From the NCBI RefSeq assembly GCF_000004075.3, contig NC_026658.2:22866075-22930074 (forward strand): DNA of 64,000 nucleotides, read 5' to 3'. The DNA is from Cucumis sativus. Its lineage: Eukaryota; Streptophyta; Magnoliopsida; Cucurbitales; Cucurbitaceae. Each line of letters starts with the position of its first letter. Within the stretch, counting starts at the first letter, position 1. Positions 1-64,000 of this stretch are shown here, piece after piece. Both the position numbers and the translations under genes were made by a program. A model generated the notes under the pieces. The model was not told the origin of the DNA. It was given only the letters and a program-made list of their open reading frames with translations, and did not search any database.

Positions 1-628
1 GGATTCGGGAGCCGCTGCACTTCATTGTTTCCATGGCTCCCTGCCGGGATCAGTACGATGACATCTTTGAAGTACATATCTTCTATTTTTTTTTAATGAA
101 GTTCTCAAATATTAGGCTTTACAGGGTCAGTCGAACACAAATTCTCCTTTCTGTGATGGACCTGAAGATTATTATAGTCATCAGGCTATGCACAATTTGG
201 TAAGCTTGACGATACTTAGGATCATAATGTTCTTGAAGACATAAGAACCACACTTGACTCTAATTTTTCAGGATTATTCTCCTTCAGTCGTAGCTCATGT
301 TGGACCATGTAGTGACGGACAAACTATGCAGGTACTGGTCTTTGATTCAATAAATCCATGCTAGATCATTATGGAACTTGGTTCAACACATGAACTTTAT
401 ATATTTGTTTTTTTCAGTCCCAAGGACAGCTTCATTGAAGAACGAGGGCATTTTAATCAGGTCGAGGATAATCTGCAAGATGTGGTATGTCTTTGGTTAT
501 GTGTGCTTCTTGACAATTACATCTCGGATTCTCCTTTTGTGAGGATGTAATTCTTGTTGTTGTAGGAACAGCCTGATGATGCCTCGATCCAAACTCACAT
601 TCACAATAACCAGGCATATTCGAGATAG
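1..628 (+). CDS. 3' end of an unrecognised multi-exon gene
   Basis: Five exons read through in one frame: 1-71, 125-199, 272-331, 425-484 and 566-628, ending in TAG at 626-628. All four introns are short (53-93 bp) with GT donors and AG acceptors. The exon 4 acceptor is the AAG at 422-424; the earlier CAG at 416-418 would bring an immediate stop. The predicted tail (about 109 residues) contains REPLHFIVSMAPCRDQYDD near its start and is acidic, Gln/Asn-rich and without membrane segments, ending NNQAYSR. I do not recognise the family; a low-complexity C-terminal tail of a regulatory protein would fit but is a guess. The gene starts outside the window. Confidence 0.6.
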
Positions 629-2225
629 GTGCCTGTCTGGACAGCTGAAACAAGAACAAACAGGGGCAACCTTAACACATTAAACGAGTTTGCAGTTGTA
701 AAGTTTCGGGTATGATCTAAACGTCAGTTCATGTTTTGTTCTCATATTCTTCCATTTTGTTTGGTCTTATGTTCTTAGTTCTAGAAAATATGTCCCAGGA
801 ACTAACAGAACTAATATTTAACGGCTTGTGCAGGCAAAGCATTTTTTCTCTCTTTTAGTTTCTATTATAGGATTAATAATTTACTATGGGAATAGTTTGT
901 TCGTGAGTAATAACTGTATATTCCATCTAAACAAGACTTTTGATTGAATGAAATAGGTTTTATTTTTTTAAAAGAAAGGAAAGAAATCAAGAGTATCAGA
1001 AAAATAAAAAAAAAGCTTAAATGAAGCTTGTAAACTTACTTTTTCCTTGTTTTATTAGCCACTTCTAAAAAAAGTTATAAAATATCGATAAAAGAAAGTT
1101 ATTAAATTTAGTTCAAATTTGCATATGTTTTCAAGGAATGTGAAAAATCCACCAAAAATTTGTGAAGTAACAAGAAAAATGAAATTGTCTTTAAATGGGA
1201 CTTTAATAGGGTCCTCTTGACTTGTAACTTTTCTATGTTCCAATTTTTAACTTTTAGAGGTAAGACCAGAAAAATAGCAAATTTAAAGTTTTACTTTGGG
1301 TGAATAAAAAAAAAAAAAAAAAAAACTATTTCAATGGTTAATATGACAATAAAAAAATAGAAAAAAATTACTACGAAATTGCCATACTCTAGTAGAAAAA
1401 AAACTCACATTCCAAATACAATCCTTCTAGCAAAACCCTAATCATCCCTAATTCCTTGTTCTCAAATCCCAAAATTTCCTTCCAAACTTCTTCATCTCCA
1501 TGCCCATCTCAAGCTTTTCGTCTCAATAAAATACCAGATGATGGATTCTCGGCAAGACTAGTGATCCACAATGTCGTTCACAAAACATCCACCAACACAA
1601 TGGTATCCTACCTCAATTCGCCAAACTTCATCATGCTATCCATCCGTATCTGCTCAATTGTAAACTAGGAGTACTTTGAAAGCGAATCCAGAACCAATTT
1701 TATGGTGCTCTTCGGTAGCAAGTAGATGGACTTGTCAACAGACTTGTCGATGTCAAAGAAGATTCATTTAGTCATAAACTTGTAGCGATGCAAATAGTCC
1801 TTCACCATCATGCATGTTTACATTGAATTTCTCCTCTAAAAAATAGCAATATGCCTGAAAAAATTTAAAAATGTCAAAAAAAAATTGTCTGAATAAAAAA
1901 ACAATCAATTTGTTCTTTCGAGAATATTCTTGTCCTGTACGGCTGTGCCACAACTAACATATCAAATTAAAGTAAATCTAGCTCAACAATAATAATTAAT
2001 ATGACCTTTCTATCTAGAGGTTGAAGGTTCGATATATAATTGTGAGTACTAAAAAAGCGATAGCAGCAAGCTTTTTAGTTTGAGAGTGTATGACATCTGA
2101 TACTTCAGGACTCACAAGCACAGCACTAATGGGTTAAATATGCAGAAGAAAGAGTCTACAGAACTCAGCACAAAAGACAAGCATTACAAAAAATATCTTC
2201 TTTTGTCTCAGTTCTTGAAATTATC
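629..2225. other. Spacer: 3' flank and unassigned sequence
   Basis: This begins with the 3' UTR of the preceding gene and then becomes AT-rich spacer. On the minus strand at about 1670-1860 there are open stretches with protein-like composition (AYCYFLEEKFNVNMHDGEG, then DKSIYLLPKSTIKL in another frame) that could be the remains of a dead gene, but I cannot assign them. Positions 1983-2045 look like tRNA box A (CTAGCTCAAC) and box B (AGGTTCGATA) spaced as in a SINE. Confidence 0.4.
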
Positions 2226-2650
2226 CCAACGTCTTCGGCTATTGAAACCAAGTCTGGCTTGATATTGTATTTATCACATCCGAACATCGTCTCGAGTCTT
2301 CCAAAAGCACAAATAATCTATGGCATGGAAGAGATTACAAGGCACTAAGTAAGAGAAGTGAAAGGTATGGAGGCTAGCTAAGTAATATCATTTTGTATTA
2401 TCTCATCTGCAATGAAAAGAATTTCATATTTCTTCAGCACACAGCTTGGGATCTACAGATGACATTAAAATCTAGGGAATAATTTCAACTCTTTCTTCTT
2501 TTCTTTTATTTTAAAGAATTGGACCTCTAAAAGCACTCATGATTATGCATATAAAGAAAGAAAGTGACGCTTACTTTTGTCAAAATAAGTTGCATTAGGA
2601 GATATCACACCACCTGCTCCCATGACATGTTCTGCAACAAAGGCAGCAAT
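2226..2650 (-). pseudogene. GABA transaminase gene fragment (three exons, broken)
   Basis: On the minus strand, three consecutive exons of a plant gamma-aminobutyrate transaminase (POP2 type, mitochondrial GABA to succinic semialdehyde) can be read. Exon a, 2575-2650, gives AAFVAEHVMGAGGVISP and is bounded by a good acceptor and a GTAAG donor. Exon b, about 2402-2453, gives VLKKYEILFIADE, the part with the PLP-binding Asp motif (ADE); an extra GT just before it breaks the frame. Exon c, about 2226-2317, gives [20 protein letters not shown] and then decays. The donor after exon b is AT instead of GT. The PLP lysine region and both ends are absent. Retained introns mean this came from a DNA duplication, not a processed transcript. 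Family identification is from memory of the conserved motif; non-functionality is seen directly. Confidence 0.75.
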
Positions 2651-3530
2651 CTGAAAGAAACAAAGGTTAGAAATACTAAAGAAATATTTGCATATGTCAA
2701 ATATTTGAACATTCAAGTCAGGTTCTATGACATTACTGTTTCGTGTGAGAATAAGATTCTCTAAATTGTTGGCTAATCTTTACGAGAACTCTCTTTCCTC
2801 GGTTTCGCCTAGCATATCAGTGCCACATTTAGCATTATAAAGACGGTAATATATTAACTTAGGTAGTTCTCTTGTGTAATTTGCATCCAAGTTGGTTCAT
2901 GTACTCATGAATATTGAAAAATAAAGTGATTATAACACAGCGAATATTGCATATATTAAAATTAAAAATTAAAAATGCTAATATGGGAGATTATATTGCA
3001 TATATTATCAAATTAAAAATGCTATGAAATGGATGAACATACATGGAGGGGATTTTGAAAGGAAGGCATTTGTCACCAAGTTACCTTTGATGAATTCTTT
3101 AATTAGTAGTCGAATTATTGCTTTGCGTTGTTGCTTCCCTACCAAAAAAGGGTGAGAAAGGGATCGAACCTGAACAAGCCGCTCACAAGTTCTAAAACCA
3201 GCAACATCTTCTGCACATGAACCAAGCTGGAAATGATTTAGATGTCAATGATAATAACATTAAACTTTCCAAGAACTTGCAAATCAGGGAAAACAAGTAT
3301 GACTCTTGAGTTCTCGCGTTCTGAAACTTGCTTTCATAGTTAAACTTACATCCCACTGCCCAAAGCAGGCTTAAGTTCTCGCGTTTTGATCCAAAATTCA
3401 CTCTTAAAATACCATTTGCCCCAGATTTTGAAAACATAGAACAATAATAACAGCAACATTTTGTTTATGTCATATACTGATACCACTTGCCAATGCCTTT
3501 AGCGACGAGAGCAAGTGAGAGAGCAAAGAG

Positions 3531-3708
3531 TAGTACGAGCACAAGGTAGGAAGAGTCATAGCATGTAAGAGACTATTGGGTACTCATCCGTAGTGCATGG
3601 GAAGAGTCATAGTGCATAAAATGATCGATCAACTTCAAGGGTTTGTTTTGTTATTTGTTATTTTTATCTCTCACATGCTATGACTCTTCCTCCCTTGTGC
3701 TTGTACTA
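3531..3708. repeat. Hairpin-forming inverted repeat (42-bp arms)
   Basis: The left arm 3531-3572 and right arm 3667-3708 are inverted copies differing at only 3 of 42 positions, separated by about 94 bp. The loop contains another copy of the core GAAGAGTCATAG near 3600. This looks like a small foldback element or MITE. No coding potential is seen. Confidence 0.7.
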
Positions 3709-4601
3709 GGTCAAAAATGTTATATTATTCATTGTTTATTAGAGTTGACCCTTGTGAATGAATTTATTTCAGGGAGTAGGAACTCATAGTTTTGATTTTG
3801 GGGGCAGATAATAAACACAAGATAAGTCACCCCAGCAAGATGAAATATCCAATAAAAAAACCCTTGAGCCAAAAATAAAATTAAAATCTCTAACTACAAA
3901 ACACAACAACCCACAATTAGAAAACACCATAAACATAAGAACTCCAATAGATGAGAAAGATAAAGGCTGTATAAAACAAACAGATAATTAATGGGTAAAA
4001 AAAAAAAGCAGAAGAAAATGGAGATGAACAAACTTGAAAAGGGTAGTGATGATCTCTTACCTTTGGTTTGATAATCATTTGAAGAAGATGATTGAATCCC
4101 ATTTCTTGTTTAAGTCAAAAGCAATGAAAATGAAGCTGATATAGATAAGGACAGCATCTCAAAACCAATAGGTTGAAAACTATTAATTATGTAGTTTCTT
4201 TTTTTTCTTCTTATGATAATGATTGTTTTAAAACGGAGAGAAACCATGACATAATAACTATATATACACAATAAATAAAACAATTTAATCTCCGTAGAGC
4301 AATACTTAGATGGCACCTAGGTCGATGCTTGCTCCCCCCCTAGACACATGCATGAAAAATACACACAAAGGCCACATGGTAGCTTTTAATTGGGTGCAAC
4401 ACAACATCTCAACATCTCCACTGCACTTTAGTTATTTTTCATTTCCATACTCTCATTTTTCTTTGTCCTATTTTAAAATTATCACGTACCAATTTTGAAT
4501 TGAATGTAATGGGAGCTACAGTACAATAGGTTGATGTATCTCTATTCAACCAAATATATATTTGTTGAAAGTGAAAGTGTTTTTGGTCAGAACATTTTAT
4601 T

Positions 4602-5092
4602 TAAGGGTGGGTTTGGGAGAGAAAGAGTTACGGAGGAAAATGATCATGATAATTCTAGTGATATGGTAATATGTGCTTGAAGGAAGTGTTATTATTGGTA
4701 GTGTTATGGTAATATGTGTTTGGGGAAAGGAATATGAAAAGTAGTGTTATGATAGTATGTATTTAGGGGAGGGATTATGATAGTGATGTTATAATAATAT
4801 ATGCTTGGATGAAGGATTATTATGGTAGTATTATTATAATATGTGTCTAGGGAATGATGATTATAATAACATGTGCTTGAAGGAAAAGTTATGAGTGTAA
4901 TATTATGATAATATGCGTTTGGGGCAAAGATTATGTTATTGGATTTAGGATAATTTTTGTTTATATATGTTTTCAAATATTTTTCTTACATATCCGAGAT
5001 TAGCAAAATATTTGTTTCGTAAATCGTTACATTGAGGCCCATTTTCTAATCCTTTTTTCCCTAAAACCTAGCCCCAAACACACCCTCACTTT
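4602..5092 (+). mobile_element. MITE with internal minisatellite
   Basis: The element starts at TTAAGGGTGGGTTTGGGAG and ends at CCCCAAACACACCCTCACTT, giving imperfect terminal inverted repeats. The body is built from about eight degenerate 35-50 bp units around the core ATGATAATATGTGTTTGGGG. A related, shorter copy lies in opposite orientation at 60,500-60,692. The minus-strand open frame through the minisatellite (Tyr/Asn/Thr/Ile-rich) follows from the repeat and is not a gene. Confidence 0.65.
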
Positions 5093-8000
5093 ACACTTTT
5101 CTTTAGAATATAGTGTAGTAATTAGAAAGAGAAAAAGATAAAATGAAAGGAAAGGAAATAAAGGCCTACTTCAAAAATAAGAAAAGAAGAAGATTTTATT
5201 AAATGTTGTAAGTAGGAATTAAAGTGTAAGCCAATGAGAGTGGGGATTCTCTCTCTTTCACCATTTTTCTTTTTATCATTAAACATCCTAACTAGTTTTC
5301 TTTTTATCATTAACCTATATACAAATAGATATATAAGTGATTATTATTTACAGAATTATTTTAAAAAAATAGTAAATAAATTAAAATATTTACAAGCTAT
5401 ACCAAAATTTTGGATTATATCACTGATAGTTTTCTATTATTATAGTACATCAATGACTATCGGTGATAGAATTTGCTATAGGTTGTAAGTATTTTCTAAA
5501 ATCTACTATTTTTAAAAATTCCCCTTATTTATAACATAACTCTATTGATAAAAATATATTAATGTATAAATTTTGATTTTTTTAAAATATTTTGTAAACA
5601 TTTTTGTTCGGTGTACCATATTTGAAAACACCGCTTTTAATCAAATATAAGAAAATAAGTCAAAATATTTACAAAATTTCAAACCTACCACTAATAGGCA
5701 CTAATAGAGAGCTTATATGTATTTTTAATAGTAATATTGATAGACACCGATAGAATCATTGGTAAGATGTAACATTTTGCTATACTTTATAGATATTATT
5801 AACAGCTTTATCATTTACAATAATGTTCCTAATAATAATAAGTAGTGCTTTAAATATTCAAAATACGAGAATATGTAAATGAGTTTAGCTTAACTGACAT
5901 CCGTACGTTTCTAAGGACAAGTGATCCAAGGTTTAAATCTATCTCATTGAATTGTACTTAAAAAGATATTTTAAAAAAATTAAATAATAAATTAAAACAA
6001 TCATATTTATATCGATTTAGATATTATAATAATTATTCAATTAAATAATTCTCTTCAAAATAATAATTATTTACAGTTTAGATATAATAAAAATATAAAA
6101 GTGTTATTTTGAGAATTTAAACGGTTTTGATCACATCATGTAAAAGACAACTTTCAACAGTATCATCCAAATTTGTTGAGCAAATATTTATAAAAAAGTA
6201 CAAATTAAACAATAAAAGAATGTATAAATCAAGGATCTATGTAGGTGAATAATTTTAGTTAATTCCTTTAGTAAGGTTGAAAGCAAACTTTTATTATGTA
6301 ATTAAAAGACGAAAAATTTTAGCCTTAACGGTCGTAAATTTATTATAGATATGATAATTAGGTTTAATGTAGATGTCGAACCTTAGTGTTTCAAGGAGAG
6401 TCGTGCGTAATTCTTCCATCACCATCATATGTCATTTTTTCATGCACATTATGTACACATTATTAGTGTCTATGTAAAAACCAATACCTACTCGTCATTT
6501 TACTTATAAATAGAGGCATTTGATGGATATTAAAGTAACGTGTAAATTTAGAGAAATTAGAGAAATTTACATTAGTGAGAAACAATTCAAAAGTTAGACT
6601 TAGTGGAGAATTTTGAAATTTTCAATTCCCAGTTTTGTTATTTTATTAATTTAATATATTATGGTATGTTTTTTTCGATATTCGTGTTTTCCTTGGGCTC
6701 ATTTAATAATATCAAAATTGCCACTCCAAGCCAAAATTCAGCCTCTTTTTTTCTAGGTTTTACATTACTTTAATTAAACATAATTGATTCATAAAGTGAG
6801 ATGAATTGATAAAGTTTGATGTTTGAGTAGTGAACTATAACTTTTGGAATAGTGATAATGGTAGGTATCTTATTTAATTGAGTCACGTCAAAATTGGCAT
6901 GTACATTTAGAGAGTAGTTATTTAATTTTGGGTATAGGTTGTATGGACCGGTAGATAATATTTTGTGATAACTTAAAAGATATAAATTGGTAAAAACAGA
7001 GTGATGAGAACAAATAAATTATTATATAGTAGAATAATGATCACTTACCTTAAAAGTAATTGTAATACAACCTTGATGCTTACTGTCTTTCACACGTAAG
7101 TTTAACACGATATACTCTTAATAGAAAAGTACTTAACAAAAAAAAAAAGAAGTTTGAATTGACTGAGAAAACTATGCTTAGAAGAAAATAACGATAAAAA
7201 AAAAAAAGAAAAAGAAGGCAAAAGAAAATGATCTCTTCAAGGAGACACCTCTAACTCTCCTACATAAGCAGACTAAAAACTGTTTACTAGTTATAGAGTC
7301 ATTTCAGTTTAAAAAAACATACGCTTGCTAAAGAAAAAAAAAACGTCGGCATATTAATTGAAAAAAATCAATACAGTAGTCAAGACAAACAAAAAGACAA
7401 TTTTGACAAGTCATTTCGAAACAAAAATAAAATTGTAAACTCTAAAGAGATGTTTGGAGCAGGGAGTGAGTTATTATAGTTTGATTATAATAGTTTGTGT
7501 TTGGGGTGTAAACTATTTTAGTTTAGGTTATAATAATATGTGTTTGATTGGTAGACTATTTTTTGTTTGATAAGAAAATAGTAAATACATAATTTGGAAG
7601 GTTAAATAGTAAAAGTTTAAGATTTAATTGGATGATTAGTGATTAAGAAGATATGATTAAGAAGCAATTAGTGAGTGAGTGTGTGAAAAGAAGAAAGAGG
7701 AATGGTTTTTGGGGATTTGGTCAAAGAGAAAGAAAAAGAATGGAAGGGACGAAAAGCCCAATTATGTGGAAAATTATATGAAATAGACAACAATATCTCA
7801 CATTGGGATTGATTAAACCTCTTTTGGTCAAAACAACGTGCATTTCTTGTTTTCTTTTCTCCAACTAAACAAAATATACGTTTTATTGCATACTTCCTTA
7901 CGTCTCTTCACTTTACTTTATTATTATAATTCTACTCTTTTATCTTCTACTTTTTTTTTTACACATTACACTCAATATTTTCAATTTTTTTTCAATTTAT

Positions 8001-9690
8001 ACATGTTTAACTTAAATCATAAACCTAAATCTTCTAAACTCTAGAGATTAGACTTTTTTTTTTCTCATGTAAAGGTTGAATAAAGTTGATGGAGAAAGTG
8101 TCCACATGCATCGCGTTGAAATAAACAGAGGAAATTAATAGGGTTGTTAATGATAAGCTAATCGTTGATATTAGGATTCAGTTCATTCGGTTCGATTTGA
8201 TTTTTTAATACGTAAAATTATTATTGAACTACGAGTCCGATTTCTCTACTATGTATTATCAAAAACTTAAGTCGTCCAACCTTTTTAGTGGGTAAGAATT
8301 AATGTTTCGATCTCTCAAATAAGAATAACTTAGTTTATCCATTCATAAATTTCTTTTAAAAAAAGTGGCAACTATCTATCAAATCTTATTCAAATGATTA
8401 TATTGAAATTGAATTGAATTGACCAAAATATTTTTTAAAATCCTATATTAATAATCAACGATTCTATTATTCAATCCCTGACATCTTGAGTTTTGTTTTC
8501 AATTTTGATGGAGTTTTTTTCAACATTTATGACCTCGACCTTTAAGACAAAATTTAAGATCTATAATTTTTTGATTTCATGCATGAAATAGGGTATTGAA
8601 TTGAAATGCATTAATTCACTCATTAAAAAAGAAGATTTTTTGGGCATGAATTGGATTGGGGAGAGATGGATGACCTCAAATTGAATAAAACAAGTTTCAA
8701 ATATTAGTCTATATATATTTTCTCTCTTTCTTATATTCAAAGTCCATATTTGCTTATAATTATAAGTGAATTTTGAAATTGATATTGAATCATGTTGGTG
8801 AATTTATTCTGCTTTTAAAATCATTTGATTAAATTTTTGGATTAGATGTAGCTTTAGAAGACAAAACTCCAAAAACATCAACAATAATTATGATGTTGTA
8901 TATGTATAATATAAAGTTTGTTGTTTTATTTTATAATAATATTTTTATGTCAAAATACCTTTCTTTAAAAAGCAAATACCCTTTTGATTTTTTAAACTTC
9001 TTCAATTTATTTTATTTTATATTTTATAATTTCTAATCTTGAATTTTAACTCATAAATAAATCTTAAGTGTTAGTTTTAAAAATGTTAAATGATGGATGC
9101 CATTTATTACAACCAAAGTCAATAGATTATGAACTAATTAATTGGAGTAATATTTGAAAGTTTAATTGAGATGAGATTAAGCAACAAAAACATATATCAT
9201 AAATATTAATTAAGTAATTAATTAATTATATATTTGAACTCTTAACTAAAATTATAAACAACCTAGCAACCACGACACTTCCTTGAAAATAACACAAAAT
9301 TATAATTAATCACACTTGTAACATTTTAAAAGTGTTTAATTGAAAAATAAAGCAATGAGGAAGTAATAGTAAGGACTAAACTTAAAAGAATTGTTAAATT
9401 TGGAATTAATTGATAAAGTTTAATTTTTGATTGGGAGGAAATTTAAATTTAAATTTTGTTTTTAAAAAAAAAAGAAAGAGAAAAAAAGAAAAAGAAATGG
9501 GAAAAATAAGAAAAAAGATAATTGGAATAGAGGAAATGGAAGAGGAAGCAGGTTTCCAGGAAGCATGCAGTCCACAGTGGCAACAAACAAACGAACAAAT
9601 TTTATTTTACTTTTCCTTTCCCTTTCCCTTTTCCTTTCACTTTCTATTCCTTTCCTTTCCTATTCACAAACTTTGAAACAATCCAACACC
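5093..9690. other. AT-rich spacer with degenerate mobile sequences
   Basis: I see no gene in this stretch. It contains a tRNA-like SINE candidate at 5884-5955 (TTAGCTTAACTGA and GGTTTAAATC), and a possible decayed LTR at about 6360-6720 with a TATAAATAGAGGC box near 6506. A second MITE-like block begins near 7445 (GATGTTTGGAGCAGGGAGTG) with ATAATATGTGTTTG repeats. A pyrimidine-rich TTTCC tract lies at 9600-9665. Open frames here are short and low-complexity. Confidence 0.5.
7445..7700 (+). mobile_element. MITE-like element, boundaries uncertain
   Basis: The left end reads GATGTTTGGAGCAGGGAGTG followed by AGTTATTATAGTTTGATTATAATAGTTTGTGTTTGGGG and related units. A similar end in reverse orientation occurs at 60,870-60,915 (AACTCACTCC...AATGTTCCC). 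The right boundary is not clear. Confidence 0.4.
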
Positions 9691-9698
9691 AGCAGCCC

Positions 9699-9717
9699 CA
9701 CGTGCCACCCTCACGTG
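9699..9717. promoter_or_regulatory. Paired G-boxes upstream of the VQ gene
   Basis: Two perfect CACGTG motifs lie at 9699-9704 and 9712-9717, 13 bp apart start to start, about 540 bp upstream of the VQ start codon. G-boxes bind bHLH (MYC) and bZIP factors. Their use here is inferred from position only. Confidence 0.5.
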
Positions 9718-10182
9718 ACATATATCCCACCTCCCCCATTCCATCCATTTCTTTTCACCAATCATCAAATTCCCTTAATTCCTCTACTTACTCAAATTTC
9801 ACCTAAATTGAGTCTCAATACAAAACATATAATAAACATTATAGGGAAGAAGAATAGAAAATTAATTAATATATCTAGGTGGTTAACCTTAATTTCAAAA
9901 CCAATATTTATTGTACTTAATTGTACACATCCATTACCTATACTCAACTATATGGTGGTCTCTCATAACTTATTTCACCAACATCTATTTACTGTTACTG
10001 TTTACTTACGATAAACTTTAAATAAATAGACAAAATTTAAGGGTGTCCACTGTTCCTTGTTGAAACTTTTTAACCGAAGGGAATTTTAAAACAAAATTAA
10101 GGAACCCGATTTTTACAATTTGGGTGAGGTAGTTGGAGTAAATTTAAGACAACTTACTTTAAATCACACTCATATAGAATAT

Positions 10183-10199
10183 CTATATATATATATATT
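10183..10199 (+). promoter_or_regulatory. TATA box of the VQ gene
   Basis: An alternating TATATATATATATA run lies 52-68 bp before the ATG and is followed by a CT-rich leader (CTCATCTTTCTCCC). This is a normal plant core-promoter arrangement giving a 5' UTR of about 25-40 nt. Confidence 0.55.
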
Positions 10200-10250
10200 C
10201 TCCATCTTTCCAAAACCACTCTTCTCAATTATTCCTCATCTTTCTCCCAA

Positions 10251-10832
10251 ATGGCAAATCAATGGCTCAATATGTACAATCAAAACAACCTTTCAAACAC
10301 TCAACTCCCCTTTCATCTCTCCCATCACGATCACCTCAGTTCAAACAATAACTCCGATGTAGTTTCTGATTCTACCGTCGTCACTACCGCCGTCTCCTCC
10401 GCCAATACCCCACCAGCCTCATCATCCGGTCTGAACCCAGATGGAACCCGAGTTGCCAAGCCGGTCCGGAAGAGGTCCAGAGCCTCTAGACGGACCCCAA
10501 CTACTTTACTCAACACGGACGCCGCAAATTTCCGAGCTATGGTCCAGCAATTCACCGGCGGCCCCTCTAACGCTAATAATAACCTCCACAATTTTGCCAC
10601 ATTCGGCTTCCCCTGTAATTCCCAAACCCTTTTCGACCCGGCTTCCGCCGCCGCCTACCAGGTCCAAGATCCGGCGCAGCAGCAGTCGGTACTCCAATTC
10701 CAAAACCAGCCACCGCCGCCGCTTATGTTCTCGTTGAGTAATTCGGGAGGCGGTGATGCGTTTTATCAACAAGGTGGAGGATCGAGAAGTAACAACAACA
10801 ACAATAACATAAATTACACGGGGGGTTTTTGA
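10251..10832 (+). CDS. VQ-motif protein, VQ22/JAV1-like
   Basis: This is a single-exon protein of 193 aa, typical of VQ genes, which usually lack introns. The diagnostic motif FRAMVQQFTG spans residues 94-103 (consensus FxxxVQxhTG), preceded by a basic nuclear-localisation-like stretch PVRKRSRASRRTP at 71-83. The N terminus is Asn/Ser/His-rich, and the C terminus is Gln/Pro-rich and ends in an Asn repeat with GGF. VQ proteins are nuclear cofactors that bind WRKY factors through the VQ motif. The RKRSRASRRTPTTLLNTD block resembles Arabidopsis VQ22 (JAV1), a jasmonate-pathway repressor; that closer assignment is inference. The ATG follows directly on a TATA box and short leader. A decayed paralog lies 1.9 kb downstream, and G-boxes occur on both sides. 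Confidence 0.9.
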   Translation: MANQWLNMYNQNNLSNTQLPFHLSHHDHLSSNNNSDVVSDSTVVTTAVSSANTPPASSSGLNPDGTRVAKPVRKRSRASRRTPTTLLNTDAANFRAMVQQFTGGPSNANNNLHNFATFGFPCNSQTLFDPASAAAYQVQDPAQQQSVLQFQNQPPPPLMFSLSNSGGGDAFYQQGGGSRSNNNNNNINYTGGF

Positions 10833-10957
10833 TGGGTCTTCTCCGAGGACTCTAAATCATCGCCCGGCTAGACTCCGGTGCAGCGGCGGGATTTCGACGG
10901 TAGTTTTTATTTTATTTTATTAGTTATAATTTAATTTTTGGGTGGAGCTTAAAAGGA

Positions 10958-11130
10958 GAAGTTAGGCACCGAAGTCGTCTGATTAAGATGGCATTTTTCT
11001 TAAAATTTTTTGATTATGGTGTGTATACGATTCGGAAAGTTGGTGCGTGCGGCACGTTTCTAGATACTTTCACACGTGTCAAACCCCTTTTTTGTGTTAT
11101 TTTTTTTTTCTTTTTTTGGAGTCGCACGTG
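10958..11130 (+). promoter_or_regulatory. G-box-rich 3' flank of the VQ gene
   Basis: GCGTGCGGCACGT lies at 11,045-11,057, and CACGTG at 11,073-11,078 and 11,125-11,130. The same order of motifs recurs behind the dead paralog at 12,955-13,006. The block may be 3' UTR or a downstream regulatory region; which one cannot be told from sequence alone. Confidence 0.4.
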
Positions 11131-12574
11131 TGAACTATCTCCAATTGCCACGTTCTCATTCCACCCACCGTATGTTTAATGTATGCCGTTGCCGTGTTTG
11201 GAATCCCTTCTTGTTAATTATGTAATCTTACTATTATTATTATTATTATTATTTATTTTTAGGAAATTTTATTTTACCCATTTGTATTTGTGATATATAA
11301 ATTATTTTATTATACTTTTGGTTTACGTTTTTTCTAATATTTCTTTTTATTATTAATGATATCTTAAATATCATATTTTGTTGGGTCTTAATTTAACCAA
11401 ACTTATTTATTAATCTACGTAACTTTTTGGTTTTAAATTTTTAATCTTCTTCTTCTATTGAGCTTGATAAAATACCAGAAGTAATCATCTTCTTATACTT
11501 TCTATATGGTATTTCTTGTGGTTCATACACAAGTTTTAGTTTAACAATTATATTCACTTTTTTCATTCATACAGGTTTTAAGGGTTTAGTTTTTATTTGG
11601 GTTCATAAATTTTAAAAGCTTAAACAACGTAGTTTGTTTTTACACACATCTTTATATTCTTTTATACTCAAAATATTTTTATCATTGTTGAATTATATAA
11701 CACAGAAAACTAATTAAACACTATAAGTTGGTTATCATCAAACATGACGATCATTAAAGAAAGTTATCAAAAAAGTGGTTGTTGGAGTATTAACTACTAA
11801 AGTTGGTCGTATTCAGTATTCACAATTATTCTTGTGAGTTTTTTAATATACAAATGCTATATCTTGGTCTAGAAAAAAATAACAACAAAATTTATCTTTT
11901 TTCAGTAAAAGATAAAAATAAACTTTATAACCAAACTAAATGGTGATCGTTTAGAAGTCTAAATCTTAAATTTATATCTTACAAATTAAATTGTTTAACT
12001 TTGTTCATAATATAAATTAGTTAAATAATAATGATAGGTTTTAAGAATACATTATGTGAATTTATGTTTGCAAATGCAAATGAGTAATAATATAAACTTT
12101 TCAAATTAAACGAGGAAAAACAATAATTATCAAACAACACAACTAAATCTTGAATGAATTAAGAAATGGTATTTAAAAAAAAAAAGAAAAACAAAGGAAA
12201 AGAGGATTTTATCAAATAATATGAATTAAAATACAACTTTCTTCAAATTCAATCAAACTTTTAAGTTTAGATGATAAAATTATTTAAAATATTGTAAAAT
12301 ATACGTGTGGTTTATCATATATATTTGAAAATAATCAATTTTTTATATCAAACTTTTAAAACATTATAAAACTTTTATTAAGAAAAAGTATATCTAAAAA
12401 TGGTTATAGGTATAATTTATACACAAGTATAAATTTATATATATTGAAATGTGAATTTAAGCAAACAGGCGAGACTATAATTTGCATTGACAATTTTTAA
12501 AAGCACAAGTATTAATTGCTGGATATCAAAATAAAATATAAAGTTGAGATTAAATAGATATAATTATAAAAATT
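11131..12574. other. AT-rich spacer between VQ gene and its remnant
   Basis: I see no gene here. There is an ATT microsatellite at about 11,232-11,253; otherwise the stretch is AT-rich sequence without long frames. Confidence 0.5.
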
Positions 12575-13010
12575 TAGAGTTTTGACCAAACTTCCCATAA
12601 GCTTTGAACAATCAAACACCATTGGCGTTCCAAAACCAACCATCACCAATGCCTAATTTGGTGTTTAGCAACAATAATATTATTTTATACATATGTGATT
12701 TAAAAGTTAATTATGCTCGTTTTTACTGTCTATAATTCAATGTTATATTAATTAATTTAAAATGATATTTATATGAAGTTGCAGTGGAATCGAATATTGT
12801 AAATTTCTGAAATTGATATTTTTGGAAGTGGGGCTAAAATAAAAGGTAGAAGTTAGGCAGTAAGAGGTATGGTGACAAAATTTTCAAAGATAACACAATT
12901 TTTCTTAAAGGGATAAATTTTGACCATGGAGTGAATATGTGTTGGAAACTTGGAGCGTGCGGCACGTCTCTACTTGCACGTGTGACCCTTTTTTTAGTAC
13001 CACGTGCGAA
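12575..13010 (+). pseudogene. Decayed tandem paralog of the VQ gene
   Basis: Around 12,628-12,681 the + strand reads FQNQPSPMPNLVFSNNN, which matches FQNQPPPPLMFSLSN of the intact VQ protein (residues about 150-164). Weaker similarity begins near 12,575 (TTTTGACCAAACTTCCC against TTTTGCCACATTCGGCTTCC). The non-coding part matches better: GAAGTTAGGCA, TTTTTCTTAAA and the 13-bp identity GCGTGCGGCACGT (12,955-12,967), followed by CACGTG at 12,977 and 13,001, correspond to the VQ 3' flank at an offset of about 1.9 kb. The VQ motif itself and the N terminus are gone. I infer an old tandem duplication in which one copy lost its coding region. Confidence 0.6.
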
Positions 13011-15400
13011 CTCCAACAACCCACCCTTTGAAAATAAAAGGCTTACATAGTGTAATAACGTAAAATAAGAAATAAATAGAAATTAGACCTTTAACACCAA
13101 TCAACCAAAATTAATTTATTCTTTTCCGTAACTTATCATTTCTTTTTCTAATTTTGTTCTACCTTATTTACAATTAATTTATTCTTTATATATCTATCTT
13201 TAATTTTTTTCATCCATTCTGGTTCTTTAATATATTCTCATTTTTATATGCTATTTTCTTATTTCTCTATTTTTCCTCACTTATAATTATGTTTTTATTA
13301 TCGTATTTCTACATTTTCCATTCTCTTATAATAAATTTATTTCTATAGTACATTGTTTTATTTCTTGTTTATCCTTTTTTTTTACTCACTATGTGTTCTT
13401 ACTTTCTTCTTTCTTTTTCTAGTAATTTTGTTTTTTTTTTAATTTTATTTTACTTATAAATTATTTTTTATTTTACATTTTTATTCCGGTATACATATGC
13501 TTATTTAGAGATTTGGGTTTGCTTTATAGTCTATTTAATATATTCTTGCTAACAGTTGTGTAAACTTTTTAATTAATTTTCTTTAAAAATTAAAAAACGT
13601 CTGACAATGAAATCTAAAAATTCTAGGAGTTCGATTTTCTAGGATGGTTGAGGGGAGAATATTGGTTCTTTAAAAGTCTGAGATCTAGAATTTTTCAATA
13701 ATTTTTATAATATAAATTAAGTAAATATATTTTAATGGACTATATAGAGTTTGATGGAAATAATTATTGGTTGTCATGTTCGACAACCGCTACTTCATAT
13801 GAGTAACTCTAATGACTAATCTCGCCAATTATCTACAATGGACTAGCTATATCGAATTTTTAGATTGACCAATGCTAAAGAAAAACAAACAAATAAAAAC
13901 CTTACCAAAATTTGCCATGGTTTTTAAATACAAAATTGAAAATATTAGTTCATATTATTTAATATTTATTATTTACAATAATTAATTACACTTTAAACCT
14001 ATAGTAATTACTAATATAAATCTAAGAAACTTGTATATAAATTTCTACTAACCCACCACATATACTTTATCATATGCCAATTCTAACCAACATTATGAAA
14101 GCCAACTTAATTGAGAGGAGAAATATAGACTATTAATCAATAGGTTAATATCCTGAAGTGAACATAATTGGATGTTAGAATTCCTCACCCTTTATACTAT
14201 TTAAACTAAAAAAAAAGCCAACATCATGAAATTTTAAATATGAAAAATAGATATTAAGATAATTATTATAGATGTGGGGATAAATTTGTATTTTAGAGGA
14301 AGAGAGTTCACCTAAATATGAACTTTGCACCTTGATGCTTAAGTTGAAAGATTAAAGGAGAAGAAAGTATATTATTTGATAGTAGTCGGGGAATTTATAT
14401 CTCCCTTCGCTCACATCTCCTTGCTCTATTTATAGATTCCTAATCCTTATTCTACTCTTTGTCTAATTAGGATTTTTCCGTTTAGACTGACTATGTATGA
14501 ATCATATATCCTTAAGCTAAGACCAAGCAGTCCAACATTTTCGTTGGCACGTTAGGGTTTCATCCCTTTAAGGACGAGCTTTATGTTGGGCCTCTAGTCT
14601 TTGAGCTCACATCATGGGACTCAGCCTTAAAAGTGGCCAAGGTTAACCAAGCTCATTTTCTCTCTTTTTGGCTCATTCTTTTTTTAGATATTTGTGAGCG
14701 TCGACTAACTTATGCACACTTTGACTTATCTCATGAAACATCCCCTTATTCCTCTTTTTCTTAAATTTATTGTTTTATATATCCTCAATTTCGGAATCCA
14801 CCTATAACCCTAGGTCTTTAATTTTAATACTTTGATAGGTGTATTCTAGTTAATACTTAACGTTTTCAAATCCTTGGCTTCTTAAAGAGGTGTCCTTTAA
14901 ACCTTTGTGTATTAATAGTTCATAAACTTGAAGGTCTCAAACTGTATCTCTCAAAATGTACTTAGTTTCGTCATATCCACGTGAAATTATCAAAATCTAA
15001 CGAGTGATATTTCAGTGAACCATAAATGAAATTATTTGGAACTCAAAACAAAGAAAGTTGATAAAAGGAAAAAAAAATGAACGAAAAATATGTATCCAAA
15101 ATTGGTATTTTTAGTACAAACATATTGATGCAAATGAAAGATAGAACTTTTTAATGAAAGGCAGTGTCATTTACTAGTGAGCTTAAACTTATCTAGACCC
15201 TTCAAAATTAGTTAATGCCCACACATAGATGTCTTAAGAAAATCAGGCATATTTTCTTATAAACTAGAGATAGTTATGGGAATGACAAAATTTAGTATAA
15301 CAAACTGAAAAGTAGCAAACATGAAAAATGTTAAGAATTTTGGCAAAATCCGTGGTTACATATTTAAAAAAAAAACAATTTTATTTGTTTATGCCATTTA

Positions 15401-16380
15401 TGTAGGATAATACATGTTTTATAGATAGTGTATTTGCCAAATATCACACCGTCACAAAAGTAGTATTTGAAAACTACAATCAATTTTGAAAAATATTCTA
15501 ATTTATGATATTTATGGAATTCACCTAAATATATGCGTATAATTCATAACAAATTTTGGGATTTTTAGTATTTAAATCAAATTAATTAACATTTATTTAT
15601 TTAATTCATAAAACTTATGTTTAATAAAAATTTCCTCTAAAAATTGCTAAAAGATTTCCTCATTTATGAGCTCAATTGGCACCTGTATGTTCCTGTGACA
15701 AGAGGTTCCGGGTTCAAATTCTCACCCCCAACATTTATATTTCTAATTATTTTAAACAAAATTGTTAGATAATACATGATACATATAATGACAAGTATAA
15801 ATTAAGCATTTTCATATTTAAATTTCAAGTTATTTTAAAAAAAATTATCAATTATGTATTAAAAATAAAGTTTTATCATCCCTACAATCGTTCTAATTAT
15901 GGTTATATACTTATTTTGCTTGATTTTTATTAAAAAATAATTTATTGTGCCTCTTGTATCGAATAATTATTTTTTCACATTGTGTTTTTTTATTTTATTT
16001 TGTATGTGACATTTTATTTACAAGCATCCGAGTATGCAGGTCTAAATCAAGAAATATAATACGTGTGTTATACCCCTTTGGGTAGGATAATACGTGTTTT
16101 ATCGATCTTGTGTATTTGCATGATACAAATAATGAGATAAAATATCATACCATCACAAATATAGTATATTTGCAAACTACAATCAGTTTTGAAAAATATT
16201 AACTAATATTTTCGAGATTGACAAGATTTCCCTAATATCTCCATGTATGCCTATAATCCATAACAAAATTTTTTATTTTTAGTATTTAAATCAAATTAAT
16301 TAATATTTATTTATTTAATTCATAAAACTGATGTTTAATATTTATTTTTTCTTACAAACAAGAGAGAAGAGCTCAAATGG
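15401..16380. repeat. Diverged direct repeat pair (~280 bp, offset ~680)
   Basis: Block 15,401-15,640 and block 16,081-16,340 share GTAGGATAATAC, CAAACTACAATCA/AAAACTACAATCA, TTTTGAAAAATATT and TTTTTAGTATTTAAATCAAA followed by TTAATT and ATTTATTTATTTAATTCATAAAAC, all in the same order. Both are followed by a GAGCTCAA phrase. This is an old local duplication or two copies of one non-autonomous element. Confidence 0.6.
15668..15735 (+). repeat. tRNA-derived (SINE-like) sequence
   Basis: GAGCTCAATTGGCACC resembles a tRNA D-arm/box A, and GGTTCCGGGTTCAAATTCTC resembles the T-arm/box B, about 40 bp apart. The acceptor stem does not pair and no usable anticodon loop is evident, so this is an internal pol III promoter remnant rather than a working tRNA. 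Confidence 0.45.
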
Positions 16381-17949
16381 ATCTCGAATGTATGAAAAAT
16401 TCACCGATTTGAATTGACGAACTCATCGATGCAGATTTTGCTAAGATGTATATAAGTTTTGGATTCTATGGTATAATTTCATGATTTCATCTTTATTATA
16501 ATATCAACAATGCTCCCATTTTCAACTTGAAGCTTTCGGCTATGGATGTTCCAATGGTGTAGAACCAAAGCTTTTGGGTTAAATGTGTCTCAATTTTGCA
16601 ATTACCTATTTCAAATGAATTGCATATTTTGAACTTTGAAATATATTTTAAATTTTGCAGGTATGGGATGAAGCTTCTCGTTAATGACAACTTTTCTAAT
16701 CTTTATATTTTTTTGGAGGAAATTTTTATACCGCACATGTTATTCCAATTACCGTGTATTTGAGATTTAGACGAATAATTGTACTTTTTATATTGGATAG
16801 AGACCTTTGATGGATTGTTTTATTTATTTAATTTTTATGTTTTGCTATTTTAACAATTTACAATTATTTTTACTATTTTTCCAAGTAAAACTCACAATTT
16901 TATATTCTTGTTAGGAGCGGTGGAAACTAGTTGGATACGTATAAAGTTAAATTTTTTAATTATCATATGTATGGGAATATTTTTATAAAAAGAAACTATT
17001 TACACTTTAGCAAAAAGAAATTAAAATGACAAAAATCTAATGCATTTAATTTTTAAATATTTTGTCCATTTTATTATTTTTAATATCGTATTCCTAATTT
17101 TCAAAATTAATTGATAAGATGAGTTTTAAAAACAACTATTGTTTATTTAGAATTAAAAGTAGATAAAGTAAGATGCTTTTTTCAGTAAAAAAATTAATTT
17201 AATGTGAGCGTACATTATGTAACCTAATTAGCGAACAAATTAAATGGGACAAAAGAGAAATTAAAAAAAGTTTCTTAACCAAATTTGTTTAGATATATAA
17301 ATAGAGATATAGATTAAAAGCAATAACCTAATTTTCATTATATGAAAACTTTTGTTACCACAAAGTTTATGAATGTTTATTTATTTATTTTAATTTAAAA
17401 AAAACTATAATATATATTTAAGTTTAATTATTTCTTTCTTATAATGTACTAAAAAAACAATTTCTTTTTTATAAATATGACTAGATAAATTATTTTAATT
17501 ATCAAAATTTTAAAAATACGGTTGAATTAACGATGATGAATCACAATACTCTATAGATAGACAATATGCGTGTTTATTATTATGATATGAGTAGTCTATC
17601 TGCTTTCTATATACGAAAAAATTGCGATACTTTGTTATATTTTTTTAATGATTTTATAATATTTAAAAAATAGCTTCAAAAGAAAATAATAATAATAAAA
17701 ACTATAAAATAATTAAAATACGGAAGAAGAAAAAAAAGAAAACAAAGAAATAGGGAGCGAAAATGTCGCGTTGTCGGAGGTGGACGCCATATAAGGAGAC
17801 TTCAAAAATAAAATTAAAAAAGAGAAAAGAAAAAAGAAAAAAGGAAAAAAGGAAAAAAAAAAAAAAAGAAATTAAGAGACGCACAACAAAAGCCTCAACG
17901 AAGAAAAGAATGAAAGCTAAAGAGAAGAGGAGATTGTAAGGTAATTCGA

Positions 17950-22619
<4,670 letters not shown>

Positions 22620-23023
22620 GGCATTTGTTTCAAGTCAAGTTTGAATACGTGTCACGTGCTTGTTGGTGAATTCTACACTATATTTTGCTACTATATGTTT
22701 AGATGATGCAGATGGTAAAAACCATAACTGCTAGTTTGTTACCAAAGCCAGAAAAAAAAAAAAAAAGAAAGGGCACTTGGTGATAAGGTTAGGAACCATT
22801 TCTTTTGGTGACCCCTTTTTAAGATATATGTTTCTTTTTTTTTGTGCATATGGATGAAAATTTTCCTTTCAAGCTTTGTAAAACAGGTCGATATGAAAGC
22901 CTTTTTTCCTTTTTCTTTTTCTTTTTGGTTTTCGTGAATCATTGTAATTGAAGATTGGACTTTTGGTTTTCTTGTTTGTAGGTAATGTAAGAGTGATAAA
23001 TATGGTTTTGTTATTTTATTATG

Positions 23024-23054
<31 letters not shown>

Positions 23055-26000
23055 TTTCCTTTTTCTTTTTTCTTTTCGAAGTTCAATCATTGGGGAATAA
23101 ATGTAGTACTACTCGAATACCAACTCCTTTTCATTATTTGACATTCATTAAAAACTGTTTATTAGTTTATTTTTGTGGATCTCATCCAATTTTTAAATGC
23201 TATTGTTTTGACCAACAATGAATGGAGGGAATGGAGGGATTATAAAAAATTGTTTGTACTTCAGCTATATTTACTTGGAGAAAAACCTTTTGGTTTTGGT
23301 CAATCTTTAGTCTTTACATTTTTAATTTCATCCATGTACGTTTTAATGGTGACTTGAATTTTTCATTTCTTTTTTCTTTTTATCTTTAGTTGAAAAAATA
23401 TTTTTCACATAAGTTTATCATAAATTAGTAATCAAGTTCAATTTTTCTTAAATGAATTGTAAATTTAACAAATTCTGTTATTGTTGATAAGATTATATTT
23501 ACAACGCAATGGGATGGAAAATGCAAAATGATGGAACTAAGCACTAAAATGAATCAAATTCAAAGGTAAAGTATGTGGTTGAGAGAGTGTTTAGAATCTT
23601 AGTCTTTTCAAAGGTGACAACTTCCATCCCTTTTTCCCATTCTCTTTCCAAAAGGAAAGTTTAGGGCAGCTTCCAAAAAGTGTTGGGAAGTACTTTGCTT
23701 ACTTCATCTCTCTTTTATGAAGTTTTATGTTAATTTGTCAAGGAATATGGAATCTTATAAAGTGGACAAACTTATAGTTCCAATTCCAATTTGACACTTA
23801 ATATGAGGGGCTCTATCTTAGGCATCTTCTTAGTCCCAATAATGCTACCTTATCCATCCTAAAATATCATCTTTCTTTACTTCTCATCCGCTTGTTTATA
23901 TGAGAGTTATACTTTAATGCAACTCAAATTATAGGTATATCCATGCATTACTTTCGATTAGAAAAGAAAAAAGATATTTATTCATGTGACAACTTGTGAT
24001 TGAACATTTGAGTGAGCTATACTATGATGGGTGTCATTCAAAATGCAAAAAATAGTTATATATATATATATATAATCTAATAATTTGATGATAATAAAGC
24101 AATAATGTACAACTGGGTAGAAGATGTAGCATGAACTTAGATACAATGATTTTTCTTCTTCTAGATGGAGTATCTTGATGGAAGACATTGGGTTCAAATA
24201 GTACATTTTGTCTTTGAATTTCTATTTTTATTTTTAATTATATTTCCAAATGTCATATTTTGTTATTTTTTTACTACTAAAATTCCCATGCAATATCATA
24301 TATAGGCTCATTTATTGAATAATTAGTTTATATATTCCATAGTGTTTTAAAGTAGAATACTTTGGAAAAGAAAAATATCAATTGTGTTTATAAGCATTTC
24401 AAGGTGTAGAGCTTTTTATGTCAAAAAAAAAAAAAAAGGAATTTTGTAATTAATGTTTTATTATCTAATGATTGCTTAATTATTTTAATCACAATTAGTA
24501 CATTATCAATTACATGGAAGATGATAAGTTATTAGTAGAAAAAGTTGAATGATATTTTTTTTAATAGTATAAGATAAGATCTATTTTAAATATAAGTTAA
24601 TAGAGTTTTTGTTGTTTTAAAAAATTATTTTTCATTATAACGACAACATTTACTCAAAAGTTAATATATTTAATAAATGTTTGAAAGCAGTTTTAAAATT
24701 ATATAATGTATGATATAGTAATATACTGCTGCTGGGTATCAAATTAATTTATTGAACCTTTGACTATAGATCAAGAATATAGTTTATAAATGTTGCTGTA
24801 TATTGCTGGATTATTATTCCTAAAATACTATCTATTATAATTAACAAAAATAAATAAAAAAAGAAAAAAATATCCGTAATATTTCCAGAATTAAAAAGAA
24901 AATACATAAAAATTTTAAAAGGTAAGAATAGAAGAGAAAATTGAATATTGTAATTATTAAGTCTGTATTTTTCATAGAATTAATACGATGTATATCGTAT
25001 TTTGTTTTTTTTTACGATGTAAACTTTATGTTTTATAAAAATCTTAATTTAGACTAAATTGTTACCTATTTTAACCTACTAAAATTGATGAACTTAAAAA
25101 CTAAAATTGTTATAGAGTTGAAAGAGGTGGTTGAAGAAGACATTTGTTATAAACCAAATCTAAATAACTAAATTGTAATTTCTATATGGTTTGAGACTAA
25201 AAGTGATGTTTAATTAATCAATTTAAAATATATAAATGGGTAGACAAATTGGAACGGCAAATATTAAATATTAAAAAGGAAAAATTGACAAAGGATATTT
25301 GTTGTGGAAAAAAGATGAAAAATGAAAAGGACAAAACATAAATAGCTTTTCAATTATTTTGAAGACTTCCAATTCCAAAGGGTTTCTTCTTCTTTTATTA
25401 TTCCAATTCCTTCTCTCTTTCCCACTACTCCAATTCTTTATTTCTCTGTTTTTTACTTCATACTTTTTATCTTTTATTTTTTACTTTTTGAAGTAAGAGA
25501 GATCATAAACTATATAATAATATATACTTGAAAACTTTGTTTGATGATATTTAGGAAACATACTGTGTTGATTTGAAGGGAAGAAAATAATACATTTTAG
25601 GTGCATGGACTCTAATTTTGTGACTTAGAAAAGAGAAAATCTTTTGCATGGATGTCAATGCTCTTACAGCTTACAACACATATTGATGCTTATGTAAGAG
25701 AATGAAATAATGGAGGCGTGGAGTTTGAGAGTGAGAATTAAACTAGTTGTACGTCTTTTCTAGGGTTACAAAACTATATTTACTAAAGCTTGACTATCGT
25801 CTCTCTTCTTGTTTCTTGTAATTTCTTGTTGAAGTTATGTTAATAATTAAATATTGGTAAATCAAACTAGCCGTGCGGGTGTGTTTGATAGTCTAACTTT
25901 GTCTTCTTTTCTGTCCTTTTCGTATAAACTTATTCGAAACATGTTGATTTTTAATTTGAAATCATATCTAAGGACGAAGGTAGAAGTGCATTGTGTAGTG

Positions 26001-26482
26001 TGGAGTATAACTTAAGATTTTACTACGACTTGGAAGATCTATTGATTTTCACGTTTTTGTCATATTTTTTATATCATTTTCCCTCTCCACTCTTGTCTTT
26101 TTTCTTTTTGGCGCCCACACACACATAATTGTAGTCAAGTCTTCAACTTTCAAGTCTCCATATATATATATTTTTTATTTTTTTTCTTTTGAAGCTCACT
26201 ACATTTCAAGGAATCAAAACAAGAAGTTTAGAGGGGAAGAAAATATATTTTATAGACTTAATTTTCAAAAATTAATTAAGATAATGATTAATAACGATTC
26301 TTTTTTTTTTTTTTAAAAAAAAAAATTGAATCTATTTTCTTTCATATCCTTACAATAGTATGGATACGAGAGAAAATATCCTCATATTCAAGGGAACATG
26401 GAAGAGAAATTGCTAGATGGACTTGCTCAAAGATTGGTTTCGTGGATTAGATCGACACAGTCAGACTCGAAAAAGAAATATG
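22620..26482. other. Spacer downstream of CCT
   Basis: This contains the CCT 3' UTR and then AT-rich spacer. It includes a CT microsatellite and a short TA run at about 24,058-24,075. I see no gene. Confidence 0.5.
23029..23054 (+). repeat. (CT)13 microsatellite
   Basis: Thirteen uninterrupted CT units lie about 0.4 kb past the CCT stop codon. Such tracts vary in length between accessions. Confidence 0.9.
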
Positions 26483-28160
26483 GAATAGAAAGATTCAGGC
26501 TTTAGGTGCTACCACTTTTGTCGAGACAACAAATTTTGCGGATGCTGAAGCGTGACTTACTTTGATTGAAAAGTGTTTTAGAGTAATGAGATGTCTTGAG
26601 GACAGAAAAGTGGAACTTGAATTTTTTTCTCTTCAAAATAGGTCTGAAGATTGGTGGTGCATGATAGAAAGTAGACGGAAATCTATAGGTGATATAAGTT
26701 TGGATGAGTTTAAAAAGACATTCTTTGATAAGTTTTATCCACGCTCTTTTCGTGATGAAAAACAAAGTGAGTTCTTGAAGCTTAATGATTGTTGCTGAAT
26801 ATGAGAAGAAATATACAAAATTATCTAAGTACGCCACTAGTGTGATTGAGGATGAGATTGAAAGGTGCAAGCAATTTGAAGAGGGATTACGAGAGGAAAT
26901 TCGTACTCTTGTGACAGCTTGTGCAGATTGGGTTGATTTCTCAAAGTCAATGGAGGCAGCACTAAGAGTAGAGAAAAGTGTATATGAAAGAAAGCGTGAA
27001 AGAGAAGCTTCCAAGAATGTGTGTACAGTGTACATCAAACAGTCATCGAAACTGCTCAGGTAATGAAAAAAGTGGAAGATTTGTACTGGGGGTGCCCAGT
27101 AGAGGAAATTTTAAGTCTCAGTACAGTGGTTCATCTTTTTCTAAGTCTGGATCAGGTGGAGGGACTCAGAGACCGAGCTGTTCTAGTCATCCTATATATC
27201 CTACAAGAGCTTCTCATGTTGTTCAATCTGATAAGGTAGTGTCAAGGTCTAGCAAGAGGAGTGTATGTTATAACTATGGTCAACCAGGTCATTATCGTAG
27301 AGACTATCTACTTTTGATACCGGAGAACAATACCATTCAGAAAACTACTTCTCAGACAGGAAGTCAACAACCAAAAACCACAAGAACAAGGGGTGAAGGC
27401 TCTAGTGGGGTAAAACAAAAAGGATTGGTGGGATCTCGTCAGGAATGGAAGGTTTTTGCAATGACACAATAGGAGGCAGCAAATGCACCAAACATTGTGA
27501 CTGGTACGTTATCTATATTTTATAAACCTGCACATGTCTTGATGGATCTTGACGCAACACATTCTTTTGTTTCTATTATGTTTAGTGTTGGATTTGATAA
27601 AGAGCTAGAAAGTCTAACTAAGGAATTGTTGATAAGTACACCTGTAGGTGATAGTTTCATAGTCAATAGTGTGTACCGAGATTGCATGGTTCATATTGTT
27701 GGTAAAACATTAGTAGTGGATTTGATTCCCTTAGATGTTAAGGAGTTTGATGTTATCTTGGGAATGAATTTTCTATCTAGTCACTATGCCTCTATAATTT
27801 TTCATTAGAAAGAAGTTATTTTTAAACGTCCAAGAAAGAACAAGATTATTTTCTGCGGTGATAGAAAAATACTTTTCACCTGTGTGATCTATGCCTTAAA
27901 AGCCAGTAAATTGTTAGGAAAGGGTTGTACGACCTACCTAGCACATGTGATGGATACTGAAGTTAGTAAGTTGAAGCTTGAAGTTATTCAAGTGGTAAGA
28001 GAATTCCTAGATATTTTTCCTAAACAATTATCGGGACTACCACCCTATAGAGAGATTGAATTCTCAACTGTCTTGGTGCCTAGGATGACACCTATTTCAC
28101 AAGCTCCTTATAGAATGTCACCAATAGAATTGAGCGAGTTAAAATCACAGGCTATTTTTC
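26483..28160 (+). pseudogene. Ty3/gypsy gag-protease remnant, truncated at RT
   Basis: The gag core is recognisable from RCLEDRKVELEFFSLQ and DEFKKTFFDKFYPRSF (26,590-26,750), continuing after a frameshift as AEYEKKYTKLSKYATSVIED and ERCKQFEEGLREEIRTLV. The zinc knuckle at about 27,263-27,307 has lost two of its three cysteines (CYNYGQPGHYRRDY). The protease active site reads LMDLDATHSFVS, where the family has D-S-G, and is followed by EFDVILGMNFLSSHYASI. The coding sequence ends just after the start of reverse transcriptase (APYRMSPIELSELKSQ). At least two frameshifts and several stops (near 26,551, 27,471 and 27,808) make it dead. No LTRs were found, so only a piece of the element remains. 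Confidence 0.85.
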
Positions 28161-28884
28161 TTGTAGTGATATTATTTTTATGTTTTTCCAACAATAGTGA
28201 GCATAAAGATCAGATCGATCAAAATTATATGATGGAAATTAATGTCGATTTGAAGCATGTTTTGACAAATTCTAATGTATCTTAACCATAATGATTAATA
28301 CTTTACATATTTTAAAGTAGAGAGTCTAAGTTGTTATGCGCTAAAGTATAAAGACTAAATTGATACAAAATAAAATATGATACTTTCAAATAAAGAGAAA
28401 TAAACTAAATTATTTACAAATATAACAAAATCTTATTATCCTTCAACGATAGACAATGATAAAAATTAATTAACATTTATCAATGTCTACCATTGTCTAT
28501 CAACGATAAATAATACATTAATATTACTTTATTTATGAATATTCTCAATAATTTTGTCATTAAAAAAGTTACCCAAATATTACACATAAACTGGAATTAT
28601 TGTTGTAATCTTTCCAAAAAAAAAACAAAAAAAAAAAAAAAAGAAAAGAAAATTCCAAAAAAAAAACAAAAAAAAAGAAAAGAAAAGAGAAAAACATGAC
28701 TAGCTTAGGATTCTTCATCTAATTTTCCTATCACATGAAGTTTCTTTTACTTGTATATTTTGAAAAGAGTAATATTAATCATAACTATGTGGTATATGTT
28801 ATGTATTTGCCATTAAAAGCTATACATGTATGTATGTATATATATTATTTGTATGTATGTATGTATATATATTATACATATATA

Positions 28885-28892
28885 CACACTAC
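28885..28892 (+). repeat. Left target-site duplication of hAT
   Basis: CACACTAC immediately precedes the element's TGGAGGTATTC end. The same 8 bp follow the other end at 32,834-32,841. Eight bp is the hallmark of hAT transposition. Confidence 0.85.
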
Positions 28893-30336
28893 TGGAGGTA
28901 TTCAAAAAAATTGGTAATCCGACCAACCCATTTTACCCAAACCAAACCGTGAGGGTTGGGTTGGATTAGAGTTTATGTTGAATTGGATTGTGTTAAAGAA
29001 ATGAAAAAATTAAATTGTGGGCTGGGTAGTCGAGTTGAACTTATACGGTTCGAGTTGACGCAACCCAACCAGATTATAAATATATATATACAAACCCTAA
29101 ACTAATAAACCAAGCCGTTCAGGAGCACTTCACCTTTAGCTCACCTCTTCCTTAGTCCCTCACCTTTAGCTCACCTCTTCCTTAGTTGCACCACGCACTC
29201 AATATCATCTCCTTCAACTCTCTGTCATTCACTATTTTGCCTTCTCTTTGTCGTTTGCCCTCTCTACGTCGTTTGCATTGCAGTCTTTGCCCCTCTCTAA
29301 ACATATCTAAGTTTTGATTTTGAACATTCTTACTTGGGTTTTATTGAAGTCAACTCATGGTTTTTTTTTTTTTTAGTTTTGATGAGATATTAATTTTTAG
29401 GGTTTGGTTGGAAGAAACCATTATTCACTTATAACATTCAACTTTTTAAATTCATCCATCTGTATTTGGATTCGATTAACCAAATTTCCTATATATTTGT
29501 ATTCGGTTAACCAAATTTCCTATATATTTGTATTCGGTTAACCTCTATACAATATACAATACATAGCTAAGCACTCCAAAATTAGTTATTGTTTTAGGCT
29601 TTGTAAAGTTATTCTATGTTTGTTTGATTGATTCTGATTTGAAGTTGAATGGAAACTTTTACTATTATATTGGTCGTTTTTGTTGCGTTATTATACTGTT
29701 CATTTTTGTTGCGATGAGTGCGATGGAGAAGTTTTTATTTACTGGATTTTTTGACTGATTATGTTTGTTCATGAATTACTATCATTTTTTTTTTTTTTTG
29801 ACTTCAATGGTGTTTGTTTGTTCTCCGAATGTTATTCGTAAAGCACATGTTGGCTCTTATAACAATTTTAATTTTCTTAACACTTTACAGCTTCAAATAT
29901 TTGGGTTTCTTTTCAAATATTTGGGTTTCTTTAAAACTCATCACCACGGACACAATGTCGGATACGGCGAAATCACCATTATCTAAATCTATGGTAAGTT
30001 GAATGTTTTGATGGTTGATTTTTTTTGTGTCAAATTAATGTGAATTTTAGTTGGTGCTGGAATTAGATGTGTATTAGTTGGAAATAGATATTTTAGTTGG
30101 TATAAATTTGTTTGTATTGTAAGTTTAAATGGAAATTTAATTAGATGTTAATTAGACGTTGGTTTCCTTTATTTTATAGATGGATAGCGAGAATGCGAGT
30201 GCTACTGGTAATAACAATATGCCTCTTCCCCTTCCTCATTCTCCTCCTCAAACTACATACTGTATCATCTCTACCTCCCAAGTCCAAAAGAAAGAGACCT
30301 AATAAACAAATTATTCCGTGTGGGATCATTTCACAA

Positions 30337-30792
30337 AAATGGAAGCAAGTGTTAACAATGGAGGAGGCTGCAAGTGTAATTATTGTGGCAAAGATTATGC
30401 ATGTGATAGTAATATTTGTGGAACTAGCACTTTGAGGAAACATTAAAGAAATCAATGTAAAAAGTACATGTATAGAGAAGAGAATAAGGACAAACTACCT
30501 TAACTCTTATACCTACAAAGGATGGAAAGGGAGCCAATGCGCCAACAACCATGTAGACTAGCATAAATGGAAGCAAGTGTTAACAATGGAGGAGGCTGCA
30601 AGTGTAATTATTGTGGCAAAGATTATGCATGTGATAGTAATATTTGTGGAACTAGCACTTTGAGGAAACATTAAAGAAATCAATGTAAAAAGTACATGTA
30701 TAGAGAAGAGAATAAGGACAAACTACCTTAACTCTTATACCTACAAAGGATGGAAAGGGAGCCAATGCGCCAACAACCATGTAGACTAGCAT
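30337..30792 (+). repeat. Perfect 228-bp tandem duplication
   Basis: Positions 30,337-30,564 and 30,565-30,792 read identically base for base. They begin AAATGGAAGCAAGTG and end GTAGACTAGCAT, and lie inside an otherwise heavily mutated transposase gene. Confidence 0.9.
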
Positions 30793-31555
30793 GTGCTAAG
30801 ATGATAATTATGGACGATTTGTCATTCAGATTCGTTGAGTATTTTGAGGGTTTTAAACACTTTTGTAGTATTGCATGTCCTAGGTTTGATGTTCCATCAA
30901 GAGTAACGATTGCTAGAGATATATATCAACTATATCTTGAAAAGAAGAAAAAAAATGAAATCATTTTTACTTAAAAGCTCTCAAATAGTTTGTCTTGCAA
31001 CATACACTTGGACTTCGCTATAAAATGTGAACTACATGGTCATCACGACACCTTTCATTGATTCTGAATGAGTTTTACATAAGAAGATTTTAAGTTTTTG
31101 CCAAATTTCTAATTATAAAGGAGAGACTATTGGAAGGGCAATTGAAAGTTTGCTTGTTAGAGTGGAAAATTGACAAAGTCTTTACGATCACGGTTGATAA
31201 TGCAAGTTCCAATAATGTGACTATTTCATATGTTAAGAAAAGACTTAAAGTTGAAAATCTATTGTTTTAAATGGATAGCTATCGCACATGAGGTGTTGTG
31301 CTCATATAATTAATCTTATTGTAAATGATGGGCTGAAAGATATGCATGATTCTATTGCTAGTGTTCGTAACGTTGTAAGCTAGATATGTATGATCATCAC
31401 CTAAGAGAATAGCAAACTTTAAAGCATGTGTGAAGCAAGACAAAAAAAATCCAATGTAAGGCTCTTGTTTGTTTAGATGTAGCTACTAGATGAAATTTTA
31501 CCTATTTAATGCTTGAACATGCAATTAAATTTGAAAAAACTTTCAAAATAATGTT

Positions 31556-31582
31556 AGAGAAAGAGAAAGAGAAAGAGAAAGA
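31556..31582 (+). repeat. (GAGAAA)n short repeat
   Basis: About four units of GAGAAA lie in the transposase remnant, encoding a Lys/Glu run (KEKEKEKE). Confidence 0.6.
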
Positions 31583-32833
31583 GGACTCAAATTTTGTTGA
31601 GTATTTTGGAAGATGATCGTGGAATTAAGAGAATGGGGCCTCCAAGTGTGTCTGATTGGTTGACAATAAGTGTATTTGTAAAGTTTTTGAAAGAGTTTTT
31701 TATGAAACAACTACAAAAATAAGTGGATCTTCATATGTGACTTTAACTGTTGGTTATAAGGAGACTAACAAAATTCAATTTGTTTGAACAAATAGAGTAA
31801 CAATAACAATTTTGTTCTTAGTTTGATGATTATGAATATGAAAACAAAGTTCGATAAATATTGGGGTTCGCTTGAGAAGATGATTAAGTTGATTTTTGTG
31901 ACTATAGTGATTGATCCTCGGTCCAAGTTAAAGTACTTGAATTATTGTCTTTCTAATGTTTATGAGAGATGTTGAGGATATAGTTGAGAGCGTGAAGATA
32001 CATCTGTATCGTCTATATAACTTTTACAAATCACAACATAACTCTTCCACTCGAGGTGATCATAGCATTGATGATTTTAAACAATTAAACAATGTTACTA
32101 TGGAAGTGGACAAGGATGAAGACGTTGACCCATATTGATTATTGTTAGTGAGTTTTTTTTAGAATTATATGTTATTACTTACATTATATGCATTATGCAA
32201 TTCTTACGTGTTTGTATTTTTTTTCAAGCATTAACAAGTGCGGCCAAGATTGCAAGAAGAACATTCCCCCAAAATTGCCACTGTCGAGGCACACTTTGGA
32301 TGTGAAGTGGTAATGTTTTTTCTTATTGAACTTTGAACCGTTTAATGTATTTTTAAAGGAAATTATTTAACTTTGAACTTTTGAATTTACTTTTTAATAT
32401 TTTAATGGACTTGTTGAACTTTAAACTTTTGAATTTATTTCAAATTTTAATTTATATTTTTATTTTGTCTGATTATTAATTTTTGTATGAATTTAAATTT
32501 TAACGAACATTCCTATTTTTTGTGATTATTAATATTCTTACGATTTTGAACTTTTAGAATGAACATTATTGTAGATTTAGAATTTGAAAAGAACGTGAAA
32601 ATGGGTTGAAACTATAAAATTGAATTCTCACACTCATATAACTAATATAAAAATTTTAAAAACAATATAATTAAAAAGAAAAAAAAAAGTCAACTCGTCC
32701 AACTCGAACTTTTTGGGTTGGGTTGACCTTTCAAAATTGAACCGATAGAGTTCAAATTTTGCCAACCTGATCACTTTGAGTTGATCCATATATTTTCTAC
32801 GACTCGGTCCAACTTCACTTATATATACCCCTA

Positions 32834-32841
32834 CACACTAC
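32834..32841 (+). repeat. Right target-site duplication of hAT
   Basis: CACACTAC directly follows the ACCCCTA terminus and matches the left copy at 28,885-28,892 exactly. Confidence 0.85.
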
Positions 32842-35214
32842 AATTGAAAGGCCTAAGTTAACAATGAATAGAATTGAAATTTTGGTGGTAAGAATTGTTA
32901 GAAACTTTAATGTAAAAGAAATAATAATAATATGCGTCAACTCTATGAGTGCATTTATACGTGTTCATATTTAATAATGTCAAACTAAAAGATTTTTTTA
33001 AAAAAAAAATAATGACATTTAAAAAATATCATTAATGAAGATAGAAAGAAAATCAAATTGATAACTTACTATAAACTTTTTGTGTTTGATTTAGTTAGGA
33101 TTTTATTGATTTAAAAATATGTAACAAATAGACTTTACGTGTGTAAATGTTTTTTACTTAAAGATTGAAATTAAAGTATAAATTAAATGATATAGAATGG
33201 TATAAGTAAATGTAAAAGAATCATCAAATAATTAATGTAATTTAGGAAATAAGAAAAATAATGCAAGTAGGCGTTTACAAATTTGGATGAACTAATAATA
33301 AAATGATTAGATAATATAATACCTATTTAGACAAATAATTTTGTGGTTATATCCTTTTTCTTTATGAAAAAACAACTAAATACACATAAGTTTATAAAAT
33401 TAATACTATATTCTATTTTGTATCCAAACATCTCCTATCCTATCCTATCTCATCCCATTCAATATCAAATTCTTCTTACAAATTTGAAGATTTGAAGATT
33501 TGTTATTTTATTTCAAACTTTATAATATTTGGTTACTTTAATCATTTGTCCCCTAATTTCTTTATTATCCCAATCTCTCCTTTAAACCAATATATCCTAT
33601 CTCTCTAACATAATTTTATTCTCTTGGATCTGGATCCGAGATGTGGCCTAAATTTCACTCGTGAAAATTTCATATTTAAAATATACAATATCATATAATT
33701 ATAGAGATATTTAAGAGTTTTTGTCTCGATTAAATTGATTTATTTGATATGCAATCTAGATTATCTATTTTTTTTTCTCTACTCTTCAAATTTATCTATT
33801 TAGATAAATACCATGAACGATTTTTTTACATGTTTGTTAGGCATATTTTTAGTCCTTTGCATCCTTTTCATTAATTAATTAATCTAAAACAATATAATCA
33901 AAGAGAGAGTGGCAACTCTAGTAATTAAATTCAAATTAATTAAGTATATAACAATATTTTAAAAAATTTACAAATATAAGTTTATTACTAATAGACCATA
34001 AGAGTGTGTGGACGATAAGAGTCTATCACGATTATATTTTGCTATATTTGTAAGTTTTTAAATATTAGTATATACTTAATTATTCTTTCTAAAATTATCA
34101 TCAATTATAATTATTCTATAATCTTAACTAATTTTTTTTATCAAAATTTATAAATAATTGAAAATTTCCCATCAAAATTAATTTAAGTTAATTAAGTGAA
34201 GTTAAAACAAAAATAGTATGAACTAAAAGGATGAATTGACTAACTTGAACAAATAACATTGAAAGTTTCCATTTTTTTAAAAAAATAATCATTTATTTTT
34301 AAAAGATAAAATACCACCTCTAATCTAATTTCATAAATATATATATATATATATTTTAAAGTAAAATAAATTAAAGTAAAAGTTGTACAATTATCGATAA
34401 ATAGAATTAGTTCTTATAGATCATCATATCCTTTACCACATAGCTTTAAGTCGCCATCAAACTATTCTTAGTCTCATTTTCATTTTAAAACTCTAAAGAA
34501 TTTATCACCCTTAGGCAACGTTTTAGCTACAATGAAATGGAATTTTTTTTTTGGGATACAACCATATGTTCTCATTTAGTATACAACCTTATACTGAACC
34601 CAATAATAAAGTCACAGTCACATGGTGAATAAATTTTTAAAAAAGAAAAAGAATATATTTTTAATATATCTCTAAATTCCACCTAATTATTGTCTTAATA
34701 ATTTTTTTATAAAGAAAATGGTTAAAATTAAGCCAACAAATACATTGTTTTAAAAATGAGTCACAGTCGAAACATGGATATCAAAAAAATATAATATAAA
34801 ATAATTCAATACAATATATAAAGAAAGAAAGAAAGAAATAAGAAATTTGAAAATCACTCTAAAATCTTTCTTGTTTCCCGAGCAATACCGTGTGTGTGTG
34901 AGTGATTGTAATTTCCAATTGATTTCGGTGCAAAATCAATTCAAGATCGAGAGGTTGTTTTATCCTGGAGACGATGTGCTATCATATTGTTTCCATAAGG
35001 AAAGTAGAGTCGCAAAACGTCTTAAAGAGAGTGTGATCTGCGACTCAGCCATCTACTAATATGTTTTCTATTTTGCAGCTTTGTTTAACCAGACATTTTT
35101 TATCGATCTAATCAGTACGTGAGAATTTTTGGCAAACTAACCACGAGAGGAACAATCCCGTACGTGAAATACAAGAAATAAGTGCAATAACAAGTTTAAG
35201 ACACATCGATATGC

Positions 35215-37200
35215 AATTATGGACGAACCATTTCAATCCAACCGACCTTTTCGATTTGAGGGAGCACACTTCAAAATGTGAAAACAAAAAATGCTACTTT
35301 TGCTCATGTTGAAGAAGGTTGCCCGCTTGTGCCATCGAGAAACCAACTATTCCAGAGACAAATGCAACTGAGGAACAAATCAAGGATCTATCTGCATGGG
35401 CAAAAACTGATTTTATATGTAAGAATTTAATTCTTAATGGGCTTACTGATGAGTTGTATGACTATTAGAGTACAATGTCTACTGTGATAGAAGTGTGGGA
35501 CGCGTTACACAAGAACTATGATACTAAGGAAGCAAGATAAAAAAAGTATGCAATGAGATGATACGTGCGATTCCAAATGACTGATGATAGATCTGTGGAG
35601 GCTCAATCGCATGAAATCCAAAAGATAACACATTAAATTATTAGCGAAGGTATGACACTAGACGATCAATTTCAAGTTGCGGTTATTATTGATAAATTGC
35701 CTCTTCTAGAAAGATTTCAAGAACGCTCTAAGGCACAAAACCAAGGAGTTCTCGCTAGAAAGTCTTATAACAAGACTAAGGATAGAGGAAGAGACGAGAA
35801 AACATGATCAAAGGGAGGAGGTGAACACGATACCCAGAAAGAAGCCTACTGCAGTCCTAAACCGGATCTAAAGCCGAAAGGAAAGATGAAACGTGGATCC
35901 AACAAACAGAACAACTCCCAGTCCGGAAGTATGGTACAAATTGTTTGTTATAATTGTAATAAGTTTGAACACTTAGGTAGAAAATGTAGAAATGAGAATC
36001 ATCCTGCTTCGCAAGCAAACCTAATAGAAGAAGATGCAGTAGCGCTATGATTTCTAAAGTTAATGTTATTGGGGGTCTGATGGTTGGTGGCTAGACACTG
36101 GTGCATCTTGCCATGTCTGTCATGACCTTAGTCTGTTTAGAAAATATAATGGGATTAAGGATAAGAATATCTTTCTAGAAGATCATCACACAACCAAATG
36201 TGGCTGGTGTTGGAGAAGTAGAACTGAAATTTATACATGACAAGATGCTTGTTCTGAAGGAAGTTTTGCGTACTCCTCAAATTCGAAAGAATTTGGTCTT
36301 TGAATATCTCCTCTACAAGGCTGGCTTCACACAAACCATAAGATTAGACTTGTTCACCTTAACAAAAAATAATGTATTTGTGGAAAAGAGTTATGCTATT
36401 GATGGCATGTTTAAGTTGAATTTGGAAATTAATAAGAATCTATCTTCTGCTTACATGTTGTCTAATTTTAATGTTTGACATACTAGACTCTGTCATGTTA
36501 ATAAAAGACTAATTAACAACATGAGCACATTAAATCTTATACCTAAATTATCTTTGCATGAATTTTAGAAATGTGCATGTTGTAGTCAAGCTAAGATAAC
36601 AAAAACCTCGCATAAGTTTGTAACTAGAGTAACAAAGCCTTTAGAATGAATCCGTTCTTACTTATGTGAATTTGATGACACATTGACTAGGAGCAGTAAA
36701 AGGTATGTAATAAACTTTATAGATGACTTTTCTGACTACACTTTTATTTACCTACTTAAAAATAAAGGTGATGCATTTGACATGTTCAAGATGTATGTAA
36801 CTGAAATAGAGAATTGATTTAACAAAAGAATTAAGAGACTTCATAGTGATAGAGTAACTGAATATGATTCAGTTTCCTTCAATGAGTTTTATAACTCAAA
36901 AAGAATAATACATTAATCAACTGCACCTTATTCTCCTGAAATGAATGGAAAAACAGAAAGTGAGGATAGAACTCTAATTGAGTTAGTAGTTGTTATCTTG
37001 CTTGAATCAAGAGTAGCACCATCTTGTTGGAGTGAAATATTTAAACCTGTTAATTATGTCCTTAATAGGATTCCTAAATCAAACACTAAAACTTCACCAT
37101 ATGAAATCCTTAAGAATAAAACACCTAACTTGTCTTATCTTAGAACTTGGGGTTGTCTAGTCTATGTTACAATACCTTATCTAAATATGGGATTGGAAAC
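35215..37200 (+). pseudogene. Ty1/copia gag-integrase remnant
   Basis: A UBN2/gag region is seen (KTDFICKNLILNGLTDELYD; EVWDALHKNYDTKEA; RFQMTDDRSVEAQSHEIQKI; DDQFQVAVIIDKLP). Next come a complete CCHC knuckle near 35,948 (CYNCNKFEHLGRKC), a protease active site (WWLDTGASCHVC, near 36,090), a GAG-pre-integrase segment and an integrase core (VINFIDDFSDYTFIYLL; RLHSDRVTEYDS; STAPYSPEMNGKTE; GCLVYV). Reverse transcriptase and RNase H are missing. Stops and frameshifts are frequent. The order protease-integrase before RT is what separates copia from gypsy. LTR boundaries were not identified, though 34,850-35,060 could be LTR or leader. Confidence 0.85.
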
Positions 37201-37204
37201 GATT

Positions 37205-38110
37205 CTCAATAGTGGCTTTACAACTTCTATATGTCAATGCCCATCAATTACACGGTCGACCTTATGGTTCAAGGTATGTTATTTCAATTTAATTTAAATC
37301 AACAACTTTTAATATGTAATACATTTAAAATCTAAAATATTAGTTGAACAATACAGATGGAGAGATTAATTTTGTGTGACTAGGTCGACTACACATGTTA
37401 GTCTCTCAATATAGGTATATGTTTGATCTTCTTCAACCTGATTAGGTACGTCGTGCTAAACTTGAATTTTAAGTTATATATTATTTGTTTCATACAATAT
37501 ATTGTGTTTCAGATTATCTGGGAGTCGTACAAAGTTGTCATAGATAATTTGCCACGTTTCTGTACAAACGGTCACAACATATGGCAGACAGTTAGTCATT
37601 TTCATATGTTTCTACATTGGTGAGTGACATCAACCTCACAGAACACTTAGATAGTTCGGTATTTAATAAGGTGTTCCATGTGGCTGTAATACTAAACCAT
37701 TTTTGCACGACATTGACCTAAGGACTAATGAATGGTCAGATAGAGTTGCTCATTTAGTGATGTGATAGCTAAATCGCACAAGGTTTATTGTTGCGAGACC
37801 TCCAATTAAGGCAATTTCTTATGGATGTAACTCCAAAATACATTCATTGGTACAAAAACATTAGCAGGCTTTATATCACCTGATCAGAAGCTACTATGGA
37901 TCATTTGGTACACATTTAAATATTGTATAATTATTTTAATATAAATTTAATTCCAATGTTTTCTAATTCATTTTAATATTTAATCCGAGATCGAACAATA
38001 ATAGACTTCAAGATGTTGCAGATGATCCACAACAGGTCCTAAATATACGCAATGATAATAAGGAGTACGTGGAGAACATTTACTATATGTACGATGTCCC
38101 TATTGTACCT
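37205..38110 (+). pseudogene. Plant mobile domain (PMD) remnant
   Basis: Pieces read VVIDNLPRFCTNGHNIWQTV (about 37,535-37,590) and DRVAHLVM...NRTRFIVARPPIKAISYG (37,742-37,825), then YKNISRLY-like and SRTIIDF segments. The spacing resembles the domain found in 'serine/threonine phosphatase 7 long form' and MULE-associated plant proteins. Several stops interrupt it. It abuts the copia remnant, whose reading ends at about 37,200, so one may have inserted into or replaced part of the other. Confidence 0.45.
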
Positions 38111-38385
38111 GCTCCAGTTCAAATAATATATTTTTTAAATTAATTTTTATTTAGTCTTCAAGACTCGCCCTTTATATTTTTAATAATGCATTTTCTAAAA
38201 CCTGAGTGTCAGTTTGGATTGAATTAACAAAAAACATATTTTTAAAGGAACTCATTTTTGTTTAAGCTTTTAAATTGTTTAAAATAAACTTGAAATCTAT
38301 TTTGAGTGACCCCACTTTAGTTTTTTTTTTCATAATAACTTATTTTCTAAATTAAATACTTGAAAATGTAATCCAAATATACCAT

Positions 38386-41300
38386 AAATTGATACAAAAT
38401 AAAAGATGAAGTTTTCAAATATAGAAAAATAAATTAAATTATTTACAAATATAACAAAATTTTATTGTCCAACAACTATAAAGACAATGATAAAAATTAA
38501 TTAACATCTACCAATGTCTATCTTTATCTATCAATGGAATACATTGATTTTGCTTTATTTATGAATATTCTTGATAATGTTATCATTAAAAGAATTACTC
38601 AAATAATATACTTCAAACCCAAATTATTAGTGTAACCTTACCAAAAGAAAAAGATGATTAGCTTAAGATTATTCATCTAATAATTTAACATTCCTATCAT
38701 ATGAAGTTTCTTTTATTTATATATTTTGAAGAAAGTAATATTAATTATAACTATTTGTTATATGTTATGTGCTTGGCATTAAAAGCTATACAATATCTTC
38801 AATATATACTAATTTCATTTGTATTATAAAGTCAATATATAGGTATGTATACATACACACTACAAATTGAAGGCATGAGTTGAATGAATAGAGTTGAAAT
38901 TTTGGTGATAAGAGAAGTGTTGAAACTTTGATCTAAAAGAAATAATAATATGAAATTGAAAGGATTACCCTATGAATGCATTTATACGTGTACATATTTA
39001 ATAATGTCAAACTAAAAGACTTTTCTTTTCTTTAAATAAAGCCATTAAATAAGAATAACTCAAACTAGTTAGCAACACATTTAGAGTTCAAATCCATTTA
39101 ATATCTACTGTACTCATAAATTATAATTAATTCAAAATGAAGATGAAAAGAAAAATCAAATTAGTAACCCACAAATACAATTTTCACTTGTATATGTTCT
39201 TCATTTATAGAATCAAATAGATGCTTACGTCTCACATTAAAGTGAGCAATTTTTCATCAACATATTTAAAGCAAATTGCACCATATTACTTTTGGTACTT
39301 ACAAATCTATTTGGGTCCATTTTTAAATTAATGTTAGAAAAGTTAAGTGAAAATTAATTTTCTAAATACTTATTTATAAATGTTTATCGTTTTAATTAAA
39401 ATATTAGTTTAAAGACTCCATTAATTTAATTAAACAAATTTTGTAACTTAAAATATCTTTTTCTAGTGATACAAAAGATAACAAGATTATACTTTCCTCT
39501 ATGTCTAAAGTTCGTCGTCAAACTTCTAAAACAAATTAAATTTGATCTTCAAGCAAAAGTAAGAGAATTATCAAATAACTTAATAAAATTTAGGAGAGAA
39601 AAATAATGCAAGTAGGCGTTTACAAATTTTGAATGAACTAATTCTAAAGATTTGGTTTAATAAATAATTTTGAGGTTAATTTTATAATATAACAAAAACA
39701 CTCAAATATTTATGATTTCTAATTACTTCTAAGATATTGTAACAAATATAAAAGATTTTGGTACACGATCTTGAACAAAAATAGTTACAGATATTGGTAT
39801 AAGATTATATATCCAAAACTAAATGATATTGGTATAAAATCTTTTAGGTTTGAATACACGATCTTGTACCAAGTTTAGATTTGGTACAAGATCTAAAAGA
39901 TATTTTAGATATTCTATTTTGTATCTAGAATCTAAACGATATTGGTAAAAGATCACGCAACAAATATAAAAGAATCTAGGTTTACGATCATTTAGCTTTT
40001 GGTACACCAAATACAAGACCGTGTACCAAATATAAAAGAATTAACAAGATTTATATTTGATACACGATCTTGAAAAGAATAGTTGTGATATTGGTACACG
40101 ATCGGTTAGATTTAGGATCGATTAAATTCGTGTGTACTCAAATATAAATAATATTAGTACAAGATCATGTACCAAATATAAAATATATTGGTACACAATC
40201 TTAAACCAAGATCGTTTAGATTTGGTACGCGATCGTGTATCATTTCCTACCCGATCACATATCGTGGTTGTTTAATTAGAATAAAAATTACACACACATG
40301 TGGTCAAATTAATCGTTTGTTAATAAAGACATTTTTTGTATTTTTTTTATTACATGCAGGTAGACTTTTTCGATTTTCGAAATTATTCTTTTACCGGTCA
40401 GAGAATCTGCTATATTTTTTAAACATCCCTTAATCTTGCAGTTAGAATCCTTTGCTTTAAAAAGAAAAAAGAACAATAATTACATACACATAAGTTTATA
40501 GAGTTAATATTATATTCTATTTTGTATCCAAACATCTTGATCTCATCCCATTAAATATATATTGTTCTTACAAATTTCAAGATTTGCACCTTCGTTATCT
40601 TCATTATTTTATTTCAAATTTTATAATATTTGGTTACTTTAATCATTTCTCCCCCTAATTTCTTTATTATCCCAACTTCTCACCAATATATTTTATCTCA
40701 CTTTAACGTTATTTTCTTTCTTCACTCTAACCTACGTTACAAATGTGGTCTAAATTTCACGTAACTATATAAATAACAAGTCGTAAAAGTTTATATTTGA
40801 AATAGATAATATCATATCAATATAAGATTTGTATCGATAAAATTGATCTATTTGATATGCAATTTAGACTTTTTTTTCTTCTTCTTTTCAAATTTATTAG
40901 ATGAATACCATGAATGGTTTTTTTTTTTTTTTGACATGTTTGTTATGCATATTTTTAGGCATTTATATTACTTTGTATTAATTATCTAATCTAAAAAATA
41001 TAATCAAATTAATTAATACTGTTTTTATTGATTTTTTTTCTTTATCAAAAGTGAAAAATAATTGGAATTTCCCATCACAATTAATTTAAGTTAATCAATT
41101 CAAAGTTAAAAACAAAAATAGAAATGAGCATTACGAACTTAAAGTATTGATTGACTAACTTAAACAAATAACATTGAACTTTTCCATTTGTTTTAAAAAT
41201 ACAATACCACCTCTAAGCTAATTTCATAAATATATATATCTTTTCTAAATAAAATAAATTAGAGTAGAAATTGTATAATTATCCATATATAAAATTACGC

Positions 41301-41615
41301 CTTATAGATCATCACACTCGTTTACCACGTAGTTTTAAGTCGTCATTAAACTATTCTTAGTCTTATTTTCATTTTAAAACTCTGAAAAATTTCTCTACTC
41401 TTAGCAACCTTTTAACTACAATAAAATGAAAAAAACTTGGATACGACCAGATGTTCTCATTTATTATACAACCTGATCCAACGATAAACTGTCATAGTCA
41501 CGTGACAATTAATGTTTTTTAAAGAAAAAAGAAAAAAAATATTTTTTTAATATATCTCTACATAAGAGAAGCATGAACTAAAGTAAAATAACAGTGATTA
41601 AAATTAAGTTAATTT
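38386..41615 (+). repeat. Segmental duplication, copy B (empty hAT site)
   Basis: This is the second, direct-orientation copy of the 28,356-34,740 segment. Without its private insertion (about 39,685-40,440) it is about 2.47 kb, in agreement with copy A without its hAT. At 38,856-38,863 it has a single CACACTAC followed by AAATTGAAGG, the pre-insertion state of the hAT target. Confidence 0.85.
39740..40260. repeat. Array of GATC/TGTACC motifs in alternating orientation
   Basis: At least ten variants of GGTACACGATC or its complement GATC(G/T)TGTACC occur, for example at about 39,760, 39,857, 40,018, 40,062, 40,094, 40,158, 40,191 and 40,224. They are joined by CCAAATATAAAAGA or its complement and AACGATATTGGTA. 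The units are spaced roughly 30-65 bp and face both ways. The array is absent from copy A. Weaker units occur at about 41,760-41,815. No coding sequence is seen. Confidence 0.7.
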
Positions 41616-41868
41616 TCATAAATATAACTATCTGATCAAATATTTACCACTCGTATAACAAAATGAAAAAATGACGAAACTGATCATTATTATTTTTTAA
41701 TATTTCAGGTTCGTATTTTTCTTCTACAATTTTCTTTTATTTTTTTCTTAAACGGTTATTTAATTCAAGATTGTGGTATCCAAATTTAAACCATCATTAT
41801 ACCAAATCTAAATGATTTTTTACGGGATGTCAATTAACTACTATTTATTGGGCCTAAGAAAAAATCTC

Positions 41869-42175
41869 TTAAAATGAAGGCAGCAAAATAGATTGTTGGT
41901 TAAAAGTAAAATAATAAATATAGAATTGAAGGAAGAGAAATGATAAAATTTAGAATTTAGAATAAAAGAATGGGAAATAAAAAACTAAAAAAAAAAAAAA
42001 CATAGACTAAATTGTATCTAATTATTAGTCGGATAAGATTTAAGAAAAAAGAAAAAAGAAAAAAGAAAGGTTAAAATGAAGGCAAGAAATACATTGTTAG
42101 TTTAAAGTTAAATAGAGAGAAGTGAAGGAAGAGAAATGATAAATTTAAAATATAGAAAGAGTATATAAAAAAAAA
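41869..42175 (+). repeat. Diverged direct repeat upstream of the ZIP gene
   Basis: TTAAAATGAAGGCA(G)CAA, TTGTTGGTTAAAAGT and GAAGGAAGAGAAATGATAAA at 41,869-41,955 recur at 42,071-42,150, about 200 bp on, separated by A-rich DNA. Confidence 0.55.
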
Positions 42176-42247
42176 AAGAAAATGAGAAAAGAGCGGAAAT
42201 TCCAATTAAAAACAGAAAGGGGCAAATAAGCAAATAATTACAAAAAA

Positions 42248-42257
42248 GTGTCGACAT
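42248..42257. promoter_or_regulatory. Zinc-deficiency response element 1
   Basis: GTGTCGACAT is a perfect match to RTGTCGACAY, the binding site of bZIP19/bZIP23-type zinc-sensing transcription factors. It lies 268-277 bp upstream of the ZIP start codon. Confidence 0.75.
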
Positions 42258-42320
42258 TTGAAGTTGACTTCAACCAAAAATTTCAAGTCTTTCCTCACTT
42301 CCCCCCATTCTTTTCTTTTC

Positions 42321-42330
42321 ATGTCGACAT
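42321..42330. promoter_or_regulatory. Zinc-deficiency response element 2
   Basis: ATGTCGACAT is a second perfect RTGTCGACAY match, 73 bp from the first and about 195 bp upstream of the start codon. Confidence 0.75.
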
Positions 42331-42432
42331 TTTTTCGCCATTCTTTTCTTTACTTCTTAATTCATTTCATTATTTCTTAACTCTAACATTTAATATTCCT
42401 TTTTTCTTTCCTTCTTCTCTTCTTTCACTTCC

Positions 42433-42439
42433 TATAAAT
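42433..42439 (+). promoter_or_regulatory. TATA box of the ZIP gene
   Basis: TATAAAT in an otherwise CT-rich stretch, 86 bp before the chosen ATG and downstream of both zinc-response elements, so the 5' UTR would be about 55 nt. Confidence 0.55.
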
Positions 42440-42524
42440 CCCTTCCTCTATTTTCGTATACTCTGTTTTTCCCCCCTCCTCCTTCAATAAGCCCTAATCA
42501 TTCTGTTCAATCTCCCCCATCTCA

Positions 42525-44825
42525 ATGCCAATGCCAATGCCCCATTTCAACCCTCCTTCTCTTCTTTCTCTCTTCTTCTTATTATTTCTTCTTCTCATTC
42601 CTTCCGTCCTCGCTGCACCCGATTGCCAGTGTCCCGAGGATTCCGAAGATGACGGTAAACGAGATGAAACTTTAGCTCTCAAATACAAGGTCGTTGCCAT
42701 AGCTACCATTCTTGTCGCTGGAATTATTGGAGTGGTGATTCCTTTGTTAGGGAAGCTGATTCCGGCCTTAAGTCCGGAGAAGGATATTTTCTTTATCATT
42801 AAAGCTTTTGCTGCTGGAGTTATATTAGCTACTGGATTTATTCATGTTCTTCCCGATGCTTATGGGAATCTTACCTCCTCCAAATTGAACGAGCATCCGT
42901 GGGGGAAGTTTCCGTTCACTGGTTTAGTGGCTATGGTTGCGGCTATTGGTACTTTGATGGTGGATGCGGGTGCGAGTTCTTATTATACTCGGATTCATCT
43001 TAATAAAGCTCAGCCGGAGTTGAATGGTGATGATGAGATGCGCGGCGGCGGCTGTGGCGCTCATGATGGTCATGTTCATGTTCATACTCATGGCACTCAT
43101 GGTCATGCTCATGGCTCAGCCGATGTGGGTGGCTCATCGACGGAGATTCTCCGCCATCGTGTCATTTCTCAGGTAACTTTTCGAAACTGATGTCTCATTC
43201 TTTTAAAACTTCATTATTATTTATTTCCTCCTTTACTTCTTACTAATTCTGATTGGTTTTTCGCTCTTTTGTTCTTCTTCATCACAATTCCACACCTGTC
43301 TTTCAATTTAAAATTTCATTTCAATCCATCTTAAATTCAATCCTTACTATTAGTTTGTTTACCTCAAACCTTTTGTTGATTTTCTCTTATCAAATTTTAT
43401 GATAGTTTGTGCACAAACTTTCAACCTTGGAAGTATATACACATTTTTCTTAAATAAATGACAAATTTCAAGTAAACTTGTTATGAGGTGGGTCCAACAA
43501 TAATGAAAATATCTATTTTGATTTACGTGGATGGATGGGACTTTTCTATAACAATAATAAAAATGAAGATTTTTGAAAACATCCTAATGAAAGTAAAAAA
43601 GAAAAAGAAAAAAAAGGTTTAAACAATATTATAAAAAGAAAAATAGAAAATGTTGAATTGAAGTAAGTGGTGGATTATTAAATGATAATTAGAATTGAAA
43701 TGAAAAGGATGGAGGAGGTTTAATTAAATAAAGATAGAAATAGTTTGGTTAATGTGTGTTGATGTGTTTATGGGTATTTAGGTATTGGAGCTTGGGATAG
43801 TGGTACATTCGGTAATTATAGGAATAGGTTTGGGTGTCTCTGAATCTCCAGAAACAATAAGACCTCTTGTCGCCGCCATCACTTTTCATCAGTTATTTGA
43901 AGGGATGGGCCTTGGAGGTTGCATTGCTCAGGTACTACTTCTCTTCCAACTCTCCCCTTTTCCCTTCTCTCTTTCTTTATTTTCTAACTTTCCAATGTTT
44001 TCTACTTACATTTCTTTTTCTTTTAATAATTTGTAACCCATAAACTGGATGGGGATTGTATGATATGATGGGTTTGTCCATTTCTAATTCAATTTCTGGG
44101 TCCTTCCTCTTTTCTCTGCATTCATTGACTTTGTTGCCCACAAAAGTTGACCTATTTATTTTCAAATATTTCTGCTCAAACTTCAACCAAAAAGTTTCTC
44201 CTCCTTTTCAAATTTTAAAAAATAAGAAGAAGAACAAAAAAAGGCAATCAATCATACCATACTTATCTATGAAATTATAGCATATATTAAATTGAGTTGC
44301 CTTTTTCGGTTTGAACTTCCTTTTTCTACCTCGTATTTCACACATAATTATTATTTTTTATATTCTTCAAAAAGGAAGTTACTTACTATTTAAACACATC
44401 TTTTTACTTCTTCTCACTGTTGTCTATAATTTGCATGTTTTCTATAATTTGAGTCTTACAATACAGATAAATATTTTAAGGTAGTTTATTAAATTTAAAT
44501 GTTATTTTGAAATGTGCAGGCAAAGTTCAAAAACAGGGCAACAATACTAATGGGGCTTTTCTTCTGTTTGACAACGCCAATTGGTATAGCAATAGGAATT
44601 GCAGTAACCAAAACTTATGATGAAGACAGCCCAAAAGCACTTATTGTTGAAGGAATTTTAAATGCAGCATCTTCTGGTATCTTAATCTATATGGCTCTTG
44701 TTGATCTTCTTGCTGCGGATTTCATGAACCCTAGAATGCAAAGCAATGGAAAGCTTCAACTTCTTGCCAATGTTTCCCTTATTCTTGGAGCTGCCTTGAT
44801 GTCTTTACTTGCCATTTGGGCATAG
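42525..44825 (+). CDS. ZIP-family zinc/metal transporter
   Basis: Three exons (42,525-43,172; 43,782-43,931; 44,520-44,825) encode 367 aa, a normal length for plant ZIPs. Residues 12-30 form a signal peptide ending near VLAAPDCQC. Helices follow at about 55-80, 88-110 and 130-148. The cytosolic variable loop between helices 3 and 4 carries a His-rich metal-binding run, [18 protein letters not shown] (180-197). Helix 4 has the signature [12 protein letters not shown] (His225) and helix 5 [10 protein letters not shown] (His252, Glu256), the metal-path residues. The C terminus ends in the short extracellular LLAIWA typical of the family. ZIPs bring Zn2+ (some also Fe, Mn, Cu) into the cytosol across the plasma membrane. 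With two zinc-deficiency elements in the promoter, a zinc-uptake member of the ZIP1/3/4/5 type is likely; exact orthology is not settled. Two further in-frame ATGs follow the first within 12 nt. Confidence 0.95.
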
Positions 44826-44956
44826 AAATATCCACACAAAATTCCTTTTTCTTTCTTCTTCTTCCTTTTTTTTTTATGTTTGAAAATATATATTCACACC
44901 AATATCTCAATTAGTTGAGTTATTTTCAAGTTACGTGATATGTTAAATTGTGTATA

Positions 44957-45095
44957 GTTTATTTGGTGATAAATGTTTTGCACTTGTGGATTTTTTAATA
45001 CTATAATTGTATAGAGGGGAGATTGTACCTCTCACCTCTTCAAGTTTATTTGGTGATAAATGTTTTGCACTTGTGGATTTTTTAATACTATAATG
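44957..45095 (+). repeat. 87-bp offset tandem duplication in ZIP 3' flank
   Basis: AGTTTATTTGGTGATAAATG and the following 30 bp (CACTTGTGGATTTTTTAA ...) appear at 44,957-45,007 and again at 45,043-45,094. The shared 50 bp is near-identical, so the duplication is recent or conserved; it may lie in the 3' UTR. Confidence 0.75.
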
Positions 45096-48000
45096 TTAGA
45101 GGGATTCCACCCTATTTTGTTTAGTTTAGAAAAATTTAATTAATGTAAAAGAAAAGGAATTTGGGATTTTAATGATTTTGGAAGTAGTGTGTGAATTAAT
45201 TATTCAACAAATGTTATGTATGGTTTTCAATATTATTGTTCCAATGGTTGGTCTCTTATCATCTGTTTTAGAACTCTGTGTTTTGTGTAAATATCTTTTG
45301 TTAGGTTAAAACTAAAATATTAATTATCATCCAAGTTGGTTCATTCTATAGTTCTTTTATTTCTTAGAATTTATACTTAGTTCCCTAATTTTTATATCAT
45401 TTTAAAATTGATTAGGTATTCAAAATTAATTATTAGATGTTAGTATTCTACTTGGAGAACATTAGGATTAAAAGTATAATACTTCAAACTTAGAGACTGA
45501 GAAAGAAAATACAAAAACTCAAGGATAAAAACGTAATATACCGTAAAACTTACAAGACAATCAAATAAAATTCCAAGACAAAGAAACCATCAAAGGCCAC
45601 ATTGATTAAATACTTTCAAGGCAAAGACCATTGTTAAATGATAGTGACCTTTCCTCGCTCCTTGGTCAGGATTACGAGAGTAATCAATTAAAATCGTGAA
45701 ACTAATAATTGTATTAAGTTATGTATATCAATTTACACTTTCTTCCAAACATTTGTTTAACTTATATGGTATAAATTTAGAATTTGAGTCAAATAAACTC
45801 CTTAAGTTGTAAATCAGTTTAGACCATTTATTGTGCTCAATTATTTTTAAACCCGCAAACATATTAATTATAAAATGTATGTAAAATTCTTCAAATCTTA
45901 GATTAAATGTATATACATGATTTTCATATAAAATTTTCGTAAAAAAATCTAAATAAATCAATTTATGATATCTTTTCAAATAAAGGATAATAGAGTGTTT
46001 AAATGAAAATTAAGAAACGAATCTAAATTGATATTTATATTTTAAATAAATACATTCCATAAACTTTACAAGTATAAATTGATAATAATATTTTTGAAAC
46101 GGTTTTTCTCAAATTGTGTAGCTTACTAAATGTCTCTATCAAAATCTTAGTCAGAGAAATTATTACCACCATTTTTTCTACTTTCAAGTTCACATCTCTT
46201 CAATAATAATAATAATATTCTTTTTCATAAAAAAGTTGACTTAAGGAAAAAGAAAAACTAAAGACTAAAAACAAAGGGTAAGATTGTAAATATGGCCATT
46301 CACATTGTGACAAAATTGAGTAACTTTGATTGGGACATAGGAGTCAATAATAAGTTACAAAAACAATTTTTTTTTTTGTATAAAGTTTTTTTTTGAAGAA
46401 TGTCATATCAAGATCGTACTAAAAAAATTAAATAAATAGAAATAATACCAACTAAAAATCATATCCCAATTTTTGGTATTGGAATATTAGAGAATTAGGT
46501 GTTTGATTACATAAATAAAAAGAATTTTAGAGAATTGTAGAAAAGAAATTTAAAATATCTCAAACTAAAAAAATTATTTTACAATGGTAATAGTAAAATG
46601 CTAATAATATACAATAACATTATACTTTGAGGGTAGGTTTTAGTTTTAATTTTATTGTAAACTCAAGTCAACAAAAATGAAGCTCAAGTTTTGATCGTTT
46701 TAGTTCTCAAAGTGAATTTTCACTTATCTTCAAGTTTAGAAGTTTGTTCCCGTTAAAATTCTATACTAATAATTCTATTAATTTAAATTTTAGACTTTCG
46801 AAAGTTTGTCCTTCTATACAATATAAAATAATAAAAATTAAGGAAAATGGTAAAAAATAAAACATTCGAAAAATATTTATGCAAAAAATTTTGTTTGATT
46901 GAGTGTAATTAATTTGTCAATTTTTTTATAATTTTGAAAAAACCCAAAAAAATTAACATAAAATTTCGATGATTGTTACAAATTTAAAAAGCTCAATCGT
47001 TACAAAAATGAAATATATAAAAACAAAATAATTCTAATACAAAGTTGATGAACTAAATTATTAAAGTTAGGGTGGACCGAAACTGCTTTTTAATATACTT
47101 TTTTCTTCAAACAAAATATAATTTTCATGAATGGACTTCATCTCAAACTCGAACTCCATTAATTCCAACCACGTTTACCCTCAATTTTGTGGGGATAATT
47201 TTACTACAACTCTCAATCCAAATCTTAGTCATAGAAATGATCACACCAAACCAATTGAAGGACTAATGGTGTTGGTATTCTACCAATATTCGAGTATGAC
47301 ACAGCTTATATTTCAAAAACTATTTTTCCAAGACTAAGTTCCTAAAATATGGCCATTTACATTGTGACAAAGATTTTGATAATTAGTTTCAAATATTAAA
47401 TATTTACAAACTACTCATGTGGTTGGTTAAAAGTTAAAGATTTTAAACCTTTAAAAAATATACTTTCAACTTAGTTAGCCTCTGTTTTGAGAATTTTAAT
47501 TGATGAGAAATTTTGTAGTAGTATATATATTTTGAAAGGATAATTTTAATATTGGGAAACCCCCATGTGGATGAGCATGGTTTGTTTTGTGGTCTGTTTG
47601 GTCAAAGATTTAAATTCAATATAGATGGCGATGGGGCCATTATGATCCTTTGTGTTCAATGCTTTTGCTTGACTTTGGTACCCACATCCATTGACCTCTA
47701 CATATATCATTTTTCATAACATAAAGAGAATATATCAATCATGCCTTTTCTATTATATAAAATTGAGTTTCCCTCCTACGGCTTCTCTTTCTTTTTTCTA
47801 CCTCTACTTTACACATAATTATTGTTTCATATTCTTCCAAAACCAAGTTTGTTACTTATTAAACATCTTATTCCTTCCTATAATCTTAATCACATTATCA
47901 TATAAAATTTATATATTTTTCAATTAAAGAGACTAACAATTTTCACCAATAACCTAATTGCATTATAGATTTTAGGAATGATCAACTTAAATTAGCAAGT

Positions 48001-48483
48001 TAAAAGATATTTGGTGAACAGTTATGAAGGCTATGCGATGAACCCAAATTGATATCTTATATACACTTTCTCTATTATTACGAGTAGACAGTTATGTGAC
48101 AAACGCAAACAACAACTTAAGTAGAGATCAACCATGGGCTACAAGTGAAGGCCCAAACCCAATAGTCAAGTTCATGACCCAATCATTGTGACTGTCTCTT
48201 TGAATTAAAGTCTGAGTCCAATGTTGAATTGGACTGACCTATTGGATTAACACCTATTGGATTAACACCTATTGGGTCCGGCTCACAAATTTATCCAAAT
48301 AGGTCGACCCAATTGTCAAAATGGTGACCATATTACACTGCAAGCAATCAAACATTGTTATATTTCTTAGTATGCATATGCATGTCTCTTTTATTTTTTC
48401 TTTGATCTTCAAACATGTTTTCATGGATACTATATTCTCCCATTCATTCTTGATGACATGCTTGATGAAACACACAGCTAAAA
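45096..48483. other. AT-rich spacer between ZIP and the UGT cluster
   Basis: I see no gene. Two dispersed repeats are visible. The block 46,100-46,320 (AAATCTTAGTCA(G/T)AGAAAT, ATATGGCCATTCACATTGTG) recurs in diverged form at 47,200-47,375. Positions 47,735-47,880 resemble ZIP intron 2 at 44,260-44,400. A 15-bp unit ACCTATTGGATTAAC is repeated about 2.6 times at 48,237-48,276. Confidence 0.5.
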
Positions 48484-49875
48484 TCAACAAGTATTAATTT
48501 TATGAAACACATGATCGATAAAACGATTAAGATCATTGAAAGAAGATCCATCCTCCATTGTTGCCTTCTTACTTTCCTCACTCTTAACCATCACCCCCTT
48601 CTTCATCTCCTCTGAACCTTCCATCAACTTTCGTATCCCCGCCTCAATCTTATCCGCCCTCAACTCCCCCTCCGCCGCCCCCACCATACTATAATCCAAG
48701 GACACCTCCACCCCCACTCCCAACTCCACCGCCATGTGAAACGCATTCAACTGCTGCTCCGCATACATCGGCCACGTCGCCACTGCCACACCGTTCCACA
48801 AACTCTCCAGCACTGAATTCCACCCGCAATGCGACACAAACCCTCCCGTCGCCGGATGTTCCAATATTTCCATCTGCGGCGCCCACCCCATCACTTTTCC
48901 CATTCCGCTCGTCCGATCCACGAATCCTTCCGGCAGAACACTCTCCGGTGGTACCTGCCGTATGGACCAGATGAATCGGACTCCACTTCGCTCTAAGGCA
49001 TCTGCAATCTCTTTGGTTTGAGATTCATTGAAGATTCCCATTGATCCGAAACAGAGGAGCACCACCGACGACGGTGGCTGCTCGTCTAACCACTTCAAAA
49101 TCTCATCCCGTTCGATTTGGGGATTTTTTTCCTTCACATTCAAAATAGGTCCAACGGCGTACACCGGAGGGAGATTCTGATTGGCGAACCAGTTAATCGC
49201 ACCGGATTCGAGCTCGGAAAATGTGTTTACTAAAAACCCACTTGCTTCTCTGAACTTGCGAGTGAGATTGTGCGCCCATTCAATCGTTTCCTTATCGTAA
49301 AAAATGGTGGAAATCACTTTCCTCGGAATCGGATTTTTGAAACCCGGGAGGGCAAACTCTGTTACAGAGTTGAGCAATTGGTCCATGTCGTGATTGAATT
49401 CATAGTCGTAGAGTTCTTGAAGATGGAAGAGAAGGGCAAGGAAGGAAGCGCTGGAAGTGTAGAAGACGAAAGTGGGAACAGAAAATTGTTTGGCTACATC
49501 CAGCATTGGAATGCAGAACATGTCGACGACGAAGCCAGCGAGTGTAGGGGAATCCGGCGCGGCGATGAGATTGGCGACGGCGTCGGCGACATTTTGTTTC
49601 TGGGATTCGACGAGGGGTTTTAAGATGGTGGTTTTATTAGTGTTGCCGGGGATGGGTTGCTCCGGGAGAGTGAAGAATCGGAGGCGATGGTTGGCATAGG
49701 AGGAACAGAGAGATTGAATTTGATCGGCAGATCTGGTGGGGAAAGGGATTTTAATGATGAAAATAGTGATAGAGAGAAAAGGGTGTCGAGTTACGAGAAG
49801 GTGGGCGAGTTGGAGGGCGGAGGTCAGGTGGCCGATGATCGGGGTGGGGATGAAGATGAGCTCCAGTTTCTTCAT
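48484..49875 (-). CDS. UDP-glycosyltransferase A (UGT71-like)
   Basis: Single exon, 463 aa, full length for a family 1 plant glycosyltransferase. The N-terminal acceptor domain has the catalytic His16 (TPIIGHLTSA) and its partner Asp118 (GFVVDMFC). The PSPG box that binds the UDP-sugar runs W331 to Q374, containing HCGWNSVLESLW and ending YAEQ; the last Gln favours UDP-glucose. The enzyme is cytosolic and transfers glucose to small acceptors. Within the family the sequence is most like UGT71, whose members act on phenolics such as flavonoids and phloretin or on abscisic acid; the acceptor here cannot be read from sequence. The ATG follows a TATAAAAAG box on the minus strand at about 49,903-49,912. 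It is the most downstream member of the cluster and lacks the long loop before the PSPG box that members B, C and F have (IRQVPPESVLPEGF). Confidence 0.93.
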   Translation of the reverse strand: MKKLELIFIPTPIIGHLTSALQLAHLLVTRHPFLSITIFIIKIPFPTRSADQIQSLCSSYANHRLRFFTLPEQPIPGNTNKTTILKPLVESQKQNVADAVANLIAAPDSPTLAGFVVDMFCIPMLDVAKQFSVPTFVFYTSSASFLALLFHLQELYDYEFNHDMDQLLNSVTEFALPGFKNPIPRKVISTIFYDKETIEWAHNLTRKFREASGFLVNTFSELESGAINWFANQNLPPVYAVGPILNVKEKNPQIERDEILKWLDEQPPSSVVLLCFGSMGIFNESQTKEIADALERSGVRFIWSIRQVPPESVLPEGFVDRTSGMGKVMGWAPQMEILEHPATGGFVSHCGWNSVLESLWNGVAVATWPMYAEQQLNAFHMAVELGVGVEVSLDYSMVGAAEGELRADKIEAGIRKLMEGSEEMKKGVMVKSEESKKATMEDGSSFNDLNRFIDHVFHKINTC

Positions 49876-49902
49876 TTTGGGGGAAGAAGATGGGTTGAAT
49901 TA

Positions 49903-49917
49903 ATGGCTTTTTATAAT
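49903..49917 (-). promoter_or_regulatory. TATA box of UGT A
   Basis: On the minus strand TTAATTATAAAAAGC lies about 30-40 bp before the ATG, implying a very short leader. Confidence 0.4.
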
Positions 49918-50613
49918 TAAAAAAAAAAGGTCCTTATTATTATTTTATTATTTAAAATGGTTTAAGTTTATATTTTGATTGATGATATGTTTATAATTGA
50001 AGGTTAAGGGTAAGGGATGGACAGCATAGAAATTTGTAAGCGTTAGGAGAAAATGATGAAAGGTGAGATGGACAAAAAGTCATGTCATCAAGAATTCGTA
50101 CCTTCTAGGAAAGTTTAAAATGTTTTGTTCAACTGAAATCCTCCTCAACCTGTCAAATCAGCCCATACCTCTATTCTTTATCTAAATTATCTCTTCCTGT
50201 TTTTACATCTTTATTCCCAAATTCAAAATGTAAATCAATTGTATATATTGAGCACTAGGTGAAGTATACAGAGGACAAATTCAGAAATCATTCTTAAAAC
50301 CTAATTTAATGGGATGTAGATGATGTCATTGCTTTGCTGTTTTTTTTATTTATAGAGAACTAGATAAGTATTGTTAATTTCGTATTTTTAGAAATCAGTA
50401 TTTTGTGATGTTTGAGATATTTGGGTAATACTTACGTGCTCCACTGCTTCTCTTTAGTTTTAAATTTGTGCCAATTATTATTATACTCAGATTTAACCTT
50501 TTATTTATCCAACTAAAAGTAATGTCCCCTATAAATAAGTATATATACACCTTATAACCAAAAAAAGAAAAACTTTTCAAACTTATATGTTTTATAGGAT
50601 TATACTTATTTGA
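49918..50613. other. Spacer between UGT A and UGT B
   Basis: About 0.7 kb of promoter of UGT A and 3' flank of UGT B. No gene is seen. Confidence 0.5.
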
Positions 50614-52008
50614 TTATTTTAATTTGGCTTTGGCTATCACGACTTCAATGAAACGATTAAGAGCAGTAAAGGAAGAGCCATTCTCCATTACACTTTTTCT
50701 ACTCTCTTCGCTCTTCATCTTCACCATTTTCCTAATCTCCCCATCCCCCTTCATCACTTCCTTAATCCCACTCTCTATCTTCTCCGCCCTCACTATGCCC
50801 TGCCCGGTTTCCGTTGATATCTCCACCGCCAATCCCAACTCCACTCCCATCTCTACCGCATTCAACCCCTGCTCTGCGTACATCGCCCATGCCCCAATCG
50901 GCACTCCAAACCACAGGCTCTCCAGAATCGAATTCCATCCGCAGTGCGACACAAACCCTCCGGTCGCCGGATGCTCTAGAATCTTCATCTGTGGCGCCCA
51001 CCCAATCACTCTCCCCATCCCCGCTGTCCGATCCAAAAACCCCTCTGGAACAACTTCTTTAATGTAATCCGTGTTCTGTATTTCCCCTTCCGATGATGGC
51101 TCCCGTAACGACCACACAAATCGGTACCCACTTCGCTCCAAAGCTTCTGCGATTTCCTTCACTTGATCTCGACCGAAGCTTCCCCTGCTTCCAAAGCAGA
51201 GGAATACCACCGATTGGAACGGTTGTTCATCTAGCCATTTCAGGATCTCATAACCTTCACTGGAGCTGTTCTTATTCAGATTCAGAATCGGCCCAACCGC
51301 ATACACGGGCGGAAACGTGGAGGAGCTCGAAGAATCGGCAAACGCTTCTATAACATTCGATTCCAATTCAGAGAAAGTGTTGATCAAGATGCCGTTGCTT
51401 TCTCCGAATCTTCTAACGCTTTCGTGTATCCATTTAGCGTTTTCGTCGAAATAAGCGGTGGGAATTGCTTTGGCTGTAACAGGGTTAACGAAACCGGGGA
51501 TGGGGATTTGAACATCTGGGTTTAGGGATTGATGGGTACGATCGTAGAGGTGTTGAAGATGGAGAGTGAGAGAGAGATTTGCAGCGCTAGAAGTGGAGAA
51601 GAGATAAGAAGGAACCCCCAATTGGTTGGCTACATCGATCATGGGGGTGCAGAACATATCGAGAACGAAGCCGGCGAGGACAGTGGGGGAATCGGGGGAG
51701 TTGGAAATAAGGTCGGCGACGGCGTGAAAAACATTCTGTTTTTGGGTTTGGATTGTGGTTTTGATTAGAGAGATGAACTGGGGGTGATGGGGAAGAGGAG
51801 GGATTTGGGGGAGGATGATGATTGGGATTGTGGAAGAGGGGAGAAGGGAGTGGAGCTTGGTGGAGGTAATGGTATGCGATGGTGGTGGGATGATGAAGAA
51901 GGTGACGGAGAGGCGGTGGTTGCGGCGGATGAGGAGGTCGGCGAGATGGAGAGTGGCGGAGAGATGGCCGATGTCTGGCCAGGCAATGAAAATCAACTCC
52001 ATCTTCAT
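50614..52008 (-). CDS. UDP-glycosyltransferase B (UGT71-like)
   Basis: Single exon of 464 aa from the ATG at 52,008. An upstream in-frame ATG at 52,077 would add 23 residues, but the alignment of MKMELIF with MKKLELIF of the neighbouring member argues for the later start. Catalytic His15 sits in WPDIGHLSATL and Asp117 in GFVLDMFC. The PSPG box spans W337-Q380 with HCGWNSILESLW and ending MYAEQ. Member B differs from its neighbours in the N-terminal sugar-acceptor loop (a Pro/Ser/Thr-rich IIPPPSHTITSTKLHS segment) and has GVPIGAWAMYAEQ, so acceptor preference may have shifted. The direction is the same as all other cluster members. Family and UDP-glucose preference are well supported; the substrate is unknown. 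Confidence 0.92.
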   Translation of the reverse strand: MKMELIFIAWPDIGHLSATLHLADLLIRRNHRLSVTFFIIPPPSHTITSTKLHSLLPSSTIPIIILPQIPPLPHHPQFISLIKTTIQTQKQNVFHAVADLISNSPDSPTVLAGFVLDMFCTPMIDVANQLGVPSYLFSTSSAANLSLTLHLQHLYDRTHQSLNPDVQIPIPGFVNPVTAKAIPTAYFDENAKWIHESVRRFGESNGILINTFSELESNVIEAFADSSSSSTFPPVYAVGPILNLNKNSSSEGYEILKWLDEQPFQSVVFLCFGSRGSFGRDQVKEIAEALERSGYRFVWSLREPSSEGEIQNTDYIKEVVPEGFLDRTAGMGRVIGWAPQMKILEHPATGGFVSHCGWNSILESLWFGVPIGAWAMYAEQGLNAVEMGVELGLAVEISTETGQGIVRAEKIESGIKEVMKGDGEIRKMVKMKSEESRKSVMENGSSFTALNRFIEVVIAKAKLK

Positions 52009-53149
52009 TTTTTTTTTTAGTTGAGGTGTTTGAGTGAATCTCAATGCTTTGAATTTTTGTAGCATTATTAGATTCATGTTTTCTTCTTTGTTATAGAAGA
52101 AAAGTAATAGAAGAATTGATTTGTGGAAAATGAAATTTTGAGGTTAACCAACGACTTTTCTTAGGTTCTCTAACTCAATAGAGTTGAGAACAAAAGATTT
52201 CTCGCAACATTTGGGATATTTCAATCCTATAATTAAATAAATATTTATGTTCAATTAAATCATTTATACAAAATAAAGTTAATTAATTATTTAACTAACT
52301 CCTAAACATCAACTAAATTAGGGTTATTATTATTATATTAATTGATTTTTTATTTACCTTTCAACTAAACATAATTATATTACTTACTAAAAACAATTAA
52401 AATATCGATATTTAACTATATTAATTTATATTAAATAGTTAAGATATCATAAAATATTAATGAGAAAGAAACTAGTTGGGATTTATTAGGTATAAAAAAT
52501 GTATTTATATTTAATAATTAGTTAGAATTAACAATAATGAATCATTTTGTATGAATCCTACACTTTTGCACAGTATTAAAAGATTATGCGAAATGAATTT
52601 TAAAGTTTCCTGAATAATATTTGTCCATACTTCTAACATGTGAAATTTTGTAAATCAAAAGTGAAAATAAGATGTCTTGAAACAAACATGAACACTCCAT
52701 TTGTGAAGCAAGTTCTTTGAATACTAAGATTTTCATATGTTAATTTTCAAATTCCAAAACAAAAAAAACATGTAACAATTACTAAAAGGAGACTATAGAA
52801 TTTAAATTAATACAACTTAAATTAATTTTTTTTGTGGTTAGTTAAAAAAGTTATACAAATATGGTAGGATATAAAAGAGAAATATAGTGGAGGTTTGGAG
52901 GTTTGGAGGCTTGGACTCAACGCAAATTTACTCAAATTGGATTGGGTTATAAAGAAAGAAACAGAGAAATGAGAAAATAGGTAGAGAAGTAAGCAGAGAG
53001 AGATAAGACTGAGAATTTGAGAAATACAGAACTTGGGGTTTATTCCAACAAAAAGAAAAGCTTTACCACTAAATATTCTGTTTATTTCAAAAATCTCTCC
53101 TTCACTGTTACAGACATTTTTTCATGAATTATATGAAACCAAAATGGCA
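52009..53149. other. Spacer between UGT B and UGT C
   Basis: AT-rich flank containing the promoter of UGT B and the 3' end of UGT C. No gene is seen. Confidence 0.5.
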
Positions 53150-54619
53150 TTAGTAGTTGCCCTCTTGTAAGTTAGTCAAAGCATCATCAATGAAATGACG
53201 TAATGAATTGAAGGAGGATCCACCTTCCATCATACTTTTTCGACTTTCTTCACCTTTTACTTTGATTTTCTTCCTGATCTCATTACCAGAATCGCCCATC
53301 AATTTTCTGATCCCGCTTTCTATCTCTTCTGCACTCACTATTCTCGACCTTCCTATATGAAAATCCTTCACGTAGTCTAATGTGAGCTCCACTGCCAATC
53401 CTAATTCCACCACCATTTCAAATGCGTTAAATTGTTGTTCGGCATACAATGGCCATGTTGCCATTGGTACACCATGCCATACACTCTCCAACGTTGAATT
53501 CCAACCACAATGTGATATGAATCCTCCAGTGGCAGGATGGGACAATATTTCTATTTGTGGTGCCCACCCGATGACCCTTCCAATATCGGCTGTTCGGTTG
53601 AGAAATCCCTCAGGTAGGACGTCGTTGATGTTAGCATAGTTGCTTGGCTCTTCAAACTTACCCTTTGGTGGGGGCTGTCGAAGGGACCATAAGAAGCGAA
53701 CCTCACTTCGCTCCAGTGCTCGAGCAATCTCTAGCACTTGATCCTCGTCAAAGCTTCCTTTGCTACCAAAGCATAGGAAAACCACTGATGCTGGAGGTTG
53801 ATCATCTAGCCACTTTAGTATATCTGCACCATTTAGAGCATTGTTGCTTTGTGTAACACCAATACTCTTCAACTGCAAAATGGGTCCAACAGTATACACC
53901 TTTGGGATTTTCGAAGAGCCATTTGACATCCATTTGACTATTTGTGGTTCCATCTCTACAAATGTATTGATCAAAATACCTTTGACTTCTGATCTAAATC
54001 TTTTAGTATTATCATGAAACCAAGCAGCCATGTCTTTATCAAATAAGAAGGGGGGGATGGCTTTATTAGGAATTGGATTGATAAAACTTGGCAGAGCTAA
54101 CTCAACATTTGAATTTTGCAACTGTTCTGCTGTGCTATTGTTTTGATTGTAAAGCTCTTGGAGATGAAAGCTAAAATCAAGAAAGCCAGCATTGGATGTG
54201 TAAAACAAATAACAAGGAACCTTAAATTCATTAGCCACATTTATCATACTGGTGCAAAACATATCAATGACAAATCCGACAAGACGGTTCGAGTCATGAA
54301 TTAAGTTGGTCACAATTTCCCTCACATGGGGCTTGTGGCTTTCAAGGAATGCTTGCAGCATAAGGGGGGGAGGTTCACTACTTTGGTTTGGGAAGGGAAG
54401 TTCAGGAAGAACAATAAAGCGTATAGATTTACCCTCGAAAGACGCTGAAAGTGACTGAATACGTTCCGTCGTCGTTTTGATGTCATTGGGAAGCTTGATG
54501 GCGAGCACAGTCACAGAGAGACGGTCATCTCGGCTAACAAGAACATTTGCCAGCTCGACCGTGGATGCAAGATGGCCGATCCCCGGCCCAGGTATGAAAA
54601 CTAACTCAAACTTGTTCAT
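53150..54619 (-). CDS. UDP-glycosyltransferase C (UGT71-like)
   Basis: Single exon, 489 aa, starting at the ATG at 54,619 (MNKFELVFIP); the frame can be extended three codons only by using a TTG. Catalytic His16 is in [10 protein letters not shown] and Asp119 in GFVIDMFC. The PSPG box is W352-Q395, with WAPQIEILSHPATGG, HCGWNSTLESVWHG and ending LYAEQ. The long loop SLRQPPPKGKFEEPSNYAN precedes it, as in members E and F, so C, E and F form one subgroup and A and B another. Expected role: cytosolic glucosylation of a small lipophilic acceptor. The 5' leader holds a duplicated GATAAGAC element. Confidence 0.93.
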   Translation of the reverse strand: MNKFELVFIPGPGIGHLASTVELANVLVSRDDRLSVTVLAIKLPNDIKTTTERIQSLSASFEGKSIRFIVLPELPFPNQSSEPPPLMLQAFLESHKPHVREIVTNLIHDSNRLVGFVIDMFCTSMINVANEFKVPCYLFYTSNAGFLDFSFHLQELYNQNNSTAEQLQNSNVELALPSFINPIPNKAIPPFLFDKDMAAWFHDNTKRFRSEVKGILINTFVEMEPQIVKWMSNGSSKIPKVYTVGPILQLKSIGVTQSNNALNGADILKWLDDQPPASVVFLCFGSKGSFDEDQVLEIARALERSEVRFLWSLRQPPPKGKFEEPSNYANINDVLPEGFLNRTADIGRVIGWAPQIEILSHPATGGFISHCGWNSTLESVWHGVPMATWPLYAEQQFNAFEMVVELGLAVELTLDYVKDFHIGRSRIVSAEEIESGIRKLMGDSGNEIRKKIKVKGEESRKSMMEGGSSFNSLRHFIDDALTNLQEGNY

Positions 54620-54640
54620 TTGATTCAAAAGATAATTAGC

Positions 54641-54682
54641 GTCTTATCTTTTGGATCTTCAAGCCTGTCTTATCTTTTGGAT
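54641..54682 (-). repeat. Duplicated 16-mer in the UGT C leader
   Basis: GTCTTATCTTTTGGAT occurs at 54,641-54,656 and 54,667-54,682, 26 bp apart, just upstream of the start codon. On the coding strand each holds AAGATAAGAC, a GATA/I-box-like core. Confidence 0.6.
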
Positions 54683-55756
54683 TGGAGTTGGTTAACCACA
54701 TATATAACAATTTTTCTTGCTTGGAGAAGAAGACAAAATGAATCTTTGTAAAGGAAATGGACAAATGAAGACTACAAGTAGAATTGGCAAACCATATATA
54801 AGACACATATTAAAGTCTAAATACGTCATGGCTTTGCTGTTCAAAGAAAGATAATAAATCAACTTGCAGTTTTGTTGTAGTTTTGCACTGAGAAAAAGAA
54901 GCAGACAAGCTAAGAAAAAAAGGCAGGTTTTTTCCCCTTTGAAACTAATAAACAATGAATGTTGAATCTTTGATAAAGAATAATATTTGATTTGAAAACG
55001 TGGGATGTCTCATTTACTAATATTATTCATTCCCCAAGTGGGAATCTTTTTCTTGTTTTTGTTTGTTTGTTTAAGTGTTATGTCTTTGATTTATCTTAGT
55101 TTGACTATGAATAATCTTTTGTTTTCTTCGTCAAAAATTTACTGTTTGAAGTGTGATCAAAGTCCTCTATTAACCGGATAAGGAAAAGATCATGAGACCT
55201 TGTTAAATTTTAGGCCGAAATAAACCTTTGCTTGGGATCTAAAAACATTCAACTATATACAATAAATTCAAGTCATAAACCACTCTCTATTACCTCTTAT
55301 CATTTATTATTCTTGACCTTTCCTCACAAAAATCCTTTCAACAAACTTGACAACACATAGGGCTGTCATCAACTTAGGCTTTTAATTCAACTAGATTCGA
55401 CAACATGTTTAGATATTATATTAAAGCAGGTTGCTTCAGCCTCGTTAACTTAAGTTTTTAGGTTCAGTTGGTGATTTAAGATGGTATCAAATCAAGTGGT
55501 CTAGGGAGGTTCTTTGTTCAAGCCTCACAACATTATTTCTTCCCCAACTTAATATTGATTTTTACTTGTAGAATCATTCTTTATATTTCAAAGTCTACAA
55601 GTAAAGGAGAGTGCTAGATATTATATTAAATGCAATGTTCTTTTGTTGACAAGTGAGTAGGAATGTTAGATATAATATTAAACTTGTCTTTACTCACTCA
55701 ATTAAGTTTATAGGTTAGATTGGTGGTGATTTAAGACAGAGAAATGAAAATTTTTC
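54683..55756. other. Promoter side of UGT C and spacer
   Basis: No gene is seen. At about 55,470-55,550 a phrase GGTTCAGTTGGTGA ... GAGGTTCTTTGTTCAAGCCTC has tRNA-like (SINE) flavour. Confidence 0.4.
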
Positions 55757-56210
55757 ATGCACTAAGCATATGAAACTATAAAATGGTCCAATGAGATGAA
55801 GGAAGATTCACCCTCCATTACACTTTTCCTACTTCACTTCAGTTTTGACTTGTACTTTCTTATCTATCTCTTCCATATATTGATCCAAATACCTTTGATT
55901 TCTTATCTAAATCTTTTGAGATTATCATAAAGCCAAATAGCAGTCTTATAATCAAACAAAGAGTGGGACGATTTTGTGCTAGGTAATCGGATTGACAAAA
56001 CCAGACATAAATAACTCAGTTTCTGAGTTCTGCAACTGTTCCACCAACTCCTTACTATAATACTAATTGTAAAGCTCAAAAGCATAAGCAAGAGAGCCAA
56101 TAATAATAGAAGTGTAAAACACATCATAAGGAACCTCAAATTCTTTAGCCACATATCTATCATGGTGCGGTGCAGAACATATATACAACAAGTCCAACCA
56201 CTCTGGGAGG
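55757..56210 (-). pseudogene. UGT D: internally deleted UGT pseudogene
   Basis: The minus strand begins with a piece of the acceptor domain (LVGLVVYMFCTAP around the Asp motif, then VFYTS-like and ELYN-like parts in other frames, PITKHKIVPLF-like, and WLYDNLKRFR). It then jumps, just after 'EIKGI', to the extreme C terminus (VQVKTEVK and SSFISLDHF). The whole middle, including the PSPG sugar-binding box, is absent, so about half the gene is deleted. Several frameshifts are also present. It lies between C and E, as a dead tandem copy. Confidence 0.8.
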
Positions 56211-56319
56211 TAGATAACTAACTAAAATGAAGTTATTTATACTAATATAAAAACATATTGGAGTTAGAGAGAGCTCGGCCCTTGAGCCTATGGTAAATTC
56301 GCTTTTGAGACTTCTCGCT

Positions 56320-57777
56320 TTACTCTTTTCCATTGGATGAGTTGACTAAAACATCATTTATGAAATGAACCAATGAGATGTAGGATGATCCACCCTCCAT
56401 TACAGCTTTCCGAACTTCTTCGCTTTCGGCTTTGACTTGCTTTCGAATCTCATCCCCGTCGTCCATCACTTTTCTTATTCCGCTCTCTATCTCTTCTGCA
56501 GTTACTAGTTTTGACCTTTCTAAGCGATAATCCTTTTGATAATCTAATGTTATCTCCACTGCTAATCCCAACTCTACCACCATTTGAAAGGCGTTTAGTT
56601 GTTGCTCGGCATACATTGGCCATGCCACCATTGGCACGCCATACCATAAGCTCTCCAACGTAGAGTTCCAACCACAATGCGAAACGAACCCTCCAATGCT
56701 TGGGTGGGCTAATATCTCAACTTGTGGTGCCCAACCAATTATCTTTCCAACATTCGCTGTTGGGTCAAGAAATCTCTCTGGCAAGACGTCTTTGATATCA
56801 GCATAATCACTTGGTGCTACCCATTTTCCCTTGGGTGGGGGTTGCCGAAGTGACCATAAGAAGTGAACCCCACTTCGCTCTAGCCCTTGTGCAATCTCCT
56901 TCACTTGCTCCTCATCGAAGCTTCCCATACTCCCAAAGCACAAGAAGATCACTGATGCTTGAGGCTGATCATCGAGCCATTTAAGTATATTTACTCGGTT
57001 GACAGTGTTTTCTAAGTTCAAAATAGGTCCAACACAATACAAGGAAGGAACTTGTGAGGATGGGCCACTTGACATCATATTAACCACATGAGATTCTATC
57101 TCTGCACAAGTATTGATCAAAATACCTTTGATTTCTGATCTAAATTTCCTAGTATTTTCATACAACCAAACAGCCATGTCGTTATAAACAAATATACTAG
57201 GAATGACTTTACCCGGAATCGGATTGACAAAACTTGGTATAGTAAGTGATTCAGATTCTGAGTTCTTTAACTGTTCGACTACCCGGTTGCTATTATTCTG
57301 ATCATAAAGCTCTTGAAGGTGAAAATTGAGAGCAAGAAAGGCAGCACTAGAAGTGTAAAACAAATAACAAGGCACCTTAAATTCTTTAGCAACGTCTACC
57401 ATTGTCATACAGAACATGTCAAGGACAAATCCAACTAGTTGGGGAAAGTCAGGACTAGTTTGAGAGTTGACTTGATTGGCCATAGCTTCTCTAACGTGGG
57501 GCTTATAGATTTCTATAAGGAGCTGTGGCATACCATTTTGACATTCTTGTGGAAGGGGCAGTTCAGGAAGAAGGATCAAGTGTATGGATTTTCCAACAAA
57601 AGATGCAGAAAGTTGTTGGATATGATCCATCGATTTGTTGTCGTAGACAGTTGCATGACGAGCAGTGTGACAGTGAGACGGTGATCTCGAGTGACAAGAA
57701 TATTGGCCATCTCAGCAGTAGATGCAAGATGACCTATTCCAGGTGCTGGTATGAAAACCCAGCTCAAACTTCTTCAT
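56320..57777 (-). pseudogene. UGT E: near-complete UGT with two N-terminal frameshifts
   Basis: From 57,630 downward 436 aa are open and well conserved, including GFVLDMFC, and a normal PSPG box (WAPQVEILAHPSIGG, HCGWNSTLESLWYG, MYAEQ). The true start region lies above: ATG at 57,777 gives MKKFEL, then an extra G near 57,763 shifts the frame and leads to a stop. The family's [20 protein letters not shown], with the catalytic His, continues in a second frame to about 57,648. There a missing base returns it to the first frame. Translation from ATG 57,630 would lack the catalytic His and the first 50 residues. The promoter looks intact. Either this is a young pseudogene or both indels are assembly errors. 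Confidence 0.75.
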
Positions 57778-57857
57778 TTAGTATTGGTACAAAGATTAGA
57801 ACTCTAAAGGTGAAAATGGGAGTTTTTGATGATTGAAGAAGAAGAAGAGACTCCGTT

Positions 57858-57869
57858 CTTTATATAAAG
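57858..57869 (-). promoter_or_regulatory. TATA box of UGT E
   Basis: CTTTATATAAAG, about 85 bp upstream of the ATG at 57,777 on the minus strand, followed by a CT-rich leader. The core promoter of this frameshifted copy thus appears intact. Confidence 0.5.
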
Positions 57870-58811
57870 AAAGCTTAGTATGAAGATCCACAAAATGAAT
57901 GGCTACAAGAAAAGGAAACCACATACATTACGATAAGGTTTAGTATTAAAAAAAAAGAATTACAATGAGAGGAGGTATGCGGATAAAACCTTCGAGGAGG
58001 AGGTGCATGTCATTTGAAGATGAATGCATTAGACATAAAATTCAAGGTTAGATATAGTATATAACCATTAACTTTCACTTTTGGGTCAATACGTTTGTAA
58101 AAATTTAAACAGAAGCATCAAATAGGTTAAGTACCTCTTAGTTACAAGGTTTGAAAGCTAAGATAGACATAATCGATAGTTTAGATACCTACTATATCCT
58201 TTTAAAAGCAAGTTTAGAGACTTGGACACCAAATTTATTAGATACTTATTTAAGTTTTGGAAGACAGGAAGTTTATGAAGTATTTTTAGGAAGTAGTTCA
58301 GCCTCTTTTATAGTTGTTGATCATGCTATTATTTAATCTCCTCTCGCCTCTGCAATGTTCAACGATCGCCCTTTCTCCATTTTTCGCTCTCGCTTTCTGG
58401 TAACCACATCCAATGTAGTGATTCCACTCCATTCACCCCACTGCAACATTCTAATAGCCAGTGACGACACTACTGCCACTGGAAAAAAAATGGAGAAATT
58501 GGGAAAAGGAAGAAGAAAAGATAAAATTAATGGTAAATTTGTAAACTTGGTTGATGATGATGTAAGGAAAGGGGCATGGCAAATTCTCGAGTTTCAAAAA
58601 GTGAGGCAACGACCATTATGTGCATTATTAACTATCTTCAAAACAAGAGGGTTTTGACCAGAAACAAACTGAGTTTAGCTCTAAGACGAAGACAAACATC
58701 ACAAACCAAAACCATCCAAGATGCCACTCTCATCACATTTAGAAGTGGTTGCTTTGGCAACAAAATGAAATGGTCTACGTGCTTTTAGGCTCATGAATGA
58801 AACTACGTCAT
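57870..58811. other. Spacer between UGT E and UGT F
   Basis: Open frames on the + strand (58,355-58,657 and 58,576-58,788) show no recognisable domain and are probably chance. No gene is claimed. Confidence 0.45.
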
Positions 58812-60281
58812 TTAGTTTCCTCCTCCTGCCGAATTGGCCAAAACATCATCTATAAATTTTCCCAACGAGACAAAGGAGGAACCACCTTCCATTACACTTT
58901 TCCTACTTTCTTCACTTTTTGCTTTCACTTTTTTCCTTACCTCATTACTTTCTTCTCCCATTAATTTCTTGATCCCACTCTTTATCTCTTCAGCACTCAC
59001 TAATCTTGGCTTGTCTTCACCAAAAGTTATTCGATAGTCTAACGTGACCTCCACTGCTAATCCCAATTCTACTACCATTTCAAAGGCATTGAATTGTTGC
59101 TCGGCATGCATCGGCCATGTCGCAATAAGCACGCCATGCCACACACTTTCTAGTACCGAGTTCCAACCACAATGTGATATGAATCCGCCAATGGCTGGGT
59201 GGGCCAATATCTCCACTTGTGATGTCCATCCAATGACTCTCCCAATACTCATTGTTCGATCGAGAAATCCCTCTGGTAGGAAGTTTCTGATGTCATTGTA
59301 GTTTTTCGGCGCTTCGAACTTACCCTTCGGTGGAGGTTGTCGAAGGGACCATATGAAACGAACCCCACTTTCCTCCAATGCATTCGCAATCTCTGCCACT
59401 TGAGCCTCATCAAAGCTTACCATAGTCCCAAAGCACACAAGGACCACTGATGATGGAGGTTGATCATCAAGCCACTTCATTATTATATCTGCATTGTTTT
59501 GAGCCTCACTTGATCCTGCCACTCCTGCATTTTTCAAGTGCAAAACAGGTCCAACAAAATATAAAGGTGGGAGGACTTGAGAGTAGGACTTCGCCACATG
59601 TGATTCCATCTCCTCAAATGTATTGATAAGAATCCCTTTGATTTCCAATCTAAACCTTTTAATATGGTTATGAAACCAAACAGCTTTGTCCTTGTTAGAA
59701 AAGAGGGTAGGAATGAGTTTACTAGGAATAGGATTAACAAAATTTGGCAAAGTTAACTCAACATTATCTGAGTTCAGCAACTGTTCCACCACTTCATTGC
59801 TACCATTCTCTTCATAAAGCTCTTGAAGATAAAGACTAAAAGCAAGAAAACTAGCACTGCAAGTATAAAACACATAACAAGGAACCCCAAATTCATTACC
59901 CACATCGATCATGGTTGTACAAAACATGTCGATGACTAACCCGACCAGCCGAGGCGAGTCGATACTTGTCGCTGCCGAGGCAGTAAGGTTGGATACAACC
60001 TCTCTAACATAAGGCTTGTAGCTTTCAACCAACACAATGAAGTCTTTTTTACTTTCTTCCGGAAGGGGCGGTTCTGGAAGGACGTTGAATTGTATATTTT
60101 TTCCTGCGAAAGATGTAGAAAGTGACTCAATACATTCAGCAACTTTGACATCATAGGGAAGCTTCATGGCAAGCAATGTGACAGAGAGACGATGATCTCG
60201 AGTGACAAGAACATTGGCCATTTCAACGGTGGATGCAAGGTGACCAATTCCGGGGGCAGGTATGAAAATGAGCTCAAACAT
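58812..60281 (-). CDS. UDP-glycosyltransferase F (UGT71-like, altered PSPG box)
   Basis: Single exon, 489 aa. Catalytic His14 is in [11 protein letters not shown] and Asp118 in LVIDMFC. The PSPG box W352-Q395 keeps HCGWNSVLESVWHG and the final Glu-Gln but begins WTSQVEIL where all its neighbours have WAPQ. It also has GVLIATW for GVPMATW and MHAEQ for MYAEQ. Alanine and proline at positions 2 and 3 of the box line the uracil pocket, so nucleotide-sugar binding may be weakened or changed. The rest is full length and uninterrupted, like C. It is the most upstream uninterrupted member. It may be a working enzyme with changed donor affinity or a gene beginning to decay. Confidence 0.9.
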   Translation of the reverse strand: MFELIFIPAPGIGHLASTVEMANVLVTRDHRLSVTLLAMKLPYDVKVAECIESLSTSFAGKNIQFNVLPEPPLPEESKKDFIVLVESYKPYVREVVSNLTASAATSIDSPRLVGLVIDMFCTTMIDVGNEFGVPCYVFYTCSASFLAFSLYLQELYEENGSNEVVEQLLNSDNVELTLPNFVNPIPSKLIPTLFSNKDKAVWFHNHIKRFRLEIKGILINTFEEMESHVAKSYSQVLPPLYFVGPVLHLKNAGVAGSSEAQNNADIIMKWLDDQPPSSVVLVCFGTMVSFDEAQVAEIANALEESGVRFIWSLRQPPPKGKFEAPKNYNDIRNFLPEGFLDRTMSIGRVIGWTSQVEILAHPAIGGFISHCGWNSVLESVWHGVLIATWPMHAEQQFNAFEMVVELGLAVEVTLDYRITFGEDKPRLVSAEEIKSGIKKLMGEESNEVRKKVKAKSEESRKSVMEGGSSFVSLGKFIDDVLANSAGGGN

Positions 60282-61510
60282 TTTGATTTGTAATGAATTG
60301 CTTACAGATACACAGAGAATTGTTAAGCAATTGGTAGATGGGGAAGAAAAGTTGTTAGCTTTGTAATATGAAAGATAAGATTGGGACCAAAAATGTGTGG
60401 CTCTTGAATGAACAATATGTTATATGATGAATGTGATAGGATAAATTACACTCTTTTAATCACACATTGTTTGCTCATTTTGTGAGTGGAGACTTTCAAA
60501 ATTATTACCAAACACATATTATTATAACACTACCAATCATATTCCTTTCTCCAAAACATATTATCATAATATTACCAATAATAACTCTAATCCCAAACAC
60601 ATATTATCATGACACTAAGATTATTATAATCTTAGGATTATCATAATCCTTTCTCCCATAACTTATTCTCTTCCCTAAACGCACCCTTAAAGATTATTAC
60701 CAACTAGTATTCTAAGTAGATATTTTCTTAAACATGCTATAATCCACCGTCAATACTTGAATAAGTCAATATAACAAATGAAATAATGGGTTTCAACCCA
60801 GATTATATATAATACTCTACCCTCTAAACATAGACAATAATATCCACATATTATTACAAGTCATAAATTATAGTAACTCACTCCGTGCTTTAGTGCTTTA
60901 AATGTTCCCTAATTAAGTATTTAAATATGAAAGAAGTTAGACTCATCTGTTTTGAGTGAGATGTTAAGGAATAAAAGAAATAAAGTGAACAATGAATCTC
61001 ACAAAGCAAAATAATACTCAATCCTAAATATTCTTTGAAAAAAAAATTGAAGTAGGGAACTGATGATAGATTAGAAGATGATCATTTTGTTGACTGATTT
61101 AGTTCTATAAAACCCAACCGATAAGGTGAATCGTACCATTTTCATTATCACAATCAGAAGATGTAGCTTATAATACTTAAATCCATCTTGAATATATTGT
61201 ACTGATATTTGTGAATCTCACTCCAATAACCAAATAGAAAAAGGTAAACAGTATTCAAGGGAAAAAAGAAAGAAAAAATAGTAAGTGACTTTGTCATTAA
61301 TGATTGGAGAATTGGGTCGAGCGTTGGATTTTATCCAAAAATCTGTCTAATAAAATAAAACTACTACTCTACTGACATCGGTGCACATACTATATGTTTG
61401 AGGAGTTCACCTCTTCAACTTTATGCTCTTTACCATTAGCTAGGCCCAGTGGTAAATCTGGTTTCTAGCCACACCCAAGTTATAACCTTTTGATTTGTCA
61501 CCGTCTACTA
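60282..61510. other. Spacer with MITE fragments
   Basis: Promoter side of UGT F, then MITE sequences (60,500-60,692 and about 60,870-60,915). No gene is seen. Confidence 0.5.
60500..60692 (-). mobile_element. MITE copy, same family as 4602-5092
   Basis: Read on the minus strand it starts TTTAAGGGTGCGTTTAGGGA and continues with ATGATAATATGTGTTTGGG units and GGAATATGATTGGTAGTGTT, paralleling the 4,602 element. It is shorter, with fewer internal units and no clear second terminus. Confidence 0.6.
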
Positions 61511-62774
61511 CACCCTTAGTTTCCTTCTCTGGGAGAGTTAATCAAAACATCATCAATAAATTTTCCTAATGAAATGAAGGAGGATCCACCTTCTATTACA
61601 CTTTTTCTGCATTCTTCACTTTTTATTTTCACTTTCTTCCTTATCTCATTATTGTTGTTGTCCGTCAACTTTCTAGTCCCTTTCTCTATCTCTTCTGCAC
61701 TCAATATACTCAATATTCTTGGCTTCTGTCTATTTCTTTATATGCATTTTGATAGTCTATAGTGACCATGTTGCCATCGGCACACTATGCCACAAACTTT
61801 CCAACGTCGAATTCCAAAACCACAATGCAACACAAACCCACCTCCCACCTATGATCGAGGATCAAAATATTGATATTAGTGTTTCAATTTTACAAAGATA
61901 TCAATAAAAATCAATATTGACGATTATGTTCTTAACATATATATATATACACATTTGAGGAGTTGGAATCCATAGTCTCAGTGTTCTTGTTCAAGTGCAA
62001 AACAAGTCCAACAGGATAAAAAGGTGGGGCTGCAAAGAGGAATTCGTTGACAAAGAACATATCACATGTGATTCCAACTCCTCAAATGTATTGATAAAGA
62101 ATACATTTTACATCAGATTTAGTTATTTTAACATGTTCATGGCACCAAACAGCATTATTGTTAATAAAGATGATACTAGGAATGACTTTACTTGGAACTT
62201 GATTCACTAAACTTGATACACTCAAATCAACATTTGAATCCTTCAGTTGTTGAATTACTTCATTACTACTATTATTCTGTGCGTAAAGTTGTTCAAGATA
62301 TAAACTAAAAAAAAAAAAAAAAAACCAGCACCAGAAGTGCAATACGCATAAGAAGGAACCTCAAATTCATTAGCTATATCAACCATGGTAGAGCAGAACA
62401 TGTCCAACACAAATCCAACAAGATGGTTAGTGGAGGTAGTAAGAAAGGAGATAAGAGCCTGTTTGACATGGGGTTTGTAGCTTTCAAGAACTATTTCCAG
62501 GAAGAAACGGTTCCCATTGTTTGGTATAGCAGGTAATGCAGGAAGAACAATAAATCGTATATGGATGTATTGTTTCTGTTGCTGGTATTACGAGGCTGTG
62601 CAGAAAGTGATTGGATATATTCATTAGCTTTGAGATCCAAGGGTATAGCTTAATGGCAATCATTGTGACAGCGAGACGATGATCTCGAGCGAGGAGAATA
62701 TTTGCCATCTCGACCATGGAAATGATGTGACCGGATCCTGGCATTGGTATGAAAACCAACTCAAATTTCTTCAT
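61511..62774 (-). pseudogene. UGT G: heavily deleted UGT pseudogene
   Basis: It starts at a good ATG (62,774) with MKKFELVFIPMPGSGHIIS and the catalytic His, but the frame breaks after AIKL. The Asp motif region (about 62,390) and YLEQLYAQNNSSNEVIQQL follow in other frames. The part before the PSPG box is lost: only WNSTLESLWHSVPMATW remains at about 61,760-61,815, frame-shifted from the preceding Trp. It then skips to the C terminus LSAEEIEKGTRKLTD ... FIDDVLINSPREGN. An A/T homopolymer (about 62,307-62,323) interrupts it. Clearly dead. Confidence 0.85.
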
Positions 62775-63036
62775 TTTGAGCAAGCTTGCAGAGAAGATTA
62801 AAAGAAATGGGAGATGTTTTGTTTGCACTGTGTAGAAGTAATTATTGATGGGATTTGGTTGTGTATTGTTGTAGAAAGGAAAGAGATTTTTTAAATGAAA
62901 CCAAGTACTGGAGCAATGTTTATGGAAAAAATGAATAGTTTGAATTGCATATGGAATGATACTGTTTAAGAAAGGTATCCTTTTTTAACACTGTATAAGA
63001 ACTTTTTCTCATGGAAATCAAAGGAAAAACTTTAAC

Positions 63037-63135
63037 ATAACACAACGATGGAATTAGAGCAAGAGTTGATGAGGCTGAGCAGAGGGACGGAATATATTGA
63101 TTAGCTTTGGCATCAAAGGCCGGTAGGTTGAAGAC
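63037..63135 (-). pseudogene. UGT H: 0.1-kb UGT scrap
   Basis: Minus strand LPAFDAKANQYIPSLCSASS matches the LPYDVKVAECIESLSTSFAG segment (residues about 41-60) of UGT F. The DNA also resembles the matching part of pseudogene G at 62,600-62,645. Nothing else of the gene remains. Confidence 0.5.
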
Positions 63136-63457
63136 TGAAATAAACGTGATGATCAATAATATTCTCTAGCTATATGTAAAGGTATTTAACTGCAGAAATA
63201 ACTATCATAACCGAACCATATAATAATCTATCAACAAAGCATCTCCATATAAATATTCCACCAACACCTCCATATAATAATCTATCAACAACATCTTATC
63301 AAAGCTAACTACCAACTCCCCCTGTGAACATAAAAAAAATTACCATTTAAGATTGGTTCGCAGAGCTGGATGGTGGCAATAGGGACTTCAAATGACGAAC
63401 AAGCCTATCAACTTCCAGTCTTCGATCAGAAAATAAATTGATGGATGTGCTAAGAGC
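63136..63457. other. Spacer right of the UGT cluster
   Basis: AT-rich, with a local repeat (CCATATAA(T/A)AAT near 63,217-63,285). No gene is seen. Confidence 0.4.
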
Positions 63458-63960
63458 TCAAGATTCAGCAGTGAGAGTATTAATAATCCGCGATGCCAAA
63501 TCATGAGGAGTATGAATATCTTCCGCAGTTACATCCACACCTTCGAAGTCAAAAGTTCTAGGAGTCTTGGCAGGCCGCATAGAATGCTCTATATCAGGGA
63601 CATGTGATCCCTGAAATAGTCTATAACTGAGTGATAATATCTTTGGGATCAAGCCCTGGGGCATCTTGCCCAGAAAGAATTCCAGGATTCAAATATGAAG
63701 CAATAAGCTGCAGAAGAATCTATGCAAAGCAATCGAGATCTTCACACCATACGTCCCTACATGTCTTAACAGCTGAGTATAGATGAACAAACCAACATCG
63801 ACTAAGAAACCCATACCAATTTGATACAAAAGCATACCCAAGGTAGCTGAAACACTTGAAACATGAGATGATGGGAACCAGTTGACAATGCCTATCTTAT
63901 GTAATATAACATATTTTATACTCAAAGAGACAACTGGAATACGATTAACAGACCAGACTG
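63458..63960 (-). pseudogene. 'Putative plant transposon protein' domain fragment
   Basis: Minus-strand pieces read VNWFPSSHVSSVSATLGMLL, then IYTQLLRHVGTYGVKISIAL and, after a shift, LNPGILSGQDAPGLDP. After a second shift they read LSLSYRLFQGSHVPDI and end FEGVDVTAEDIHTPHD ... NTLTAES. The pattern of a Trp-(F/W)-P-(S/T)-(S/T)-H motif, a QxxRHxxxxAVKxxIxxP-like helix and a LFxGxHxPDI motif resembles the transposase_32 'putative plant transposon protein' domain found beside plant retroelements. Two small insertions near 63,690 and 63,645 break the frame, so it is not functional. Identification is from memory and moderately sure. It may run on past the window edge. Confidence 0.55.
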
Positions 63961-64000
63961 ATAAAGTACTACCTGATAAAATCGAAGTTAATTCATCATT

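Follow-up and report, generated by a model that had tools for sequence, protein, structure and literature searches.

Two exact copies of the zinc-deficiency response element (ZDRE, RTGTCGACAY) sit in the promoter of a ZIP transporter gene in the window, the 64-kb stretch of DNA analysed here (G000:C4:22866075-22930074 of a 226.6-Mb assembly in 88 contigs), and very probably control the gene downstream of them as a zinc-deficiency switch of the bZIP19/23 type. This kind of control is already well described; what is added is a genome-wide view of the spacing of such pairs, by which the bZIP19/23-ZDRE zinc switch, itself a known mechanism, is extended to this plant genome with whole-genome support. 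Likely parts of the regulon can be named, which is of use for work on zinc nutrition: three ZIP genes, of which two have pairs and the third a single distant site, together with one NAS gene and two F-bZIP-like regulators.

The ZIP gene and its upstream sites

The sites and the gene are arranged as follows, in window coordinates:

42248..42257, no strand assigned: distal ZDRE GTGTCGACAT, exact word match
42321..42330, no strand assigned: proximal ZDRE ATGTCGACAT, exact word match
42433..42439, plus strand: TATA-box-like word TATAAAT, 92 bp before the ATG, a sequence match only
42525..43172, plus strand: ZIP exon 1, donor GTAACT, with the first helices and the His-rich loop
43782..43931, plus strand: ZIP exon 2, acceptor TTTAG, donor GTACTA, joined in frame, with segments of 10 and 11 residues
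44520..44825, plus strand: ZIP exon 3 to the stop codon, acceptor TGCAG

The three exons, whose borders are GT/AG, join in frame to encode 367 amino acids, a model built from the DNA letters alone. The predicted protein matches the Pfam family Zip (PF02535) over residues 53-364 with an E value of 1.9e-80 (271 bits against a cut-off of 35.1, profile positions 2-323 of 323), and exon 1 taken singly scores 171.4 bits with NCBIfam TIGR00820, under the whole-protein cut-off of 231.15. Exon 1 begins with a hydrophobic stretch that by eye looks like a signal peptide, and a His-rich loop of 18 residues precedes conserved helix segments that bear histidine, as in the ZIP family; the segments encoded by exon 2 are presumably the metal-site helices. 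The full-length Pfam match and the presence of both features uphold the first-pass annotation, which had called a ZIP transporter gene with a His-rich loop and helix motifs. From its family membership the product is probably a zinc importer, and we take its length and three-exon form to suggest the ZIP1/3/5/12 side of the family. A search for solved relatives found no PDB chain with an E value of 0.001 or below, and no relative was confirmed in the viral and prokaryote contigs.

Both ZDREs match RTGTCGACAY without a mismatch. The distal one starts 277 bp and the proximal one 204 bp before the ATG at 42525, and their starts are 73 bp apart, just as had been claimed in describing two exact elements at this distance within 280 bp of the start codon. 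The proximal word is a perfect palindrome over its full length, and the distal word is the reverse complement of ATGTCGACAC. The distal site ends 175 bp and the proximal site 102 bp before TATAAAT, which, if it is the TATA box, would place both ZDREs upstream of the start of transcription. A second TATA-like word, TATATAA, begins at 42162, upstream of both sites, and either the nearer TATAAAT or the distal TATATAA may be the box in use.

The arrangement is like that of AtZIP4/NcZNT1 in five Brassicaceae species (A. thaliana, Noccaea caerulescens, A. halleri, A. lyrata and Cochlearia pyrenaica), for which Table 3 of PMC4773103 gives two exact ZDREs 82-128 bp apart, near the start and upstream of a predicted TATA box. 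The words themselves are the same two 10-mers, symmetric ATGTCGACAT and asymmetric ATGTCGACAC or its complement (PMC4773103). Unlike in those promoters, the asymmetric word is here distal and reversed, the spacing is 73 bp instead of 82-128 bp, and the proximal ZDRE lies 102 bp from the TATA-like word, against about 27-49 bp in the published set (PMC4773103). Helical phasing of the pair was considered and set aside: 73 bp correspond to 6.95 turns and the published pairs to 12.19, 7.81, 11.33, 10.1 and 11.33 turns, and since these share no fixed phase, the value found here means little.

Several repeats lie around the sites. An exact 14-nt pyrimidine-rich repeat flanks the proximal ZDRE (42305-42318 and 42338-42351), and diverged direct repeats are found upstream of the promoter (41907-41950 and 42103-42146, with a further repeat at 41944). 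The idea that the ZDREs were copied by local duplication was rejected because neither site is included in the repeats at 41907, 41944 and 42103 or in the 14-nt repeats at 42305 and 42338. No divergent gene that might share the ZDREs was seen close upstream when stop-to-stop frames of at least 55 amino acids were inspected by eye from window position 28 kb up to the sites, an inspection that a gene with small exons could escape.

Frequency of the sites in the window and the genome

The two sites are the only exact matches to RTGTCGACAY in the 64-kb window. Dinucleotide shuffles (n=100) yielded a mean of 0.06 matches and never two (0/100), and Markov estimates for two sites in 500 bp range from about 2e-8 to 3e-6 (orders 0-3, window or local composition), figures that bear out the earlier assertion that a chance pair is very unlikely; from the density in the genome, about 0.0008 matches are expected per 500 bp. 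When 96 palindromic words of the same form (ZDRE included) were compared, only the ZDRE had two copies at most 280 bp apart anywhere in the window, and all 96 words together gave eight matches, two of them being the ZDREs. Eleven other palindromes made from a permuted half-site had no match in the window. With up to two mismatches allowed, the window showed no enrichment (42 matches versus 46.9 expected), so that the signal is confined to the two exact sites.

Across the 226.6 Mb of the genome, RTGTCGACAY occurs 376 times and a reversed-word control 287 times; taken singly, the word is frequent and only slightly in excess of the control. Exact pairs numbered two at gaps of 0-60 bp (control 0), three at 61-120 bp (control 1), none at 121-180 bp (control 0) and one at 181-240 bp (control 0), which makes six against one over gaps of 0-240 bp, while about 0.16 pairs up to 250 bp and about 0.04 at gaps of 61-120 bp are expected from density (0.075 by the same arithmetic for the 121-bp range). 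All three pairs of the 61-120 bp class lie at genes of two families: the ZIP promoter of the window, the promoter of a second ZIP gene (L054, contig C2) and a NAS gene (L061, contig C1). The remaining three pairs, at L062 (C3:20113008), L063 (C5:11572192) and L064 (C6:7810849), have gaps of 18, 26 and 236 bp, respectively, and translations of at least 70 amino acids in about 1.5 kb on each side contained, by eye, no ZIP or NAS frame. In this genome, pairs at the 61-120 bp spacing are thus confined to ZIP and NAS genes. Since all three of these pairs were known before the gap classes were chosen, the class limits are post hoc, and the absence of further pairs from the class is the only fresh result there, on a basis of three loci in one genome. 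It is conceivable, though we hold it doubtful, that the functional unit is the pair, in the sense that two exact ZDREs roughly 70-110 bp apart specifically mark zinc-deficiency target genes. Should this hold in general, much of a plant's primary zinc-deficiency regulon would be definable from sequence alone by a scan that takes spacing into account, and the spacing would point to cooperation of two bZIP dimers.

Zip matches in the genome fell into 17 stretches. We count these as nine genes, of which one, on C5, stays below the cut-off of the family. Starts were modelled for six, namely the window's gene, L054, L058, L053, L055 and L056; the weak or distant members L057, L059 and L060 were left out of the count with their starts unmodelled, and the stretches fetched for them contain no site. 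Within 2 kb of the ATG, exact sites number two in the window's gene, two in L054, one in L058 and none in L053, L055 and L056, the last three having no exact site in about 3 kb upstream. Upstream sites are thus present in two of the five other modelled ZIP genes, and the five sites observed at the six genes compare with 0.02 expected (about 0.03 for nine genes). The L054 sites lie at -722 and -636, with no TATAAA or TATATA word listed between them and the ATG. The closest ZIP paralogue found, L058 (G000:C7:11923751), encodes a protein 60% identical to the window's. Its only exact ZDRE stands at -1229, and within 1 kb no word matches even with one mismatch allowed; the two genes may thus differ by gain or loss of the close pair. 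The other four proteins are 44-52% identical to the window's over aligned positions (L055 being partial). The upper value belongs to L054, which has a long His-rich loop and which we take to be nearer to the ZIP4/9/IRT3 group.

The NAS gene L061 is on the minus strand of its contig, and its first exon encodes nicotianamine synthase (Pfam NAS, 4.7e-63). Its pair is placed as follows:

L061:4146-4251 (G000:C1:24044145-24044250), minus-strand gene: NAS ZDRE pair, exact words

One exact ZDRE, GTGTCGACATGG, overlaps the start codon. The second begins 88 bp downstream of it and falls within the coding region, in codons for N-V-D-T; with both sites at the ATG or within the coding sequence, this is not an upstream promoter pair, and the choice of codons for N-V-D-T could have yielded the second site by chance. 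In Arabidopsis NAS2 and NAS4, too, the ZDRE is described as including the ATG (PMC6349776), so that this position of a NAS ZDRE may be conserved across plant families. A genome scan with RTGTCGACATGG, which misses NAS genes that have another base after the ATG, gave 19 matches versus nine for the reversed control; of the 19, the L061 match is the sole one located at any of the six NAS stretches.

The proposed switch and its alternatives

A search of the genome with the bZIP_2 profile returned at least 29 stretches, and all 29 loci were scanned for 30-residue windows with at least nine Cys plus His. Such a window occurs in seven of them (L024, L025, L031, L035, L037, L043 and L044). L024 and L025 are the two best bZIP_2 matches among the at least 29, and their Cys/His-rich stretches (HACTHAHTCNPPGPDYSHTHTCFHVHTK and HTCTHTHTCNPPGPDYSHTHTCFHVHTK, respectively) immediately precede the basic region, and one open frame holds both the bZIP domain and the motif; of the other five, four have the Cys/His window on the strand opposite the bZIP match. 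In our view the stretch of L024 and L025 resembles the zinc-sensor motif of bZIP19/23, and these two genes are candidate F-bZIP regulators of the ZDRE sites. A Cys/His-rich motif is what senses zinc in bZIP19/23 (PMC9643250).

Published work describes bZIP19/23 as binding ZDREs and, when zinc is low, activating ZIP and NAS genes (PMC6349776, PMC9643250). Like the bZIP19/23-regulated genes AtZIP1/3/4/5/9/10/12 and IRT3, the gene of the window is a ZIP gene with upstream ZDREs, in a genome with F-bZIP-like genes. In a survey of 48 ZIP4/9/IRT3 orthologues from 24 land-plant species, including Cucumis melo, most promoters have ZDREs and these mostly number two; seven of the 48 are without a ZDRE, for a further three data were lacking, and the element is absent from 15 ZIP2/11 promoters (PMC5476651). 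The altered form RTGTAGACAY is described as non-binding (PMC5476651). The group covered by that survey is the one to which L054, 52% identical to the window's gene, looks nearer. Barley ZIP genes induced by low zinc carry ZDREs, with the exception of HvZIP13 (PMC5656896). Probes carrying the ZDRE in two or three copies were shifted by AtbZIP19, as were several wheat ZDRE probes, though not that of TaZIP6, and one wheat bZIP rescued the mutant yet did not bind in vitro (PMC5656842). Among the matches listed in our literature search, no title concerned the ZDREs of a cucurbit ZIP promoter, with Cucumis melo among the species of PMC5476651.

By analogy with these systems, the switch would work as follows. 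As cellular zinc falls, F-group bZIPs related to bZIP19/23 would lose zinc from their Cys/His-rich sensor motif, and their dimers would then act on both palindromes, raising transcription from the TATA box that follows after about 100 bp; the additional transporter would restore cytosolic zinc and turn the switch off. We infer binding, the response to zinc and the need for two sites from publications on Arabidopsis, Noccaea, wheat, barley and Medicago. The claim in the first-pass annotation that paired elements of this kind are the known bZIP19/23 switch gains weight from the exact published element, from its place at a ZIP gene, from the location of the 61-120 bp pairs (two ZIP genes, one NAS gene) and from the two bZIP genes with a Cys/His-rich stretch, with the functional step presumed from analogy.

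The two palindromic 10-mers might have come to lie upstream of a ZIP gene by chance and without function. The genome counts lend this some credit, in that 376 copies against 287 of the reversed word mean that most copies need no function, half of the six exact pairs with gaps of 0-240 bp are at no recognised target, and the reversed word also yields one pair. Against this stand the shuffles, none of which in 100 had two matches, the local probability of about 2e-8 to 3e-6, and the location of all three genome-wide pairs at gaps of 61-120 bp at ZIP or NAS genes, and we regard chance as highly improbable. It is also unlikely that the words are F-bZIP sites of which one would suffice, or that other factors mainly drive the gene and the ZDREs modify its expression only slightly. 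In AtZIP4 and NcZNT1 reporters, activity dropped on deletion into the first ZDRE and sank to background once the second was removed, and no other relevant element appeared (PMC4773103), whereas tobacco NtZIP4A and NtZIP4B respond to low zinc with one ZDRE named for each (PMC6335357), and in MtZIP1, which also responds to zinc deficiency, no ZDRE was detected (PMC9279927). The same holds for OsZIP4 (PMC5476651). MtZIP1 and OsZIP4 indicate that the element is dispensable for a response, and its presence does not prove its use.

The palindromes could, finally, serve a different DNA-binding protein or mediate repression, a role described for bZIP23 at a variant motif in the LPCAT1 5'UTR. A ZDRE-like variant has indeed been reported as repressive (PMC9643250, PMC6349776); the LPCAT1 motif is, however, a variant placed in the 5'UTR (PMC6349776), whereas the two sites here match exactly and precede the nearer TATA-like word, which leaves this use of the sites extremely improbable.

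Other features of the window

Among the frames inspected by eye from window position 28 kb up to the ZDREs, only transposon-like pieces were seen, at some distance upstream of the sites. Broken retrotransposon-like frames were noted by eye at 26978-28285 and 35808-37297; two frames tested within the former had no Pfam match, and the frame 36917-37297 in the latter scored 23.3 bits with Pfam SH3_retrovirus, below the cut-off of 27. A frame on the plus strand at 10251-10832 encodes a VQ-motif protein (Pfam VQ, 7.4e-11). Five UDP-glycosyltransferase frames (Pfam UDPGT) are clustered on the minus strand at 48484-60281, in DNA richer in G+C than most of the window, and one of them, 56320-57630, is by eye without the N-terminal part present in its neighbours. 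Between two of these frames, GTGACGACAC at 58461-58470 fits the wider form RTGWCGACAY, a match that may be due to chance.
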